NCBI RefSeq assembly: GCF_011299595.1
Contig: NZ_CP049867.1
Span: 3,348,001 to 3,412,000, forward strand
Source of the DNA: Nocardioides sp. HDW12B
GTDB lineage: Bacteria; Actinomycetota; Actinomycetes; Propionibacteriales; Nocardioidaceae
DNA: 64,000 nucleotides
Reading direction: 5' to 3'
In this document: positions 1 through 64,000 of the stretch, piece by piece
Position numbering within the stretch: position 1 is the stretch's first letter
Layout of the letters: every line of letters begins with the position of its first letter
Translations under genes and position numbers: made by a program
Notes under the pieces: model-generated
Told to the model about the DNA's origin: nothing
What the model saw: only the letters and a program-made list of their open reading frames with translations
The model's database searches: none

Positions 1-357
1 ACCCTCGACCTCGACCTGCCCGCCCTCTGCGTCGTCGCCTCCGACAAGGAGGGCATCGGTGCCGGCAAGCGGATGCGGGTCGGCAACATCCGTGGGTCCT
101 CGGCGCTGGCCTACGAGGCCGACACCGTGCTGATGCTCAACAACAAGTTCGACGTGGTGGCGCGCCACCACCTCGTCTACGACAGCGGCAACGTCGAGCG
201 GTTCCGGCACTGGGCGGTGCTGACCGTCGAGAAGAATCGCAGCGGGCTGACCGGCGTCGACATGGAGTTCGCCAAGCGCTTCGAGCAGTCACGCTTCGAG
301 ACCCACGGGCAGCTGGTCCGCGAGAAGCTCGTCGACGAGCGGGTGTTCATCGAGTAG
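1..357 (+). CDS. DnaB-like helicase C-terminal domain protein (5' truncated)
   Basis: The frame is open from the window edge and ends at TAG, giving the last 118 residues. The segment IRGSSALAYEADTVLML lines up with the part of the DnaB RecA fold that reads roughly 'SGAIEQDADVV' in classical DnaB, and VEKNRSGLTGVDMEF matches the following 'KxRNGPxG' strand-loop, so this is the distal part of a DnaB-type P-loop ATPase core. Walker A lies outside the window. Whether it is the replicative helicase or one of the DnaB-like paralogues common in actinomycetes cannot be decided from the tail. It ends VDERVFIE, followed directly by repeat-rich DNA. Confidence 0.75.
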   Translation, partial: TLDLDLPALCVVASDKEGIGAGKRMRVGNIRGSSALAYEADTVLMLNNKFDVVARHHLVYDSGNVERFRHWAVLTVEKNRSGLTGVDMEFAKRFEQSRFETHGQLVREKLVDERVFIE

Positions 358-427
358 CTGCTCGTCCGGGGATGGCGGGTGTGATCGCCTCTCGGTGGCT
401 GGCTCGGGGTGCGGGCGCCTGCCGGAG

Positions 428-500
428 GGTGCGCGGAGGCTGGACCTGCGATCGCCCCTCGCGAGCTCGGGGCGCTCTCGGTCCTTGAGGCCGTCCGCCC
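428..500 (-). repeat. Structured intergenic repeat, copy 1
   Basis: Read on the minus strand this 73-base stretch begins GGGCGGACGGCCTCAAGGAC and ends with GCAGGTCCAGCCTCCGC. It aligns base for base with most of the copy at 688-760 and more loosely with 6157-6234. The centre can fold as a CGCCCC/GGGGCG stem around a GAGCTCGCGA loop, and the ends (GCGGA/TCCGC) are complementary. It lies in a gap of about 450 bases without a gene between the helicase tail and rplA. The function is unknown. Confidence 0.75.
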
Positions 501-511
501 ACCCTCCGTCC

Positions 512-662
512 GGTGACCGGACCCCGCGGCACCCTCACGTCGGAAACGACGCACGGACAGCCGCCCCACGTCGTCAACGACGGCTGTCCGGCTGCCTGGC
601 GTCGTCAACGACACCAGGACCGTCATGGGTCCCGCTGGGCCGGCCTCACGTCGGGGACGACG
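512..662. repeat. Cluster of CGTCGTNNACGACG hairpins and a repeated CACGTCGG motif
   Basis: The stretch holds two related blocks ending CACGTCGGAAACGACG (about 527-552) and CACGTCGGGGACGACG (about 646-662). Between them is a perfect 10-base inverted repeat, CGGACAGCCG (554-563) and CGGCTGTCCG (581-590), that encloses CACGTCGTCAACGACG. The second block starts CATGGGTCCCGCTGGGCC near 624 and resembles the two tandem units at 13702-13800. No ribosome-binding site or coding bias supports a gene here. It looks like an intergenic repeat island. Confidence 0.55.
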
Positions 663-687
663 TCGGGCGGGGTGGCCGGACGGGGCG

Positions 688-760
688 GGGGCGGATGGCC
701 TCAAGGGCCGAGAACCCTCCGAGCCTGCGAGGAGGATTCGCAGGTCCAGCCTCCGCCGCC
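688..760 (+). repeat. Structured intergenic repeat, copy 2
   Basis: This is the same element as 428-500 but on the plus strand, beginning GGGCGGATGGCCTCAAGGGC and ending GCAGGTCCAGCCTCCGCC. Its central stem is CCTCC/GGAGG where copy 1 has CGCCCC/GGGGCG, so both sides of the helix changed together while the loop (GAGCCTGCGA against GAGCTCGCGA) and flanks stayed the same. Together with copy 1 it forms a widely spaced inverted pair around the island at 512-662. Confidence 0.75.
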
Positions 761-808
761 GTCGCGGGAGGCGACCCCGGCCGACGTCGCGCACACCCCC
801 GGGACGCG

Positions 809-843
809 ACGACGGCCCCGAGCGCAGTGCTCGGGGCCGTCGT
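809..843 (-). terminator. Terminator hairpin after rplA
   Basis: ACGACGGCCCCGAGC (809-823) and GCTCGGGGCCGTCGT (829-843) form a perfect 15-bp stem with a 5-base loop. The hairpin begins 15 bases after the rplA stop on the minus strand. No U-tract follows, which is usual for actinobacterial hairpin terminators. Confidence 0.85.
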
Positions 844-858
844 TCAGGGTGCGGAGCC

Positions 859-1572
859 TCAGGCCTCGTCGGCCTCGGTGAGGTTGCGCGTGCGGTTCGG
901 GTCGACCGGGATGCCCGGGCCCATCGTGGTGGAGACGGTCACCTTGCGGATGTAGCGGCCCTTGGAGCTGGCCGGCTTGAGCCGCAGCACCTCGTCGAGC
1001 GCGGCGGCGTAGTTCTCCGCGAGCTGGGTCTCGGTGAAGGAGGCCTTGCCGACGATGAAGTGCAGGTTGGCGTGACGGTCCACGCGGAACTCGATCTTGC
1101 CGCCCTTGATGTCGTTGACGGCCTTGGCGACGTCCATGGTGACGGTGCCGGTCTTGGGGTTCGGCATGAGGCCGCGGGGGCCGAGCACCTTGCCCAGACG
1201 GGCGAGCTTGCCCATCATGTCGGGGGTCGCGACCGCGGCGTCGAAGTCGAGCCAGCCGCCCTGGACCTTCTCGATCATGTCGTCGCCACCGACGAAGTCG
1301 GCGCCGGCCTCACGGGCGGCCTCGGCCTTGTCACCGTTGGCGAAGACGACCACGCGGGCGGTCTTGCCGGTGCCGTGGGGCAGGTTGACGGTGCCGCGGA
1401 CCATCTGGTCGGCCTTGCGCGGGTCGACACCCAGGCGCATGGCGACGTCGACGGTCTCGTCGAACTTCTTCTTGCTCGCCGTCTTGGCCATCGTGATGGC
1501 GGTCAGCGGCGAGTAGAGCTGGTCGGTGTCGACGCCCTTGGCGGCCTCGCGGTAGGTCTTGCTGCGCTGCAT
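859..1572 (-). CDS. rplA: 50S ribosomal protein L1
   Basis: L1 forms the mobile L1 stalk near the ribosomal E site and, in bacteria studied, represses its own operon by binding its mRNA. The 237-residue product has the full family length. It carries the signature region [16 protein letters not shown] and the start [12 protein letters not shown] typical of actinobacterial L1. It lies 138 bases downstream of rplK and is followed by a strong terminator hairpin at 809-843, so rplK-rplA form the end of the transcription unit. Start ATG at 1572. Confidence 0.97.
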
Positions 1573-1710
1573 GGTCTGGTTCCTCTCACCAGGTCGTGGT
1601 CAACGGCCGCAGAGCGGGCCTGCCACTGATCTCTCCCCGACGCAGGGTCGCGCCGGAGTCGTGCGGGTCGTGCGTGCCGGCCGGAGCCGGAGGGGTTCAG
1701 CGCCGGGGGT

Positions 1711-2145
1711 TCAGCCCTCGACGGTGACACCCATGGAGCGGGCGGTGCCCTCGACGATCTTCATCGCGGCGTCGATGTCGCGCGCGTTGAGGTCGGGCAT
1801 CTTGCCCTCGGCGATCTCGCGCACCTGGTCCTTGGTCAGCTTGCCGACCTTCTCCTTGTGCGGGACGCCGGAGCCCTTGGACAGGCCGGCGGCCTTCTTG
1901 ATGAGCTCGGCGGCCGGGGGCGTCTTGGTGACGAAGGTGAAGCTGCGGTCCTCGTAGATGGTGATCTCGACGGGGATGACCTGGCCGCGCTGCTGCTCGG
2001 TGGCGGCGTTGTAGGCCTTGCAGAACTCCATGATGTTGACGCCGTGGGGGCCGAGGGCCGTACCCACCGGGGGCGCGGGGGTGGCCGCGCCGGCGTTCAG
2101 CTGCACCTTGACGAGTGCGGCGATCTTCTTCTTCTTCGGAGGCAT
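1711..2145 (-). CDS. rplK: 50S ribosomal protein L11
   Basis: L11 is part of the GTPase-associated centre of the large subunit, binding 23S rRNA and contacting elongation factors. The protein has 144 residues. The N-terminal domain shows [15 protein letters not shown]-type sequence (here [19 protein letters not shown]), with the proline-rich switch that thiostrepton-type drugs contact, and the C-terminal RNA-binding domain shows [12 protein letters not shown] at its end. It starts [13 protein letters not shown], a lysine-rich lead common in actinomycetes. The 111-base gap upstream, after nusG, holds short degenerate repeats of TGCTGGGTCGTG. Confidence 0.97.
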
Positions 2146-2256
2146 TGCTCTCTTCTCTCTCTCGTGGTCATCGCGGGGGTTGGGCCCCTGCCACTACCTA
2201 CTGGGTGCTGGGTCGTGCTGGGTGGTGCGCGGTGGTGCTGGGTCGTGCGGGCCTGC

Positions 2257-3198
2257 TCAGACCTTCTGGATCTGGCTGAAGCTGAGCTCGACCGGGGTCT
2301 CACGACCGAAGATCTCGACGAGGGCCTTGACCCGCTGCGACTCTGCGTTGATCTCGGTGATCGTCGCGTGGAGCGTGGCGAACGGGCCGTCGACGACCAT
2401 GACGGAGTCGGAGACGTCGAAGTCGGCGACCTCGACCTTCTTCTTCGTCGGGGTCTGGGCGGTGCCCCCGCCGCTGGCGGCGGCCTCGGACTGCTCCGCG
2501 GCGGCGACCACGGCGGGTGCGAGCATCTTCTCGACCTCGTCGAGGCTCAGCGGCACGGGCTGCTGGCTGTGGCCGACGAACCCGGTGACCGACGGGGTGT
2601 GTCGCACGGCGGCCCACGACTCGTCGGTGAGGTCCATGCGCACGAGGACGTAGCCGGGGAGGACGGTACGACGCACCAGCTTGCGCTGGCCGTTCTTGAT
2701 CTCCGCGACCTCCTCGGTCGGGACGACCACCTCGTGGATGTAGTCCTCCATGTTGAGCGAGGTGATGCGGCTCTCCAGGTTGGTCTTCACCCGGTTCTCC
2801 ATGCCGGAGTAGGTGTGGACCACGAACCAGTCGCCGAACTTGTTGCGCAGGGTCTCGCGGAACTCCTCCAGCGGGTCCACGACGACGTCCTCGACGTCCT
2901 CGTCGACCGCCACGGCGGCGTTGTCGTCGAGGTCGCCCTCGAACTCGGGGGTCGCGTCCGCCAGGTCGGCGGCGGTGGCGGCGAGGCCGCCCTCACCCTC
3001 GGCGGCGAGGTCGGCCGGGTCGTCGTCGGCCTCGTCGGCCTCGGTCGCGGGAGCGTCGGCGAGGATGTCCTCGGCGATCTCCTCGGCGGACACTCCGGCG
3101 GGGTCGGCCTCGGCCTCGGTGACGGCGTCGACCTCCTCGATCACGCCGTCCGCCGAGTCGTCAACGGACTCGGGCTGTTCGTCGTACGGCTGCGACAC
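2257..3198 (-). CDS. nusG: Transcription termination/antitermination factor NusG
   Basis: NusG binds RNA polymerase beta' through its NGN domain and links it to Rho or to ribosomal S10 through its KOW domain. The conserved part starts near residue 115 ([20 protein letters not shown]), continues through [16 protein letters not shown] and the glycine- and valine-rich [12 protein letters not shown], and ends in a KOW domain ([21 protein letters not shown]). The first ~110 residues are an acidic, low-complexity extension rich in Asp, Glu and Ala, longer than the roughly 180-residue Escherichia coli protein; such extensions are common in actinomycetes. Start GTG at 3198. It lies 91 bases after secE. 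Confidence 0.96.
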
Positions 3199-3289
3199 GG
3201 TTGTCAGTCACCTTCATTCGATCGGGATCGGGCGCGGGGCCCGTCGTTGGCGGCTCCGGACGGAGCGGCGTACGTCGTCAGCCTCTCGC

Positions 3290-3517
3290 CTAGGCGAAGA
3301 GGGCGAACATCAGCTTGCCGAAGCCCAGGTCGAGCAGGGAGACCAGCGTCATGACCACGACCACGAACACCAGCACGACCCAGAAGTAGGTCACGAGCTG
3401 CTGCCGCGTGGGCCACACGACCTTGCGGAGCTCGGCCACGACCTGGCGCAGGAAGAGCGAGAGACGGGTGATCGGGTTGCCGCGACGTTCCTGCTGTGAC
3501 ACGGACTGGTCCGTCAC
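3290..3517 (-). CDS. secE: Preprotein translocase subunit SecE
   Basis: SecE clamps SecY in the membrane-embedded translocon. The 75-residue product is the short, single-span form: an amphipathic stretch (RLSLFLRQVVAELRKVVWPTR) containing the conserved ELRKVVWP motif, followed by one membrane helix (about residues 43-66). The order tRNA-Trp, secE, nusG, rplK, rplA is the conserved bacterial arrangement. Start GTG at 3517. Confidence 0.95.
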   Translation of the reverse strand: MTDQSVSQQERRGNPITRLSLFLRQVVAELRKVVWPTRQQLVTYFWVVLVFVVVVMTLVSLLDLGFGKLMFALFA

Positions 3518-3581
3518 CGCTGATCACACCCTCTCGTTCTGTCTGTCGGTCCTGTGGGTCCTGCTGGTCACGCTGGATCTG

Positions 3582-3654
3582 CAGGGCACGAGGGACTTGA
3601 ACCCCCAACCTTCGGTTTTGGAGACCGATGCTCTGCCAGTTGAGCTAGTGCCCT
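3582..3654 (-). tRNA. tRNA-Trp (CCA)
   Basis: On the minus strand a 73-base cloverleaf folds with acceptor AGGGCAC/GTGCCCT, D-arm TAGCTCAACTGGCAGAGCA, anticodon stem TCGGT/ACCGA enclosing the loop CTCCAAA (anticodon CCA) and T-arm GGGGGTTCAAGTCCCTC. The discriminator is G and CCA is not encoded. It sits just upstream of secE. A TAGACT-like -10 box is visible upstream at 3731-3736 on the minus strand. Confidence 0.95.
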
Positions 3655-3824
3655 CCGGTGGCACCTGCCCCGGGCCGCGGCCCACGTGGTCGAGGGCATG
3701 ACGATCAAGGGTGTGAACCACCAGTCCGGGAGTCTACGGGGAAGGCTGTGGCGAAGTCGAACCGAGGCGGACCATCCCGCGAACCGCCCTGCACACCCCA
3801 CGGTACGGATGGAACGATGGGCCC

Positions 3825-5042
3825 ATGACTGCCGACCGTCCCGCCTCCACCCCCGCCCGCATCTCCGCCCGCGTCGGCGGCATCGCCGAGTCCGCGACGC
3901 TGGCGGTCGACGCCAAGGCCAAGGCCCTGAAGGCCGAGGGCCGGCCGGTGATCGGCTTCGGGGCCGGCGAGCCGGACTTCCCCACCCCGCCCTACATCGT
4001 CGAGGCGGCGGTGGCGGCCTGCTCGCAGCCGGCGAACCACCGCTACACCCCGGCCGGCGGCCTGCCGGACCTCAAGAAGGCGATCGCGGCGAAGACCGCC
4101 CGGGACTCGGGCTACCAGGTGGAGCCGGCGCAGGTGCTCGTGACCAACGGCGGCAAGCAGGCCGTCTACGAGGCCTTCGCGACCCTGCTCGACCCGGGCG
4201 ACGAGGTCGTGCTCCCGGCCCCCTACTGGACGACCTACCCCGAGGCGATCCGGCTGGCCGGTGGCGTCCCCGTCGAGGTGCTGGCCGACGAGACCCAGGA
4301 CTACCTCGTCACCGTCGAGCAGCTCGAGGCCGCCCGGTCCGAGCGCACGAAGGTGCTGCTGTTCTGCTCGCCCTCCAACCCCACCGGGTCGGTCTACCCG
4401 CGCGAGCAGGTCGAGGCGATCGGCCGCTGGGCCCTCGAGCACGGCATCTGGGTGGTCACCGACGAGATCTACGAGCACCTGACCTACGACGGCGTGCGCG
4501 CCGAGTCGATGCCGGTCATGGTGCCCGAGCTCGCCGACACCTGCGTGGTGCTCAACGGCGTGGCGAAGACCTACGCCATGACCGGCTGGCGCGTGGGCTG
4601 GCTCATCGGCCCGACCGACGTGGTCAAGGCGGCGACCAACCTGCAGTCGCACGCCACCTCCAACGTCGCCAACGTCTCGCAGCGGGCTGCGATCGCCGCG
4701 CTCGAGGGCGACCTGACCGCGGTCGACGAGATGAAGGTGGCCTTCGACCGCCGTCGTCGTCGCATCGTGGAGATGCTCAACGAGATCGACGGGGTGCTCT
4801 GCCCCGAGCCGAAGGGCGCGTTCTACGTCTACCCCTCGGTCAAGGGTCTGCTGGGCCGGGAGGTCGCGGGCCGCACCGCGACGACCACGACCGAGCTGGC
4901 CGAGATCATCCTGGAGGCCGCCGAGGTGGCGGTCGTGCCCGGTGAGGCCTTCGGCTCCCCCGGCTACCTCCGGCTGTCCTACGCGCTGGGCGACGACGAC
5001 CTGGTCGAGGGCGTCAGCCGGCTGCAGAAGCTCTTCGGCTGA
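3825..5042 (+). CDS. aspC: PLP-dependent aminotransferase (aspartate aminotransferase family)
   Basis: This is a class I/II fold-type I aminotransferase of 405 residues, the usual length for subgroup Ib aspartate aminotransferases. [15 protein letters not shown] begins the N-terminal arm, [11 protein letters not shown] carries the conserved NPTG loop, and [12 protein letters not shown] holds the PLP-ring Asp and Tyr. The PLP lysine is K248 in [15 protein letters not shown], and RLSYA near the end carries the substrate carboxylate-binding arginine. It probably transfers amino groups between aspartate or a similar amino acid and 2-oxoglutarate. The exact substrate cannot be read from sequence. 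The gene ends 17 bases before the deaminase, suggesting co-transcription. Confidence 0.88.
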
Positions 5043-5059
5043 GCCGGGCCGGCCGCAGC

Positions 5060-6115
5060 GTGCCCGCCCCCGACACCGGTCCGGCTCCCGAGGACGCCGG
5101 GCGGGAGCGGCGCGACCTCAGCACGCTGCCCAAGGCTCATCTGCACCTGCACTTCACCGGCTCGATGCGCCACGGCACGCTGGTCGAGCTCGCCGAGCGC
5201 GACGGTGTCGTGCTGCCCGAGGCGCTGGTCGACGACTGGCCGCCGCAGCTGTCGGCAGCCGACGAGAAGGGCTGGTTCCGCTTCCAGCGGCTCTACGACG
5301 TCGCCCGGTCGGTGCTGCGCACGGAGGACGACGTACGCCGGCTGGTGCGCGAGGCCGCCGAGGACGACGCCCGTGACGGTGGTCGCTGGCTGGAGCTGCA
5401 GGTCGATCCCAGCGGGTACGCCGCGAAGTTCGGCGGGATCACGGCGATGACCGAGCTGGTGCTCGACGCGGCCCGCGACGCCGCCGCCACCACCGGTGTC
5501 GGCATCGGCATCGTGGTGGCCGCCAACCGCACCCGCCACCCCCTCGACGCCCGCACCCTGGCCCGCCTCGCCGTGCAGTACGCCGACGCGGGGGTCGTCG
5601 GCTTCGGGCTGTCCAACGACGAGCGCCGGGGCGACACCCGCGACTTCGCCCGGGCGTTCCGCATCGCCCGCGACGCCGGGCTGCGGGCCTTCCCCCACGC
5701 CGGGGAGCTCGTCGGGCCCGCCAACATCCGGGTCGCGGTCGAGGAGCTCGGCGCCGACCGGCTCGGGCACGGCGTACGGGCGGCGGAGGACCCGGCGCTG
5801 CTCGCGCACCTCGTGCAGCGGGGCGTGGCGCTCGAGGTGTGCCCGACGTCCAACGTCTCCCTGGGCGTCTACTCCGACCTGACGTCGGTCCCGTTGCCGA
5901 CCCTGCTGGCCGCCGGTGCGACGGTGGCGCTGGGCGCCGACGACCCGCTGCTGTTCGGCTCACGACTGGTGGGCCAGTACGCCGCCATGCGGGCCGCCCA
6001 CGACCTCGACGACGCCACCCTCGCCGAGCTGGCGCGGATGTCGGTCCGCGCCTCCAGCGCCCCCGACTCGCTCAAGACCGAGCTCCTCGCCGCCGTCGAC
6101 GCCTGGCTCACCTGA
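5060..6115 (+). CDS. add: Adenosine deaminase family protein
   Basis: A metal-dependent amidohydrolase of 351 residues, expected to deaminate adenosine or a related purine. Zinc ligands appear as HLHLH (H29, H31), FPHAGELVG supplies the next His and the catalytic Glu, DRLGHGVRA the catalytic His, and LGADDPLLFG the terminal Asp pair. The usual HLDGA after the first metal motif is HFTGS here, so the aspartate that contacts the ribose 5'-hydroxyl in animal adenosine deaminase is a threonine; substrate preference may differ. Start GTG at 5060, 17 bases after the aminotransferase. It converges on murB across a large palindrome. Confidence 0.87.
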   Translation: MPAPDTGPAPEDAGRERRDLSTLPKAHLHLHFTGSMRHGTLVELAERDGVVLPEALVDDWPPQLSAADEKGWFRFQRLYDVARSVLRTEDDVRRLVREAAEDDARDGGRWLELQVDPSGYAAKFGGITAMTELVLDAARDAAATTGVGIGIVVAANRTRHPLDARTLARLAVQYADAGVVGFGLSNDERRGDTRDFARAFRIARDAGLRAFPHAGELVGPANIRVAVEELGADRLGHGVRAAEDPALLAHLVQRGVALEVCPTSNVSLGVYSDLTSVPLPTLLAAGATVALGADDPLLFGSRLVGQYAAMRAAHDLDDATLAELARMSVRASSAPDSLKTELLAAVDAWLT

Positions 6116-6136
6116 GCCCCCTCGACGCCCCCTCGC

Positions 6137-6254
6137 GCGGTGGTGCCGCGGCGCCGGGTGGTGCGGACGGCCTCAAGCGCCGAGGAGCCACGGAGCTCGC
6201 TCCGGGGCTGCCGAGGTGCAGCCTCCGCACCACCCAGAGCCGCGGCACCACCGC
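6137..6254. repeat. Large nested palindrome holding structured repeat copy 3
   Basis: Outer arms GCGGTGGTGCCGCGGC (6137-6152) and GCCGCGGCACCACCGC (6239-6254) are perfect 16-base complements, and inner arms GGTGGTGCGGA (from 6157) and TCCGCACCACC (to 6234) are perfect 11-base complements. The core (6157-6234) is a third, more diverged copy of the element at 428-500 and 688-760, sharing GCGGACGGCCTCAAG and CAGCCTCCGC. Sitting between the convergent add and murB genes, it could terminate transcription from both sides. Confidence 0.75.
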
Positions 6255-6285
6255 CGACGCACGCGTCGAGGGACCGAGGAGCCCC

Positions 6286-7356
6286 TCAGAGGGTGCAGGC
6301 GACGAGGACGGGCTCGTTCTCGAGGGTGACGCCGAAACGCTCGCGGACGCCGTCACGGACCTCACGGGCCAGCGCCAGGAGCGCCTCGGTGGTGCCGTCG
6401 CCGCGGTTGGTCAGGGCGAGCGGGTGCTTGGTGGACAGCGAGACACCGGTGCCCCGGTCGAGGCCGTGCCCCTTGCCGAAGCCGGCGTGGTCGATGAGCC
6501 AGGCGGCGCTGGTCTTCACCCGACCGTCCGGCTGCTCGAAGGCGGGCGCCCCCTCGGGCACCGCGTCGGCGTCGAGCACCGGGTTGGTGAAGAAGGAGCC
6601 GGCCGACCAGGTGTCGTGGTCGGCGGCGTCGAGCAGCATCCCCTTCGAGGCGCGCAGGCCCCGGACGGCGGCCACGACGTCGGCCGCAGGGGCGCGCTGT
6701 CCCACCTCGACTCCGAGCGTGCGCGCCAGCTCGGCGTACCGCACGGGTGCGCCGAGGTCGCCGAACCGGAGCTGGAAGGTCACGGTGAGCACGACGAAGC
6801 GGCCGGGCTCCGCCTTGAAGCGGCTGGTGCGGTAGCCGAAGCCGCAGTCGCCGGGGAACATCGTGCGGACCCGCCCCTCGGCGCGGTCCCACACCCGGAC
6901 CCGGGCGACCGTGTCGGCCACCTCCTGGCCGTAGGCGCCGACGTTCTGGATCGGGGTCGCGCCGACCTTGCCGGGGATGCCCGTCATCGCCTCGATGCCG
7001 ATCCAGCCCTCGGAGACGGCGCGGTCGACGAGGTCGTCCCACACCTCCCCCGCCTGCACGGTGACGAACGCCCCGCCGCAGGTGTCGCCCTCGACCTCGA
7101 CGCCGCTGGTGGCGACCTCGAGCACGGTGCCGTCGAAGCCGTCGTCGGCCACGACCAGGTTGCTGCCGCCGCCGAGGACCAGCAGCGGGTCACCGCCGGC
7201 GTCCGCGGTGCGGGCGGCGTCGAGCAGGCCCGCCTCGTCGGTCGCGCGCGTCCAGGCCCGGGCAGGACCGCCCAGCCGCAGCGTGGTGCGGTCCGCCAGC
7301 CGGTGCCCCGCACCGGAGGCGGACGAGGGCGCGGCGGTCGGGGCCGGTTCAGTCAC
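6286..7356 (-). CDS. murB: UDP-N-acetylmuramate dehydrogenase
   Basis: MurB reduces UDP-GlcNAc-enolpyruvate to UDP-MurNAc with NADPH and FAD, the second committed step of peptidoglycan synthesis. The 356-residue product shows the FAD-binding VLGGGSNLVVADDG and GIPGKVGATPIQNVGAYGQE, the proton-donor serine in SAGSFFTNPVL, and the C-terminal ENEPVLVAC with the conserved Glu. Length and the GSFFTNP segment fit the type I enzyme. I place the start at GTG 7356 (VTEPAPTAAPSS), overlapping the stop of the preceding dehydratase gene; an in-frame extension upstream would run through that gene. Confidence 0.93.
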   Translation of the reverse strand: MTEPAPTAAPSSASGAGHRLADRTTLRLGGPARAWTRATDEAGLLDAARTADAGGDPLLVLGGGSNLVVADDGFDGTVLEVATSGVEVEGDTCGGAFVTVQAGEVWDDLVDRAVSEGWIGIEAMTGIPGKVGATPIQNVGAYGQEVADTVARVRVWDRAEGRVRTMFPGDCGFGYRTSRFKAEPGRFVVLTVTFQLRFGDLGAPVRYAELARTLGVEVGQRAPAADVVAAVRGLRASKGMLLDAADHDTWSAGSFFTNPVLDADAVPEGAPAFEQPDGRVKTSAAWLIDHAGFGKGHGLDRGTGVSLSTKHPLALTNRGDGTTEALLALAREVRDGVRERFGVTLENEPVLVACTL

Positions 7357-7783
7357 CGGCGGGGATCCGCAGGACCGCCTTGGGCATCCCGAGGACCTTC
7401 TCGTCGCCGCAGCGGACGTCGAGCGTGACGGCGACCCGGTCGTCCTCGACGGAGGAGACCGTGCCGGAGACGCGGACGGTGACGCCCTCGTCGTCATCGG
7501 GTACGACGACGGGCTTGGTGAACTTGCAGCCCACCTCGACGACCCGGCCGGGCCCACCGGCCCAGGTGTCGAGGGCGCGGGCCACCAGCGCCATCGTGTA
7601 CATCCCGTGCGCGATCACGCCCGGCAGACCGACCGAGGTGGCCACGCGCTCGGACCAGTGGATCGGGTTCCGGTCGCCGCTGGCCCCGGTGTAGCGGACC
7701 AGGTCGGCGCGCGTGACGACGTACTCCTGGGGGGCGAGCTCGGCCCCCTTCTCGGCGCCCTGCAGGCCGGTCACCGCGGTCAC
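7349..7783 (-). CDS. MaoC/HadB-like hot-dog dehydratase
   Basis: A 144-residue single hot-dog protein with the hydratase 2 signature: ASGDRNPIHWSERVA supplies the catalytic Asp and His, followed by GLPGVIAHGMYTMALVAR. It matches the HadB type of (3R)-hydroxyacyl-thioester dehydratase subunit, which in mycobacteria pairs with HadA in the FAS-II elongation cycle. The upstream gene (7780-8175) overlaps it by ATGA and looks like the HadA partner. In an organism presumed to lack mycolic acids, the heterodimer's acyl substrate is uncertain. It overlaps murB downstream, so all three are co-transcribed. Confidence 0.85.
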   Translation of the reverse strand: MTAVTGLQGAEKGAELAPQEYVVTRADLVRYTGASGDRNPIHWSERVATSVGLPGVIAHGMYTMALVARALDTWAGGPGRVVEVGCKFTKPVVVPDDDEGVTVRVSGTVSSVEDDRVAVTLDVRCGDEKVLGMPKAVLRIPAGD

Positions 7784-8175
7784 CGGTGCACCAGCACGGC
7801 GCGGGCCGTGACGACCGGGGTGCCGTCGCTGTCGGTGATCTCGCTGCGGGTGCCGATGATGTCGGCGCCGCCGATCTGCCGCAGCGAGTCGACGGTCAGC
7901 TCGGCGCTCAGGCGGTCTCCGGCGACGACGGGCCGGTGGTAGGTGAAGCGCTGCTCGCCGTGGATGACGTTGTGCAGCGAGATGCCGACCGAGGGGTCCT
8001 CCATCAGGCCGGTCATCGCCGCGAAGGCCACCACGATCGGGAAGGTCGCGGGTGCGGGGCCGCCCTCCCAGGAGCCACCGGTCGCGGCGGCGAACTCGGC
8101 GATCCGCTCCTCGGTGACGAGGTAGGGATCGGTGGGCGGGAACGTGCGTCCGGCCAGGGACTCGTCGACTGCCAT
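7780..8175 (-). CDS. MaoC N-terminal-type (HadA-like) dehydratase subunit
   Basis: This 131-residue hot-dog protein begins with AGRTFPPTDPYLVTEERIAEFAAATG and continues with PTFPIVVAF-like sequence (PATFPIVVAFAAMTGLM) and the QRFTYHRPVVAGDRL strand typical of the FAS1-like/MaoC-N dehydratase domain. Subunits of this type lack the hydratase motif and bind the acyl chain next to a HadB-type partner, which is encoded immediately downstream with a 4-base overlap. The order rpmG, hadA-like, hadB-like parallels the mycobacterial rpmG2-hadABC region. Start ATG at 8175. Confidence 0.83.
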   Translation of the reverse strand: MAVDESLAGRTFPPTDPYLVTEERIAEFAAATGGSWEGGPAPATFPIVVAFAAMTGLMEDPSVGISLHNVIHGEQRFTYHRPVVAGDRLSAELTVDSLRQIGGADIIGTRSEITDSDGTPVVTARAVLVHR

Positions 8176-8267
8176 GCGCCGACGCTACCGCCGGGAGCGG
8201 AGAAGCACGAAGCGGCGCCTCCTCGGTGAGAGGAGACGCCGCTTCGGGTGTCAGGGTGCGCCCGCGG

Positions 8268-8438
8268 TCAGCGGGTCTCCTTGTGGGAGGTGTGGGTGCG
8301 GCAGCGCGGGCAGAACTTCTTCATGTCCAAGCGATCCGGGTCGTTGCGCCGGTTCTTCTTGGTGATGTAGTTGCGCTCCTTGCACTCCGTGCACGCCAAG
8401 GTGATCTTGGGGCGGACGTCACTGCTCTTGCTGGCCAC
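8268..8438 (-). CDS. rpmG: 50S ribosomal protein L33
   Basis: A 56-residue protein with [13 protein letters not shown] and [18 protein letters not shown], i.e. two CxxC pairs that make this the zinc-binding (C+) form of L33. The start is GTG at 8438 ([11 protein letters not shown]); the longer in-frame reading runs into the upstream tRNA. The hadA-like gene lies 92 bases downstream and tRNA-Met 105 bases upstream. Confidence 0.95.
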
Positions 8439-8543
8439 GATGTGCCTCTTCTTCTGGTCGCCGGTCTGCTTCCAGTCTGCCGCACCACGCCAGGCCCCTC
8501 CAAATGGAGCGGCTGCGCTGCGATCCGACTGCGTGTGGTCGAG

Positions 8544-8617
8544 TAGCGGGGGCGGGACTCGAACCCGCGACACCACGATTATGAGCCGTGTGCTCTAACC
8601 ACCTGAGCTACCCCGCC
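8544..8617 (-). tRNA. tRNA-Met (CAT)
   Basis: A 74-base cloverleaf on the minus strand: acceptor GGCGGGG/CCCCGCT (closing G-T), D-arm TAGCTCAGGTGGTTAGAGCA, anticodon arm CACGG-CTCATAA-TCGTG with anticodon CAT, T-arm GCGGGTTCGAGTCCCGC, discriminator A. The anticodon stem lacks the three consecutive G-C pairs of initiator tRNA, so this is the elongator form. Confidence 0.93.
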
Positions 8618-8666
8618 ACAGGGTCGGGGTCCTGCGGCGCTCTCGCGCCACAGGCTCCTCTCCCAG

Positions 8667-8739
8667 AGCCCCTTTACGGAATCGAACCGTAGACCTTCTC
8701 CTTACCATGGAGACGCTCTGCCGACTGAGCTAAAGGGGC
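8667..8739 (-). tRNA. tRNA-Thr (GGT)
   Basis: A 73-base cloverleaf: acceptor GCCCCTT/AAGGGGC, D-arm TAGCTCAGTCGGCAGAGCG, anticodon stem TCTCC/GGAGA enclosing ATGGTAA (anticodon GGT), T-arm TACGGTTCGATTCCGTA and discriminator T. It lies 49 bases upstream of tRNA-Met on the same strand. A TATGCT box at 8752-8757 on the minus strand is a plausible -10 for both tRNAs. Confidence 0.94.
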
Positions 8740-8999
8740 AAGCCGGGAGAGAGCATACACACGGCCGGGGCCCGTCATGAAATCGAGTGCCCGCGGCCCT
8801 CGCGGGGCCCCGACGCGCGGGTGACGCGCCTCTCAGGAAGGGGCCGCGACGAGCGATTTGAGCGGCTTCGCCCCTTAACACACATCTGCCAGCGGACGCA
8901 GCAACACGGCCTTAATTCCCTGGCGGACCGGGACCTTTCGTCGCCATCATGGGAGTGCTGACCGCGGGGCGGCCGCGGCACCGGTGGAAGGGGAGCGTC

Positions 9000-9461
9000 A
9001 TGCGTGGTGCGTACAAGGTGCTGGCCAGTGTCCTGGCCGTCCAGATCGTGGTCCAGGCGGCCGCGATGGTCTGGGCGATCGCCGGTCTCTACAACTTCGT
9101 CGACGGTGGTGGCACGTTCGACAAGAGCCTGATGGAGGAGGGATCGGAGTCGCCCTTCCCCGAGGTCGCCGGCTTCGCCGTCCACTTCATGAACGGCGCG
9201 CTGATCGTCGTCGTCGCCCTGGTCCTGCTGATCGTCTCCTTCTTCGCCAAGGTGCCCAAGGGCGTCCCGGCAGCAGGGGCGATCTTCGGCCTCGCCCTCC
9301 TGCAGTTCGCCCTCGGGATCGCCGGGCACTCGCTCCCCTTCGCCGGCATGCTGCACGGCGTGAACGCCCTGCTCCTGTTCGGCGCGACGTTGCACGCCAC
9401 CCGGCTGCCCGGGAAGGCGACCACGGTCGACCAGACCCACGCCGCCCCGGCGCGCGTCTGA
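9000..9461 (+). CDS. Four-helix membrane protein upstream of a multicopper oxidase
   Basis: A 153-residue integral membrane protein with about four hydrophobic spans. Histidines lie inside or at the edge of helices (AVHFMNGALIVVVAL; AGHSLPFAGMLHGVNALLL; ATLHATR), a pattern seen in small heme- or metal-binding membrane proteins; it resembles the DUF6220 type, but I am not sure of the family. The start at ATG 9000 is preferred over an in-frame ATG at 8949 because of the GGAAGGGG sequence just upstream. It lies 31 bases before the multicopper oxidase, so a joint role in copper or electron transfer is plausible but inferred. Confidence 0.7.
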   Translation: MRGAYKVLASVLAVQIVVQAAAMVWAIAGLYNFVDGGGTFDKSLMEEGSESPFPEVAGFAVHFMNGALIVVVALVLLIVSFFAKVPKGVPAAGAIFGLALLQFALGIAGHSLPFAGMLHGVNALLLFGATLHATRLPGKATTVDQTHAAPARV

Positions 9462-9492
9462 CCGCTCGAACGACCGCGGAGGTACGTCGACC

Positions 9493-10977
9493 ATGACCCG
9501 TCGGCGGATCTCCGCGGTCGTCGCTGTCCTGGCCACGCTGGCGATCGTGGTCCCGCTGACGTGGATGTGGTGGAGCAGCCGCATGCCCGACGCCTACAAC
9601 GTCATGGACATGGGGTACGCCGACTACGGCGGCGGTCCCCGCCCGGCCGAGGGTCACGGCTCCCACGGGGCCGGCGCGACCACGGACGCGGGGGTGTCCG
9701 TCGAGGACCTCCGCGGGGAGCCGGAGGGGGCGCCCGACGTGCGCGTCGAGCTGGTCGCCGCCGAGGGCACCGTCTCGCTGCCGTCGGGACGCACGGTCGA
9801 CGGCTTCACGGTCAACGGCACCAGCCCGGGCCCGGTCGTGGAGGCCACCGCGGGCGACCTGGTCGAGGTCCGCTTCCGCAACGAGTCGGTGGCCGACGGC
9901 GCCACGCTGCACTGGCACGGGGTCGACGTGCCGAACGGCGAGGACGGGGTCGCCGGCGTCACCCAGGACGCGGTCATGCCGGGCGAGGAGTTCGTCTACC
10001 GCTTCGTTGCCGAGGACCCGGGCACGTACTGGTACCACTCCCACCAGGTCTCCCACGAGCAGGTCGTCAAGGGCCTCTTCGGCGCCCTCGTGGTGCAGCC
10101 GCGCGACGGTGTCGACCAGGACGTGGAGGCAGTCGCGGTCACGCACACCTTCGGGGACCGCACGCTCAACGGCCTCGAGGGCGACGTGCCGGTGGTGGCG
10201 GAGCCCGGCGACACGGTGCGGCTGCGGGTGGTCAACACCGACAACGCGTTGGTCGAGCTCTGGGCCGACGCGCCCTACCGGGTGCTCGCGATCGACGGCT
10301 TCGACCTCACCGGGCCCACCCCCGTCGAGGACCAGGCCCTCACGCTCACCGCCGGGGCGCGGGCCGACCTCGAGGTCACGGTCCCCGACACGGGCGCCGT
10401 GCGGGTGCAGGTCGGAGGGGCCACGTCCCTGGTCGTGGGACCGGACGGGGTCGACGTACCTCCGGCGCCGGAGCAGCCGGAGTCCGACCTCGACCTGCTC
10501 ACCTACGGCACCCCCGCGGGCCTGCCCTTCGACGTGACCGACCCCGACCGGCGCTTCGACTACGCCATCGGCCGCCGTCCCGGCTTCGTCAACGGCCGCC
10601 CCGGGCTGTGGTGGTCGATCAACGGCCGACTCTTCCCCGACGTGCCGATGTTCGTCGTCGAGGAGGGCGACGTCGCGGTGTTCCGCATCGAGAACGACAG
10701 CGGGGAGTCGCACCCGATGCACCTGCACGGCCACCACGCGGTGGTGCTCAGCCGCAACGGTGAGGCCTCGACGGGCAGCCCGTGGTGGGTCGACTCGCTC
10801 GAGGTGGCCAGCGGCGACGAGTACGAGATCGCCTTCGTCGCCGACAACCCCGGGGTCTGGATGGACCACTGCCACAACCTCCCTCACGCCAAGGAAGGCC
10901 TGGTGGCTCACCTGATGTACGCCGGGGTGACGACGCCGTACGAGATCGGCCCGGACACCGGCAACACCCCCGAGTAG
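9493..10977 (+). CDS. Multicopper oxidase
   Basis: A 494-residue cupredoxin-type oxidase that couples one-electron oxidations to reduction of oxygen to water. An N-terminal membrane anchor (about residues 7-29) places it outside the membrane. The copper ligands are all visible: HWHG and WYHSHQ in the first cupredoxin domain, HPMHLHGH and the terminal HCHNLPHAKEGLVAHLM, which supplies the type 1 Cys, His and Met. The linker after the anchor is rich in His, Gly and Met (MDMGYADY, GHGSHG), possibly binding copper. The ATG at 9493 follows a GGAGG-type site. Substrate (metal ion, phenol or amine) is not readable. Confidence 0.9.
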   Translation: MTRRRISAVVAVLATLAIVVPLTWMWWSSRMPDAYNVMDMGYADYGGGPRPAEGHGSHGAGATTDAGVSVEDLRGEPEGAPDVRVELVAAEGTVSLPSGRTVDGFTVNGTSPGPVVEATAGDLVEVRFRNESVADGATLHWHGVDVPNGEDGVAGVTQDAVMPGEEFVYRFVAEDPGTYWYHSHQVSHEQVVKGLFGALVVQPRDGVDQDVEAVAVTHTFGDRTLNGLEGDVPVVAEPGDTVRLRVVNTDNALVELWADAPYRVLAIDGFDLTGPTPVEDQALTLTAGARADLEVTVPDTGAVRVQVGGATSLVVGPDGVDVPPAPEQPESDLDLLTYGTPAGLPFDVTDPDRRFDYAIGRRPGFVNGRPGLWWSINGRLFPDVPMFVVEEGDVAVFRIENDSGESHPMHLHGHHAVVLSRNGEASTGSPWWVDSLEVASGDEYEIAFVADNPGVWMDHCHNLPHAKEGLVAHLMYAGVTTPYEIGPDTGNTPE

Positions 10978-10995
10978 CCGCGCCAGGGAGCTGGG

Positions 10996-12480
10996 TCAGG
11001 CGCCGGCGGCGTGCCGGCCGGCCCGCCGGCCGAAGTACGACGCCTCGCCCAGCTGGGTGCCGCTGGAGTAGCCGGAGCCGTCGAGGGCGATGTTGGCCGC
11101 GGCCGCGCCGGCGGCGTACACCCCGGGCACCGGGCTCCCGTCCGGTCGCAGCACCTCGCCGTCCACCGAGACCTTCAGCCCGCCCATCGTGAAGCCGGCG
11201 TAGAACGCCTTGCCCGGCGTGAGGTCGTAGGCACCCCACGGCCCCTGGTCGAGCGGCACCAGCCACTCCGCGGCCTTGTGGAAGGCCGGGTCGTGGCCCT
11301 CCGCGGCGTGCTTGTCGTAGTCGCGCATCGTCGCCACCAGCGCCCCCTCGGGCATCCCGAGGCCGGCCTCCATCTCCTCGACGGTCTCCCACCCGTCGAC
11401 GAGCGGCTGGAAGCCGTACGCCGGCTCGACCATCGTGGCGCTGTCGAGGATCAGGTAGCCCTCGGCGCCGGGCTGCTCGAAGAGCGCCGCGGCGGTGCGC
11501 GAGTGGTAGCCGTCCTCGTTGACGAACCGCTCCCCGGCGTTGTTGACCACGATCCCCTTGAGGGTCTCGCCCGGCGGGTAGAACGGGCTGGTGAAGAACG
11601 CCCCCTCCATGTGCTCGGCCACGCCGCCTACGGACTCCCCCAGGCGGATGCCGAGGCCGTCGTCGAAGGAGTTGCCCAGCGCCATGCCGCGCGCCACGAG
11701 GGCCTGCAGCCGGGGCGCGTACGCCGCGATCATCTCGTCGTTCATCACGAACCCACCGGCCGCCACGACGACCGCCCCGGCGCGGACCGCACCGGTCTCG
11801 GCGTACCGCTTCCAGGTGGCGCCCACGACCGGCCCGACTGCGGCTCCCGGACCGCCGTCGACCACGAGCGCGGTCACGCCGGTGTCGTAGCGGACCTCCA
11901 CGCCGAGGCGGGCGCACTCCGCGAGCGCCCGCTCGACGACGAACCCGCCCCCGCCGACGTCGCCGACGAAGGGCGGCTTGTGCCCGCGCGGCGCCGGGCG
12001 GGCGAGCTCGCAGAACGGGTGGGCCTTCTCGCTGCCGGTGTACATCAGCCCCTCGGTGCCGGGCTGCACGACGGCCTTGGGGGCGTAGTAGCTGCGCTCG
12101 AACTCGAAGCCGAGCCCCTCGAGCCAGTCGAAGTGGTCGACCGACTCCTGGCAGTAGAGCCGGATCTTCTCCGGGTCCGCCTCGGGGCTGGCGGCGCGGA
12201 GGTACTTCTCCATCTCCTCGGCGCTGTCGTCGTGGCCGGTCGCCTGCTGGACCGCCGTGCCACCGCCGAGGTAGAAGTCCCCGCCCGACATCGCCGAGGT
12301 GCTCGTGCCCGGACCGCCCCGGTCGAGCAGCAGCACCCGCGCCCCGGCTCGGGCCGCCTCGACCGCCGCACAGGTGCCGGCCATGCCCGCGCCCACGACC
12401 AGCACGTCGACGTCGTCGGACCAGGAGGCCACGGACGCGGCGGGCGCGGGGGCAGGGATCTCGACGCTCACGTCGCCCAT
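10996..12480 (-). CDS. FAD-binding 3-ketosteroid dehydrogenase-like flavoprotein
   Basis: A 494-residue member of the succinate dehydrogenase/fumarate reductase flavoprotein superfamily. The Rossmann motif is VLVVGAGMAGTCAAVEAARAG near residue 30, followed by SAMSGGDFYLGGG. The C-terminal FAD-contact segment is PDGSPVPGVYAAGAAAANIALDGSGYSSG. This subgroup includes 3-ketosteroid dehydrogenases and related enzymes that use FAD for alkene formation or reduction. A perfect palindrome matching the KstR operator consensus lies 2 bases upstream of the ATG, supporting a role in steroid or related lipid catabolism. The good Shine-Dalgarno-like AGGAAG is 18 bases from the ATG, so translation may be leaderless or start at an internal GTG. 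Confidence 0.82.
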   Translation of the reverse strand: MGDVSVEIPAPAPAASVASWSDDVDVLVVGAGMAGTCAAVEAARAGARVLLLDRGGPGTSTSAMSGGDFYLGGGTAVQQATGHDDSAEEMEKYLRAASPEADPEKIRLYCQESVDHFDWLEGLGFEFERSYYAPKAVVQPGTEGLMYTGSEKAHPFCELARPAPRGHKPPFVGDVGGGGFVVERALAECARLGVEVRYDTGVTALVVDGGPGAAVGPVVGATWKRYAETGAVRAGAVVVAAGGFVMNDEMIAAYAPRLQALVARGMALGNSFDDGLGIRLGESVGGVAEHMEGAFFTSPFYPPGETLKGIVVNNAGERFVNEDGYHSRTAAALFEQPGAEGYLILDSATMVEPAYGFQPLVDGWETVEEMEAGLGMPEGALVATMRDYDKHAAEGHDPAFHKAAEWLVPLDQGPWGAYDLTPGKAFYAGFTMGGLKVSVDGEVLRPDGSPVPGVYAAGAAAANIALDGSGYSSGTQLGEASYFGRRAGRHAAGA

Positions 12481-12482
12481 AG

Positions 12483-12496
12483 TAGAACGCGTTCTA
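12483..12496. promoter_or_regulatory. KstR-type operator
   Basis: TAGAACGCGTTCTA fits the published KstR consensus TnnAACnnGTTnnA at every defined position and is part of a perfect 18-base palindrome (12481-12498). It abuts the start of the KstD-like flavoprotein gene on the minus strand, where binding would block transcription. No kstR gene is in the window. Confidence 0.72.
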
Positions 12497-12538
12497 CTTC
12501 CTGGCGAGGTGTCGGGCAGCAGCTGTGACGTCGGGGAC

Positions 12539-12587
12539 CTTGTGCGGTGGGTTGTGCCCGCTCGGCCGTCTCAAGCCACCGCACAGG
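12539..12587 (-). repeat. REP-like palindrome, upstream copy
   Basis: The sequence starts CTTGTGCGGTGGGTTGTG and ends CTCAAGCCACCGCACAGG. It is the reverse complement, with a few differences, of the copies at 13619-13663 and 13947-13995. GCGGTGGGTTG and CAAGCCACCGC form the stem. It lies between the flavoprotein promoter and the Vsr-like gene, in the opposite orientation to the copy that ends that gene. Confidence 0.82.
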
Positions 12588-12683
12588 GCGGCCCCGGGCC
12601 CCGCGCCCTCGGATCCACCGAGTTCTCCACAGGCTGTGGCGCCGCCCTCCCCCCGGAGCCTGTCCGAGGCCGAGGGTGGTGCG

Positions 12684-13631
12684 ATGCACCCCCTCCTGGA
12701 CCGCCTCCTCGCCGAGCAGGACGGCGTCGTCAGCCGCGATCAGGCCCTGACCGCCGGGGTCCGTGGGGCCGAGATGCGCCGCCTGCTCTCGCGTCGTGAG
12801 CTCGTCGCCGTCCACCGCGGGGTGTACGTCAACCACACCGGAGAGCCGACGTGGTCCCAGCGTGCGTGGGCGGGCGTGCTGGCGACCTGGCCGTCCGCCC
12901 TGTCGCACACCTCGGCCCTGCGAGCCGCGGAGGGCCCCGGCAGCACCCGGAAGCAGGACGTCATCGAGGTCGCGGTCGATCGCGATCGCCACGTCGCCGG
13001 TCGCGCCGGGCTGACCCTGCACCGTTCGGCCCACCTGGAGGAGCGTGTCCAGTGGCACCTCGGTCCGCCCCGGGTGCGCTACCACGACGCCGTTCTCGAC
13101 GTCGCCGCAGCCGCGCGCAGCGAGCGGGACGCCCTGGCCGAGCTGGCCCGGGGCGTGCAGTCCCGTCGCACCACCGCTGCCCGGATGAGGGAGGCACTCG
13201 ACGAGCGGCTCCGGACGACGCGCGGACGGTGGATGGCCGAGGTCCTGTGCGACGTGGCGGCCGGGACGTGCTCGGTCCTCGAGCACGCGTACCTCCGCGA
13301 CGTCGAGCGGGCGCACGGGCTGGTGCCCGCACGTCGCCAGGTGAGGGACCGGATCGGCTCCCACGTGATCTACCGCGACGTGGAGTACCACGTCGGCCTC
13401 GTCGTCGAGCTCGACGGCCACCTCCACCACTCCTCGCTGCTGGCGCGCGAGCTCGACATGGACCGGGACCTGCTCTCGGCCGTCGCCGGCAAGGACAGCG
13501 TCCGCGTGGGGTGGGGCCAGGTGTGGGACCGGCCGTGCTGGACCGCCGGCTGCGTCGCTGCGCTCCTCGTCGACCGGGGATGGGACGGTCGAGCCCACCC
13601 CTGCGGGAAGCCCGCCTGCGCGGTGGGTTGA
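12684..13631 (+). CDS. Orphan AbiEi-like HTH plus Vsr/DUF559-type nuclease-fold protein
   Basis: A 315-residue protein. Residues 1-50 (LLAEQDGVVSRDQALTAGV, then LSRRELVAVHRGVYV) match the winged-helix N-terminal domain of AbiEi-type type IV antitoxins. The C-terminal part, from E200 through YRDVEYHVGLVVELDGHLHH (D232, E242, D244, H248, H249) to a final VGWGQVWDRP strand, matches the Vsr-like PD-(D/E)xK fold of DUF559 proteins. No AbiEii nucleotidyltransferase lies next to it. The last codons and the TGA are inside a palindromic repeat, and an inverted copy lies upstream. The ATG at 12684 is chosen because the nearby GAGGGTGG resembles a ribosome site and family similarity starts there. Biological role unknown. 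Confidence 0.78.
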   Translation: MHPLLDRLLAEQDGVVSRDQALTAGVRGAEMRRLLSRRELVAVHRGVYVNHTGEPTWSQRAWAGVLATWPSALSHTSALRAAEGPGSTRKQDVIEVAVDRDRHVAGRAGLTLHRSAHLEERVQWHLGPPRVRYHDAVLDVAAAARSERDALAELARGVQSRRTTAARMREALDERLRTTRGRWMAEVLCDVAAGTCSVLEHAYLRDVERAHGLVPARRQVRDRIGSHVIYRDVEYHVGLVVELDGHLHHSSLLARELDMDRDLLSAVAGKDSVRVGWGQVWDRPCWTAGCVAALLVDRGWDGRAHPCGKPACAVG

Positions 13632-13663
13632 GACGGCCCAGCGGTCACAACCCACCGCACAAG
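13619..13663 (+). repeat. REP-like palindrome overlapping the stop codon
   Basis: GCGGTGGGTTGAGAC (13619-13633) and GTCACAACCCACCGC (13644-13658) pair over 15 positions with one mismatch around a 9-base loop (GGCCCAGCG). The TGA of the Vsr-like gene (13629-13631) lies inside the left arm. The hairpin could also terminate transcription. Confidence 0.85.
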
Positions 13664-13701
13664 CAGGCACGAACGGACATCGAGCCCGACCCCCCGTTTG
13701 C

Positions 13702-13800
13702 CATGGGACCCCGGGACGGCGTGACCGGCCCACGCCGGACCGCACCACGCCCGCCTGTCATGGGGCCCCGGGACGGCGTCGACGGCCCCACGTCGGACGG
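13702..13800 (+). repeat. Two tandem ~40-base units
   Basis: Units beginning CATGGGACCCCGGGACGGCG (13702) and CATGGGGCCCCGGGACGGCG (13759) each end near CCCACGNCGGAC. A related block starts at 624. They fill part of the 435-base gene-free gap between the Vsr-like gene and the monooxygenase. The rest of the gap holds the palindrome copies and no supported gene. Confidence 0.6.
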
Positions 13801-13946
13801 TGCGACGCCCGGGCGCTCACGAGGCGTGGCGTCACGTCGCACGACGCGACCACCGACCGCGCCACCGGACGACACGGCGAGGCCCGGCGCGTCGTACCGG
13901 CCGACGCGGACCAGCCACCCCCGACCAGCCACCCCGGCCCGACCTC

Positions 13947-13995
13947 CTTGCGCGGTGGGTTGAGACGGCCCAGCGGTCACAACCCACCGCACAAG
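13947..13995 (+). repeat. REP-like palindrome, downstream copy
   Basis: CTTGCGCGGTGGGTTGAGAC leads the left arm and CAACCCACCGCACAAG closes the right. The 40-base core from GCGGTGGGTT to ACCCACCGCA is identical to the copy at 13619-13663 and in the same orientation, 328 bases away. CTTG/CAAG extends the stem. Confidence 0.85.
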
Positions 13996-14034
13996 GCACG
14001 GTGGGAACATTCGAGGAGCCTCGACGGTTACGAT

Positions 14035-14050
14035 GGTTGACAGTTCAACC
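14035..14050. promoter_or_regulatory. Putative operator (TTGA-N4-TCAA dyad)
   Basis: GGTTGACAGTTCAACC has 6-base arms GGTTGA/TCAACC with a 4-base centre, 17 bases before the monooxygenase ATG and just ahead of its AAGGAG ribosome site. TTGA/TCAA dyads are typical of MarR-family operators. No regulator gene adjoins, so the binding protein is unknown. Confidence 0.45.
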
Positions 14051-14066
14051 TCAAGGAGTGGTCCCC

Positions 14067-15182
14067 ATGCAGCTCGGCATCTTCAGCGTCGGTGACGTCA
14101 CCACCGACCCCACGACCGGTCGCACCCCGACCGAGCACGAGCGCATCAAGGCCACGGTGGCCATCGCCAAGAAGGCCGAGGAGGTCGGGCTCGACGTGTT
14201 CGCCACCGGCGAGCACCACAACCCGCCCTTCATCTCCTCCGGCCCGACCACGACGCTCGCCTTCATCGCGGCGCAGACCGAGCGGATCATCCTCTCGACC
14301 TCGACCACGCTGATCACCACCACCGACCCGGTGCTCATCGCCGAGGACTACGCCAAGCTGCAGCACCTCGCCGACGGCCGCGTCGACCTCATGATGGGCC
14401 GCGGCAACACCGGCCCGGTGTACCCCTGGTTCGGCAAGGACATCCGCGACGGCATCCCGCTGGCGATCGAGAACTACCACCTGCTCCACCGGCTGTGGCG
14501 TGAGGAGGTCGTGGACTGGGAGGGCCGCTACCGGACCCCGCTGCAGGGCTACACCTCGACGCCCCGTCCGCTCGACGGCGTCCCGCCGTTCGTGTGGCAC
14601 GGCTCGATCCGCTCCCCCGAGATCGCCGAGCAGGCCGCCTACTACGGCGACGGGTTCTTCTCCAACCACATCTTCTGGCCGGCCGAGCACACCGCACGGA
14701 TGGTCGAGCTCTACCGTCGCCGCTTCGAGCACTACGGCCACGGCTCCGCGGACCAGGCGATCGTCGGGATCGGCGGTCAGGTGTTCATGCGCCGTGACAG
14801 CAAGGCGGCGGTCGACGAGTTCCGGCCCTACTTCGACAACGCCCCTGTCTACGGCCACGGGCCGTCGCTCGAGGACTTCATGGAGCAGACGCCGCTGACG
14901 GTCGGCTCGCCGCAGCAGGTGCTCGAGCGCACCCTGGGTTTCCGGGAGTACGTCGGCGACTACCAGCGCCAGCTGTTCCTGCTCGACCACGCCGGACTGC
15001 CACTGAAGACCGTCCTGGAGCAGCTCGACCTGCTCGGCGAGATCCTCCCCGACCTGCGCGCCGGGTTCGCCGAGGGACGACCGGCGCACGTGCCGGACGC
15101 CCCGACCCACGCCTCGCTGGTCGCCACGGGCACGGCGGGCTCGACCACCTCGGACGCGTCCTCCGCCGCGGTCGCGTCATGA
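14067..15182 (+). CDS. LLM-class flavin-dependent oxidoreductase (CE1758 type)
   Basis: A 371-residue luciferase-like monooxygenase, expected to use reduced FMN and oxygen. It opens MQLGIFSVGDVTTDPTTGRTPTEHER and has the family markers GLDVFATGEHHNPPF, STSTTLITTTDPVLIAEDYA and MMGRGNTGPVYPWFG. The last ~30 residues are Ala-, Thr- and Ser-rich and look disordered. The stop overlaps the start of an FMN reductase gene by ATGA, forming the monooxygenase/reductase pair first named from Corynebacterium efficiens CE1758/CE1759. Start ATG 14067 follows AAGGAG. The substrate is unknown. Confidence 0.88.
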   Translation: MQLGIFSVGDVTTDPTTGRTPTEHERIKATVAIAKKAEEVGLDVFATGEHHNPPFISSGPTTTLAFIAAQTERIILSTSTTLITTTDPVLIAEDYAKLQHLADGRVDLMMGRGNTGPVYPWFGKDIRDGIPLAIENYHLLHRLWREEVVDWEGRYRTPLQGYTSTPRPLDGVPPFVWHGSIRSPEIAEQAAYYGDGFFSNHIFWPAEHTARMVELYRRRFEHYGHGSADQAIVGIGGQVFMRRDSKAAVDEFRPYFDNAPVYGHGPSLEDFMEQTPLTVGSPQQVLERTLGFREYVGDYQRQLFLLDHAGLPLKTVLEQLDLLGEILPDLRAGFAEGRPAHVPDAPTHASLVATGTAGSTTSDASSAAVAS

Positions 15183-15811
15183 CGTTCACCGTCGCGGTCG
15201 TCTCCGCCGGCCTCTCCCAGCCCTCGTCGACCCGGCTCCTGGCCGACCGGCTCAGCGGTGCCGTCACCGCGGGCGTCCGCGCGGCCGGCCAGGAGGTGCT
15301 CGTCGAGAACGTCGAGCTGCGTCCCCTGGCCCACGCGCTGGCCGACAACCTCCTCACCGGCTTCCCGCCGCCCGACCTCGCCGCGGCGGTCCGGTCGGTG
15401 ACCGAGGCCGACGCGGTCGTCGCGGTCACCCCGGTGTTCGCGGCGTCGTACTCCGGCTTGTTCAAGACGTTCTTCGACGTCGTGGAGAAGGACGCGCTGC
15501 GCGGCGTACCGGTGCTGCTGGCGGCCACCGCCGGGAGCGCCCGGCACTCGCTGGTGGTCGAGCACGCCCTGCGACCGCTGTTCGCCTACCTGCAGGCGGT
15601 CGTGGTGCCGACCGGCGTCTTCGCCGCCACCGAGGACTTCGGCTCGGTCGCCGGCCGCCGGCTCTCCGAGCGCGTCGAGCGAGCCGCCGACGAGCTCGTC
15701 ACGCTGCTGGTCGGCCGCGGCCCGTCCCCGCGCCGACGAGAGGCGCAGCGGCGCGCCGACCCCTTCGACGACGTCACGCCGTTCGAGGACCTGCTCCGCG
15801 GCGGCGGCTGA
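15179..15811 (+). CDS. NADPH-dependent FMN reductase (CE1759 type)
   Basis: A 210-residue flavodoxin-like reductase that should supply reduced FMN to the overlapping upstream monooxygenase. The phosphate-binding loop is AVVSAGLSQPSSTRLLADRL, and AVVAVTPVFAASYSGLFKTFFD carries the flavin-contact region common to the family. The C-terminus (GRGPSPRRREAQRRADPFDDVTPFEDLL) is a charged tail of the kind seen in this CE1759 subgroup. The ATGA overlap implies tight co-expression. Confidence 0.87.
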   Translation: MTFTVAVVSAGLSQPSSTRLLADRLSGAVTAGVRAAGQEVLVENVELRPLAHALADNLLTGFPPPDLAAAVRSVTEADAVVAVTPVFAASYSGLFKTFFDVVEKDALRGVPVLLAATAGSARHSLVVEHALRPLFAYLQAVVVPTGVFAATEDFGSVAGRRLSERVERAADELVTLLVGRGPSPRRREAQRRADPFDDVTPFEDLLRGGG

Positions 15812-15834
15812 GGCCGGTCCGTAGGATCGGCGGC

Positions 15835-16227
15835 ATGGCTTTCGACCCCCGCGACAGCGGCCCCTTCGTCGAGCACCTCGGGCTGAACATCACCGAGGCC
15901 AGCGGCGAGCGCGTGACCGCGACCTGGACCGCCGGCGAGAAGCACCACCAGCCCTACGGGATCGTCCACGGCGGCGTGCACGCCAGCGTCGTCGAGACCC
16001 TCGGCAGCGTCGGCTCCGCCCTCTGGTACGGCGACGACGGCAAGTGCGTGGGGGTCAGCAACTCGACCGACTTCTACCGCGCCGTGCGCGAGGGCGAGCT
16101 GACGTCGGTGGCCACCCCGGTCCATCAGGGCCGCAGCCAGCAGGTGTGGCTGGTCGAGACCCACGACGCCACCGGGCGCCTGGTCTCCCGCGGCCAGCTG
16201 CGCGTGCAGAACCTCCCCGCCCGTTGA
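15835..16227 (+). CDS. PaaI-family hot-dog thioesterase
   Basis: A 130-residue acyl-CoA thioesterase of the PaaI/4HBT type. HHQPYGIVHGGVHASVVETLGS contains the conserved HGG and the catalytic acidic residue (E in VETLGS), and the strand GVSNSTDFYRAVREGELTSVATPVHQGR completes the hot-dog sheet. It lies 23 bases after the FMN reductase and could be read from the same promoter. It converges on the desaturase gene across a 101-base gap with a hairpin. Substrate not inferable. Confidence 0.88.
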   Translation: MAFDPRDSGPFVEHLGLNITEASGERVTATWTAGEKHHQPYGIVHGGVHASVVETLGSVGSALWYGDDGKCVGVSNSTDFYRAVREGELTSVATPVHQGRSQQVWLVETHDATGRLVSRGQLRVQNLPAR

Positions 16228-16275
16228 CGCGCACGACCCCCGCGACGCACGAGACCCCCACGGACGCCGTCGGGA

Positions 16276-16294
16276 CCGGTCGGCGAGCGACCGG
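16276..16294. terminator. Bidirectional hairpin between convergent genes
   Basis: CCGGTCG (16276-16282) and CGACCGG (16288-16294) form a perfect 7-bp stem around GCGAG. It lies between the convergent thioesterase and desaturase genes. Confidence 0.5.
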
Positions 16295-16328
16295 ACCCTG
16301 ACGTCCGCAGGGGTCGAGGTGGCGCAGG

Positions 16329-17486
16329 TCAGGCGGCGGCCTTGCGGTCCGAGCGCGTCACCAGCGAGACGACCGGCGCGAGGACCGGGGTCTTGGTGGC
16401 GAAGTCGTTCGGCAGCGACAGCCGGATGATCTTGGCCCACGCGGAGGCGACCTGCTTGGGCAGCGGGCCCGTGACGTAGGTCAGCTCGTAGCGGTCGAAG
16501 ATGTCCTTCACCTTGGGCGCGATCTCCTGGTACCGGTTGCTCGGGAGGTCGGGGAACAGGTGGTGCTCGATCTGGTAGGACAGGTTGCCCGACATCACGT
16601 GCATCGCCCGGGAGCCGGAGATGTTGGCGGCGCCGAGCATCTGGCGCACGTACCACTCGCCCTTGGTCTCGCCGATGATCGAGCGGCGCTCGAAGGTCTC
16701 GACACCCTCGGGGAAGTGGCCGCACATGATGACCGAGTGGGTCCACAGGTTGCGGACCAGGTTGGCGGTGAAGTTCGCCGCGAGCGTGGTCGGGGCCGAG
16801 GGACCGGACAGCAGCGGGTGCACCAGGTAGTCCTTGGTGAACTGGCGACGGATCTTGCCGCCGACCTGCTTGGCGCGGGCCTTGAACTCCGGCTTCTTCC
16901 AGCGCCCCTTCTTGAGGTTCTTGCCGAGCTCGAGGTCGTAGGCCGCGATGCCGTACTCGAAGAAGCAGGCGTTGATGAAGTTCCACACCGGCTGGAGCAG
17001 GTAGAACGGCACCCAGCGCTGCTCCTCGTCGACGCGCATGATGCCGTAGCCGAGGTCGTTGTCCTTGCCGATGACGTTCGTGTAGGTGTGGTGCAGCTCG
17101 TTGTGCGAGTGCTTCCACTGCTCCGACGGGGAGACGTTGTCCCACTCCCACGTGGTCGAGTGGATCTTCGGGTCGCGCATCCAGTCCCACTGGCCGTGCA
17201 TGATGTTGTGGCCGATCTCCATGTTGTCGAGGATCTTGGCCACGCTCAGGCCGACGGTGCCGGCGATCCACAGCGGCGGGAAGATCGAGCCGAGCAGCAC
17301 CGCGCGCGAGCCGAGCTCGAGCTTGCGCTGGACGTCGATCACCTTGCGGATGTAGGCCGCGTCGGACTCGCCGCGGTCAGCGATGACCTCGGCGCGGATG
17401 GCGTCGAGCTCCTTGCCGATCTGCTCGATGTCGGCGTCGCTCAGGTGGGCGATGGGGTTGTCGGTCTTCTTCTGGATCGTGGTCAT
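16329..17486 (-). CDS. Membrane acyl-CoA/acyl-lipid desaturase (DesA3-like)
   Basis: A 385-residue di-iron membrane desaturase. Its three histidine boxes are GHNIMHGQ, HSHNELHHTYTN and YQIEHHLFPDLPSNRY, and two hydrophobic blocks flank them. The pattern and length resemble mycobacterial DesA3, which makes oleate from stearoyl-CoA. The gene for a ferredoxin-type reductase lies directly upstream on the same strand with a 50-base spacer, the usual electron-donor pairing (as DesA3 with Rv3230c). Start ATG 17486 follows AGGAGATCCC. It probably controls membrane fluidity. Confidence 0.9.
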   Translation of the reverse strand: MTTIQKKTDNPIAHLSDADIEQIGKELDAIRAEVIADRGESDAAYIRKVIDVQRKLELGSRAVLLGSIFPPLWIAGTVGLSVAKILDNMEIGHNIMHGQWDWMRDPKIHSTTWEWDNVSPSEQWKHSHNELHHTYTNVIGKDNDLGYGIMRVDEEQRWVPFYLLQPVWNFINACFFEYGIAAYDLELGKNLKKGRWKKPEFKARAKQVGGKIRRQFTKDYLVHPLLSGPSAPTTLAANFTANLVRNLWTHSVIMCGHFPEGVETFERRSIIGETKGEWYVRQMLGAANISGSRAMHVMSGNLSYQIEHHLFPDLPSNRYQEIAPKVKDIFDRYELTYVTGPLPKQVASAWAKIIRLSLPNDFATKTPVLAPVVSLVTRSDRKAAA

Positions 17487-17536
17487 GGGATCTCCTCAGA
17501 GGTGATCGGTGGTGCCGGGGTGGTGGGTCAGGCAGG

Positions 17537-18667
17537 TCAGTGGTCGATGCGGCAGGGGCCGGCCGCAGCGTTGATGCAGGTCTGGATCACGACGCCGTCT
17601 CCCTCGACGGCGCTGGTGATGTCGCCGCTGCGCAGGTCGCGGACGACGCCCTCGCGCAGCGGGAGCACGCAGCCGAAGCAGACGCCCATGCGGCACCCGC
17701 TCGGCATCAGCACGCCGGCCTCCTCGGCCTGCTCGAGGATCGGCTTGTCGCCTTCTGCCTCGAAGGACGTGCCGTTCTCGGTGAAGCTGACGGTGCCGCC
17801 CTCGCCGGTGACGAGGGTGGTGAGGCGGAACTGCTCGGTGAGCAGCGTCAGGCCGCGCTCGGTGTGGTGCGCCTCGAGCGCCTCCAGGAGCCCGCCGGGC
17901 CCGCAGGCCAGCGTCGTGCGCTCGGCGAGGTCGGGGACGAGGGTGCCGAGGTCGTCGACGTCCAGGACGCCGTGCTCGTCGTCGTAGCGCGCGACCAGGC
18001 GGATGAGGCCGGCCGCGTCGAGCTCGCGCAGGTTGTCGAGGAAGATCGAGTCGGGCTCGGTGGGCGCGACGTGCACGACGGTGATGTCGTAGCGCTCGCT
18101 CCGCTCGAGACGTACGGCGCCCTCGTCGCTCACCGGGAAGAGGTTGCGCAGCATCCCGATCACCGGGGTGATTCCGGAGCCGGCGGTGAGGAAGAGCAGC
18201 TTGCCGCCCTCGGTCGGGAGCACGAACTCGCCGGCGGCCTGCTCGAGGTGCACGAGCGTGCCGGGCCGCGCGTGGTGCACGAGGTGGTTGCTGACCTTGC
18301 CGTCGGGCACGGCCTTGACGGTGACGGAGATGCGGCCGTCGCGACGCGGGCCGTGGGTCAGCGAGTAGGCGCGCCACTGGCGGACCCCGTCGACGTCGAT
18401 GCCGATGCGGACGTACTGGCCGGGGACGTGGCCGGCCCAGTCGGCTCCGGGGCGGATCACGATCGTGGCGGCGTCGGCGGTCTCGGCCTGGACCTCCTCG
18501 ATGCGCCCCCGCAGGTCGGCGCCGGAGCGCAGCGGGTGGACCAGGTCGAGGTAGTCGGCGGGCAGCAGGGGCGTGGTCGCGGCCTCGGCGAAGCGCACGA
18601 GGCGGTCACCGAGGCGGGTACCTCGGTGCCGTGTGCCCGTGGCGGGCGTCGGAGCTGTCGTCGTCAT
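17537..18667 (-). CDS. Ferredoxin reductase with C-terminal 2Fe-2S domain (desaturase partner)
   Basis: A 376-residue flavoprotein of the phenol hydroxylase reductase/Rv3230c type. The FAD domain shows PGQYVRIGIDVDGVRQWRAYSLTHGP, the NAD(P) domain LLFLTAGSGITPVIGMLRNL, and the C-terminal plant-type ferredoxin domain the cluster motif CRMGVCFGC with a last Cys in QTCINAA. Electrons would run NADPH to FAD to the iron-sulfur cluster to the desaturase encoded 50 bases downstream. The ATG at 18667 gives the start MTTTAPTPAT. A longer in-frame reading crosses the divergent promoter region and is unlikely. Confidence 0.9.
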   Translation of the reverse strand: MTTTAPTPATGTRHRGTRLGDRLVRFAEAATTPLLPADYLDLVHPLRSGADLRGRIEEVQAETADAATIVIRPGADWAGHVPGQYVRIGIDVDGVRQWRAYSLTHGPRRDGRISVTVKAVPDGKVSNHLVHHARPGTLVHLEQAAGEFVLPTEGGKLLFLTAGSGITPVIGMLRNLFPVSDEGAVRLERSERYDITVVHVAPTEPDSIFLDNLRELDAAGLIRLVARYDDEHGVLDVDDLGTLVPDLAERTTLACGPGGLLEALEAHHTERGLTLLTEQFRLTTLVTGEGGTVSFTENGTSFEAEGDKPILEQAEEAGVLMPSGCRMGVCFGCVLPLREGVVRDLRSGDITSAVEGDGVVIQTCINAAAGPCRIDH

Positions 18668-18734
18668 GTGTTCCAGTCTCCTGCCTCGGTGGTCTAAAAT
18701 CATGACCGGCGAGCGTGAAACGAACGCCTCGATC

Positions 18735-18749
18735 TGTTCGATACGAACA
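18735..18749. promoter_or_regulatory. Putative operator in the desaturase/PucR divergent region
   Basis: TGTTCGATACGAACA is a perfect dyad with 6-base arms and a 3-base centre. It lies in the 106-base divergent gap, 25 bases before the PucR-type regulator and 68 bases from the reductase start. It is the obvious candidate binding site for that regulator. Confidence 0.5.
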
Positions 18750-18773
18750 ATCCTCCGCCCGTCTGGAGCCCTG

Positions 18774-19982
18774 ATGCCCCCCACACCCCCCGCTCGCGAG
18801 GCGCCGGTCACGTTGAGCCTCGACCCGGCCGTCCTCGTGGCGATGCGCGCCGAGCTGCCCCGGGTCGCCCAGCAGGTCGTGGACGCCATCCGGGCGGAGG
18901 TCCCCAGCTACGCCGACCCGTTCTCGGGCGAGATGGGCCGCACCATCGAGAACGCCGTGAAGCTGGCCCTGGGCGGCTTCCTGGACCTCGCCGCCGACGA
19001 CCCCGACGCCGGTCCCGCGGCCACCGTCGAGCAGGTGTCGGAGGCGGCGTACGGCCTGGGACGGGGCGAGGCCCGCAGCGGGCGCAGCATGGAGGCGCTG
19101 CTCAGCGCCTACCGCGTGGGCGCCCGCGTCTCCTGGCGCGACCTGAGCGGCGCCGGCGTGGACGCGGGCCTGTCCGCGGGCACGCTGGCCCGCTTCGCCG
19201 AGCTGGTGTTCGCCTACATCGACCAGCTCTCGGCCGCGAGCGCGGCCGGCCACACCGACGAGCTCGCCACCGCGGGGCGGGTGCGCCAGCGCTACCTCGA
19301 GCGGCTGACCCAGGCGATCCTGCGCGGCAGCAGCGCGGACGCCCTCGAGGCCGCGGCCGACCGGGCCGACTGGGCCCCGCCCCGCCTGCTGACCGCGGTG
19401 GTGCTGCCCGACCGGCTGGCCCGCGGCGTGCTGGGCCAGCTCGACACCGACACGCTGCAGCCCACCGAGCAGGTGCCCGGGCTGGAGGAGCACCCGGACC
19501 TGACCGTGCTGCTCGTGCCGAGCACCAGCGGCAAGGCCCGCGCCACCCTGCTGCGGAGGCTCCAGGGCCGGCGCGCCGTCGTCGGCCCCGCCCGGCCCTG
19601 GTTGGCGGCGGTCGAGTCCTACGAGCGCGCGCTGCGCACGGTGTCGCTGGGGCTCGTCCCCGACGAGGACCCGGCCGCGGAGCCCCTGGACACCGAGCAG
19701 CACCTTCCCCAGATCGTCCTGCGGGCCGACCCGTCGGCGCTGGACGACCTGCGGCGCCAGGTGCTCGCACCCCTGGCCGACCTCAAGCCGGCGGCGGCCG
19801 AGAAGCTGCGCGAGACGTTGCGCTCGTGGCTGCTGCACCAGGGTCGACGCGACGCCGTCGCCGCCGACCTCTTCGTGCACCCGCAGACCGTGCGCTACCG
19901 GATGCAGCAGCTGCGCGAGCTGTACGGCGAGCGCCTCGAGGACCCCGACTGGGTGGTGGGGCTGACCCTCGCGCTGGCGTGA
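18774..19982 (+). CDS. PucR-family transcriptional regulator
   Basis: A 402-residue protein ending in the PucR-type HTH: EKLRETLRSWLLHQGRRDAVA leads to LFVHPQTVRYRMQQLRELYGERLEDP. The N-terminal 170 residues (GRSMEALLSAYRVGARVSWRDL) match the RsbT co-antagonist-like sensory domain common in this group. It is transcribed away from the desaturase-reductase operon, and a TGTTCG/CGAACA dyad lies between them, suggesting that it controls desaturation, perhaps activating it at low temperature or in response to lipid state. Start ATG 18774 is chosen because family similarity begins there. Confidence 0.87.
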   Translation: MPPTPPAREAPVTLSLDPAVLVAMRAELPRVAQQVVDAIRAEVPSYADPFSGEMGRTIENAVKLALGGFLDLAADDPDAGPAATVEQVSEAAYGLGRGEARSGRSMEALLSAYRVGARVSWRDLSGAGVDAGLSAGTLARFAELVFAYIDQLSAASAAGHTDELATAGRVRQRYLERLTQAILRGSSADALEAAADRADWAPPRLLTAVVLPDRLARGVLGQLDTDTLQPTEQVPGLEEHPDLTVLLVPSTSGKARATLLRRLQGRRAVVGPARPWLAAVESYERALRTVSLGLVPDEDPAAEPLDTEQHLPQIVLRADPSALDDLRRQVLAPLADLKPAAAEKLRETLRSWLLHQGRRDAVAADLFVHPQTVRYRMQQLRELYGERLEDPDWVVGLTLALA

Positions 19983-19994
19983 CCCCGCCCCGGG

Positions 19995-21335
19995 TCAGCC
20001 GGCCGGCGCGTAGCCGAACGCCAGCCCGTTCGCGACCGGCCGCTGGTAGCCGTCGGAGGGCGAGTTGAGGACGCCGAGGCGGCCCGAGGCCTTGCGGGCG
20101 ACCATCGTCGACGAGCCGCCGCCGTCGAGGTTGAGGGCGTCCTCCGCCCCCAGGCTGCGCAGCAGCCGAGCGGTCTCGACCTGGGTGTAGCCGCGGCTGA
20201 AGCTCTGCCGTCCGTCGACGACCAGCAGCAGCACGTCGCCGGTGTCCTCGTCGACGCCGACCGCGGTGCGGGGGTGGAGCTCGCGGTCGTCGTTCGTCAC
20301 GAGCGCCCCGTCCCGCAGCAGCTCGGCGTCGCCGGAGATCGCGACCCGGGGGGCGTCGGTGGTGCCGAGCACCACCGAGGTGCGGGTCCCGACGGGCAGC
20401 TCCTGGCGCAGCCGCTCGGCGCCCTCGCCGCGTCCGAGCAGCAGGCGCCCCTCGACGGCGCGGTCGGTCCACACGGTGCGGGTGTTCGAGACGACCCGCC
20501 CGTCACGGACGACCACCTGTCGCACGTTGTCGCGCGGCGCGCCCTCGAGCACCCGGTAGCCCGGCGCTCGTCCCCAGATCGGGGTGTAGAGGCCGATGCC
20601 CTGCTCGATCACGTGGGGGCCGTTGACGTTGGTGACCCGCAGGCCGGGCCTGGCGGTGATGGTGGTCTGGGTCGGGGACCGCTTGATGACCGGCACGCCG
20701 TCGGCGCGCACGACGAAGGAGATGTTCCAGCCCAGCGGCTGCGCCGGCCCGTGCAGGGTCACGCCGTCCTTGACGCCGACGCCCACGGGGGCGCCGGTGT
20801 CACTGATGTCGAAGAAGTCGCCGTTGACGCCGGCGACCCCGCGGTCCCCGCGCACCATCGCCTTCACCTTGGTCAGGCTGGCGACGAGGTCGCTGCCGAC
20901 GTAGTCGACCGCGAGGCCGTCACGACCGAGGTCGGCGCGCAGCAGGTGGGCGCGGATCTTCCCGCGGGCGTCGGTCTGCTCCCAGCGGCGGTAGGTCAGC
21001 CCCGGGCCGACCCGGAAGCCCGACTCGTTGGTGACGCGTGCCGCGGTCCGGGCTCCCGGGGCCACCGGCTCGGCGATCGGCCCCACGACGCCGTCGGAGG
21101 TCTGGGGGACGCGGCCCCCGGCGTCGGCGGCGGCCTGGTCGCGGCTCGTGCCCGAGCGGTCAGCCGCCCGGTCGGCGGGGCGCTCGGCCGCGGCAGCGCC
21201 GCCGAGCAGCGCCAGGGTGAGCGCGCCGGCGAGCGTCCCGGCCGCGAGGGCGGCGGGACGGCGTACCGGGCGACCGGCCCCGTGGGGGTCGAGGGGCCGG
21301 CGGCGACGGTGGCGGCGGGCGTGGACGGCGGTCAT
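19995..21335 (-). CDS. Exported phosphodiester glycosidase family protein
   Basis: A 446-residue secreted or membrane-tethered protein with an Arg-rich start, a hydrophobic segment (ALAAGTLAGALTLALLGGAAAA) and a disordered linker to about residue 100. The C-terminal half is an NAGPA-type domain: VAGVNGDFFDISDTGAPVGVGV, HPRTAVGVDEDTGDVLLLVVDGR and EDALNLDGGGSSTMVAR, the motifs shared by phosphodiester alpha-GlcNAcase and bacterial relatives. Its ATG overlaps the cyclase stop (ATGA), so a cell-surface sugar-phosphodiester hydrolase is co-expressed with cAMP signalling genes. Substrate unknown. Confidence 0.85.
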   Translation of the reverse strand: MTAVHARRHRRRRPLDPHGAGRPVRRPAALAAGTLAGALTLALLGGAAAAERPADRAADRSGTSRDQAAADAGGRVPQTSDGVVGPIAEPVAPGARTAARVTNESGFRVGPGLTYRRWEQTDARGKIRAHLLRADLGRDGLAVDYVGSDLVASLTKVKAMVRGDRGVAGVNGDFFDISDTGAPVGVGVKDGVTLHGPAQPLGWNISFVVRADGVPVIKRSPTQTTITARPGLRVTNVNGPHVIEQGIGLYTPIWGRAPGYRVLEGAPRDNVRQVVVRDGRVVSNTRTVWTDRAVEGRLLLGRGEGAERLRQELPVGTRTSVVLGTTDAPRVAISGDAELLRDGALVTNDDRELHPRTAVGVDEDTGDVLLLVVDGRQSFSRGYTQVETARLLRSLGAEDALNLDGGGSSTMVARKASGRLGVLNSPSDGYQRPVANGLAFGYAPAG

Positions 21336-22324
21336 GAGCTCTCCCGAGGTGGTGTCAGGCTCCAGGTCTCGAGCCTCTTGTAGCCGCGCACGGAGGCGGT
21401 CCGGGCACGGCGCAGCCGGAACTGGTCCTCGGCGTGCTCGCGCAGGTGGGCCGACAGCTCCCTGTCGACGAGGATCCGGCCCGGCTTGGCGAGCTTCGTC
21501 AGCCGGGCCGCGATGTTGACGACCGGTCCGAAGACGTCGCCCAGCTTGCTCAGCACCGTGCCGTGGGCCAGGCCGACCCGCAGCTCGGGGAAGGTGTCGT
21601 CCTCGGCGGCGACCAGGGCCAGGCCCACCCGGGCGGCCTCCACCGGGTCGTCCACGGTGAACATCACCTCGTCGCCGATGGTCTTGATGACCTGTCCGCC
21701 GTGCTCGGCCACGATCGAGGCGCTGGAGCTCTCGAAGCTCTCGATGAGCGCGCCGAGCTCCTCGGCGTCCATCGAGCGGCTGCGCCGGGTGAAGTTGACG
21801 ATGTCGGCGAACCCGACGACGGTCTGGCGCCCCTCCTCGCCCTGCGGACGCAGCAGCAGGCGGCCGGCCGCGCTGGCGAGGTGACGGCGCCAGACGTAGT
21901 TCTGCACGTCCTCCACCACCGGGATGAGGCCGACCACGAGCTCCTCGAGCTCCTTCTGGCGACCGGGGCCGGCGGCGAGCGCGGCCGCAGCCATCTCGCC
22001 CACCTCCCACTCGGTGAGCCGGGCGTAGGTGCGGCCCATGCTGCGCACCAGGGTCAGCTCGTCGGCCTCCTGCACGAAGCCCTGCTCCACGAGCCAGTCG
22101 ACCGAGCGCAGCGCCTCGACGTCGGCCTCGGTGAAGAACGTCTCGTCGTCGTCGACGGCGGTGAAGCCGAGCGAGCGCCAGAGCTGGATGGCGCGCTCGA
22201 GCGGGACGCCCGCACGCTCGGCGACCTCGCCGCGCGTGAGCGTGCGCTGGCCGCCGAGGATGACGCCCTCCAGCTCCTCGTAGAGCCGTTGGTCGTCGGC
22301 CGCGGCGTGCTCCGGCTCGGACAC
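21332..22324 (-). CDS. Class III adenylate cyclase with N-terminal regulatory domain
   Basis: A 330-residue cytosolic cyclase. Residues 25-120 resemble the regulatory domain of mycobacterial Rv1264/Rv2212-type cyclases. The catalytic domain has both metal aspartates (D174 in GFADIVNFT, D218 in IGDEVMF), adenine-specifying K214 and D263, and the transition-state residues N270 and R274 in VNIAARL. All six canonical positions fit an active adenylate, not guanylate, cyclase. Start GTG 22324, 5 bases after the cNMP-binding gene; its stop overlaps the glycosidase gene. Upstream in-frame extension runs through the neighbouring gene. Confidence 0.88.
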   Translation of the reverse strand: MSEPEHAAADDQRLYEELEGVILGGQRTLTRGEVAERAGVPLERAIQLWRSLGFTAVDDDETFFTEADVEALRSVDWLVEQGFVQEADELTLVRSMGRTYARLTEWEVGEMAAAALAAGPGRQKELEELVVGLIPVVEDVQNYVWRRHLASAAGRLLLRPQGEEGRQTVVGFADIVNFTRRSRSMDAEELGALIESFESSSASIVAEHGGQVIKTIGDEVMFTVDDPVEAARVGLALVAAEDDTFPELRVGLAHGTVLSKLGDVFGPVVNIAARLTKLAKPGRILVDRELSAHLREHAEDQFRLRRARTASVRGYKRLETWSLTPPRESS

Positions 22325-22329
22325 CGGTG

Positions 22330-22728
22330 CTACTCGGACGGCTGAGAGCGCTCCGCCGTCGACGCCTCGAGGGCGGCCTTGAAGGCGGGGATGGACTCCT
22401 CGAGCTCGGTGATCTGGCTGCGCGTGAAGTGCAGGCACTCGAGGCGCGTCAGCGAGACCACGGAGGCGGTGCGCAGCTTCTTGGACACGATGCCCATCTC
22501 GCCGAAGATGTCGCCGGGGCCGAGCTGCGCCACCTCCTTGCCGTCCTTGCGCACCGAGACCTCGCCGCTGATGAGCAGGTAGGCCTTGTCGGCCGAGGTG
22601 CCCTCGCCCATGAGGCCCCAGTCGGCCGGGACGGTGATGTAGGTGCCCGTCTTGGCGATCTTGCTGACCTCGGCGTCGCTCAGGTCCGAGAACCGGTCGA
22701 TGTGGTCGAGGCTGATCTTCTCTGCCAT
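22330..22728 (-). CDS. Stand-alone cyclic-nucleotide-binding protein
   Basis: A 132-residue single cNMP-binding domain without a DNA-binding or kinase part. LMGEGTSADKAYLLISGEVSVRKDG forms the beta-roll and LGPGDIFGEMGIVSKKLRTASVVS is the phosphate-binding cassette: FGEMGI supplies the Glu, and the Arg in KKLRTAS is the phosphate-binding residue. It sits 5 bases before an adenylate cyclase gene, so it is a likely cAMP effector or feedback partner. The partner it acts on is not evident. ATG 22728 follows GGGAGCG. Weakly conserved acidic C-terminus (EASTAERSQPSE). Confidence 0.85.
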   Translation of the reverse strand: MAEKISLDHIDRFSDLSDAEVSKIAKTGTYITVPADWGLMGEGTSADKAYLLISGEVSVRKDGKEVAQLGPGDIFGEMGIVSKKLRTASVVSLTRLECLHFTRSQITELEESIPAFKAALEASTAERSQPSE

Positions 22729-22945
22729 GTGCGCGCTCCCTGTCGTGGCCCGGGTGTGCGGCGCTGGGTGCCGCCGGGGGTGTGACGTCCCGATCCTGAC
22801 GGGACCCTGACCATCGTGTCCTGAAAACCGCCGATCCGGACAGGATCCGGCAGCGGCGTCTGTCACATCGGACGGGGCGGCTCCGGTGGCCGCGCACCCC
22901 GGACCGGGCACCAGGCCCGGGCGCGACGACCCTGGCCAGCAAATC

Positions 22946-22959
22946 TAGAACAGGTTACA
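22946..22959. promoter_or_regulatory. KstR-type operator
   Basis: TAGAACAGGTTACA matches TnnAACnnGTTnnA at every defined position, though it is less symmetrical than the site at 12483. It ends 9 bases before the GMC oxidoreductase ATG. The divergent cyclase operon starts 217 bases away, so the GMC gene is the more likely target. Confidence 0.62.
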
Positions 22960-22968
22960 GTTTCGCGC

Positions 22969-24591
22969 ATGGCACAGGCGGACTACGTGGTGGTGGGCGC
23001 GGGCAGCGCGGGGTGCGCGGTGGCGCGGCGACTGGCGGAGAGCGGCGCCAGCGTCGTGCTCGTCGAGGCGGGCAAGGCCGACGACAAGGGCCTGGCGCGG
23101 ATGCTGTTCCAGACGCCGGGCGCCATCTCGGTCATGCACTCGACACCCCAGCTGAAGAAGCTGTTCGACTGGGGCTACAAGTCCACCCCGCAGAAGCACG
23201 CCTGGGACCGCACCATCCCCCAGACCCGCGGCAAGGTGCTCGGGGGGTCGAGCTCCATCAACGGGATGCTCTTCGTGCGCGGCAACCGCAAGAACTTCGA
23301 CGACTGGGCCGACGAGGGCTGCAAGGGCTGGTCCCACGACGACGTGCTGCCGGCCTTCAAGAAGCTCGAGGACTGGGAGGACGGCGAGACCGAGCTCCGC
23401 GGGTCCGGAGGCCCCGTCCGCATCACCCGCAAGCACGACCTCACCCAGGCCGCGCTCTCGTTCATGGACGCGGCGACCACGAAGCTCGGGATCCCGGCGA
23501 TCGAGGACTACAACGCCGAGAGCCAGGAGGGCGTCTCCGCCTTCCAGCAGAGCGCCGCCGGGGGCCGGCGCTACTCCGCCGCCGAGGGCTACCTCCACGA
23601 CCCCGACGCCCGCGCCGGACGCCTGCCGCTGCAGGTGCTCACCGACGCCGTGGTGACGCGCATCGCGATCTCGGGCTCGCGGGCCACCGGGGTCGAGATC
23701 GTCACCGGCGACGGCCCGCAGGTCGTCACCGCCGGGCGCGAGGTCGTCCTCGCCGCGGGGGTGTTCGGGTCGGCGCAGATCCTCATGCTGTCCGGTGTCG
23801 GGCCGGCCGGGCACCTCCACGACCTGGGCGTCCCCGTCGTGGCCGACCTCCCGGTCGGCGACAACCTCCACGACCACCTCTTCGTGCCCATCTCCTTCCG
23901 GATGGACTCCGCGGTGCGCCGGCCGACGCCGGCGTACTTCCTCGGCCACCTGGCCCGCGAGCGGCTGCGCCCCGGCACCACCTGGGCGGCCGGCTCCTCC
24001 TTCGAGTCCGTCGCCTTCACGCGGACGTCGTACGCGCGGGAGATCCCCGACCTGCAGCTGCTGAGCCTCTACTGGACCTACCCGGTGCCCAACCAGGACG
24101 ACCCCACCAAGCGGATCATCCCGCCGACGAACAAGCCGGGGCAGAGCGTCTTCCCGACCCTGATCTACCCCGAGAGCCGCGGCACGGTGCGGCTCGCCTC
24201 GACCGACCCGCTGGCGGCGCCGCTCATCGACCCGGCCTACCTGTCCGACCCCCGTGACACCGAGGTGCTCGTCGAGGGCATCGCGATGGTCCGTGACCTG
24301 ATGGCGGGCGTCGGTGACAACCAGGGTGAGATCGGCCCGGGGTCGCGCTACTTCAGCGACGCGGCGATGCGGCGTGAGCTGCCGAACTTCGTGCACTCGG
24401 TCTACCACCCCGTCGGCACCTGCCGGATGGGCGTCGACGAACGTGCCGTGGTCGACCCCGAGCTCAAGGTGCGTGGCGTCGACGGGCTCCGGGTGGCCGA
24501 CGCCTCGATCATGCCGACCGTCACCGGCGGCAACACCAACGCGCCCGCCATGATGATCGGCGAGCGCTGCGCCGAGCTGATCCTGGCCTGA
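22969..24591 (+). CDS. GMC-family FAD oxidoreductase
   Basis: A 540-residue glucose-methanol-choline oxidoreductase, close in layout to choline-dehydrogenase-like alcohol dehydrogenases. ADYVVVGAGSAGCAVARRL is the ADP-binding motif, GKVLGGSSSINGMLFVRG the GMC signature 1, GVFGSAQILMLSGVGP signature 2, and HPVGTCRMG with GNTNAPAMMIGE carries the active-site His and Asn. No signal peptide. A KstR-like site lies immediately upstream, so its alcohol substrate may belong to steroid or related terpenoid breakdown; that is inference. Start ATG 22969. Confidence 0.88.
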   Translation: MAQADYVVVGAGSAGCAVARRLAESGASVVLVEAGKADDKGLARMLFQTPGAISVMHSTPQLKKLFDWGYKSTPQKHAWDRTIPQTRGKVLGGSSSINGMLFVRGNRKNFDDWADEGCKGWSHDDVLPAFKKLEDWEDGETELRGSGGPVRITRKHDLTQAALSFMDAATTKLGIPAIEDYNAESQEGVSAFQQSAAGGRRYSAAEGYLHDPDARAGRLPLQVLTDAVVTRIAISGSRATGVEIVTGDGPQVVTAGREVVLAAGVFGSAQILMLSGVGPAGHLHDLGVPVVADLPVGDNLHDHLFVPISFRMDSAVRRPTPAYFLGHLARERLRPGTTWAAGSSFESVAFTRTSYAREIPDLQLLSLYWTYPVPNQDDPTKRIIPPTNKPGQSVFPTLIYPESRGTVRLASTDPLAAPLIDPAYLSDPRDTEVLVEGIAMVRDLMAGVGDNQGEIGPGSRYFSDAAMRRELPNFVHSVYHPVGTCRMGVDERAVVDPELKVRGVDGLRVADASIMPTVTGGNTNAPAMMIGERCAELILA

Positions 24592-24613
24592 CCCGGGTCG
24601 AGCGGTCAGGGGG

Positions 24614-25843
24614 TCAGCGGGCGGGCAGCACCCGGCCGCGGACCTCGCCGAGCGTGAGGCGACCGCCCGACGTCGAGGGCGCCGCGTAGCGCAGCACCAC
24701 CTCGTCGCCGTCCTCGAGGAAGCGCCGTGTCCCGGAGCCCACGACGACGTCCTCGGTGCCGCCCCAGCTCAGCTCCAGCAGGGAGCCGCGCTGCTCGCGG
24801 CCCGGGCCGCTGATCGTCCCCGACCCGAGCAGGTCCCCGGTGCGCAGCGAGGCGCCGTTGGAGGTCAGGTGGGCGAGCATCTGCCACGGCGACCAGTACA
24901 TCGAGGCGTACGGCGGACGCGCGACGACCTGGCCGGCGACCTCGACCTCCACGTCGATCGCGAGGCCGGCCGGTCCGTCGACCGCGAGGTGCGGGGCCGG
25001 TGGCGGGTCCTGGCCGGGGAGGTCGACCCACGCGGCGTCGAGCGCGGCCAGCGGCGTCACCCACGCCGACACCGAGGTGGCGAACGACTTGCCGAGGAAG
25101 GGCCCGAGCGGGACGGTCTCGAAGGCCTGCACGTCCCGCGCGGACCAGTCGTTGAGGCCGACGACGCCGAAGAGGTGCTGCGGCGCCTCCCGCACCGGGA
25201 CCGGCACACCGTGGGTCGAGCCGACCCCGACGACGAGCCCGAGCTCGGCCTCCAGGTCGAGCCGCCGGGTCGGGCCGAACGTCGGCCCGGCGCCCTCCGG
25301 CTCCCGGCGCAGCCCGCGCGGACGCACCACGTCGGCGCCGGACACGACGACGGTCCCGGCCCGGCCGTGGTAGCCGATGGGCAGGTGCCGCCAGCTCGGG
25401 TGCAGCGGCTCGGACCCCGGACGGAAGATCCGGCCGACGTTGGTGGCGTGGTGCTCGCTGGCGTAGAAGTCGACGTAGTCGGCCACGGTGAAGGCCAGCC
25501 GCGGTGCCACCTCCGCCACCGGGTGCAGGTGGGGCCGGACCCACGTCCGGGCGGTCGGGTCGGCGAGCACCTCGTGCAGCCAGGCGCGCACCCGGTCCCA
25601 CGCGGGCGGGCCGGCGGCGAGGAACGGGTCGAGGGTGGCGCCACCGAGGAGCCGCGCGGGCTCGGCGTACGGCGTGGGGGCGGCGGTCGCGGCGGAGGCG
25701 ACGTCGAGCACCCACGGCCCGATCCGCACCCCGCACCGGGGCGGTCCCCCGGCGACGGTCACCACGCCGTACGGGAGGTGGTCCAGGTCGAACCCGGAGC
25801 CCGCCGCGTCGGGGACCCAGCTCCCCGGTGCCGGCTCGCTCAC
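24614..25843 (-). CDS. fahA: Fumarylacetoacetase
   Basis: Hydrolyses fumarylacetoacetate to fumarate and acetoacetate, the last step of tyrosine/homogentisate breakdown. The 409-residue protein has an N-terminal SH3-like region and the FAH core: VADYVDFYASEHHATNVGRIFRP (metal Asp and catalytic His), LDLEAELGLVVG (metal Glu residues), GLNDWSARDVQ (metal Asp) and PLGPFLGKSFATSVS. The length matches full FAH rather than short FAH-domain hydrolases. Start GTG 25843 overlaps the TetR stop (GTGA), so the regulator and enzyme are one operon. Other tyrosine-pathway genes are not in the window. Confidence 0.92.
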   Translation of the reverse strand: MSEPAPGSWVPDAAGSGFDLDHLPYGVVTVAGGPPRCGVRIGPWVLDVASAATAAPTPYAEPARLLGGATLDPFLAAGPPAWDRVRAWLHEVLADPTARTWVRPHLHPVAEVAPRLAFTVADYVDFYASEHHATNVGRIFRPGSEPLHPSWRHLPIGYHGRAGTVVVSGADVVRPRGLRREPEGAGPTFGPTRRLDLEAELGLVVGVGSTHGVPVPVREAPQHLFGVVGLNDWSARDVQAFETVPLGPFLGKSFATSVSAWVTPLAALDAAWVDLPGQDPPPAPHLAVDGPAGLAIDVEVEVAGQVVARPPYASMYWSPWQMLAHLTSNGASLRTGDLLGSGTISGPGREQRGSLLELSWGGTEDVVVGSGTRRFLEDGDEVVLRYAAPSTSGGRLTLGEVRGRVLPAR

Positions 25844-26451
25844 GGGACGTCCTCGACCCGGACCGAGGCCAGCAGCGTGCGCGCGACCAGGTCGAGCACG
25901 GCGCGCGCCTGGTCCTCGTCGCCCTGTGCGAGGTAGTTGAGCGCCAGCCCGTCCATCGTCGAGAACACGTAGCGGGAGACCACCTCGACCGGCTCGGTGA
26001 AGGTGACCCCGAGCGCGGCGGCCGCCGCCTCGAGCAGCTTCTGGTTCTCGCCGAGGTAGTAGGCGTACATCCGGGCCGCCACGTCGCCCATCTCCCCGTC
26101 GCGCAGCGCCGCCGTGGTCAGCTCGTAGGTGACCAGGTGCTCCTCCGGGTGCGCGACGACGTGGTCGAAGTAGGCGCGGAGCCCGGCCCGCACGACCGCG
26201 GCCAGGTCGCTCTCGCGCCCCGTCAGCACAGCGGCGTCGATGTCGGTCTTGGAGCGGCGCGCAATGGCCTCCGTCACCATCACCATGAGCTCCTGCTTGG
26301 AGCGGAAGGCGTAGTGGAAGACGCCGAGCGGCATGTCGGCCTCGGTGGCGATGGCCCGGGTCGTGGCCTTGGCCACGCCCTCGCGGGTCATGACGCGGAT
26401 GGCGGCGTGCACGAGGAGCTCGCGTCGCTCGTCGGCCGACATGCGTGCCAC
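25840..26451 (-). CDS. TetR-family regulator
   Basis: A 203-residue repressor with an N-terminal TetR HTH (RRELLVHAAIRVMTREGVAKATTRAIATEADMPLGVFHYAF) and a helical ligand domain. It shares an operon and a 4-base overlap with fumarylacetoacetase and may sense an aromatic intermediate, but the ligand is not inferable. I prefer GTG 26451 because AGGAG lies 5 bases upstream; an ATG three codons later (26442) is the alternative. The 113-base upstream gap shows no clear dyad. Confidence 0.85.
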   Translation of the reverse strand: MARMSADERRELLVHAAIRVMTREGVAKATTRAIATEADMPLGVFHYAFRSKQELMVMVTEAIARRSKTDIDAAVLTGRESDLAAVVRAGLRAYFDHVVAHPEEHLVTYELTTAALRDGEMGDVAARMYAYYLGENQKLLEAAAAALGVTFTEPVEVVSRYVFSTMDGLALNYLAQGDEDQARAVLDLVARTLLASVRVEDVP

Positions 26452-26564
26452 TGGTGCTCCTGCTGGTTCTCTCCTACCCGTTCCCGGGCGCGGCGGGTGC
26501 CGCCGTCGTGCCGCAACCCGTCCGGCCACGGTACGCCGCCGCGGCCCCGTTCAGGGTCCCCGGG

Positions 26565-26879
26565 TCAGCAGCCGGCGTCGCGCAGCTTCACCTCGATGTA
26601 GTCGCGCAGCGGGCTGTTGCGGTCGTCGATCTTCGCGAGCTCGTCCGCCAGCGTGTCGCAGTCGGCCGCGGCGGCAGCCCGGTCGATCTCCTCCTGGGCG
26701 CCGTCGCGGTACTTCTGCCAGTCGACCGAGGGCAGCTGCTTCTCGAGCTCGGCGCTGGCGCGGTCCTTGGCCTCGCCGACGGCGTCGTCGACGGCGCGGT
26801 CCCGGGCCTCCTCGGAGCAGGCGCCGAGCGCCAGCAGCAGGGGTTCGGCAAGCACGGCGATCGTGCGGGCGGGTCTCAC
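26565..26879 (-). CDS. Small putative lipoprotein
   Basis: A 104-residue protein with a basic start, a short hydrophobic stretch and a lipobox-like LALGAC with Cys at 21, so the mature protein is probably lipid-anchored outside the membrane. The rest is charged and helical (ARDRAVDDAVGEAKDRASAELEKQ) and ends in DAGC, with a second Cys (ADCDTLADEL). I do not recognise the family. It overlaps the upstream small acidic gene by ATGA. Confidence 0.6.
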   Translation of the reverse strand: MRPARTIAVLAEPLLLALGACSEEARDRAVDDAVGEAKDRASAELEKQLPSVDWQKYRDGAQEEIDRAAAAADCDTLADELAKIDDRNSPLRDYIEVKLRDAGC

Positions 26880-27097
26880 GCGCCCATGCCGTCGGCACCG
26901 TCGGGGCCGTTGGGGTTCAGGCTCATGCCGGAGTCCTCGTCGTCGTCCGACGGCGGCTTGGCGAGCGGGTTGTCGTCGGTCGGCTGGAGGTCGTCGGGCA
27001 GCTGGTCGTCGGAGATGCCGACGTCCTCGCCCTCGCCCGAGGCGCCGGACGGCTCGGAGGACTGGTCGGAGGTCGGGTTCTTCTCGTCGTCGGTCAT
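26876..27097 (-). CDS. Small acidic disordered protein
   Basis: A 73-residue protein dominated by Asp, Ser, Pro, Gly and Glu (GISDDQLPDDLQPTDDNP), with no predicted fold and no membrane segment. Short proteins of this type are common in actinomycetes. The overlap with the lipoprotein gene and the divergent lipoprotein at 27244 place it in a cell-envelope context. Not recognised. Confidence 0.55.
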   Translation of the reverse strand: MTDDEKNPTSDQSSEPSGASGEGEDVGISDDQLPDDLQPTDDNPLAKPPSDDDEDSGMSLNPNGPDGADGMGA

Positions 27098-27243
27098 GGG
27101 TCCTTCATACCCGCCCCGGCCGCGGTCACGCCGCCGATCGTCGGGTGCCGTCGGCTCGTGCAGGGGGTGCGGCGTTCCCGGGACGTCGGGCGACGGCGGA
27201 CCCTACGGTTGTGGCTCCTGATGTCGATCTCCAGGGGGAACCC

Positions 27244-27732
27244 GTGCGTCTGTCTGCTGCCCTTCTCGTGCTCTGCTTCGCCCTCTCCGGCTGCGGGGGC
27301 GGTGAGGACGAGAGCGCAGGCTCGGAGTCCGGCTCGTCGTCGTCGGAGTCGCCGGAGCAGGCGACCACCGAGGACGCCGGTGACGCCGAGGCGGGCATGA
27401 GCGACGCCGAGCTCTGCACCGGGCCGCTCCAGGACTGGCTGGAGGCCGACGCTGCGGCGTCGACCAAGCTGCAGGAGGCCGGCGGCAACCTCGACGAGGC
27501 CGAGATCGAGGAGATCCTCGCGGAGTCCGACGCCAGCATCGAGGCGCTCGCCGGCGCCGAGAACGAGGAGCTCGCGTCGCTGGCGGCCGAGATCCCCCAG
27601 CTCAACAAGGACTTCGCCCTCGCCTTCGCCGGGGACGGGGCGAGCTCCGCCGAGCAGAGCCAGGCCATCAAGGCCATCACCGACGCCAAGGCGTCGCTGC
27701 TCGACACGTGCCTGGACCTCAGCACCCAGTGA
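27244..27732 (+). CDS. Putative lipoprotein
   Basis: A 162-residue secreted lipoprotein: MRLSAALLVLCFALSGC has the lipobox ALSGC with Cys17, followed by a Ser/Glu-rich linker and a helical domain with two Cys (ELCTGPLQDWLEA and LLDTCLDLSTQ). Start GTG 27244, with AGGGGGAA as its ribosome site; the eight bases CCAGGGGG at 27231-27238 are fully complementary to one C-rich loop of the 6C RNA in this window. Function unknown. Confidence 0.75.
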   Translation: MRLSAALLVLCFALSGCGGGEDESAGSESGSSSSESPEQATTEDAGDAEAGMSDAELCTGPLQDWLEADAAASTKLQEAGGNLDEAEIEEILAESDASIEALAGAENEELASLAAEIPQLNKDFALAFAGDGASSAEQSQAIKAITDAKASLLDTCLDLSTQ

Positions 27733-27785
27733 CGGGTGCCGGGGCCCAGGCCAGGTAGGGCCCGGTCGGGCCCGGTCGTGTCGGA

Positions 27786-28763
27786 TCAGGCGCGGTAGGC
27801 CGCCCACGACTCGTTCATGCGGGTGGCCTGACCCGGCGTGAAGCTGTTCATGCACGAGTCCCACGTGTAGTCCATGAAGTTCGTGATCGGGTCGAGGCCG
27901 GGTGCGGTGCAGGTGTCGCGTCCCTCCGGGCAGCCGAAGGCCGGCGAGGCCTCTGCGGCGGTGTCGTCGACGAAGTCGCCGCCCTCGCAGCCGCCGTCGA
28001 AGGTGTGGAAGAGGCCGAGCCAGTGGCCGACCTCGTGGGTGCCGGTGTCGCCCTCGCCGTACACGTCGTAGGCGAGGTCGCCGATCGGCAGGCTGCGGTA
28101 GTCGACGACGACGCCGTCGTAGAAGCGCGGCAGCGGGTCACCGCTCTCACCGGTGAAGTCCCAGGGCAGGTAGGCCCAGCCGAGGAGGCTCTGCGCCAGG
28201 GAGGCGGAGTAGATGTTCAGCGTGCGCGAGGTGCCCTCGTGCAGCGCCTTCTTCATCTTCACCTCCTTGCCGGAGCCTCGGTAGAAGCGCGGCTCGGCAC
28301 CGTTGGCCGACACCAGGTTGAACCACGACTCCTTCGTGGTGCGGGTGACCTTCTGGAGGTCGAAGGAGAAGCCGGAGGGGGCGAAGGCGTCGTTGAGGAC
28401 GTCGATCTGGGCCTCGATCTGGTCGTCGGTCAGGTTGCCCTTCGCCAACGTCGTGCCCTTGCGGATGACGTGGAACACGACGGGGACCGTCGTCGTCGCC
28501 GCGGCGGCGCGGGCCTCGCGAGCCTCGCGAACCTCAGTCCGGTTGCCTGCGCGCCAGGAGGCCAGCGGGTCCTTCGTCACCACGATGCGGTCGTCGCGCG
28601 GGATCGAGCCCTTGGGGGCCTGGGGGAGCGAGCCGTAGTCGGTGCAGTCGGTCCGCGGGGCGGCGCCGGCCGGAGCCGTCAGGCCGGAGCCTCCGAAGGT
28701 GCCGAGCATGACCAGGGCGGCGGCGACGGCCGCGGTGCGGCGCCCTGCGGGTGACCTGCGCAT
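27786..28763 (-). CDS. Secreted zinc metalloprotease (M43/pappalysin-like)
   Basis: A 325-residue secreted protease. The signal peptide spans about residues 1-35 (ending GAAPR). The catalytic zinc motif is HEVGHWLGLFH, the metzincin HExxHxxGxxH, and the Met-turn is FMDYTWDSCMNSFTPGQATRM. Cys residues in the mature part suggest disulfides (EGGDF and CPEGRDTC regions). The pattern fits MEROPS M43 cytophagalysin/pappalysin proteins that cleave extracellular proteins. Start ATG 28763, the first residues being MRRSPAGRR. Downstream of it the convergent lipoprotein gene ends. Confidence 0.88.
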   Translation of the reverse strand: MRRSPAGRRTAAVAAALVMLGTFGGSGLTAPAGAAPRTDCTDYGSLPQAPKGSIPRDDRIVVTKDPLASWRAGNRTEVREAREARAAAATTTVPVVFHVIRKGTTLAKGNLTDDQIEAQIDVLNDAFAPSGFSFDLQKVTRTTKESWFNLVSANGAEPRFYRGSGKEVKMKKALHEGTSRTLNIYSASLAQSLLGWAYLPWDFTGESGDPLPRFYDGVVVDYRSLPIGDLAYDVYGEGDTGTHEVGHWLGLFHTFDGGCEGGDFVDDTAAEASPAFGCPEGRDTCTAPGLDPITNFMDYTWDSCMNSFTPGQATRMNESWAAYRA

Positions 28764-28864
28764 GGGGTGACCTCTTTCGTGGGTTTTTCCGGACCTTATG
28801 CGGACGAGTCGACCCCGCGGTAGCCCCGCAGGGGTGACGCGGGCATGCGGCATGATGGGCGGCG

Positions 28865-29811
28865 ATGCCCTCCGATCCCGCCTCCGACCTCGCCTCGGGT
28901 CCGTCCTCGAGACAGCCCGCACCGAGCGCCCCCGCGCGGATCGACGTACCGGTCGACGGCGGCACCCTGGCCGTCTCCGCTACGGCTCGCCCGACGCCGG
29001 GTCGGGACGCACCGTGCTGGCAGTGCACGGCATCACCGCCTCGTCGCGGGCCTGGCCCGCCGTCACCCGGGCCCTGCCCGAGGGCTGGAGCCTGGTCGCG
29101 GTCGACCTGCGCGGGCGGGGCGGCTCCCGCGAGCTGCCGGCACCCGCTGGGCTCGACCGCCACGTCGACGACCTCGAGCGGGTGGTGGCCCACCTCGACC
29201 CGACCGGCAGCGGCGACCTGGTGCTCACCGGTCACTCGCTGGGCGCCTACGTCGCGCTGCTGCTCGCGGCCCAGTCGCCGCAGCACTTCCGACGCCTGGT
29301 GCTGGTCGACGGCGGCGTCCCGCTGCCGGTGCCCGACGGTGTCGACCTCGACGACCTGCTCCAGGCCACCCTGGGACCGGCCCTGTCCCGGCTGAGCCAG
29401 ACCTTCGCCGACGCCGAGGAGTACGTCGAGCTCTTCCGCGCGCACCCCGCCCTGGGTCCGCACTGGAACCCCGACGTCGAGACCTACGTGCGCTACGACG
29501 CCCTCGAGACCGGCGACGGCGTCCGCTCCCGCGCCGTCGAGGAGGCGGTGCGGGCGGACGGTCGCGACCTGCTCGGGCTGGGACGTCGCGTCGACGAGGC
29601 GCTGCGCGGGCTCACCCTCCCGACCACCCTGCTGGCCGCCCCGCTCGGCATGTTCGGCGAGGCGCCCGGTCTGCTGCCGGCCGACGCCGTGTCGTCGTAC
29701 GCCGAGATGGTGCCGGCCCTGGAGGCGCACACCGTCGCGGGAGCCAACCACTACACGATCCTGTTCGACCCCGGCGCGGTGGCGCAGGTCGCGGCCGCCC
29801 TGACCGCCTGA
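28865..29811 (+). pseudogene. Alpha/beta hydrolase, apparent single-base frameshift
   Basis: The core, in frame with 28980 onward, has the alpha/beta-hydrolase oxyanion motif TVLAVHGITASSRAW, nucleophile elbow VLTGHSLGAYVALLL (Ser in GHSLG) and catalytic His in GANHYTILFDP. The natural N-terminus MPSDPASDLASG...IDVPVDGGTLAV lies in another frame (from ATG 28865). The two halves join if one base is restored near 28974-28978 (GCCGTC|TCCGCTAC, where a codon such as CTC before CGC is expected, giving GTLAV-L-RYGSPD). Read as it stands, the gene is interrupted, or a start further in the second frame (28852) is used with an atypical leader. Real loss or a sequencing error is possible. Confidence 0.7.
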
Positions 29812-29869
29812 GCCGCGGGCCGGGGCGCCCCCGGCTGGTCTAGTCCCCTCGTCCTGGCGCACGGGGCGC

Positions 29870-29896
29870 TGTCAACCGTCCGGCCGCAGCGTCGTC
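29870..29896 (+). promoter_or_regulatory. Possible ECF promoter
   Basis: TGTCAACC (29870-29877) followed after 15 bases by CGTC (29893-29896) resembles ECF -35/-10 elements, just upstream of the SigE-family gene. This would fit autoregulation. Weak evidence. Confidence 0.3.
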
Positions 29897-29905
29897 TGAT
29901 CCGGT

Positions 29906-30472
29906 ATGCATGGGGCGAGCGACGAGATCGACGAGGGGGCCGAGGTGGCGGCGCGTACCCGGTTGCTCCCCCGCGACGGGTCCGCGGCGGTCTCGGACCT
30001 CTTCATGGCCCACCACCGCCGACTGGTCGGCCTGGCGGCCCTGCTCGTCGACGACCGTCAGGTGGCCGAGGACGTGGTGCAGGACGCGTTCGCCGCCCTG
30101 CACCGCCGCTGGCAGAGCCTCCGCGACCCGAACGCCGCGGTGGCCTACCTGAACCGTGCGGTCGTGAACGGCAGTCGCGACACGCTCCGCCGGCGGCGCC
30201 GGGCCGACCGCGCGACCCTCCGGCTGGTGCCGCGCTCCGAGGAGCTCCCGTCGGCCGAGCACGGCGTGGTGACGCACCAGGACGCCGACCGCATGTGGGC
30301 CACGGTCACGGCGCTGCCCGTGCGCCAGCGACAGGTGCTGGTCCTGCGCTACTACCTCGACCAGTCCGAGTCCGAGATCGCCGAGACCCTCGGTGTCTCC
30401 CGGGGCTCGGTCAAGCAGCACGCGAGCCGCGGACTGGCCGCCCTCGCTCACCAGTGGGAGGAGCCGTCATGA
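29906..30472 (+). CDS. SigE-family ECF RNA polymerase sigma factor
   Basis: A 188-residue ECF sigma factor. Region 2 is FMAHHRRLVGLAALLVDDRQVAEDVVQDAFAALHRRW with the region 2.4 helix AYLNRAVVNGSRD. Region 4 is LPVRQRQVLVLRYYLDQSESEIAETLGVSRGSVKQHASRGL. Basic RRRRRADR links them. The downstream gene overlaps it by ATGA and encodes a one-helix membrane protein that may act as its anti-sigma factor. Start ATG 29906. Confidence 0.9.
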   Translation: MHGASDEIDEGAEVAARTRLLPRDGSAAVSDLFMAHHRRLVGLAALLVDDRQVAEDVVQDAFAALHRRWQSLRDPNAAVAYLNRAVVNGSRDTLRRRRRADRATLRLVPRSEELPSAEHGVVTHQDADRMWATVTALPVRQRQVLVLRYYLDQSESEIAETLGVSRGSVKQHASRGLAALAHQWEEPS

Positions 30473-31275
30473 CCGTCTCGGACGTCGAGCGTCGACTGAC
30501 CGCCGTCCTCCACCGACAGGCGGAGGACGCCATGAACCGGACCGACACCCTGACCGAGCTCGACACCTTCCAGCGCCGGGCCGACGGCGACGCCCGGGCC
30601 CGCACCCGGCGACGGGCCGGCACCGCGGCGGCGGCCCTGACCGCGGCCGCGGTGGGGGTCGGTGCGTTGTGGCTCGGCGCGGGACCGGACGGGTCACCGG
30701 AACCGGCGGTCCCCGCGCCTCCGGCGACGTCGCCGTCCCCCTCCGAGACGTCCGAGGCCCCGCCGGACCCGCCCCAGACACCCGGGAGCAGGGTGGAGGG
30801 CTTCGAGGGCTTCGAGTCGTTCCCGATGTCGTTCACGGTCCCCCGGCGGTTCGCCGACCCGTCGTACGACCTCGGGACCCGCGGCTACACCGTCGAGGGC
30901 ACCAGCGGTGGCGTCGGAGCCTTCCTCATCGACACGTTCGACGGGGTCGAGGCGTCCGACCTGCCCGACGACCTCGCCGCGCACATCGACCGGACCCGCG
31001 AGGACCTGCTCGTGAGCGACGTGGGCACGACCGACCTCGCGGGCCGGACGGCCCAGACGTTCACGCTGGCCCAGAAGCCCGACACGGCGCCGTACGACCT
31101 GTTCTGTGCCCGGTCCGGGTCCTGCTTCAAGCTCCTGCCCGACAAGCCGATGGACGTGACCGCCCTCCGCACGGGGCGCGGACTGGTGCTCTTCTGGGTG
31201 GAGTACCTCCCCGAGGACCGGGCCGAGGTCCAGGGCCCTGTGCAGCAGTGGTTCTCCTCGCTCACCTGGGAGTGA
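30469..31275 (+). CDS. Membrane protein, probable anti-sigma partner
   Basis: A 268-residue protein with a cytosolic N-terminus of about 48 residues (SDVERRLTAVLHRQAEDAMNRTDTL), one transmembrane helix (TAAAALTAAAVGVGALWLG), a Pro/Ser-rich linker and an external domain with two Cys (LFCARSGSCFKLL) that may form a disulfide. The topology and the ATGA overlap with the sigma gene suggest an anti-sigma or regulatory role, although the zinc-binding anti-sigma motif is not present. Confidence 0.65.
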   Translation: MTVSDVERRLTAVLHRQAEDAMNRTDTLTELDTFQRRADGDARARTRRRAGTAAAALTAAAVGVGALWLGAGPDGSPEPAVPAPPATSPSPSETSEAPPDPPQTPGSRVEGFEGFESFPMSFTVPRRFADPSYDLGTRGYTVEGTSGGVGAFLIDTFDGVEASDLPDDLAAHIDRTREDLLVSDVGTTDLAGRTAQTFTLAQKPDTAPYDLFCARSGSCFKLLPDKPMDVTALRTGRGLVLFWVEYLPEDRAEVQGPVQQWFSSLTWE

Positions 31276-31306
31276 GCGCCCGGACCGAGGTCCGGTGAAC
31301 GGGTGG

Positions 31307-31379
31307 AGCCGCCTGTCGGAATCGAACCGACGACCTATTCATTACGAGTGAATCGCTCTACCGACTGAGCTAAGGCGGC
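31307..31379 (-). tRNA. tRNA-Thr (CGT)
   Basis: A 73-base cloverleaf: acceptor GCCGCCT/AGGCGGC, D-arm TAGCTCAGTCGGTAGAGCG, anticodon stem ATTCA/TGAAT enclosing CTCGTAA (anticodon CGT), T-arm GTCGGTTCGATTCCGAC, discriminator T. It is the second threonine tRNA in the window. Confidence 0.94.
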
Positions 31380-31381
31380 CT

Positions 31382-31433
31382 CGTGGCCAGGCTCCCGGGA
31401 CGACCCGGGCCTGACCACGCCGGACGAGTATAG
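31382..31433 (-). promoter_or_regulatory. tRNA-Thr leader with hairpin and -10 box
   Basis: On the minus strand TATACT (31433-31428) is a good -10 for the tRNA. The leader between it and the tRNA holds nested complements CGTGG/CCACG, CAGG/CCTG and CCCGGG/CCCGGG around 31382-31419, so the nascent leader folds into a stable stem. Confidence 0.5.
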
Positions 31434-31492
31434 GGGGACGCGCCGGTCGCCTCCCAATCGGATCGGGCGGAGCCCCGGCGCCGTCGCGCGTG

Positions 31493-31648
31493 CTACTCGG
31501 CCTCGCCGGTGGCGGGCGAGCCGTGCTCGGGCGGACGCACGGTCGGAGCGGTGTCGCCCTCGGCCGGGTCGGCGGTCTGCTCGTTGTCCTGGCCGGGGTT
31601 GTCGCGCACCGGCTCGTCGTTCTCGCTGCCGTGTCCTGGAGTGCTCAT
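31493..31648 (-). CDS. Small acidic disordered protein
   Basis: A 51-residue protein rich in Asp, Glu, Pro and Gly (NDEPVRDNPGQDNEQTADP), resembling in composition the 73-residue protein at 26876. No fold or motif is visible. The ATG at 31648 is preceded by GTACATCCCACCC without a strong ribosome site, so support is moderate. Confidence 0.45.
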   Translation of the reverse strand: MSTPGHGSENDEPVRDNPGQDNEQTADPAEGDTAPTVRPPEHGSPATGEAE

Positions 31649-31712
31649 GGGTGGGATGTACCCACCCCGGAGCGCGCGACGCGCTCCGGGGCGCACGGAC
31701 CTCGCACCGCCC

Positions 31713-33263
31713 TCAGCACTCGACGGTGCCCCCGGGGACGTCGCCGGAGACCAGGTAGCTCTCGACGGCGGAGTCCACGCACTCGTTGCCGGCGCGGTAG
31801 CCCGTGTGCCCGTCGCCGTCGCGTCGGACCAGCACGCCGCTGGTGAGCTGGTCGGCGAGTGCCTCGGCCCACACCAGCGGGGTGGCCGGGTCGCGGGTGG
31901 TGCCCACGACCAGGATCGGGTCGGCCCCGCGGGCGGTCAGCGGACCGGGCTCGTTGCCGGTCTGCACGGGCCAGTCGCGGCAGCCGGTCAGCCCGACGGC
32001 GAAGACCCGGCCGAACGTCGGCGAGGCCTTCTCGATCTGCGGCGCCGCAGCGCGCGCCTCCCGGGGCGAGAGCCCCTGGGGGCGGTCGAGGCAGTTCACC
32101 GCCACCAGGGCCTCCAGGGAGTTGTTGACGTAGCCCGAGGGCCCGCGCGAGGTGTAGGCGTCGCTGAGACGCAGCAGGTCGGTGCCGTCGCCGTCGAGCG
32201 CCGCGGAGACGGCGCTGTCGAGCAGGCCCCAGTAGGACTCGTCGTAGAGCGGCGCCCAGATGCCGTAGATCGCACGGCCCTCGGTGAGCAGCCGGTCGTC
32301 GTCCCCGGCCGGCAACGGCTCGGCGTCCAGGTCGTCGAGCAGCCCGCGGATGCGCTCGAGCCCCTCCTCGACGTCGCTGCCGAGGTAGCAGTCGTCCTCG
32401 GCCATGCAGTCCTCGACGTACGCCGTGAGCGCCGTCTCGAACCCGCGGGCCTGGACCGTCGCCTGCTCGACGGGGCCGACCGTGGGGTCGATCGCGCCGT
32501 CGAGCACGAGGCGTCCCACCCGCTCGGGGAAGAGGTCGGCGTAGGTCGCGCCGATGAAGGTGCCGTAGGAGGCGCCGAAGTAGGTCAGCTTCTCCTGGCC
32601 CAGCACCGCCCGGAGCACGTCGAGGTCGCGGGCCACCTCCTCGGTGGACACGTGGCGGGTCAGGTCGCCGCTGCGCTCGAGGCAGCCCTCGCCGAAGGCG
32701 GCGAAGAGCGCGCGGGCCTCCCGCAGCTCGGCGCGGGTCTCCGGGTCCGGGTCGGCGCCGATGTAGGCGTCCAGCTCCGCGTCGGTCCGGCAGTCGACCG
32801 GGGTGCTCTCGGCGACGCCGCGCGGGTCGAAGCCGACGATGTCGAAGACCTCGCGCAGCTCCTCGCCGAAGTAGGTGTCGGCGTCGGCGGCGTAGGTCAC
32901 CCCCGAGACCCCCGGCCCGCCGGGGTTGACGACCAGCGACCCGATGCGGCGGTCGGCATCCTCGGCCGGCACCCGCAGCAGCGCGAGGGTGATCTGCTCA
33001 CCGCCCGGGTCGGCGTAGTCGAGCGGCACCTGCAGCTCGGCGCACTCGCGGTCGGCGCGGCACTCGCGCCAACTGAGCTGCTGGTCGTAGACCTCGAGCA
33101 GCGGGGCGGGAGCGCCGTCGGTGGCCTCCACCTCGGGCAGCGGCTCGCTCGGCAGGTCCTCGTCGCCGAGGAACGAGCAGCCCGCCAGGACGCTCACGCC
33201 GATCAGTGCGAGGAGCGCCAGCAGCGCGGAGGCGACCGACCGCGGCGTACGGCGTGGGCTCAT
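31713..33263 (-). CDS. Exported alpha/beta hydrolase with TAP-like C-terminal domain
   Basis: A 516-residue lipoprotein-type hydrolase. The signal ends in VSVLAGC (lipobox, Cys29). The hydrolase core shows VVNPGGPGVSG (oxyanion), KLTYFGASYGTFIGATYA (nucleophile Ser in GASYG), GADPILVVGTTRDPATPL (acid) and DGDGHTGY (His). The C-terminal third is the TAP-like lid found in tripeptidyl aminopeptidases of Streptomyces and mycobacterial SlpE-like peptidases. It probably trims peptides at the cell surface. The start overlaps the holB stop (ATGA). Confidence 0.88.
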   Translation of the reverse strand: MSPRRTPRSVASALLALLALIGVSVLAGCSFLGDEDLPSEPLPEVEATDGAPAPLLEVYDQQLSWRECRADRECAELQVPLDYADPGGEQITLALLRVPAEDADRRIGSLVVNPGGPGVSGVTYAADADTYFGEELREVFDIVGFDPRGVAESTPVDCRTDAELDAYIGADPDPETRAELREARALFAAFGEGCLERSGDLTRHVSTEEVARDLDVLRAVLGQEKLTYFGASYGTFIGATYADLFPERVGRLVLDGAIDPTVGPVEQATVQARGFETALTAYVEDCMAEDDCYLGSDVEEGLERIRGLLDDLDAEPLPAGDDDRLLTEGRAIYGIWAPLYDESYWGLLDSAVSAALDGDGTDLLRLSDAYTSRGPSGYVNNSLEALVAVNCLDRPQGLSPREARAAAPQIEKASPTFGRVFAVGLTGCRDWPVQTGNEPGPLTARGADPILVVGTTRDPATPLVWAEALADQLTSGVLVRRDGDGHTGYRAGNECVDSAVESYLVSGDVPGGTVEC

Positions 33264-34408
33264 CGCGCGGCCCGGCTCGGGACGCGCAGCGCGACCATCA
33301 TCGACTCCATCGCCAGCAGAGGGGGCACGTTGAACTCCAGCATCTGCTCGCGGGCGGCGTAGACGGCGTCGACCTTGCGCAGCGTCTCCTCCGGGGTCGT
33401 GGCCCGGGCCAGCTCGGCCAGCGCCACGCGCTGCTCGTCGTTGACGAGGGGCTGCCCGGCGCCCGTCTGGAGCATGAGGACGTCGCGGAGCACCGAGAGC
33501 ACGTCCATCAGCGACCGGTCGACGACGTCGAGGACGACCCGCTTCTCGCGGGCCTTCTGGTTGCGCTTCAGGTCGGCCTCGGCCGCCCGGTAGGACCGCG
33601 AGGCTTTCGACCGGCGGTCCTCGCCGTAGAGCGTCTCGAGATCGGCGGTCTCGCGCTCGACCGTCGCCCTGGTCCGCGACGCCGCCTCCTGGTTGGCGAT
33701 GTCGACGAGGTTGGCCGCCGCCGTCATGCAGGCGCCCAGCGAGGTCAGCCGGGTCGGCAGCGTGACGGTCTCGCGGCGCCGGTTGCGGGTGTCCTCCTGG
33801 GTGGCGAGCGCCCGTGCCAGGCCGATGTGGCCCTGGCTGGCGCGCGCCGCGTGCGCGGCGAGTCCCGGCTCGACGCCGATCCGCTCACGCAGGAACCCGG
33901 TCACCTGCTCCGGCGAGGGCGTGGCGAGGGTGACACGGCGCGAGCGCGACCGGATGGTCGGCAGCACGTCGTCGGGCTGGGGGGCGCACAGGATCCACAC
34001 CGTCTTGTGGCCCGGCTCCTCGATGGCCTTGAGCAAGGCGTTGTTGGCGCGCTCGTGCAGCCGGTCGGCGTCCTCGACGACGATCACCTGCCAGCGGTTG
34101 CGCACCGGCAGCAGCGAGGCGTCGCGCACCCAGCGGCGGGCGTCGTCGACGGAGATGTTGACCTTCTCCGTGCGCTTGACGGTCACGTCGGGGTGCGACC
34201 CGGCCAGCACGCTGAGGCACTCGTCGCAGTGCCCGCAGCCGGCGTCGAGGCACTGCAGGGCCGCGGCGAAGGCGACCGCGGCGTTGGACCGGCCCGACCC
34301 GGGCGGGCCCGTGAAGAGCCACGCGTGGGTCATGCCCTCGCCGCGCGCGGCCGCCGACAGGGTGGCGATGACGTGCCGCTGCCCCACCAGGCCGTCCCAC
34401 ACGCTCAT
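33260..34408 (-). CDS. holB: DNA polymerase III subunit delta'
   Basis: A clamp-loader subunit of 382 residues. It opens SVWDGLVGQRHVIATLSAAARG and has a P-loop variant TGPPGSGRSNAAVAFA, a zinc-type CGHCDECLSVLAG, VVEDADRLHERANNALLKAIEEP (sensor/walker-B region) and TIRSRSRRVTL. The arginine-finger SRC motif characteristic of delta' appears as SRSR. The gene overlaps tmk upstream and the TAP hydrolase downstream (ATGA both times), forming a tight tmk-holB operon as in many bacteria. Confidence 0.93.
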   Translation of the reverse strand: MSVWDGLVGQRHVIATLSAAARGEGMTHAWLFTGPPGSGRSNAAVAFAAALQCLDAGCGHCDECLSVLAGSHPDVTVKRTEKVNISVDDARRWVRDASLLPVRNRWQVIVVEDADRLHERANNALLKAIEEPGHKTVWILCAPQPDDVLPTIRSRSRRVTLATPSPEQVTGFLRERIGVEPGLAAHAARASQGHIGLARALATQEDTRNRRRETVTLPTRLTSLGACMTAAANLVDIANQEAASRTRATVERETADLETLYGEDRRSKASRSYRAAEADLKRNQKAREKRVVLDVVDRSLMDVLSVLRDVLMLQTGAGQPLVNDEQRVALAELARATTPEETLRKVDAVYAAREQMLEFNVPPLLAMESMMVALRVPSRAAR

Positions 34409-36432
34409 CGCGGCTCCTCCGGCCCGGTCGCCCGCAGCGTGCGGGTGCCGCCGGACCGCACCGCCTGCTCCAGCAGCGGGGTCACCCGCTCGCGCACCCG
34501 GTCGGCGATCTCCGTCACCGAGGCCCCGGCGTCGACGACGAGGTAGTGCTCCGGCTGGGCGGCGGCGAGCCGGAGGAACATCGCCCGCACACGCTGGTGG
34601 AACTCCAGCGACTCGGCCTCGATGCGGTCGCGCTCCTCGAAGCGACCCATGCCGGTCGCGGGCTCGAGGTCGAGCAGCACGGTGAGGTGGGGCCGCAGGT
34701 CGTCGGTGGCCCACCGGGCGATGCGCTCCACCTCGGCGTCGGCGAGGTCGCGCCCCGCTCCCTGGTAGGCGAGGGTGGAGTCGACGTAGCGGTCGGTGAC
34801 GACCACGGCCCCCCGCTCCAGCGCCGGGGCCACGACGCGGTCCACGTGCTCGGCCTTGTCGGCGGCGTAGAGCAACGCCTCGGTGCGGTCGGACATGGTG
34901 CCCGTCGCCGGATCGAGGACGATGCGGCGCAGCTGCTGGCCGATGGCCGTGTCGCCGGGCTCCCGGGTCAGCACCACGTCGTACCCCTCGGCCTGCAGCC
35001 AGTCCTTCAGCTGCCGGGCCTGCGTCGACTTGCCGGCTCCCTCGCCGCCCTCGAGGGCGATGAAGACCCCCAGCGGCGCGTAGCGGCCCGCGGCACGGTC
35101 CAGCAGGCCCTGCGGCAGCGCCTGTCCCAGATCGCTCACCAGCGACCGCCCTTCGTCGTCGTTCATCCGACGATAGGCAAGCACACCGACAACGGTCATG
35201 CCGACGGCGGCCACCAGCATGGTGAGTGCGGCGCCGCGGTACTCGAACAGCGACTGGCCCGTGGCGTCGACCGGGCCGAAGCGCACGACGCCGATGAGGC
35301 CGGCGACGAGCGGGGCGACGGCCAGCACCAGCGCCAGCACGAGACGGACCAGGGTGGCCACGAAGGCGAAGGTCCGCCCGCGCAGCTCGTCGGGCACCTC
35401 GAGACCCAGCAGCGTCATCCCGGTCACCCACGCGGCCCCGGCCAGGAAGCCGACCCCGACCGCCAGCGCCGCCACCACCTCGAGATGGGGCACCAGGGCG
35501 AGCGGGACCAGCAGCAGGCCGGCCCCCGTGAGGGCCACCCCGAAGACCCGGCGCCGGCTGAGCCGCGCGAGCAGGCGCGGGCCGCGCCACAGGCCCGTGC
35601 CCATGCCCACGAACACCGCGCCGAAGAGGACGCCGTACCCGGAGTCGCCGGCGCCGAGGTCGGCGACGTGGGTGCGCGCCAGGCCCACCACGACGCCGCC
35701 GGCGGCGAACGCCCCGGCCATGCCGAGCACGAGCGCCCGCACCACCGGGGTGCGGAGGACGTAGGACCAGCCGTTGCCGATGACGCGCCAGACGCTCCCC
35801 TCGTCCGCGTGGGCGGCGGGGCCGGACGGGATGCCGGTCAGCCGGGCGATGACGATGCCGGACACGATGAAGGAGAGCCCGTTGACGTAGAGCGCGACGT
35901 CGACCGCGCCTCGGTCGAGCCACCCCATGAGGGCGGGCACCACCCGGTCCAGGGCCGTGAGCAGGGCGAAGAGGACGGCTGCGGGCACGGCCGAGCCGTA
36001 GGTCGTGGCGATGCTGATCTGGTTGGCCTGCTCGAGCAGGTGGCGCGGCACCAGGTTGGGGACGGTGGCGTCCTTGGCCGGCAGCCAGAGCAGGCTCACG
36101 ATCTCCACCAGCACGGTCACGACGAAGACCCACCACAGGGTGCCGACGAGCGGGATGGTCAGGAACAGCGCGCCGCGGACGTAGTCGCCCCACACCAGCA
36201 CGGTGCGCCGGTCGACCCGGTCGGCGACGTAGCCGGCGAGTGGGCCGAACACGATCGCCGGCAGCACCCGCAGGAACAGCACGCCGGCGATGGCGTAGTT
36301 CTTCTCCGCGTAGCCGTCGGCCAGCTGGTTGGCCATCGCCGTCAGCGCGAGCAGTCCCAGCCAGTCCCCCAGGCTCGAGAGCCCGAGCCCCACCCACAGC
36401 CGTCGGAACGCCGGGATGCGCAGTGCGTTCAC
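34405..36432 (-). CDS. tmk: MFS transporter fused to thymidylate kinase
   Basis: A 675-residue fusion. Residues 1-440 are a major-facilitator domain with about 12 hydrophobic helices and the loop ADRVDRRTVLVWGD. Residues 455-675 are a complete dTMP kinase: FIALEGGEGAGKSTQAR with P-loop K468, LTREPGDTAIGQQLR, DRYVDSTLAYQGAG and a LID segment. dTMP kinase makes dTDP for DNA synthesis. Fusions of this kind are reported in several actinomycetes. The MFS half may be a nucleoside or related permease, or inactive. Start GTG 36432. No stop separates the halves. Confidence 0.92.
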   Translation of the reverse strand: MNALRIPAFRRLWVGLGLSSLGDWLGLLALTAMANQLADGYAEKNYAIAGVLFLRVLPAIVFGPLAGYVADRVDRRTVLVWGDYVRGALFLTIPLVGTLWWVFVVTVLVEIVSLLWLPAKDATVPNLVPRHLLEQANQISIATTYGSAVPAAVLFALLTALDRVVPALMGWLDRGAVDVALYVNGLSFIVSGIVIARLTGIPSGPAAHADEGSVWRVIGNGWSYVLRTPVVRALVLGMAGAFAAGGVVVGLARTHVADLGAGDSGYGVLFGAVFVGMGTGLWRGPRLLARLSRRRVFGVALTGAGLLLVPLALVPHLEVVAALAVGVGFLAGAAWVTGMTLLGLEVPDELRGRTFAFVATLVRLVLALVLAVAPLVAGLIGVVRFGPVDATGQSLFEYRGAALTMLVAAVGMTVVGVLAYRRMNDDEGRSLVSDLGQALPQGLLDRAAGRYAPLGVFIALEGGEGAGKSTQARQLKDWLQAEGYDVVLTREPGDTAIGQQLRRIVLDPATGTMSDRTEALLYAADKAEHVDRVVAPALERGAVVVTDRYVDSTLAYQGAGRDLADAEVERIARWATDDLRPHLTVLLDLEPATGMGRFEERDRIEAESLEFHQRVRAMFLRLAAAQPEHYLVVDAGASVTEIADRVRERVTPLLEQAVRSGGTRTLRATGPEEPR

Positions 36433-36454
36433 CGCCCCACCCTACCGACGCCAG

Positions 36455-36642
36455 GAGCAGCAGGACGCCGGGTCGGGCGGGGTCGCCAGCGGCCGGGTGC
36501 CCGGTCGGGCACTCAGGAGGCGTGGCCGCCTCGTCGCCGGACGCCACCGAGCAGCAGGACCCCGGGTCGGGCGGGGTCGCCAGCGGCCGGGTGCCCGGTC
36601 GGGCACTCAGGAGGCGTGGCCGCCTCGTCGCCGGACGCCACC
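36455..36642 (+). repeat. Two tandem 94-base repeats
   Basis: Units from GAGCAGCAGGAC at 36455 and 36549 are nearly identical over 94 bases (one clear change, GCCGGG against CCCGGG), each containing GGTCGCCAGCGGCCGGGTGC and AGGAGGCGTGGCCGCC. They fill most of the 295-base gap between tmk and topA. No gene is apparent. Confidence 0.85.
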
Positions 36643-36652
36643 GGGCAGCGGG

Positions 36653-36727
36653 CCACCGGGCGACACGGCGACGCCCGGCCGGACACCCGGCCGCACTGGC
36701 GACCCCGCCCGACCCGGCACCCGGCAC
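36653..36727 (-). repeat. Inverted, diverged third copy of the 94-base repeat
   Basis: On the minus strand this reads GCCGGGTCGGGCGGGGTCGC then CAGTGCGGCCGGGTGTCC, matching the first half of the 94-base units with small changes. It therefore pairs with them as a large inverted repeat just before the topA stop. Confidence 0.6.
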
Positions 36728-39475
36728 TCAGGACTTCTTGGCGGTGGCCTTCTTGGTGGTCGCCTTCTTCGCCGTGGACTTCTTGGCGGTGGCCTTCTTG
36801 GTCGTCGTCTTCTTCGCGGTCGTCTTCTTGGCCGGCGCCTTCTTGGCCCCACGCTTGGCGGCCTTCTTGGCCGGCCCCTTGGCCCGACGCTCGGCGAGCA
36901 GCTCGGCGGCCCGCTCGAGGGTCACGGTGGCCTGGTCGTCGCCCTGGCGCAGGGTCGCGTTGTACTCACCGTCGGTGACGTAGGGCCCGAAGCGGCCGGA
37001 CTTCACCGTGATCATCTGCTTGCTGACCGGGTCCTCGCCGATCTCGCGACCCGGGTCGGCCGCGGCGCGCCCGCGCGCCTTCGGCTGGGCGTAGATCTTC
37101 AGCGCCTCGTCGAGCGAGATCGTGAGCAGCTGCTCCTCGGAGCCGATCGTGCGCGAGTCGGTGCCCTTCTTCAGGTAGGGACCGTAGCGACCGTTCTGCG
37201 CGGTGATCTCCTCACCGGACTCCGGGTCGACGCCCACCACGCGCGGCAGCGTGAGCAGCCGCAGCGCGTCCTCGAGCGTGATCGCGTCCAGCGACATCGA
37301 CTTGAACAACGAGGACGTGCGCGGCCGCGCCGACTTCGGGGCGTCCTCGGGCAGCTGCTCGGTGACGTAGGGACCGTAGCGACCGTTCTTGGCCACGATC
37401 GTCAGGCCCGACTCGGGGTCCTCGCCGAGCACCTGCTCCTGCCCGGCCGGGTTGGCCAGCAGCTCCTTGGCCTTCTCGACCGTGAGCTCGTCGGGCGGCA
37501 GGTCCTCCGGCACGTTGCCGCGGTTCTGCTCCTCGTCCTCGACGTAGGGCCCGTAGCGGCCCACGCGCAGGTTGATGCCCTCGCCGATCGGGAAGGTGGC
37601 GAGCTCGCGGGCGTCGATGTCGCCGAGCTCGGTGACGAGCTTCTGCAGCCCCTCGACGTCGGCGGAGCCGAAGTAGAACTCGCCCAGCTCGTTGACCCGG
37701 TCGCGACGGCCGGACGCGATCTCGTCGAGGTTGTCCTCCATCGAGGCGGTGAACTCGTAGGACACCAGCCGCGGGAAGTGGTCCTCCAGCAGCCGGGTGA
37801 CCGAGAACGCCAGCCAGGCGGGCACCAGTGCGGTGCCCTTCTTGTAGACGTAGCCGCGGTTGAGGATGGTGCCGATGATCGAGGCGTACGTCGACGGGCG
37901 GCCGATCTCGCGCTCCTCCAGCTCCTTGACCAGGCTGGCCTCGGTGTAGCGGGCGGGCGGCTTGGTCTCGTGACCGGCGGCGGCGATGCGGGCCGCCGTC
38001 ACGACGTCGCCCTCGCGGACGTCGGGCAGGCGGGTCTGGGAGTCGTCGGACTCCTTCTCCGGGTCGTCGGAGCCCTCGACGTACGCCTTGAGGAAGCCGT
38101 AGAAGGTGATGACGCGACCGGTGGCGCTGAAGACGACATCCTCGCCGGTGGCGGCGGTGCCGCCGAGCCGGATCGCGACGGAGCGCCCCTGGGCGTCCTT
38201 CATCTGCGAGGCGACCGTGCGCATCCAGATCAGCTCGTAGAGCCGGAACTCGTCGCCCGACAGGCCGGTCTGCGCCGGGGTGCGGAAGGACTCCCCCGCG
38301 GGACGGATCGCCTCGTGGGCCTCCTGGGCGTTCTTCACCTTGGACTGGTAGGTCCGCGGGGAGTCGGGGAGGTACTCCGCGCCGTACAGCTCGCGCACCT
38401 GGCCCCGGGCCGCGTTGACGGCCGAGGTCGACAGCGTGATCGAGTCGGTGCGCATGTAGGTGATGAAGCCGTTCTCGTACAGCCGCTGCGCGATCTGCAT
38501 CGTGCGTGAGGCGCCGTAGCCGAGCTTGCGGCTGGCCTCCTGCTGCAACGTCGTGGTCCGGAACGGCGCGTAGGGCTTGCGGGTGTAGGGCTTGGCCTCG
38601 ACGGAGCGCACGGTGAACGCGGTGTCGCTGACGGCCGCCGACAGCGCCTCGGCGCGGGTCCGGTCGAGGTGGACGACCTGCTTGCCGGGCGAGCCCGTCG
38701 AGACCAGGTTGGCCTGGGGGTCGAAGTCGGAGCCGCGGGCCACCCGGGCGCCGTCGACGGAGGAGAGCTTCGCCGGGAACATCCGCTCGGCGTGGTCGCT
38801 GCCGGCGTCGAAGGTGCCCTCGAGGTCCCAGTACGACGCGACCCGGAAGGCGATCCGCTCGCGCTCACGGTCCACCACCAGGCGGGTCGCGACCGACTGG
38901 ACGCGACCGGCCGACAGCCGCGGCATGACCTTCTTCCACAGCACCGGCGAGACCTCGTAGCCGTAGAGCCGGTCGAGGATCCGTCGCGCCTCCTGGGCCT
39001 CGACGAGGTCGAGGTCGAGGGTGCGCGGGTTGTCCACCGCCTCCTGGATCGCCTGCTTGGTGATCTCGTGGAAGACCATGCGGTGCACGGGCACCTTGGG
39101 CTTCAGCTCCTGCTCGAGGTGCCACGCGATGGCCTCGCCCTCGCGGTCCTCGTCCGTGGCGAGGTAGAGCTCGGACGCCTCCTTGAGCAGGCCCTTCAGC
39201 TTCGTCATGTGGGGCTTCTTGTCCCGGCTGACGACGTAGTAGGGGGTGAACTCGTTGTCCACGTCGACACCGAGCCGCGCCCACTTCTCGCCCTTGATGG
39301 AGGCGGGGACGTCCGCGGCGTCGCGCGGCAGGTCGCGGATGTGACCGATGGACGACTCCACGACGTAGCCCGAGCCCAGGTAGCCGGCGATGGTCTTCGC
39401 CTTGGCCGGCGACTCGACGATCACGAGCTTGTGACCCCCTGCGCCGGAGCCTGCCTTGGATCCCTTGCTTGCCAC
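36728..39475 (-). CDS. topA: DNA topoisomerase I
   Basis: A type IA topoisomerase of 915 residues that relaxes negative supercoils. The TOPRIM domain has HKLVIVESPAKAKTIAGYLG (catalytic Glu) and ATDEDREGEAIAWHL (DxD). The catalytic tyrosine is Y340 in ENGFITYMRTDS. Zinc-finger cysteines of the E. coli type are absent; instead the C-terminus has several repeated GRYGPYV-type domains and a 47-residue Lys/Ala/Thr-rich tail (KKTTAKKTTTKKATAKK), as in other actinomycete enzymes, where the tail aids processive relaxation. Start ATG 39475. Confidence 0.97.
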   Translation of the reverse strand: MASKGSKAGSGAGGHKLVIVESPAKAKTIAGYLGSGYVVESSIGHIRDLPRDAADVPASIKGEKWARLGVDVDNEFTPYYVVSRDKKPHMTKLKGLLKEASELYLATDEDREGEAIAWHLEQELKPKVPVHRMVFHEITKQAIQEAVDNPRTLDLDLVEAQEARRILDRLYGYEVSPVLWKKVMPRLSAGRVQSVATRLVVDRERERIAFRVASYWDLEGTFDAGSDHAERMFPAKLSSVDGARVARGSDFDPQANLVSTGSPGKQVVHLDRTRAEALSAAVSDTAFTVRSVEAKPYTRKPYAPFRTTTLQQEASRKLGYGASRTMQIAQRLYENGFITYMRTDSITLSTSAVNAARGQVRELYGAEYLPDSPRTYQSKVKNAQEAHEAIRPAGESFRTPAQTGLSGDEFRLYELIWMRTVASQMKDAQGRSVAIRLGGTAATGEDVVFSATGRVITFYGFLKAYVEGSDDPEKESDDSQTRLPDVREGDVVTAARIAAAGHETKPPARYTEASLVKELEEREIGRPSTYASIIGTILNRGYVYKKGTALVPAWLAFSVTRLLEDHFPRLVSYEFTASMEDNLDEIASGRRDRVNELGEFYFGSADVEGLQKLVTELGDIDARELATFPIGEGINLRVGRYGPYVEDEEQNRGNVPEDLPPDELTVEKAKELLANPAGQEQVLGEDPESGLTIVAKNGRYGPYVTEQLPEDAPKSARPRTSSLFKSMSLDAITLEDALRLLTLPRVVGVDPESGEEITAQNGRYGPYLKKGTDSRTIGSEEQLLTISLDEALKIYAQPKARGRAAADPGREIGEDPVSKQMITVKSGRFGPYVTDGEYNATLRQGDDQATVTLERAAELLAERRAKGPAKKAAKRGAKKAPAKKTTAKKTTTKKATAKKSTAKKATTKKATAKKS

Positions 39476-39632
39476 GCGGGCACTCCCTCATCGGTGGTTC
39501 GTTGCGTACGGGTGTCGACTGCTGCCCGGCCCTTGACATCACGGCGTTCGTGGGGTCGGTCCAGGACAGTGGAGCACATGACGGTAGCCCCTCGCGTCAA
39601 CAGGCCGGGGAACGGCCCGCACCGGGTGGGCC

Positions 39633-41114
39633 TCAGAACAGCAGATACCCGTCGTCGACGAGCGACCTCACCTCGGGCAGCGCGGACGCGACGAGCTCCT
39701 CGACGGGCCGCTCGAGGAGCTGGGCGAGAGCCGCCAGGATCTGGTGCAGGCTGAGCTCGCCGTCGCTGGCGCCCAGCACCGCGGCGGTGACGGTGTCGAC
39801 CTGGCGCGCGCGCCGCAGCCCCCGCTGCTGACGCACCACGATCGTCTCCGGGTCGGCCGCCCCGGGCTCGCCGGTGGTCTCCTCCACCACGTCGCCGCGA
39901 CGGCGCCAGCGCGCGGCGAGCACGGCGCGGTCGTCGAGGTCGGCCAACCGGTCCACCCGCTCCAGCCAGTCACCGACCGTCGGCCCCAGCGGCTGCTCCA
40001 CCGCGTGCGGCCAGTCCTCGACCCGGGTCACGGGCCGCGCCCGGTCGGTACGCCGCAGCGTCAGCCACCCGAAGCCGATCCCGCTCACCCCCTGCTCGGC
40101 GAACCACTGCAGCCAGGCGTCGTAGCGGCTGACGTAGTCGGGACGGCCGTGGACGCCCGCGTCGCGCAACCACAGCTCGACGTACTCCGCGGGGTCGGCG
40201 ACCTCGCGCTGCACCACCCAGGCGTCGCAGCCCGACCCGGCGAGCCACTCCTCGAGCCGCTCCTGCCACGGCCGGCCCTCGACGTGCACCCAGTTCGCCA
40301 GCACCTGGGCCACGCCCCCGGGGGTCAGGTGCCCCGGCGCCTCGGTGACCACCCGGCGCACCACCTCGTCGCCGGGCAGGCCGGAGTCGCGGTAGACCAG
40401 CAGCTCCCCGCCCGGGGGCGAGACCACGAAGGGCGGGTTGGTCACGACCAGGTCGAAGCGCTCTCCGGCGACCGGCTCGTAGAGGCTGCCGGCGCGGACG
40501 TCGACCTCGACCCCGTTGAGCGCGGCCGTCGTGCGCGCCATGAGGAGCGCGCGCTCGTTGACGTCGGTGGCCACGACCTCGCCCGCGTGCTCGGCCAGGT
40601 GGAGCGCCTGGACGCCGCAGCCGGTGCCGAGGTCGAGCGCGCGCCCCACCGGACGGCGTACGGCGAGCTGGGCCAGCGAACCGGACGCCGAGCTGATGCC
40701 GAGCACGTGGTCGGCCGCCACCGCGTTGGGGGCGCCGTCGAGCCCGGGCGTGAGGTCGCTGACGACCCACCACTCCCCGTCGTCGGTGGAGTAGGGGCTC
40801 ACGTCGACGGCCGCCCGCACGTGCCCGTCGTCCGCGCCGGTGAGCACCCCGGCGGCGAGGAGGTCGGGCAGCAGACCGGGCAGCGCGGCCTCGGCGTCCG
40901 GGCGCGCCACGGAGGACTGCAGCAGCCAGAGCCGCGTGAGCGTCTCGCCGGGCGTGCCGCCGGTCGTGGCGCGACGCGCCGCGGTCGTCTCGTTGCGCCC
41001 GAGCGCGGCGTGCGCGACGGGCCCGAGGATCTCGGCGACCGAGTCGACGGTGTAGTCGGCGGTGGCCAGCGCGTCACGCAGACGTCGCACGACGTCGGTC
41101 TCGAGGGGGGTCAC
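39633..41114 (-). CDS. Class I SAM methyltransferase with DUF7059-like N-terminus
   Basis: A 493-residue protein. The N-terminal ~130 residues are a helical domain of the DUF7059 type. RALDLGTGCGVQALHLAEHAGEVVATDVNE is SAM motif I/II, and VVTNPPFVVSPP is the NPPF motif of N-methyltransferases that act on glutamine, adenine or guanine (PrmC/RsmC type). The C-terminal ~150 residues are an acidic, mostly helical extension. Likely target is rRNA or a translation factor, but I cannot tell which. No frame breaks. Confidence 0.82.
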   Translation of the reverse strand: MTPLETDVVRRLRDALATADYTVDSVAEILGPVAHAALGRNETTAARRATTGGTPGETLTRLWLLQSSVARPDAEAALPGLLPDLLAAGVLTGADDGHVRAAVDVSPYSTDDGEWWVVSDLTPGLDGAPNAVAADHVLGISSASGSLAQLAVRRPVGRALDLGTGCGVQALHLAEHAGEVVATDVNERALLMARTTAALNGVEVDVRAGSLYEPVAGERFDLVVTNPPFVVSPPGGELLVYRDSGLPGDEVVRRVVTEAPGHLTPGGVAQVLANWVHVEGRPWQERLEEWLAGSGCDAWVVQREVADPAEYVELWLRDAGVHGRPDYVSRYDAWLQWFAEQGVSGIGFGWLTLRRTDRARPVTRVEDWPHAVEQPLGPTVGDWLERVDRLADLDDRAVLAARWRRRGDVVEETTGEPGAADPETIVVRQQRGLRRARQVDTVTAAVLGASDGELSLHQILAALAQLLERPVEELVASALPEVRSLVDDGYLLF

Positions 41115-41138
41115 CCGCGCAGCCTAGGGCCGACGCGG

Positions 41139-41171
41139 ACGAGCCGCCCTCCCGGAGGGAGAGCGGCTCGT
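41139..41171 (-). terminator. Terminator hairpin after the pyrophosphatase gene
   Basis: ACGAGCCGC (41139-41147) and GCGGCTCGT (41163-41171) pair perfectly, with an inner CCTCC/GGAGG helix. It begins 14 bases past the hppA stop. Confidence 0.8.
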
Positions 41172-41184
41172 CGGGCGGATCAGG

Positions 41185-43524
<2,340 letters not shown>

Positions 43525-43729
43525 GCGTTTCCTCCGATTTCGAGCGCTGCGCGCCCTTCGATGGGACACCGGGCACGCCGCCTGAGGGGGACGCACGCAG
43601 TGCGGGCAGGCACGCGCCTGCCCCCGACGAACGCTGGGGACTCTACTTCTGCGCCACCCCCGGGGAGGACAGGGGGGTGGCGTGTCTCACACCGGGTTTC
43701 GCCGGGGAACGGCTGGCGACAGGTCGGTG

Positions 43730-44140
43730 TCAGGCCGGCCAGGTCATCGTGACCGTGGCCTGGTCGCCCTCGAGGTCGACGACGACGTCGTCGGTGACCC
43801 CGCGCAGCAGGGCCCACGGGTCGATCCCGAGCTCGTCGAGGTCACCGTCGGGGTGCTGGTAGGTCCCGCGGATCTCGACGACGAAGGCGCCGCCGCCCCG
43901 GACGGCACCGCGCAGCCCGACGTGGACCATGTCCTCGGTGTGCGGGGTCCCGGGCTCGACCGAGCCGATGAGGATGGCGCAGGCCTCGCCCACGCCGAGC
44001 CGCACCTCCTCGATGAGGGCGCCCGAGAGGTCGGCACGGCGCGCGACCGCGGCCGCCACCAGCCGTGCGGTCCGCACCAGCGCCGCGTCGCGGGCGATGG
44101 CGATGACCACCTCGTTGTCCGTCCGTGTCACCACCGACAT
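43730..44140 (-). CDS. RsbW-type ATP-binding regulatory protein
   Basis: A 136-residue GHKL-like protein. EEVRLGVGEACAILIGSVEP is the N-box-like helix, and the C-terminal part (DDVVVDLEGDQATVTMTWP) fits an anti-sigma/ATPase fold like RsbW. The next gene upstream encodes an STAS-domain protein, the usual anti-anti-sigma partner, so this pair resembles a partner-switch module. No cognate sigma factor gene adjoins. Canonical G-boxes are not clear. Confidence 0.7.
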   Translation of the reverse strand: MSVVTRTDNEVVIAIARDAALVRTARLVAAAVARRADLSGALIEEVRLGVGEACAILIGSVEPGTPHTEDMVHVGLRGAVRGGGAFVVEIRGTYQHPDGDLDELGIDPWALLRGVTDDVVVDLEGDQATVTMTWPA

Positions 44141-44164
44141 GCCGATCGCGTCAAGAGCTCGCGG

Positions 44165-44503
44165 TCACGGCGCGGAGAGCGCGGCGGACTGCGAGTCGTG
44201 GATCGGGAAGACCTTGCTCAGCCCGGTGATGCGGAAGATCTTGAGCAGCCGCTCCTGGGTGCAGACCAGGTCGAGGTTGCCCTCGACGGTGCGCACGCGC
44301 TTGAGGGCGCCGACGAGGACGCCGAGACCGGTGGAGTCCATGAACTCGACCTGCTCCAGGTCGACGATGATCTGACGCTGCCCGTCGTCGACGAGCCCGG
44401 AGATGCACTCCCGCAGCTTCGGCGCCGTGTACACGTCGATCTCGCCGCCGACCTCCACGACCGTCCGGTCGTTCTCCTGGCGTGTCTCCAGAGACAGGTC
44501 CAC
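44165..44503 (-). CDS. STAS-domain anti-anti-sigma factor
   Basis: A 112-residue STAS protein. The core is [20 protein letters not shown], with phosphorylatable Ser in [18 protein letters not shown]. It pairs with the RsbW-like gene 24 bases downstream in the way RsbV-type antagonists do. Start GTG 44503, with AGGAG 5 bases upstream. A longer in-frame reading runs into the divergent helicase gene and is not supported. Confidence 0.88.
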
Positions 44504-44672
44504 AACATCTCCTCGCGTCTGCTCCGGCGGTCCAGGAACGTCCCGATCCGCCCAGACCGCATTCAACCACGCCGCTCCCCAAGGTTCGCGCGAATGTCCC
44601 GCACCGCCACCCCGGGTCACCCCTGGGGGTGGGGCGGCACCCCGTGTCGGGCCCGGTTGCGACACTGGGGCG

Positions 44673-47048
44673 GTGCCCCTCCCCGAGTCCCGCGACCCGC
44701 TCGCGCTGGTGCGTCCGCGCGACGAGGGACAGCTGCGGCACGTCGAGACCTTCCCTTCCCGGCCGGGGGTGCACGCCGACTGGCCGGCGTGGGCCGACCC
44801 GCGGGTGGTGGCCGCGTTCGGGGCGCGCGGCGTCGATCGCCCCTGGCGGCACCAGGTGCTCGCGGCCGAGTCGGCGCACGCCGGGCGGCACGTCGTGGTC
44901 TCGACCGGCACGGCGTCGGGCAAGACGCTGGCCTTCCAGCTGCCGGCCCTCACCGAGGTGCTGGCGGCGCGGCGGCCCAACGGCCGCCCGGGCGCCACCG
45001 TGCTCTACCTCTCCCCCACCAAGGCGCTCGCCAACGACCAGCTGCAGGGCCTCGCCGCCCTGGGTCTGCCGCGGCTCGCCGCCGTGACCCACGACGGCGA
45101 CAGCCCGCCGGAGCAGCGCGAGTGGGCGCGCGACCACGCCGAGTGGGTGCTCACCAACCCCGACATGCTCCACCACTCGCTGCTGCCGGGCCATGCGCGC
45201 TGGGCCCGCTTCCTCGGGCAGCTGCGCTACGTCGTGGTCGACGAGTGCCACCACTACCGCGGCGTCTTCGGCGCCCACGTCGCCCAGGTGCTGCGCAGAC
45301 TGCGGCGACTCTGCGCGGCCCACGGCTCCGACCCGACCTTCGTGCTGGCCTCCGCGACGGTGGCCGAGCCCGGGGTCTCGGCGCAGCGGCTCACCGGGCT
45401 GCCGGTCGAGGTCGTCGACGTCGACGACTCGCGCCGCGGTGAGGTGTCGCTGGCGCTGTGGGAGCCCCCGCTGACCGATCTCGTCGGCGAGCAGGGAGCG
45501 CCCGTACGCCGCGCCGCCACCGCCGAGACCGCCGACCTGCTCGCCGACCTGGTCTCGGGCGGGGTCCGCACGCTGGCGTTCGTGCGCTCGCGCCGCGGAG
45601 CGGAGTCGGTGGCGCTGACGTGCCAGCGGCTGCTGGCCGAGGTGGACCCTTCGCTGCCGGCCACGGTGGCGGCGTACCGCGGCGGCTACCTGCCGGAGGA
45701 CCGACGGGCCCTGGAGGAGGACCTGCGCTCGGGACGGCTGACCGGGGTCGCGGCCACCAACGCGCTCGAGCTCGGCATCGACATCTCCGGGCTCGACGCC
45801 GTGCTCATGTCGGGCTTCCCCGGCACCCGGGCGGCGCTGTGGCAGCAGGTGGGTCGGGCCGGTCGGCGCGGCACCGACGCCCTGGCGGTGCTGGTGGCGC
45901 GCGACGACCCGCTCGACACCTTCCTCGTCAGCCACCCCGAGATGCTGGTGGGGGCACCGGTCGAGGCCACCGTGTTCGACCCCGGCAACCCCTACGTCCG
46001 CGGGCCGCACCTCTGCGCCGCGGCGGCCGAGCTGCCGCTGCGCGCGGACGACCTCGACCTCTTCGGCGACGGGCCCGACGGCGCCGGCGCGGTCCGCGAC
46101 GCCCTCGACGCCCTGGTGGAGCACCGCTGGCTGAGGGCACGCGCTGATGGCTGGTACTGGACCCGCAGCGGACGGCCCAGCGACCTGGCCGACCTCCGCA
46201 GCACCGGCGGGCGTCCCGTGGAGCTGGTGGAGAAGCGCACCGGTCGCGTCATCGGCACCGTGGACGCCGGCTCGTCGCACGCCAGCGTGCACACGGGCGC
46301 GGTCTACCTGCACCAGGGCGAGTCGTACGTCGTCGACGACCTCGACCTCGAGGACGGCGTGGCCGTGCTGGCGGCGGCCGACCCCGGCTACGCGACCTAC
46401 GCCCGCGACCTCACCGACATCCACGTCGTGGCCGAGGAGCGGGTCGACGAGCAGGTGCCGACGGGGCCGGACGCGTGCACGCTGTCCTTCGGCACGGTGC
46501 GGGTCACCCAGCAGGTGGTCGCGTTCCTCAAGAAGGCGATGCCCTCCGGGGAGGTCCTGGGCGAGGAGCCGCTGGACCTGCCCCCGCGGGTGCTGGAGAC
46601 CAAGGCGGTCTGGTGGACGGTGCCCGCCGGCCTGCTGGCGGCCTCCGGCCTGGCCGAGGCCGACCTGCCCGGGGCCGCGCACGCCGCCGAGCACGCCTCG
46701 ATCGGCATCCTCCCCCTGGTCGCGACCTGCGACCGCTGGGACATCGGCGGCGTCTCGACCGCCCTGCACCCCGACACCGGCCGGCTGACGGTCTTCGTCT
46801 ACGACGGCCACCCCGGTGGGGCCGGGTTCGCCGAGCGCGGCTTCACGGCGGCACGGTCCTGGCTGCGCGCCACCCGCGAGACGATCGCGGCCTGCGAGTG
46901 CGAGGCGGGCTGCCCCTCCTGCGTGCAGTCGCCCAAGTGCGGCAACGGCAACCAGCCGCTGGCCAAGCGGGAGGCCGGGCTGCTGCTCGACGTGCTGCTC
47001 ACCGGTCTCGGCCCCGACGGCGAGGGCGCCGGCGCCAGCGTCGGCTGA
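44673..47048 (+). CDS. DEAD/DEAH helicase with DUF1998 domain (MrfA/YprA type)
   Basis: A 791-residue superfamily 2 helicase. The RecA domains have [15 protein letters not shown] (motif I), [25 protein letters not shown] (DEAH-type motif II), LASATVAEP (III), [17 protein letters not shown] (V) and [10 protein letters not shown] (VI). The C-terminal DUF1998 region ends with [18 protein letters not shown], four zinc Cys. Related Bacillus MrfA works in mitomycin-damage repair. It heads the conserved helicase-Tad neighbourhood (Rv3649 region in mycobacteria). Start GTG 44673; the more upstream reading crosses the STAS gene. Confidence 0.9.
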
Positions 47049-47146
47049 TCACCCGCCTCCCCTGCGCGCGCCCTGCGCCGGTCTCCGACCCCGCCCTCTG
47101 CCCGACTTCAGTCGCGCTCTGCGCGTCCCGGCCCCGCGACCGGGGG

Positions 47147-47500
47147 TCAGAGACCGGTCTGCGGCCCGACCGGTCCGGCGTGGGCCCGCGACCCGACGGT
47201 GAGGTCGCGCCCGAGGAGCCGCACGGTGACCGCCGTCGCGACCCTCACCTGCTCCCCCTCCACCCGGCAGGAGACCAGCTCCACGTCGTTGGCCGCGGCC
47301 GTCCGGGCCACCTCGGGACAGGCCGGACGCAGGTGCTGCAGGGCCACCGCCCCGGCCAGCGCGGCGAGGTCGGCGGCCGCCGCCGCCCTCCGGCGCTCGA
47401 CCAGCAGCCGGCCGCCGGCCAGCAGCACGACGGTCGCGAGGACCAGCGCGCACGCCAGCCCCAGCACGAAGGGCGTCGCCGCCCCCCGCTCGGTCCTCAC
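47147..47500 (-). CDS. Secretion-associated TadE-like protein
   Basis: A 117-residue pilin-like protein with ERGAATPFVLGLACALVLATVVLLAGG, a TadE-type N-terminal hydrophobic segment behind a G-A cleavage-like site, then RRRAAAAADLAALAGA. It matches the helicase-neighbourhood TadE-like family (mycobacterial Rv3654c position). The gene overlaps its upstream TadE neighbour. It is probably a minor subunit or accessory of the Tad pilus. Confidence 0.82.
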   Translation of the reverse strand: MRTERGAATPFVLGLACALVLATVVLLAGGRLLVERRRAAAAADLAALAGAVALQHLRPACPEVARTAAANDVELVSCRVEGEQVRVATAVTVRLLGRDLTVGSRAHAGPVGPQTGL

Positions 47501-47967
47501 GACGGCTCCTCGACCGCCACGGCGGTCGAGGTGAGCTCCACCGCGGGGAGCACGGCGAAGAGACCCCCGGGACCGCCGACCGTGCTGGTGGCGACGACCC
47601 GCACGGTGTCACCGCTGCGACTCACCGACACCCGCACGGGGCCGTCGCCCGAGGCGACGTCCGGTGCGGTCTCGCCCCGCGCGGCCGCGCGTGCGACCTC
47701 CCGGGCCGTGTCGACCACCCGGACCTGGGTGGAGGCCAGGCAGATCACCCACAGCAGGCCCCAGGCCAGGGCGAGCAGGAGGGGCAGGACCGCTGCGGCC
47801 TCGGCCGTGACGGCGCCCCGCTCACCGCAGCGCGGTGCGACCAGTGGCGTGCCCGGGGACAACGCCGGGGACGTGGCCGCCGACGCAGGGGTCGAGGTGA
47901 CCGTGGGGGTCCGGCGCGGCGTCGGGGTGGCGCCGCTCCGGGCCCCCACGACCAACTCGTCCGCCAC
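47497..47967 (-). CDS. TadE-family minor pilin
   Basis: A 156-residue protein with a disordered Thr/Pro-rich start, then RCGERGAVTAEAAAVLPLLLALAWGLLWVICLA, the TadE E-containing hydrophobic helix, and DTAREVARAAARGE. This is the Rv3655c-type pseudopilin. A later start near residue 44 (between VAP and RCGERG) may be used instead, as the first 40 residues are low complexity. Overlaps the downstream TadE-like gene by ATGA. Confidence 0.8.
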   Translation of the reverse strand: MADELVVGARSGATPTPRRTPTVTSTPASAATSPALSPGTPLVAPRCGERGAVTAEAAAVLPLLLALAWGLLWVICLASTQVRVVDTAREVARAAARGETAPDVASGDGPVRVSVSRSGDTVRVVATSTVGGPGGLFAVLPAVELTSTAVAVEEPS

Positions 47968-47970
47968 GGC

Positions 47971-48273
47971 TCAGCCGATCCCGACCATGCCGAGGAAGAA
48001 CTTCAGCACGCTCTCGAGCAGCTGCTGACCGAAGTCGCTGCTCAGGAGCTTCATCAGGACGCCGGCCAGACCGACGCCGCAGGCCGTGACCGCGGCGTAC
48101 TCGGCGCTGGCGGCACCGGTCTCGGCCAGGTCGGCGACCGCCGGCTCGAGGGCCTCCGTCGGACGGTGGTCGGCGAGGGTGACGACGGGGGCGAGGTGCT
48201 CGACCCGCGCGGGCCCGAGGTCGGTGCCCTCGTCGGTCGTGGACGGGGCGGGGATGGGGGTGATCACGGACAT
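47971..48273 (-). CDS. DUF4244 Flp-type pilin
   Basis: A 100-residue protein ending in a pilin segment: ETGAASAEYAAVTACGVGLAGVLMKLLSSDFGQQLLES. The G-AAS...E-Y pattern matches the Flp prepilin G/xxxxEY site, with a Glu5-like and Tyr6-like pair. The long ~50-residue leader is characteristic of the DUF4244 family (Rv3656c type). This is the likely major Tad subunit. Start ATG 48273 follows AGGAACAG. A 166-base gap with a GC-rich hairpin separates it from tadC, so it may be expressed on its own. Confidence 0.85.
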   Translation of the reverse strand: MSVITPIPAPSTTDEGTDLGPARVEHLAPVVTLADHRPTEALEPAVADLAETGAASAEYAAVTACGVGLAGVLMKLLSSDFGQQLLESVLKFFLGMVGIG

Positions 48274-48311
48274 CTGTTCCTCCTGACGTGCCGGGGACTC
48301 CCGGCGCTGGG

Positions 48312-48332
48312 GCCGCCGGTCGGTCCGGCGGC
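48312..48332 (-). promoter_or_regulatory. Hairpin in the tadC-pilin spacer
   Basis: GCCGCCGG (48312-48319) and CCGGCGGC (48325-48332) form a perfect 8-bp stem with a 5-base loop. It could attenuate transcription between the assembly genes and the pilin gene or stabilise pilin mRNA. Confidence 0.4.
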
Positions 48333-48439
48333 TCTTGACCCGATGAGCCTGCGGCCGGGCGAAACCTCGCGGCAGGGGCCGGTCCCGATCTGGGGACGGC
48401 CCGGGCGTCACCTCGGCTGGGGAGGGAAACCGGCGGCCC

Positions 48440-49228
48440 TCACCCGAGCACCAGCCCGGTCACCGACCCCGCGACGAGCGGCACGATCCCCAGCAGGACG
48501 AACGCCGGCAGCAGGCACAGCCCGAGCGGCGCGGCCGCCTTCACCTCGATCTGGCGCACCCGCGCCTCGACCTGTCCGCGCTGGCGGTCCCGCTCGTCCT
48601 CGGCCAGGCGTGCGAGCGACTCCGCCACCGGGGCGCCGCTGACCGCCGAGCGCAGCAGGACCTGCCCGAGACGGCCCAGCTGCTCGTGCGTCGCCATGTC
48701 GGCCCACACGTCCGTGGGCTCCGAGCCCCACCGCAGCCGGCGCGACCAGCGGCGCAACGCCTCCGCGCCGGCCCCGTCGAGCAGCGCGGTCACCTCGTGG
48801 AGGGCGTGGGCCGGCGCCGCCCCGGCGCTGACGGCCGCGCTCAGCAGGTCGACGATGTGGACGACCTCCGCCTCCAGCTCCTCCCGCCGCCGACGCACGC
48901 CGCGGTCCTCCCACCCGGCGCTGCGGTGCCACACCAGTCCCCCGGCCAGCACCGCCCCCGCCACGGCGTACCAGCCCGGGAGCAGCACGGCCGCACCGAC
49001 CGCGGCGCCGCCCGCGGCCGCGAGCCGCAGCCGGGTCGGCGCCCGGCCGTCGTCGCCGACGACGCCGCCCTCCGCCCGTCGCCTCTCGTCGTAGCCGCCG
49101 GATCCCTCGCAAGCGTCGGGTCCCGCACGGGGCAGGGCCGCCCGGAGCAGGGCCGGGCGTCGGAGCGTGAGCAGGACCGCGACCGCACCCGCACCGGCCG
49201 CGACCAGGGCGGCGACCGCGGCGCTCAC
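48440..49228 (-). CDS. tadC: Tad pilus inner-membrane platform protein TadC
   Basis: A 262-residue type II secretion F-domain protein. Hydrophobic segments flank the central domain: EAEVVHIVDLLSAAVSAGAAPAHALHEV begins the T2SSF region, and VEARVRQIEVKAAAPLGLCLLPAFVLLGIVPLV is the conserved QIEVKAAAPLGLC helix. Its GTG (49228) overlaps the TadB stop. TadB and TadC form the platform for pilin extrusion by the TadA ATPase. Confidence 0.87.
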   Translation of the reverse strand: MSAAVAALVAAGAGAVAVLLTLRRPALLRAALPRAGPDACEGSGGYDERRRAEGGVVGDDGRAPTRLRLAAAGGAAVGAAVLLPGWYAVAGAVLAGGLVWHRSAGWEDRGVRRRREELEAEVVHIVDLLSAAVSAGAAPAHALHEVTALLDGAGAEALRRWSRRLRWGSEPTDVWADMATHEQLGRLGQVLLRSAVSGAPVAESLARLAEDERDRQRGQVEARVRQIEVKAAAPLGLCLLPAFVLLGIVPLVAGSVTGLVLG

Positions 49229-50133
49229 GCGGCGCCCCGGGCGGCACGCCCGGCGATGCGGTCGATCCACCACAGCCCGCTCAGCGCGCAGGCCGATCCC
49301 GCGGCCAGGCAGACCAGGCCGGGCCAGGAGTCCAGCAGGAACGGCCACGGCTCGGCGCCGATGCCCTGCCCGGCGACCAGGATCATCACAGGCATCAGTC
49401 CGAGCATGCGCGCCGTGGCGCGAGCCGAGGCCAGCTCGGCGGCGACGACGTGGCGGGTGGCCTGCTCGGCCCGGGCCGTCTCCAGCACGTGCGCGACCCC
49501 GACGGCGAGGCTCGCTCCCGACCCCGCGCAGAGCTGCCAGACCGCCGCCAACCGGGTCACGCTCTCGGCCCCGGGCAGCTGCCCGAGCCGACGCAACGCG
49601 TCCGGGACGCTGGCACCCCAGCGCGCAGCGGCGGCAGCCGGCGCGGACTCGGGCCAGGCCTCCACCGCGCGGGCCAGCGCCGCCCCGACCGGCAGGCCTG
49701 CGCGCAGCTCGCCCAGCAACGCCTCGGCGTGCAGGACCACCGCCCGGCGACGCTCCTCGGCCTCCTCCGCCGCGCGGCGTCGGATCACGGCGCGGACGAC
49801 GGCGACCGTCACCGCGAGCAGCACCCCGGCCAGCACGGCCCGCCGCAGCGGGAGGGTCGCCACCAGCACCACGCCCGCCGCCACCAGCAGGACCTGGAGG
49901 GGGATGCCGACGCGCCACGTCCGTCCGCCCGCTGTCGTCTCGTGGACCGCGCCCGGACCGCTCGTGCCCGGCGCGCCCGCCCCCGCGCCGGCTGACGGGC
50001 GCGGCAGCAGGAGCGCTGCCGCGGTCGCTGCCAGCAGCGCCGCCGCGAGCGCGGGCGGCGTGACGGCGGGAGCGGGTCCGGCCGGCCCACCCGCGACGGT
50101 CGCCGCGACCGCCGCCGCGACCGGCCCGGTCAC
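49225..50133 (-). CDS. tadB: Tad pilus inner-membrane platform protein TadB
   Basis: A 302-residue T2SSF-domain membrane protein. The N-terminal third is hydrophobic and low complexity; the F domain shows LHAEALLGELRAGLPVGAALARAVEAWPE and ESVTRLAAVWQLCAGSGASLA. The terminal MLGLMPVMILVAGQGIGAEP resembles the end of T2SSF domains. Overlaps TadA by GTGA and TadC by GTGA; start GTG 50133. Confidence 0.86.
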   Translation of the reverse strand: MTGPVAAAVAATVAGGPAGPAPAVTPPALAAALLAATAAALLLPRPSAGAGAGAPGTSGPGAVHETTAGGRTWRVGIPLQVLLVAAGVVLVATLPLRRAVLAGVLLAVTVAVVRAVIRRRAAEEAEERRRAVVLHAEALLGELRAGLPVGAALARAVEAWPESAPAAAAARWGASVPDALRRLGQLPGAESVTRLAAVWQLCAGSGASLAVGVAHVLETARAEQATRHVVAAELASARATARMLGLMPVMILVAGQGIGAEPWPFLLDSWPGLVCLAAGSACALSGLWWIDRIAGRAARGAA

Positions 50134-51284
50134 CGAGCGCCCTCGAGGAGGGCCGCCAGCCGGTCGGCGCCTGGCAGGAAGCGTGGCCTCGAGCCGTCGA
50201 ACCGCACCGCCGGCACCGCGTGCGTGCGGCCGTCCGTGTGCTCGAGCACGGCGATCTCCCCGAGCCGGCGACGGCCACCGTCGCGGACGCAGTGGACCAC
50301 CAGGTCGAGACCGGCCCGCATCTGGACGTGGGCCGCGCTCGACGGCAGGCCGGCGGCCAGCGCGAGGCCTTCCACCCGCGCTGGGACGTCGACGGCCGAG
50401 TTGGCGTGGATGGTGCCGCACCCGCCCTCGTGGCCGGTGTTCAAGGCGGCGAGCAGGTCGACCACCTCCGCGCCGCGGACCTCGCCGACCACCAGGCGGT
50501 CGGGTCGCATCCGGAGCGCCTGGCGCACCAGGGTGCGGAGGTCGACGGACCCGACTCCCTCCACGTTGGCCTGCCGGGCCTCCAGCCCGACCACGTGGGG
50601 GTGGGCCGGCTGCAGCTCACGGGTGTCCTCGACGAGGACGAGGCGCTCGTCGCCCGGCACCTCCCCGAGCAGCGCGTTGAGCAGGGTCGTCTTCCCCGAC
50701 CCGGTGCCCCCACTGACCAGGAAGGCCAGGCGGTGGGCCACCACCCGCCGCATCAGGCGCAGCGGCTCCCCGCCCCAGCCACCGGCCGTCGCGAGCTCGT
50801 CGAGCGTGAACGTCCGCCGCCGCGGGACCCGCAGCGAGATGGAGGTCCCCGGGCGGGCCAGCGGGGTGAGCACCGCGTGCAGCCGTGTGCCGTCCGCCAG
50901 CCGCAGGTCGACGTACGGCGACGCGTCGTCGAGCCGGCGACCCGCGGTGCCGGCGAGCCGTTGGGCGAGCCGGCGGACGGCGGCATCGTCGGCGAAGCGG
51001 ACCTCCGTCAGCTCCAGGCCGCGTCCCCGGTCGACGTAGACGGCGTCGGGGCCGTTGACCAGCACGTCGGTGACGCCCTCGAGCTCGAGCAGCGCCTCCA
51101 GCGGTCCCGCTCCCAGGACGTCGCGCCGGAGGACGTCGAGGACCGCCAGCACCGTGACGTCACCCACCGGTCGGCCGTCGGCGCGCAGCGCGGCGGCGAC
51201 CACCTCCGGGGTCAGGTCGGCGGTCTCGCGCGCCAGCTGGGAGCGCACCTGCTCGGCGGCCCTCGCCACCGCGGCGGAGGTCAC
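50130..51284 (-). CDS. tadA: Tad pilus secretion ATPase TadA
   Basis: A 384-residue CpaF/TadA-type traffic ATPase that powers pilus assembly. LVSGGTGSGKTTLLNALLG is the Walker A, LVLVEDTRELQPAHPHVV the Asp box, LRMRPDRLVVGEVRGAEVVDLLAALNTGHEG Walker B and catalytic segments, GTIHANSAVDVPARVEGL the His box. The N-terminal domain shows VTDVLVNGPDAVYVDRGRGLE. Start GTG 51284 overlaps the Ssd stop. The reading can be extended in frame into upstream sequence, but that covers the Ssd gene. Confidence 0.93.
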   Translation of the reverse strand: MTSAAVARAAEQVRSQLARETADLTPEVVAAALRADGRPVGDVTVLAVLDVLRRDVLGAGPLEALLELEGVTDVLVNGPDAVYVDRGRGLELTEVRFADDAAVRRLAQRLAGTAGRRLDDASPYVDLRLADGTRLHAVLTPLARPGTSISLRVPRRRTFTLDELATAGGWGGEPLRLMRRVVAHRLAFLVSGGTGSGKTTLLNALLGEVPGDERLVLVEDTRELQPAHPHVVGLEARQANVEGVGSVDLRTLVRQALRMRPDRLVVGEVRGAEVVDLLAALNTGHEGGCGTIHANSAVDVPARVEGLALAAGLPSSAAHVQMRAGLDLVVHCVRDGGRRRLGEIAVLEHTDGRTHAVPAVRFDGSRPRFLPGADRLAALLEGAR

Positions 51285-52360
51285 CAGGGCCCCCCGACGA
51301 CCCGGTCGTCCTCGAGCAGCGCGAGCACCTCGTCGACGGCCCGCACCAGCGACGAGCGGCGCCCGTGGACGGGTCCGAGGCCGGCGTCGACGTGCTCGCC
51401 CAGCCGGCGGTCGTGCCCGACCTCCGCGAGCAGCGGCAGGCCCAGGAGACGCGACACCTCGGAGCCCGCCACTGCTGCACCACCGGAGCGCACCACCAGC
51501 CCGACCGGCGCGCCGGCCGCCCTCAGCGGTGCGGCGACCCGCGCCGCCGAGGCGACACCGGCGACCGTGCCCGCGACGAGGAGCAGCACGAGGTCGCAGA
51601 GCCCGAGGAGGTCCGGGGACCGGGCCGCACCGCGCGGGCAGTCGAGCACCACCCAGTCGTGGCCGCGGGCGCCGGCGGCGACCACCTCCGCGACCAGCCG
51701 GTCGTCGAGCGGGACCGCACCGTCGTCCGGCCAGGTCAGCAGGGCGAGGTCGCCGTCGTGCGGGAGGGCTGCGGCCAGCTCGCTGGCCGACAGCCGCCCG
51801 TCGACCCCGCCCAGGTCGTCCCACGTGATGCCCTCGCCCGGGCGCCCCCCGAGTACCCGGCCGAGCCCGGGGCCCCACGGGTCGAGGTCGACCAGCAGCG
51901 TCGGCTCGACCGCCGCCCGGAGCGCCAGCGCGGTCGCGGTCACGCTCGTCCCGACTCCCCCGGAGCCGCCGGTCACCGCCACCACCCGACCCTGGCGCGG
52001 CCGGTCGAGGTCGGCGAGCAGCTCGCTGAGCCGGCCGAGGTCGTCGGGCACGGCCAGGACGCCGAGAGCGCCCGCGTCGAGGGCGCGGCGGAAGACGACG
52101 TCGGGCGCCGGAGCGTTGGCCAGCACGTGCAGCGGCACGTCGCGCCGACGGCGTACGGGGCCGGTGTCGAGGTGCGCGACGTCGGCGAGCACGAGCGAGA
52201 GCCGCCCCGCGGACGGCCCGTCGACACGCCCCGGTCCGTCGAGCGTGGTCCCCGCGGCGGACGACCGCTCCACCGCCACCCCTGCTGCGGCCGCCAGCTG
52301 CTGCACGGTCTGGGCGAGGCCGTCGTCGGAGGTGAGCAGCAGCAGGCTGGATCGCGTCAT
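51281..52360 (-). CDS. ssd: Septum site-determining-like protein Ssd (CpaE/TadZ-like)
   Basis: A 359-residue protein with an N-terminal receiver-like region and a C-terminal MinD/ParA-type ATPase. VVAVTGGSGGVGTSVTATALAL is a P-loop in which the deviant Walker lysine is missing (GGVGTS), as in the CpaE-like actinobacterial subfamily. LLVDLDPWGPGLG and VVLDCPRGAA mark the rest of the fold. It is at the head of the Tad operon, where TadZ-like proteins position the pilus machinery; the M. tuberculosis homologue Rv3660c affects septation. Start ATG 52360. A 6C RNA gene lies 109 bases upstream. Confidence 0.87.
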   Translation of the reverse strand: MTRSSLLLLTSDDGLAQTVQQLAAAAGVAVERSSAAGTTLDGPGRVDGPSAGRLSLVLADVAHLDTGPVRRRRDVPLHVLANAPAPDVVFRRALDAGALGVLAVPDDLGRLSELLADLDRPRQGRVVAVTGGSGGVGTSVTATALALRAAVEPTLLVDLDPWGPGLGRVLGGRPGEGITWDDLGGVDGRLSASELAAALPHDGDLALLTWPDDGAVPLDDRLVAEVVAAGARGHDWVVLDCPRGAARSPDLLGLCDLVLLLVAGTVAGVASAARVAAPLRAAGAPVGLVVRSGGAAVAGSEVSRLLGLPLLAEVGHDRRLGEHVDAGLGPVHGRRSSLVRAVDEVLALLEDDRVVGGPW

Positions 52361-52468
52361 GGCGCGACTGTGCCGCCCGCGCCCGGTCCGGCGACCCGGC
52401 TCCGGCCGGCCTGGGGAGAACCACCGGGTCCGGACACCTGGGGACGGCAACCGGCTCAGGACGGCCCG

Positions 52469-52576
52469 AAAAAGGGGGCGGGCTCCTGGCCAGGGGGGAT
52501 AGCCAGGAGCCCAGGGCCCGGACCTGGGGGGGATAGGCCCGGACCTTGACCAGCGATGGGGGGATCGCTGGAAATC
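52469..52576 (-). ncRNA. 6C small RNA with three C-tracts
   Basis: On the minus strand a perfect hairpin CCAGCGAT-CCCCCC-ATCGCTGG (52571-52550) is followed by a central segment GGTCCGGGCCTATCCCCCCC and an 11-bp hairpin GGGCTCCTGGC/GCCAGGAGCCC with loop TATCCCCCCTG, then GCCCCCTTTTT, a rho-independent end (T-run at 52473-52469). Two C-loop hairpins with such an end define the 6C RNA. Its position between ssd and the HAD phosphatase is the same as that of M. tuberculosis B11/ncRv13660c. The middle C7 tract is extra. TACACT near 52626-52621 may be the -10, which would put the 5' end upstream of the bounds given. Confidence 0.9.
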
Positions 52577-52746
52577 GTGGTGCCCGGGCGAGCCCGGGTC
52601 GAGGTGGTGATGTGCTTTGAAGTGTAGTCGCGTCGCCTGAGCAAGTGAGCCCGAACGGCCGAAAGAGGGGCGTAGATTGACTATAGGTAAAGAAGTGCCG
52701 GTGGTACACACCTCCGTCCGGTACGAGCGCGAGGAGCACTGGAACC

Positions 52747-53595
52747 GTGACGACCGACGGCGCGACCACCACGCCCCCGCGTGCGCGCCCGCCCGGTCGC
52801 CCGGCGGCGTTCTTCGACCTGGACAAGACGATCATCGCGACCTCGAGCGCCCTGGCCTTCAGCAAGTCGTTCTACGCCGGTGGACTGATCAACCGGCGGT
52901 CGGTGCTGCGCAGCGCCTACGCGCAGTTCGTCTTCCTGGCCGGTGGCGCCGACCACGACCAGATGGAGAAGATGCGCGCCTTCCTGTCCCAGATGGTCAC
53001 CGGCTGGCCCGTCGACACCGTCAGCGAGCTCGTCAACGACACCCTGCACAACATCGTGGAGCCCCTCGTCTACGACGAGGCGGTCTCCCTCATCGAGGAG
53101 CACCGGCTCGCCGGGCGCGACGTCATCATCGTCTCCGCCTCCGGGCGCGAGATGGTCGAGCCGATCGGGGCGATGCTCGGGGTCGACGCGGTCATCGCCA
53201 GCCAGCTGGCCGTCAGCGAGGGCCGCTACACCGGGGAGATCGACTTCTACGCCTACGCGGAGAACAAGGCCACCGCGATGGTCGACCTGGCCGAGGAGCG
53301 GGGCTACGACCTGGCCCGCAGCTACGCCTACTCCGACTCGATCACCGACGCCGCCATGCTCGAGGCGGTCGGGCACCCCCACGCGGTCAACCCGGACAAG
53401 GAGCTGCGCCGGCTGGCCGTCAGCCGGGAGTGGCCGGTGCTCGACTTCTCGCGGCCGGTGGCGCTGCGCTCGCGCATGCACCTGCCCGAGAGCCGCAGCA
53501 CGCTGGCCGTGCTCGCCGCCGGCTCGGCGGTCGTGGTGGGCTCGGCGATCTACCTCGGCGCCCGCCGTCGCATCGACCGCCTCACCCACGGCTGA
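52747..53595 (+). CDS. HAD-IB family phosphatase
   Basis: A 282-residue HAD hydrolase. The motifs are AAFFDLDKTIIA (nucleophile D), VIIVSASGREMVEP (motif II), and YAYSDSITDAAML (motif IV acidic pair), and the IB-type helical cap lies between. A C-terminal hydrophobic segment (TLAVLAAGSAVVVGSAIYLGA) is likely a membrane anchor. It corresponds to mycobacterial Rv3661 (SerB-like) by position. Substrate may be a phospholipid-like or amino-acid phosphate. Start GTG 52747, 170 bases from the 6C 5' hairpin. Confidence 0.88.
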   Translation: MTTDGATTTPPRARPPGRPAAFFDLDKTIIATSSALAFSKSFYAGGLINRRSVLRSAYAQFVFLAGGADHDQMEKMRAFLSQMVTGWPVDTVSELVNDTLHNIVEPLVYDEAVSLIEEHRLAGRDVIIVSASGREMVEPIGAMLGVDAVIASQLAVSEGRYTGEIDFYAYAENKATAMVDLAEERGYDLARSYAYSDSITDAAMLEAVGHPHAVNPDKELRRLAVSREWPVLDFSRPVALRSRMHLPESRSTLAVLAAGSAVVVGSAIYLGARRRIDRLTHG

Positions 53596-53932
53596 CGCAC
53601 CCACCCGGGACGCCCCACGTCAACCCCGGTGTGGACCGATCCGGTCCTGTTGCGGCGCGTCGTCCACCGACTTCCTCCCAGGGGTTGTCGCCCGGAGGCG
53701 GGCGACGTACAAAGGAAGCACACAACTCAAGACCCGCACACGGACGGGAACCCACGCGCTGACCGACCCTTCTGACAGGGCGTCGACCGCCGGGTTCAAC
53801 CCGAGGCGACACATTGCGTGCACGCTTGGTACCCCGCTTCCCGTGTGCCAGCGGCGGCGCTCTCCTCGTGGGGGCGCCGCTCGCTTGTGCCCGACCTGTC
53901 CCGACCTGACCCGACCTGTCCCGTCCGCGCCC
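53596..53932. other. Gene-free interval with hairpins and a 10-base tandem repeat
   Basis: A stem-loop GTCGCCCG/CGGGCGAC (53687-53706) lies 92 bases past the HAD stop and may terminate it. A perfect odd palindrome CGGGTTCAACCCG follows near 53790-53805, and a stem rich in GGCGGCGC lies at about 53849-53883. CCCGACCTG is repeated three times at a 10-base period from 53890. I find no convincing gene. Confidence 0.5.
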
Positions 53933-54667
53933 TCAGCGCAGCAGCGGGCTGTGGTCCGCACCGGCGGCGTAGGCCTCGGCGGCGTACAGCAACCACGCGT
54001 GGGCGGCGGCGAGACCACGGCGCGGGTCACCCGACGCCGACGCCTCGGCGTACGCCGCCGCGCGTGCCTCGTACGCCGGTCGGCCCGCCAGGTGCCCGGC
54101 CTCCGGGACGGTGGCCCCCAGCCGGTCCACGCCGCGCTCGAGCAGGATCAGCCGCTCGACGGCGCGCGCCACCAGCCCGTTGTGGGTGGCGAAGGGCTGC
54201 GCGCTGAGGATCTCGGCGTGCACGACCGCGGCCACCACCAGCCCGGGCGCGGTGGTGGGCCGGCTCAGCAGCGCGGCCACGTCGGCCAGGCGACGCGCCG
54301 AGTCGGCGTCGCGGGGGCGTCCGACGGTGTCGGGCGGCTCGTCGGCGGCGGCGACGGCGTGCAGCCGGGCGAGCGCCTGCAGCGGCGAGCGGGTCAGCAC
54401 CCCGGTGAGGCCGAGGACGTGGGTGGACAGACGCAGCGAGGCCTGGGCGACCGGATCGCCGCGCCCGTCGCGGAAGGCGTCCTCGTCGCTGGTCGTGCCG
54501 GCGAGCACCGCGCTGGCCCAGGCGCCGCGCAGCAGGGACTCCGCTGCCACGTCGGGCGTGGTCTTGCGCAGCCCGCGGTCGCGCAGCAGCACGTCGATGC
54601 CGTCGCGGGCGGAGGCCATGGCGGAGGCGACGCCCTCGCGGGCGGTGAGGTCGGCGAGGGGGTCCAC
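53933..54667 (-). CDS. Degenerate Fic-fold protein
   Basis: A 244-residue helical protein, positioned like mycobacterial Rv3662c. AQPFATHNGLVARAVER near residue 157 lines up with the Fic core IHPFxDGNGRxxR: P, F, N, G and a final R are kept, but the catalytic His is Gln157 and the acidic-loop D/G and the first R are replaced. Earlier, ASAVLAGTTS (from residue 51) matches the SxxxEG inhibitory motif with the Glu replaced by Leu. Thus it has the fold but neither the AMP-transfer residue nor its usual brake. GTG 54667 is chosen over one at 54676 on spacing. Confidence 0.7.
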   Translation of the reverse strand: MDPLADLTAREGVASAMASARDGIDVLLRDRGLRKTTPDVAAESLLRGAWASAVLAGTTSDEDAFRDGRGDPVAQASLRLSTHVLGLTGVLTRSPLQALARLHAVAAADEPPDTVGRPRDADSARRLADVAALLSRPTTAPGLVVAAVVHAEILSAQPFATHNGLVARAVERLILLERGVDRLGATVPEAGHLAGRPAYEARAAAYAEASASGDPRRGLAAAHAWLLYAAEAYAAGADHSPLLR

Positions 54668-54711
54668 GGGGCGCACCCTAGTCGGCCGTGCCCCCGCGCC
54701 GGGCGTCGGTC

Positions 54712-55266
54712 TCAGGCGCGGGGGCCGCGCTCGCGGACCTCGCGCACCCCGGTCATGGCCGCGCGCAGCTCGCCGAGCCAGTCGTCCTCGTGCTGCCCGA
54801 CCAGCCGCACGCACCAGGCCAGGGCGTCGGCGCGCGAGCGGGCGACCCCGGCCTCGACCAGGGTGTCGAGCACGAGACGCTGCGGCTGCCGCAGGCGGGT
54901 CATCACCGGCGCAGCCACGTGGGTCCAGAGCTCGCGGTGGCGGACCCCGTCCCCGGTGTCCTCGGCTGCTCGGGCGCCGATCGCCACCCCCCACGACACC
55001 GCGCGGCCGAAGCGACGCTGGGCCGCTTCGGCGACATCCATGCGTCGCTTGCGGGTCTCCTCGCGGAAGGCCTCCGCGCGGGCGCCCCGCGCCTCCGCGG
55101 CCACCTCGTCGCTGTCGCCCTCGGCGACCGCGACGTCGGGGAGGCCGATCAGCACGGTGATCTCCTCGCGGTCGACGGTGATCTCCGCCTCGGTCGGCGC
55201 CCACTCCTCGGGCAGCCGGGCGCGGAACCAGCCGGTGACGCGGTCGAGCTCGTCCTTCGTCGTCAT
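54712..55266 (-). CDS. Ribbon-helix-helix-like small regulator, autoregulated
   Basis: A 184-residue protein of unknown specific function. It opens MTTKDELDRVTGWFRARLPEEW, has a basic stretch (REETRKRRMDVAEAAQRR) and ends with LDTLVEAGVARSRADALAWCVRLVGQ, reminiscent of RHH helices. A 16-base tandem TGTAATGA/TGTAATCA overlaps its ATG, so it may repress itself and perhaps the divergent methyltransferase gene 66 bases away. The family is shared by many actinomycetes but I do not know its role. Confidence 0.6.
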   Translation of the reverse strand: MTTKDELDRVTGWFRARLPEEWAPTEAEITVDREEITVLIGLPDVAVAEGDSDEVAAEARGARAEAFREETRKRRMDVAEAAQRRFGRAVSWGVAIGARAAEDTGDGVRHRELWTHVAAPVMTRLRQPQRLVLDTLVEAGVARSRADALAWCVRLVGQHEDDWLGELRAAMTGVREVRERGPRA

Positions 55267-55281
55267 GATTACATCATTACA
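55266..55281 (-). promoter_or_regulatory. Tandem TGTAAT operator overlapping the start codon
   Basis: Two 8-base direct repeats TGTAATGA and TGTAATCA run into the ATG of the RHH-like gene; the last A is the A of the start codon. Direct repeats of this length are typical of RHH sites. The A/T-rich block stands out from the GC-rich context. Confidence 0.5.
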
Positions 55282-55317
55282 CGCTTGCACAAGGTCGGTC
55301 CGGACCGGTGACCGGTG

Positions 55318-55323
55318 TAGATT
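55318..55323 (+). promoter_or_regulatory. Possible leaderless promoter -10
   Basis: TAGATT ends 8 bases before the methyltransferase ATG at 55332, and no ribosome site is visible between. This spacing fits a transcript that starts at the ATG. No clear -35 is visible. Confidence 0.4.
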
Positions 55324-55331
55324 GCGCCGAG

Positions 55332-56249
55332 ATGAACCACCCCTCCTCCGGCCCCGACCCGGCGCTCTCCTTCGCCTCGGTGGCCGACGCCTACGACCGA
55401 GCCCGCCCCACCTACCCGCGCCCCGCCGTCGAGTGGCTGACCGGCCGGTCCCCGGCCACCGTCGTCGAGCTCGGCGCCGGCACGGGCAAGCTCACCGACC
55501 GCCTGGTCGAGCTGCGTCACGACCTGCTCGTGACCGACCCGCTCGACGCGATGCTCGAGCACGTCCGCGAGCGTCACCCGGGCCTGCGGGTGGTCACCGC
55601 CTCCGCCGAGGCGGTGCCGGTCGCGACCCGCAGCGTCGACGTCGTCGTCGCCGCCCAGGCCTTCCACTGGTTCGACGCCGAGGCGGCCCTGCGCGAGGCC
55701 GCCCGGATGCTGAAGCCCGAGGGCCGGATCGCGCTGGCGTGGAACGTCCGCGACGAGCGGATCCCGTGGGTCAAGCGGCTCGGCCGCATCATCGGCGAGT
55801 CCGGTCCGCCGACCGACCCCAGCGAGACGCTGGTCGCCTCGCGGCACTTCGGGTACGTCGAGACCGAGATGTTCAAGCACTGGATGCCGATGAAGGGCGA
55901 GGCCCTGATGGACCTCGTGCGCTCACGGTCCAACGTCGCCGTCATGGACCCCTCCGCGCGCGACCGCGTCCTGCGCAAGGTGGGCGAGCTGTTCGCGGAG
56001 TACGACCGCTCCTCCGACGGCCTCATGCTGCCTTACGTCACGCACTGCTACCGCGCGGTCGTCCGCCCGCGCGGCCTCATCGACGAGCCCGAGCACAGCG
56101 CCGACCTCACGGCCGCGGCCGAGGCGATCCGCCGCGGCGAGACGCCCCCCGGCTTCGAGGTCGACGAGCAGACGGACGGCTCCGGGCGGCGTACGACGGC
56201 GGGCCCGGCCGGCGACGACGACGGCCCCACCCTCATCTCCTTCCGCTGA
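55332..56249 (+). CDS. SAM-dependent methyltransferase
   Basis: A 305-residue class I methyltransferase. VVELGAGTGKLTDRLVELRHDLLVTDPLDAML is the SAM-binding motif, VDVVVAAQAFHWFDAEAALREAARMLKPEG is motif post II/III typical of the Methyltransf_11 group that methylates small molecules. The C-terminal ~60 residues are disordered. ATG 55332 is chosen because the promoter is leaderless-like. No partner gene identifies its substrate. Confidence 0.85.
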   Translation: MNHPSSGPDPALSFASVADAYDRARPTYPRPAVEWLTGRSPATVVELGAGTGKLTDRLVELRHDLLVTDPLDAMLEHVRERHPGLRVVTASAEAVPVATRSVDVVVAAQAFHWFDAEAALREAARMLKPEGRIALAWNVRDERIPWVKRLGRIIGESGPPTDPSETLVASRHFGYVETEMFKHWMPMKGEALMDLVRSRSNVAVMDPSARDRVLRKVGELFAEYDRSSDGLMLPYVTHCYRAVVRPRGLIDEPEHSADLTAAAEAIRRGETPPGFEVDEQTDGSGRRTTAGPAGDDDGPTLISFR

Positions 56250-56255
56250 CCAGCC

Positions 56256-56465
56256 TCAGAGGTCGGTGGGGAGCCAGCCGCCGTAGACGTCGACCATCGC
56301 CACGACGTCGGCGTCGAAGGGGGTGACCTCGAGGCGCCACGGCGCGTCGTCGTCCTCGGGCACCGGCCGCAGCACGACGTCGTACCCCTCGGTCGCGAGC
56401 GCCTTGTGCAGCTCCTCGGCGTCGTCGGCGGACAGGAACCGGATCTCGCCCCGGGGCTGGCTCAT
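56256..56465 (-). CDS. Conserved small protein
   Basis: A 69-residue protein (MSQPRGEIRFLSADDAEELHKALATEGYDVV..., truncated here) with an alternating strand-helix pattern and acidic C-terminus ending in GGWLPTDL. Ribonuclease-E-inhibitor-like small folds have a similar beta-alpha layout, but I do not recognise the family. It converges with the methyltransferase gene, whose stop is 6 bases away, and starts opposite the sensor kinase gene. Confidence 0.6.
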   Translation of the reverse strand: MSQPRGEIRFLSADDAEELHKALATEGYDVVLRPVPEDDDAPWRLEVTPFDADVVAMVDVYGGWLPTDL

Positions 56466-56546
56466 GCCCGGAGGGTACGCCGAGCCAGTCACGACCGCGC
56501 CCGCGAGCCCCGCCCCGGTCCGCGCCGGCCCGTCTAGGGTGCCCTC

Positions 56547-57683
56547 ATGGCGGTCTGGCGACGCGGTGCCCGGTGGCGACGCACCGGCCACCTCAGCACC
56601 GAGGCAGACCGCGCCACGTTCCGCACCCTGCACACCGCGTCGCTGGCCGCCCCGGCGCTGCGCGGAGGTCTCACCCGCTCGTCCGCCGAGCGCGCCGTCG
56701 GCCACCTGCGCGTGCTGCTCGGGACACCGTCGGTGGTCCTCACCGACACCTCCGAGGTGCTCGCCTGGGACGGGTCGGGGGCCCACCACCGCGACCTGGC
56801 CGAGCGGTTCGCCCGCGAGCTCGCCAGCGAGGGCAGCGGCGCCACGACCGTCCACGACCGCGACTTCCGCTGCGACCGGCCCGGCTGCGAGGCCGCACAC
56901 GCGGTGGTCTCGCCGCTGGCCGTCGACGACGTCGTGGTCGGCACCCTCCAGGTCTTCGCGCCCGCGGTCTCGGCCGGTCTGGTGCGCGCGACCGACGAGG
57001 TCGCGGCCTGGGTGACCGGACAGCTGGCGCTCGCCGACCTCGAGGAGAGCCGTCGGCGGCTGGTGGAGGCGGAGGTGAAGACGCTGCGGGCCCAGATCTC
57101 CCCGCACTTCATCTACAACTCGCTCAACGCCATCGCGTCGTTCGTGCGCACCGACCCCGAGCACGCCCGCGAGCTGCTGCTGGAGTTCGCCGACTTCACG
57201 CGCTACTCCTTCCGCAGCCATGGCGAGTTCACGACGCTGGCCGAGGAGCTGCGCTCCATCGAGCGCTACCTCGTCCTCGAGCAGGCGCGCTTCGGCGACC
57301 GCCTCCACGTCACCCTGCGCGTCGCCCCCGAGGTGCTCCCCGTCACCGTGCCGTTCCTGTGCCTGCAGCCGTTGGTGGAGAACGCCGTGCGCCACGGCCT
57401 GGAGGCCAAGGACGGGCCGGGCCGCATCGAGATCGTCGCCGAGGACCACGCGTCCGAGGCCGTGATCTGGGTCGAGGACGACGGCGTCGGCGACGACCCC
57501 GAGCGGGTGCGCCGCGCGCTGGCCGGGGAGTCCGACACCGACTCGGTCGGGCTCGGCAACGTCGACGGTCGCCTCCGCTCGGTGTTCGGCGACGAGTTCG
57601 GCCTCGTGGTGGAGACCGCCGTCGGGGCCGGCACCCGGGTCACCGTGCGGGTGCCGAAGTTCGCCCCCGGGGTGCACGCGTGA
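56547..57683 (+). CDS. LytS-type soluble sensor histidine kinase
   Basis: A 378-residue kinase. The N-terminal 180 residues (HLRVLLGTPSVVLTDTSEVLAWDGSG) look like a cytosolic GAF-type sensor with CDRPGCEAAH, a possible metal or ligand site. No transmembrane helix is visible. The His-kinase domain opens with ISPHFIYNSLNAIASF (phosphoacceptor His), LEFADFTRYSFR, and the ATP domain has QPLVENAVRHGLEA and VGLGNVDGRLRSVFG. Its stop overlaps the LytTR gene (ATGA), forming a two-component system upstream of the symporter-acs cluster. Confidence 0.88.
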   Translation: MAVWRRGARWRRTGHLSTEADRATFRTLHTASLAAPALRGGLTRSSAERAVGHLRVLLGTPSVVLTDTSEVLAWDGSGAHHRDLAERFARELASEGSGATTVHDRDFRCDRPGCEAAHAVVSPLAVDDVVVGTLQVFAPAVSAGLVRATDEVAAWVTGQLALADLEESRRRLVEAEVKTLRAQISPHFIYNSLNAIASFVRTDPEHARELLLEFADFTRYSFRSHGEFTTLAEELRSIERYLVLEQARFGDRLHVTLRVAPEVLPVTVPFLCLQPLVENAVRHGLEAKDGPGRIEIVAEDHASEAVIWVEDDGVGDDPERVRRALAGESDTDSVGLGNVDGRLRSVFGDEFGLVVETAVGAGTRVTVRVPKFAPGVHA

Positions 57684-58420
57684 CGACCCCGGCCCTGCTG
57701 ACGGCCCTCGCCGTCGACGACGAGCGGCCCGCGTGCGACGAGCTCGAGTGGCTGCTGCGCCGCGACCCCCGCATCGGCACCGTGCACACCGCCGGCTCCG
57801 CGGCCGAGGCGCTGCGCGTGCTGCAGGAGGAGGACGTCGACGTCGTCTTCTGCGACATCCAGATGCCCGGGCTCACCGGCCTCGAGCTCGTGCAGGTGCT
57901 GCGCCGCTTCCGTGAGCCGCCCCGCGTCGTCTTCGTCACCGCCCACGAGCAGCACGCCGTGGAGGCCTTCGACCTCGACGTCGTCGACTACCTGCTCAAG
58001 CCGGTGCGCGAGTCGCGGCTGGCCGAGGCCGTGCGCCGGGTCGCGGACGCCGTACCGACGGCGCCGGAGGGCGGCGACGACGCCATCCCCGTCGAGCTCG
58101 GCGGCGTCACCCGCTTCGTCCGTCGCGCCGACGTCCGCTACGTCGAGGCGCACGGCGACTACACCCGGCTGCACACGCCCGAGGGCGCGCCGCTGGTCCG
58201 GGTGCCGCTGGCGCGGCTGGAGGAGGAGTGGGCCGACGCCGGGTTCGTGCGCATCCACCGCTCCCACCTCGTGGCGCTGGCGCACGTGAGCGAGATCCGC
58301 AGCGACGGTGGCCGGGTCACGGTGGTCGTCGACGGCGAGGAGCTGACGGTGGCCCGGCGCCACACCCGTGAGCTGCGCGACCTGCTGGTACGCCGGGCGC
58401 GGCCGGGCGGGCGGGCGTGA
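57680..58420 (+). CDS. LytTR-family response regulator
   Basis: A 246-residue regulator. The receiver has AVDDERPACDELEWLL, phosphoacceptor Asp in VVFCDIQMPGLTG and switch Lys in DYLLKPV. The C-terminal LytTR DNA-binding domain shows RRADVRYVEAHGDYTRLHT, FVRIHRSHLVAL and LTVARRHTRELRDLL. Kinase, regulator and the next membrane-protein gene overlap end to end. LytTR systems such as BtsR and YpdB control pyruvate or related transport; here the symporters and acs suggest the same class of stimulus. Confidence 0.9.
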   Translation: MTTPALLTALAVDDERPACDELEWLLRRDPRIGTVHTAGSAAEALRVLQEEDVDVVFCDIQMPGLTGLELVQVLRRFREPPRVVFVTAHEQHAVEAFDLDVVDYLLKPVRESRLAEAVRRVADAVPTAPEGGDDAIPVELGGVTRFVRRADVRYVEAHGDYTRLHTPEGAPLVRVPLARLEEEWADAGFVRIHRSHLVALAHVSEIRSDGGRVTVVVDGEELTVARRHTRELRDLLVRRARPGGRA

Positions 58421-58821
58421 CCACCCCGCCGCGGGTGCGGGTGACCAGCCCGCGCACCGGCGCCGCGAAGGTGCGCCGGGTCGCCCCCAACGTCGAGATC
58501 GACCGCCGCACCCGCCTCGGACAGGTCTACCTCTCCTCGCTGGTGCGCACCCAGCTGCTCCTCGCGGCGGGCGTGCTGCTCGTGGGGGTCGGGACCCTGG
58601 TCTCCCTCCCGCTGCTGCTGCGGCTCGACGCCGTCGCCGAGCGTGAGGTGCTCGGGATGCCGCTGCCCTGGGTGGTGCTGGGCTTCGCGGTGCACCCCTT
58701 CCTGCTGGCCTGCGGCTGGTTCTACGTGCGGCGGGCCGAGCGCAACGAGGAGGCCTTCGCCGACCTCGTCGAGCCGCTCGTCACGGACGGCCCACCGGCC
58801 ACCGAGGAACGCACCCCGTGA
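58417..58821 (+). CDS. Small two-helix membrane protein, partner of symporter 1
   Basis: A 134-residue protein with two predicted membrane helices (QLLLAAGVLLVGVGTLVSLPLLL; WVVLGFAVHPFLLACGWFYV), a basic N-terminal tail (SPRTGAAKVRRVAPNVE) and an acidic C-terminus. It overlaps both the response regulator (GTGA) and the downstream symporter. By position and topology it is equivalent to the DUF485 protein upstream of the second symporter. Start GTG 58417. Confidence 0.8.
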   Translation: MTTPPRVRVTSPRTGAAKVRRVAPNVEIDRRTRLGQVYLSSLVRTQLLLAAGVLLVGVGTLVSLPLLLRLDAVAEREVLGMPLPWVVLGFAVHPFLLACGWFYVRRAERNEEAFADLVEPLVTDGPPATEERTP

Positions 58822-60371
58822 GTCCCGTGTACGGCGCGGTGGCGGTCGCCCTGGTCTCGATCGCGACGTTGGCGATCGGCGCCTACGGCTGGCGCTTCTC
58901 GCGCACGACCAGCGACTTCTTCGTGGCCTCCCGCTCGGTGCGGCCGGCGCTGAACGCCAGCGCCATCGGCGGGGAGTACCTCTCCGCGGCCTCGTTCCTC
59001 GGCGTCGCCGGGCTGGTGCTCGCCTTCGGCGCCGACATGCTGTGGTACCCGGTCGGGTGGACCGCCGGCTACCTCGTGCTGCTGGTCCTGGTGGCCGCGC
59101 CGCTGCGCCGCTCGGGCGCCTACACGCTCGCGGACTTCGCGGAGAGCCGGCTGGAGTCGGAAACCGTGCGGCGGGTCTCGTCGCTGCTGGTGGTCGCCGT
59201 CGGGTGGCTCTACCTCATTCCGCAGTTCCAGGGCGCCGGCCTCGCGTTGGGAGTGGTCGCCGACGCCCCCACCTGGAGCGGCGGCCTGCTGGTGGCGGCG
59301 GTGGTGCTGGTCAACGTGCTCTTCGGCGGGATGCGCAGCATCACCTTCGTGCAGGCCTTCCAGTACTGGCTCAAGCTCACCGCCCTCCTCGTGCCGGTGT
59401 TCTTCCTGCTCTCGGTGTGGTGGGGCGACGGCGCCACCGGTCCCGCCGGGATCGACGCCGCCGGCACGACCGGCGAGGCCTGGCGCGAGGTGGTGGCCCC
59501 CGGTGGCGCGACCGGGCTGTACACGACGTACTCGATCATCGTCGCGACCTTCCTCGGCACCATGGGCCTGCCGCACGTGGTCGTCCGCTTCTACACCAAC
59601 CCCGACGGCCGCGCGGCCCGCCGGACCACGCTGGTGGTGCTCGCGCTGCTGGGCCTCTTCTACGTCCTCCCCCCGGTGTACGGCGCCCTCGGTCGCCTCT
59701 ACGCCCCCGACCTGGTGGGTGCCGGCACCAGCGACACCGTGGTGCTCGAGCTGCCCGGGCGCATGGTCGAGGGCCTGCTCGGCGAGCTGCTCTCCGCCCT
59801 CACCGCGGCCGGCGCGTTCGCCGCCTTCCTGTCGACCTCGAGCGGACTGACCATCGCCGTGGCCGGGGCGCTCAGCCAGGACGTGCTGGGGCGCTCCGAG
59901 CGGCTGCGGCGGCGGGGCGGTGTGCGGTCCTTCCAGGTCGCCGCCGTGGTCGCGGTGCTGGTGCCCCTCGCGCTCACCGTGCTGTCCGAGGGCGTCGGCG
60001 TGGCCCGCGCCGTGGGGCTGGCGTTCGCCTTCGCCGCCTCCACCTTCTGCCCGCTCATCGTGCTCGGCATCTGGTGGCGACGGCTGACCGACGTCGGGGC
60101 GGTCGCGGGCATGGTCGTGGGCGGCCTGCTCTGCGGCGGCGCCGTGATCGACTCCCTGCTCGCCACCGAGCACGACGGCTGGCTCGGCGCACTGCTGGCC
60201 CAGCCGGCCGCCTGGACGGTGCCGGCGGCGTTCCTGACCATGGTCGTCGGCTCGCTGCTCACGCCCGGACGGGTGCCGGCCGGGGTCGACACCACGATGG
60301 TGCGCCTGCACACCCCCGAGAGCGTGGCCCTCGACCGCGGCCGGGTGGTCCGCCGGCTCGTCGACGGCTGA
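58818..60371 (+). CDS. Sodium/solute symporter family transporter 1
   Basis: A 517-residue SSS-family membrane protein with about 13 helices. SDFFVASRSVRPALNASAIGGEYLSAASFLG and GLPHVVVRFYTNPDG are the segments shared with acetate permease ActP and monocarboxylate MctC. The first reading overlaps the small membrane gene. With the LytTR system upstream and a paralogous module plus acs downstream it probably imports acetate, pyruvate or another short acid. Confidence 0.88.
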   Translation: MSPVYGAVAVALVSIATLAIGAYGWRFSRTTSDFFVASRSVRPALNASAIGGEYLSAASFLGVAGLVLAFGADMLWYPVGWTAGYLVLLVLVAAPLRRSGAYTLADFAESRLESETVRRVSSLLVVAVGWLYLIPQFQGAGLALGVVADAPTWSGGLLVAAVVLVNVLFGGMRSITFVQAFQYWLKLTALLVPVFFLLSVWWGDGATGPAGIDAAGTTGEAWREVVAPGGATGLYTTYSIIVATFLGTMGLPHVVVRFYTNPDGRAARRTTLVVLALLGLFYVLPPVYGALGRLYAPDLVGAGTSDTVVLELPGRMVEGLLGELLSALTAAGAFAAFLSTSSGLTIAVAGALSQDVLGRSERLRRRGGVRSFQVAAVVAVLVPLALTVLSEGVGVARAVGLAFAFAASTFCPLIVLGIWWRRLTDVGAVAGMVVGGLLCGGAVIDSLLATEHDGWLGALLAQPAAWTVPAAFLTMVVGSLLTPGRVPAGVDTTMVRLHTPESVALDRGRVVRRLVDG

Positions 60372-60556
60372 CGCCGTACTCCCTCAGCTGCGCCCGACGC
60401 GACCGCTCGTCGTGCCAGACCGACCGTTCGGCGACAGAGCGTCCCCGCCCGACGACGCTCCCGCGCCCACCCCTCGCCCGTCGACGGTGCGACTCCCTAC
60501 CGTGACAGCGATCACATCGGCGCACCGTGCGCCGACGAGGACGGAAGGACGAGGCC

Positions 60557-60910
60557 GTGGCCGAAGACGTCGACCGACGCACCCACGAGGTGTACGAGAG
60601 CCTCCACGGGACGGAGGAGTTCACCGAGCTGCGGCGCCGCTACCGCGGCTTCGCGATCCCCGCGACCGTGGCCTTCCTGCTCTGGTACCTGACCTACGTG
60701 GTCATGTCGAACTGGGCGACCGACTTCATGAACATCCGACTGGTCGGCAACATCAACGTGGCGCTGGTCTTCGGGCTGCTGCAGTTCGCCACCACCTTCC
60801 TGATCGCCGTGCTCTACGCCCGCTACTCCAACGCCAAGCTCGACCCGTTGGCCCGCGAGCTCGACGAGCGCTACATCGCCGTGCGCAAGAGCGACCGAGA
60901 GGGCCGCTGA
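60557..60910 (+). CDS. DUF485 small membrane protein, partner of symporter 2
   Basis: A 117-residue protein with two hydrophobic helices (FAIPATVAFLLWYLTYVVM; VALVFGLLQFATTFLIAVLY) and the DUF485 layout (HEVYESLHGTEEFTELRRRYRGF; ELDERYIAVR). YjcH of E. coli has the same position before actP. GTG 60557 follows GGAAGGACGA, better than the upstream in-frame ATG at 60527. The start codon of the symporter follows after one base. Confidence 0.88.
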   Translation: MAEDVDRRTHEVYESLHGTEEFTELRRRYRGFAIPATVAFLLWYLTYVVMSNWATDFMNIRLVGNINVALVFGLLQFATTFLIAVLYARYSNAKLDPLARELDERYIAVRKSDREGR

Positions 60911-60911
60911 C

Positions 60912-62543
60912 ATGGATCACCAGTTCCTCACCACCGGGCTCTTCCTCGCCGTCGTCGCGCTGACCGTCGGCATCACGTTCTGGGCCAGCCGGCAGACCTC
61001 CGGCGCCGCCGACTACTACACCGGCGGGCGTGGCTTCTCCGGCCTGCAGAACGGCCTGGCCATCGGCGGCGACTACATGTCGGCCGCGTCCTTCCTCGGC
61101 ATCTCCGGCGCGATCGCGCTGAGCGGCTACGACGGCTTCCTCTACTCCGTCGGCTTCCTCGTCGCGTGGCTGGTCGCGCTGCTGCTCGTCGCCGAGATGC
61201 TGCGCAACTCCGGGCGCTACACCATGGCCGACCAGCTGGCCTACCGCATGAAGCAGCGCCCGGTCCGCACGGCGGCCGCCACCTCGACGATCGTGGTCTC
61301 GATCTTCTACCTGCTCGCCCAGATGGTCGGCGCCGGCGCCCTCGTGGCGCTGCTGCTCGGCATCGACAGCCAGGCCGCCATCAACTTCACGATCTTCGCG
61401 GTCGGCGTCCTCATGGTCTTCTACGTGACCGTGGGCGGCATGAAGGGCACCACCTGGGTGCAGATCGTCAAGGCCGTGCTGCTCATGGCCGGCTCCGCGC
61501 TGATCGTCGTGCTGGTGCTGGCGCAGTTCAACTTCAACCTCTCCGAGCTCCTCGGCGCCGCGGCCAGCAACTCCGGCCAGGGCCAGGCGTTCCTGGAGCC
61601 GGGCCTGAAGTACGGCGCGAGCACGACGAGCAAGATCGACTTCCTCAGCCTCGGCCTCGCCCTCGTGCTCGGCACCGCCGGCCTGCCGCACATCCTCATC
61701 CGCTTCTACACGACGCCGACGTCGCGCGACGCCCGCAAGTCGGTGCTCTGGGCGATCGGCCTCATCGGCACCTTCTACCTGTTCACGCTGATCCTGGGCT
61801 TCGGCGCCGCCGCGCTGCTCAGCGGTGACGACATGGAGCGCGTGAGCGCCTCCGGCGGCAACCTCGCCTCGCCGCTGCTGGCCGAGACGGTCGGTGGCGG
61901 TGCCGGGACCACCGGCGGCGCCATCCTGCTGGCCGTCATCGCGGCGGTCGCCTTCGCCACCATCCTGGCCGTGGTCGCCGGCCTGACGCTGACCTCCAGC
62001 GCCAGCCTCGCCCACGACCTCTACAACAGCGTGTGGCGCAAGGGCCAGGCCTCGGAGAAGGAGGAGCTGAAGGTGGCCCGTCTCGCTGCCGGCGGCATCG
62101 GCCTGGTGGCGATCATCCTCGCCATCCCGGCGCAGAAGCTCAACGTGGCGTTCCTGGTCGCCCTGGCCTTCGCCATCGCCGCCTCGGCGAACCTGCCCTC
62201 GATCGTCTTCAACGTCTTCTGGCGCCGCTTCAACACCCGCGGCGCGGTCTGGAGCATCTACGGCGGACTGATCTCGTCGGTCGGGCTGGTGGTCTTCTCG
62301 CCGATCATGTCCGGCAAGGGCGTCGACCCGGTCTCGGGCAAGAACCTGTCCCTGCTGCCGACGAGCATCGACATCTCGTGGTTCCCGCTGGAGAACCCCG
62401 GCATCGTCTCGATCCCGCTGGGCTTCCTGCTCGGCTACATCGGCTCGGTGACGTCGAAGGAGCCCGAGGCCGAGCGTCGCTACAACGAGCTCGAGGTCCG
62501 CGCCCTCACCGGTGCCGGCTCGGAGGCCGCGGTTTCGCACTGA
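60912..62543 (+). CDS. actP: Cation/acetate symporter 2 (ActP-like)
   Basis: A 543-residue SSS transporter with about 13 helices. AADYYTGGRGFSGLQNGLAIGGDYMSAASFLG is the family start, GTAGLPHILIRFYTTPTSRDARKSV the mid signature, and the C-terminal part has SISWFPLENPGIVSIPLGF-type sequence. It is closer to classical ActP/MctC than is the first symporter. The DUF485 partner lies upstream and acs starts 128 bases downstream, after a hairpin, so imported acetate would be activated directly. Confidence 0.9.
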   Translation: MDHQFLTTGLFLAVVALTVGITFWASRQTSGAADYYTGGRGFSGLQNGLAIGGDYMSAASFLGISGAIALSGYDGFLYSVGFLVAWLVALLLVAEMLRNSGRYTMADQLAYRMKQRPVRTAAATSTIVVSIFYLLAQMVGAGALVALLLGIDSQAAINFTIFAVGVLMVFYVTVGGMKGTTWVQIVKAVLLMAGSALIVVLVLAQFNFNLSELLGAAASNSGQGQAFLEPGLKYGASTTSKIDFLSLGLALVLGTAGLPHILIRFYTTPTSRDARKSVLWAIGLIGTFYLFTLILGFGAAALLSGDDMERVSASGGNLASPLLAETVGGGAGTTGGAILLAVIAAVAFATILAVVAGLTLTSSASLAHDLYNSVWRKGQASEKEELKVARLAAGGIGLVAIILAIPAQKLNVAFLVALAFAIAASANLPSIVFNVFWRRFNTRGAVWSIYGGLISSVGLVVFSPIMSGKGVDPVSGKNLSLLPTSIDISWFPLENPGIVSIPLGFLLGYIGSVTSKEPEAERRYNELEVRALTGAGSEAAVSH

Positions 62544-62551
62544 CCGCCGGA

Positions 62552-62598
62552 GGGGACGGGTCCTGCAGGGGAAGGTCCTGCAGGACCCGCCCCGTCCC
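62552..62598 (+). terminator. Hairpin between actP and acs
   Basis: GGGGACGGGTCCTGCA (62552-62567) pairs with TGCAGGACCCGCCCCGTCCC (62579-62598) with a two-base bulge and an 11-base loop. It may end most symporter transcripts, leaving acs with its own promoter. Confidence 0.7.
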
Positions 62599-62671
62599 AC
62601 GACCCCGGCACTAGGGTGCGAACCAGGCCGGGAACCCATCGCGACAACCCGCCGTACGACGAGGAGCGAGC

Positions 62672-64000
62672 ATGACCGAGGAGAAGCAGCAGACGCTGTC
62701 GACGCTGGGCACGGAGGACCGCACGTTCGAGCCGCCCGAGGAGCTGGCCGCGGACGCCAACGTCACCGCCGCGGCGTACGACGAGGCGGACGACGACCGG
62801 CTGGCCTTCTGGGCCAAGGCCGCCGAGCGGATCTCCTGGGACACCGACTTCACCGAGACGCTCGACTGGTCGAACCCGCCCTTCGCGAAGTGGTTCGTCG
62901 GCGGCACCCTGAACGCGGCCTACAACTGCGTCGACCGTCACGTCGAGGCGGGCAACGGCGACCGGGTCGCGATCCACTGGGTCGGCGAGCCCGAGGACGA
63001 CAAGCGCACGCTGACCTACAGCGACCTCAAGGACGAGGTGTCGCGAGCCGCGAACGCCCTGACCGACCTCGGTGTCGAGAAGGGCGACCGGGTCGCCATC
63101 TACATGCCGATGATCCCCGAGACCGTCGTGGCGATGCTCGCCTGCGCCCGCCTCGGCGCCCCGCACACCGTGGTCTTCGGCGGCTTCTCCGCCGACGCCC
63201 TCGCCAGCCGCGTCACCGACTGCAGCGCGAAGGTGATCATCACCGCCGACGGCGGCTACCGCCGCGGCGCCCCCTCCGCGCTCAAGCCCGCCGTGGACGA
63301 GGCCTGCGGCAAGGTCGAGGACGGCATCGTCGAGAAGGTCCTCGTCGTGCGCCGCACCGGCCAGGACGTGGACTGGGACGACGAGCGCGACGTGTGGTGG
63401 CACGACGTCGTCGACGGCGCCTCGTCCGAGCACACCCCCGAGGCGTTCGACGCCGAGCACCCGCTCTACGTCATGTACACCTCCGGCACCACCGGCAAGC
63501 CGAAGGGCATCCTCCACACCACCGGCGGCTACCTGGTCGGCACGTCGTACACCCACCACGCGGTCTTCGACCTCAAGCCGGAGACCGACGTCTACTGGTG
63601 CACCGCCGACGTCGGCTGGGTGACCGGGCACTCCTACATGGTCTACGGCCCGCTCGCCAACGGCGCGACGCAGGTCGTCTACGAGGGCACCCCCGACACC
63701 CCGCACAAGGGACGCTGGTGGGAGATCATCGAGGAGTACGGCGTCACGATCTTCTACACCGCGCCGACCGCGATCCGCACGTTCATGAAGTGGGGCGCGG
63801 ACCTGCTCGAGAAGCACGACCTGTCCTCGCTGCGGCTGCTCGGCTCGGTGGGTGAGTCCATCAACCCCGAGGCCTACATGTGGTACCGCGAGCACGTCGG
63901 CGGCGACCGCTGCCCGATCGTGGACACCTGGTGGCAGACCGAGACCGGCCAGATCATGATCAGCCCGCTGCCCGGCGTCACCGCCGGCAAGCCGGGCTCG
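62672..64000 (+). CDS. acs: Acetyl-CoA synthetase (3' truncated by window)
   Basis: The visible 443 residues cover the N-terminal and most of the adenylation domain of an AMP-forming acetate-CoA ligase: RISWDTDFTETLDWSNPP and WFVGGTLNAAYNCVDRHVE near the start, LYVMYTSGTTGKPKGILHT (A3 loop), DVYWCTADVGWVTGHSYMVYGPL and WWQTETGQIM. The full family length is about 650, so the C-terminal swivel domain lies beyond the edge. The ATG at 62672 has GAGGAGCG just upstream. It converts acetate, ATP and CoA to acetyl-CoA after uptake by the upstream symporters. Confidence 0.95.
   Translation, partial: MTEEKQQTLSTLGTEDRTFEPPEELAADANVTAAAYDEADDDRLAFWAKAAERISWDTDFTETLDWSNPPFAKWFVGGTLNAAYNCVDRHVEAGNGDRVAIHWVGEPEDDKRTLTYSDLKDEVSRAANALTDLGVEKGDRVAIYMPMIPETVVAMLACARLGAPHTVVFGGFSADALASRVTDCSAKVIITADGGYRRGAPSALKPAVDEACGKVEDGIVEKVLVVRRTGQDVDWDDERDVWWHDVVDGASSEHTPEAFDAEHPLYVMYTSGTTGKPKGILHTTGGYLVGTSYTHHAVFDLKPETDVYWCTADVGWVTGHSYMVYGPLANGATQVVYEGTPDTPHKGRWWEIIEEYGVTIFYTAPTAIRTFMKWGADLLEKHDLSSLRLLGSVGESINPEAYMWYREHVGGDRCPIVDTWWQTETGQIMISPLPGVTAGKPGS

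What the first reader, a model, noticed from the sequence alone, without database searches (positions are those of the whole stretch)
12539..13995. Vsr/AbiEi-like gene bracketed by inverted palindromic repeats
An orphan gene combining an AbiEi-type HTH with a DUF559/Vsr-like nuclease fold is preceded by one palindrome copy and ends inside an inverted one, which provides its stop codon; a third identical copy lies 328 bases further on. REP-associated transposases (RAYT) show this kind of bond between a nuclease gene and its palindromes. This could be a palindrome-processing or mobility element not based on a transposase.
Basis: partly seen in the sequence, partly recalled or inferred. Interest (0 to 1): 0.75.

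Follow-up and report, generated by a model that had tools for sequence, protein, structure and literature searches.

The report
Nuclease gene with its own palindromes
A family of bacterial DNA-cutting enzymes, each usually bracketed by and matched to its own short palindrome that is also sprinkled elsewhere in the genome, looks like an unrecognised counterpart of a known repeat-and-enzyme system, built on an unrelated enzyme.

Summary
The window gene (12684-13631) encodes an AbiEi-type DNA-reading module fused to a DUF559/Vsr-like nuclease. It lies between ~47-bp palindromes; its stop codon is inside the second copy. Most homologues fetched have the same layout with a different palindrome each: upstream and downstream flanks match in 56 of 77, 23 of 33 and 51 of 82 loci (three sets), against 0 of 190 distant flank pairs. 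Solo copies are found mainly in genomes holding the cognate gene. At many syntenic loci both copies change together. Protein and palindrome co-vary: helix-turn-helix with the inner half-site, AbiEi C-domain with the outer; a weak nuclease signal did not replicate. Residue 32 with base 6 ranked first of 6358 pairs in a 21-locus validation set. AbiEi antitoxins bind paired 23-bp inverted repeats, much the same geometry. The host genome has no RAYT-type transposase match. Best reading: a REP/RAYT-like repeat system built independently on an AbiEi-DUF559 nuclease. Recognition is well supported; cutting and repeat spread are inferred. Ten open-access literature searches showed no description of it.

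The parts
12541..12587 (-). Palindrome copy 1 (upstream, inverted relative to copies 2 and 3)
   Evidence: D1, I1, I2, I6; ends 96 bp before the start codon
12623..12634 (+). Leader motif TTCTCCACAGGC (family consensus GTTNTCCACAGG, DnaA-box-like by recall) between copy 1 and the gene
   Evidence: TCCACAG core (either strand) upstream in 91 of 111 loci vs 2 of 440 control windows; also upstream of 3 of 3 canonical DUF559 genes that lack matching palindromes
12684..13631 (+). Gene: AbiEi-like wHTH (about residues 1-55), AbiEi-like C-domain (about 56-190), DUF559/Vsr-like nuclease (about 191-298), C-terminal GW..C....C tail; stop TGA 13629-13631
   Evidence: E200, D232, E242, D244, H249 and D258 invariant in 24 diverse members and kept in 32 or 33 of the 33 members of A2; domain limits approximate
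13617..13663 (+). Palindrome copy 2 (downstream; contains the gene's stop codon)
13949..13995 (+). Palindrome copy 3, 47/47 identical to copy 2; the identity stops at the palindrome ends

Best explanation
This is a two-part repeat system that works like REP/RAYT but is built on an unrelated enzyme. Part one is a protein with an AbiEi-type DNA-reading module (wHTH plus AbiEi C-domain) and a DUF559/Vsr-like nuclease. Part two is a ~45-47 bp palindrome made of two ~22-23 bp half-sites, with copies before and after the gene and solo copies elsewhere in the same genome. Two protein molecules bind the two arms: the wHTH reads the inner half of each arm and the C-domain the outer half (inferred from covariation and the AbiEi precedent). 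The nuclease then nicks or cuts at or near the palindrome. Repair of that break copies the palindrome to new places, homogenises the copies and keeps the pair around the gene (inferred). SHOWN: bracketing, gene-specific pairing, dispersal associated with gene presence, co-variation, an empty site for the unit in two relatives. INFERRED: binding as two molecules, cleavage, repair-driven spread.
For: Flanks: own score >=20 in 56 of 77 vs 29 of 1925 swapped pairs and 0 of 76 far flanks; second set, 30 loci outside the family plus 3 named ones, 23 of 33 vs 28 of 1056 and 0 of 33; third set from new genomes of one genus 51 of 82 vs 105 of 1640 (swaps probably raised by orthologues) and 0 of 81. Solo copies: 18 elements, 12 with at least one, 56 solo places in the cognate genome, 4 matches in non-cognate genomes (truncated list). 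A covariance model of the palindromes gave median 12.5 matches in 20 genomes with the gene vs 1.0 in 20 without, p 5e-6. A three-copy cluster in G092 is absent by eye at the matching gene end of 7 of 7 relatives read. Up and down half-sites 0.813 identical within a locus vs 0.432 between loci. Partial Mantel: inner half follows wHTH (0.29), outer half follows AbiEi-C (0.30); replicated 0.23 and 0.11. Residue 32-base 6 ranked 1 of 6358 and residue 100-base 18 ranked 10 in validation. PMC7319586 (passages): AbiEi binds two 23-bp inverted repeats 3 bp apart; charged residues of both domains matter for binding. Window unit absent in G001 and G002.
Against: No cleavage or binding was measured. 21 of 77, 10 of 33 and 31 of 82 loci lack a matching pair at score 20; some keep only one copy, and the upstream copy is lost in L029, L062 and L071 against their orthologues. 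Copy numbers are low (0 to a few tens of sites per genome, against >100 usual for REPs, PMC2817692 abstract), so spread is slow or mostly past; 6 of 18 elements had no solo copy found. No target-site duplication was seen. Genomes without a close homologue are not free of model matches (11 of 20, up to 11 matches). Covariation pairs 114-17, 103-15 and 103-16 did not replicate at p<0.05, and the 8-locus out-of-family set confirmed only 114-17. A weak nuclease-domain signal with the inner half-site (0.11, 2 of 200) was seen in discovery and not in replication. Within-locus identity exceeded orthologous identity in 9 of 15 syntenic pairs, with 1 tie and 5 the other way. The AlphaFold model is poor (pLDDT 59.7).
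Confidence: 0.6

Rival explanations
1. Autoregulatory operator and small regulon: the AbiEi-type module represses its own promoter through the upstream palindrome, and the other copies are further operators; the nuclease domain does something else.
For: AbiEi antitoxins autoregulate by binding 23-bp inverted repeats (PMC7319586 passages). The upstream copy lies next to a conserved leader motif. Covariation with the reading domains is equally expected.
Against: The downstream copy is found more often than the upstream one (67 vs 57 of 78, and 69 vs 50 of 82) and overlaps the stop codon in 79 of 136 loci. Of 22 solo sites with crude gene calling, 9 lie between convergent genes, 9 between tandem genes, 0 between divergent genes, 4 unclear. 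The one solo cluster tested is lineage-specific.
Confidence: 0.2
2. The palindromes are ordinary transcription terminators or mRNA-stabilising hairpins that happen to bracket a gene.
For: They form stable hairpins and many solo copies sit just after genes.
Against: A terminator would not need to match the copy before the promoter, differ from homologue to homologue, or co-vary with DNA-reading residues.
Confidence: 0.05
3. The palindromes are MITE-like debris or end sequences of an ordinary transposon, and the gene is only cargo.
For: Dispersed short repeats, an empty site for the whole unit and several broken gene copies.
Against: No transposase domain in the window protein at E<=1. No Y1 transposase match in the genome, while the same search rings in 5 of 14 control genomes. 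Palindrome sequence follows the protein. Other transposase families were not searched genome-wide.
Confidence: 0.08
4. A defence or toxin-antitoxin module: the AbiEi part acts as antitoxin or the nuclease attacks invaders.
For: Two PADLOC AbiEi models each hit 31 of 33 members.
Against: No AbiEii-like partner among the four neighbouring genes examined: FAD-binding, luciferase-like, FMN reductase, multicopper oxidase. Defence alone does not explain matched palindromes.
Confidence: 0.07

Closest known systems
REP sequences and REP-associated tyrosine transposases (RAYTs)
   Same: One gene delimited by a palindrome pair, cognate palindromes dispersed in the same genome, flanking repeats changing at conserved genomic positions (PMC2817692, passages).
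   Different: No HUH/Y1 transposase domain; the protein is AbiEi wHTH plus DUF559. Palindromes are longer (~45-47 bp, two ~22-23 bp half-sites) and far fewer.
AbiEi antitoxin of type IV toxin-antitoxin systems and its operator
   Same: Two-domain DNA-reading module; binding site of two 23-bp inverted repeats close together (PMC7319586, passages).
   Different: Extra nuclease domain, no adjacent toxin gene in the window, sites on both sides of the gene and dispersed.
Canonical actinobacterial AbiEi-DUF559-type proteins (Pfam PF04480)
   Same: Similar length and order, same active-site pattern in the C-terminal domain, same TCCACAG leader motif; their N-terminal part was judged AbiEi-like by eye only (the Pfam scan failed).
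   Different: 0 of 3 examined have matching palindromes in their flanks (best scores 10.5-14.5).
Vsr-like (EDxHD) homing endonucleases
   Same: Nuclease class tied to mobility (EDxHD family named in the listing; its Vsr relation is recalled).
   Different: Not known to be bracketed by cognate dispersed palindromes (recalled); insertion into a cleaved allele was not tested here.

Membership tests
RAYT/REP system | HUH (Y1_Tnp, PF01797) transposase | tested here: not met
   No Pfam hit to it at E<=1 in the window protein; 0 matches at E<=0.001 in the whole genome
RAYT/REP system | Gene delimited by a palindrome pair | tested here: met
RAYT/REP system | Cognate palindromes dispersed in the genome | tested here: met
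   12 of 18 elements have at least one solo copy; low copy number
RAYT/REP system | GT(A/G)G head at one end of the palindrome | not tested
   Arms were pooled, so an asymmetric head could not be seen
AbiE type IV toxin-antitoxin | AbiEi-like antitoxin fold | tested here: met
   By sequence profile: Pfam AbiEi_4 in 25 of 33, PADLOC AbiEi in 31 of 33 members
AbiE type IV toxin-antitoxin | Adjacent AbiEii nucleotidyltransferase toxin gene | tested here: not met
   Four window neighbours are unrelated enzymes; neighbours of other loci were not annotated
DUF559 / Vsr-like nuclease superfamily | Homology over the nuclease domain with its active-site residues | tested here: met
   hhalign 97.6%, E 4e-12 against 3 canonical DUF559 proteins; E200, D232, E242, D244, H249, D258 invariant in 24 members, kept in 32-33 of 33 in A2; Pfam hits in single members are weak or absent
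DUF559 / Vsr-like nuclease superfamily | Nuclease activity | not testable with these tools
   needs biochemistry
Insertion sequence / transposon | Target-site duplications and precise empty site | tested here: inconclusive
   Whole unit absent in G001 and G002, but the junction is too diverged for a base-level boundary

The most novel reading that the evidence does not exclude
Actinobacteria hold a second, independently evolved REP-like system: a TA-type operator and its reader were captured by a Vsr-like nuclease and became a self-maintaining, slowly spreading palindrome family. Protein and palindrome carry a readable residue-to-base recognition code (residues 28 and 32 for the inner half-site, residue 100 for the outer), so specificity drifts freely and each element forms its own repeat family.
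Probability: 0.55. Interest if true: 0.9.

Novelty: categorically new. Interest (0 to 1): 0.85.

Why it matters
REP/RAYT was, to my knowledge, the only well-described case of short dispersed palindromes kept by a dedicated nuclease. An independent case on an unrelated enzyme would show that such partnerships evolve repeatedly. It would give many hypothetical or 'AbiEi/DUF559' actinobacterial proteins a function, and account for a class of intergenic palindromes. The protein-DNA covariation makes the recognition code directly testable: one residue, one base.

Tried and rejected
Whole-genome download was not available, so palindrome counts rest on capped searches with truncated lists. A structure model from 4 sequences was too poor for fold search (pLDDT 59.7), so no fold search was run. 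A PDB sequence search with the profile found nothing at E<=1. An out-of-family covariation check had only 8 non-redundant loci and was replaced by a larger new set. RNA-level constraint: one search shows full pairing, but the 41 palindromes were chosen for palindromicity, so I draw nothing from it. A plasmid or phage home found no support: no plasmid match, one 33% match in the phage collection, both at E<=1e-5; IMG/VR was not searched. The simple idea that GCGGTGGGTTGNGAC itself marks DUF559 genes was rejected: each homologue has its own arms. The DnaA-box-like motif as part of the palindrome unit was rejected: it is present before palindrome-less DUF559 genes and absent within 250 bases of 20 of 20 single-site solo loci; of the two solo sites in L092 one has it 214 bases away. 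The two papers that hold both 'DUF559' and 'palindrom' were opened at those words: one names DUF559 in a prophage gene list and CRISPR, the other matches DUF5593; neither bears on this.

Full report
WHAT IS THERE. The window is G000:C1:3348001-3412000 of a 4.19-Mb chromosome. Its family is Nocardioidaceae: L192 from G536, a genome of the same family, encodes the same protein as L165 from Nocardioides immobilis (lineage). The gene runs from ATG 12684 to TGA 13629-13631. A 47-nt palindrome lies before it (12541-12587, inverted), across its stop codon (13617-13663) and further on (13949-13995); the last two are identical over 47 of 47 bases and differ immediately outside. In the whole genome the strict pattern occurs at four places, three of them here; looser matching adds one more.

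PARALOGUES SHOW THE RULE. The genome has two more homologues (50% and 45% identical). Each is bracketed by its own palindrome pair, unlike the window's and unlike each other.

HOMOLOGUES AT LARGE. Profile searches found the family in 54 of 120 genomes of the family at E<=1e-25, 150 of 394 of the class at E<=1e-20 and 117 of 157 of the genus of G092 at E<=1e-70. I fetched part of the listed matches. Flank test (local alignment of 400 bp upstream against 400 bp downstream, either orientation, score >=20). Set 1: 56 of 77 loci (78 fetched, L016 dropped for a short flank) vs 29 of 1925 randomly swapped flanks and 0 of 76 flanks about 1-1.4 kb away. Set 2, 30 loci from other families of the class (many from one family) plus L165, L166 and Mycobacterium hubeiense L167: 23 of 33 vs 28 of 1056 and 0 of 33; a few of these matches lie further from the gene, so they are not all the typical palindromes. 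Set 3, 82 loci of genomes not in sets 1 and 2 except that L192 is the same gene as L165: 51 of 82 vs 105 of 1640 and 0 of 81; swaps are probably higher there because orthologous loci share palindromes. At least one odd-centred palindrome with >=15 of 22 pairs is present in 73 of 78 and 77 of 82 loci, but only 10 of 33 in set 2, whose palindromes often have other geometry; control windows reach this in 43 of 696, 54 of 736 and 25 of 297. Three canonical DUF559 genes of the same order have no matching flanks (0 of 3).

ANATOMY. Among odd-centred palindromes the half-site read outward from the centre is mostly CACC read towards the centre (positions 4 to 1), then G14, G16, G17, G19, A22, with variable bases between (95 palindromes of 63 loci). 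The downstream copy overlaps the stop codon in 79 of 136 loci; in 49 the stop comes before it and in 8 the frame runs through.

DISPERSED COPIES. Joined palindromes of 18 elements were searched in 14 gene-bearing and 10 other genomes. I counted 56 solo places in the cognate genome and 4 matches in non-cognate ones; 12 of 18 elements had at least one solo copy; the list was truncated. Of the 10 other genomes (no match at 1e-25 with the first profile; at least four of them have distant homologues), 8 had no hit, G012 had two and G023 one. A covariance model built from 41 palindromes was run on 20 of the 117 genus genomes with the gene, on 20 listed without a match at 1e-70, and on G000. Median matches 12.5 vs 1.0; 19 of 20 and 11 of 20 have at least one; Mann-Whitney p 5e-6. 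Caveats: both strands are counted, gene-flanking copies are included, only 150 candidates per genome were scored, the model was trained on palindromes from some of these genomes, and one genome without the gene (G517, 84% complete) had 11. A three-copy cluster in G092 next to an aminopeptidase gene is absent, by eye, from the ~420 bp after the matching gene end in 7 of 7 relatives whose loci were returned. By crude gene calling, 22 solo sites were 9 convergent, 9 tandem, 0 divergent, 4 unclear, and none inside a called gene.

EMPTY SITE AND CONCERTED CHANGE. In G001 and G002, same genus, the two genes flanking the window element are adjacent with a short divergent promoter and no element. At syntenic orthologous loci with two copies each, identity between species at the same copy falls from 1.0 to 0.41 as the protein diverges, while identity between the two copies of one locus stays between 0.70 and 1.0 (mean 0.83). 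Within-locus exceeded between-species identity in 9 of 15 pairs with no locus reused, 1 tie (L165/L192, the same gene), 5 the other way; and in 6 of the 7 pairs least similar by protein. Loss of the upstream copy was seen in L071, L029 and L062 against their orthologues.

THE PROTEIN READS THE PALINDROME. Residues 10-180 match AbiEi models (two models each hit 31 of 33 members). The C-terminal third is a DUF559/Vsr-like nuclease by profile comparison, with E200, D232, E242, D244, H249 and D258 invariant in 24 diverse members and kept in 32 or 33 of 33 in A2. Up- and down-copy half-sites of one locus are 0.813 identical (56 loci) vs 0.432 between loci. Partial Mantel correlations in discovery (83 of 111 loci with such palindromes): inner half-site with wHTH 0.29 (0 of 200 permutations reach it), outer half-site with AbiEi C-domain 0.30 (0 of 200); for the outer half wHTH 0.004 and nuclease -0.03; for the inner half smaller signals remained for AbiEi-C (0.13, 6 of 200) and nuclease (0.11, 2 of 200). 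Replication in 77 loci of new genomes: wHTH-inner 0.23 (0 of 300), AbiEi-C-outer 0.11 (8 of 300), wHTH-outer 0.05 (48 of 300), the other three negative. Single pairs in discovery: residue 32 with bases 5 and 6, 114 with 17, 100 with 18. In 21 new loci under 62% identical to each other and to the discovery set, 32-6 ranked 1 of 6358 (p 0.0002), 100-18 ranked 10 (p 0.0014), 32-5 ranked 19 (p 0.03) and 28-8 ranked 260 (p 0.04); 114-17, 103-15 and 103-16 were not significant. Permutations do not remove phylogeny, so the ranks matter more than the p-values. Passages of PMC7319586 state that AbiEi binds two 23-bp inverted repeats 3 bp apart and that charged side chains in both domains are vital for binding: much the same geometry and division of labour.

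WHAT IT IS. I read this as a REP-like system: a palindrome family and its own nuclease, with the DNA-reading module of a toxin-antitoxin repressor. It works like RAYT/REP, but it is not a member: no HUH domain in the protein and no Y1 transposase match in the genome. Cutting and copying are inferred. The strongest rival is an autoregulatory operator with extra sites. It explains binding but not the downstream copies, the convergent intergenic solo sites or the lineage-specific cluster.

NOVELTY. Ten searches of open-access full text, seen as listings, showed no paper linking DUF559 or AbiEi proteins to dispersed palindromes; the two that hold both words were opened at those words and are unrelated. 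PMC2817692 and PMC3733652 were read as passages and do not hold the word actinobacteri-. Subscription papers were not searched. I call it categorically new because the enzyme and its way of reading DNA are unrelated to RAYT; a reader who takes 'palindrome family plus own nuclease' as one kind could call it a new variant.

CHANGES AT CHECKING. Elements with a solo copy corrected from 13 to 12 of 18; the nuclease-domain statement, the leader-motif control and several counts made more exact.

Noticed in passing
window 12623-12634 and about 69 bp upstream of most homologues: A conserved GTTNTCCACAGG motif (DnaA-box-like by recall): its TCCACAG core precedes 91 of 111 genes vs 2 of 440 control windows, and also the palindrome-less canonical DUF559 genes (3 of 3); possibly a promoter or operator of the whole AbiEi-DUF559 family.
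   Followed up: partly
window 12483-12496: Inverted repeat TAGAACGCGTTCTA in the divergent promoter between the FAD-binding oxidoreductase and luciferase-like genes, conserved as TAGAACGTGTTCTA in G001 and G002; looks like a repressor operator.
   Followed up: no
window 13803-13888: About 80 bp similar (83% and 80%) to G000:1239068-1239153 and to window 36600-36679; another small repeat family.
   Followed up: no
window 13693-13731 and 13750-13788: A 39-nt direct repeat at 82% identity between palindrome copies 2 and 3.
   Followed up: no
L016 (G003:C51): A distant homologue (E 2e-28) with a different palindrome that has at least 13 solo copies in its genome, suggesting the principle extends beyond this subfamily.
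   Followed up: partly
L086 957-1136 (G092): Palindromes in tandem with a repeated ~51-bp unit beside a tRNA-like sequence (by eye); pairs 95 bp apart start to start occur at two other G092 sites.
   Followed up: partly
G032:C1:3976268-3977150, G084:C3:747338-748165, G066:C1:778824-779751: Homologues split into two open pieces, as if decaying.
   Followed up: no
MT835975.1:8491-9408: A 33%-identical, nearly full-length homologue in a 14-kb record labelled bacteriophage from human faeces.
   Followed up: no
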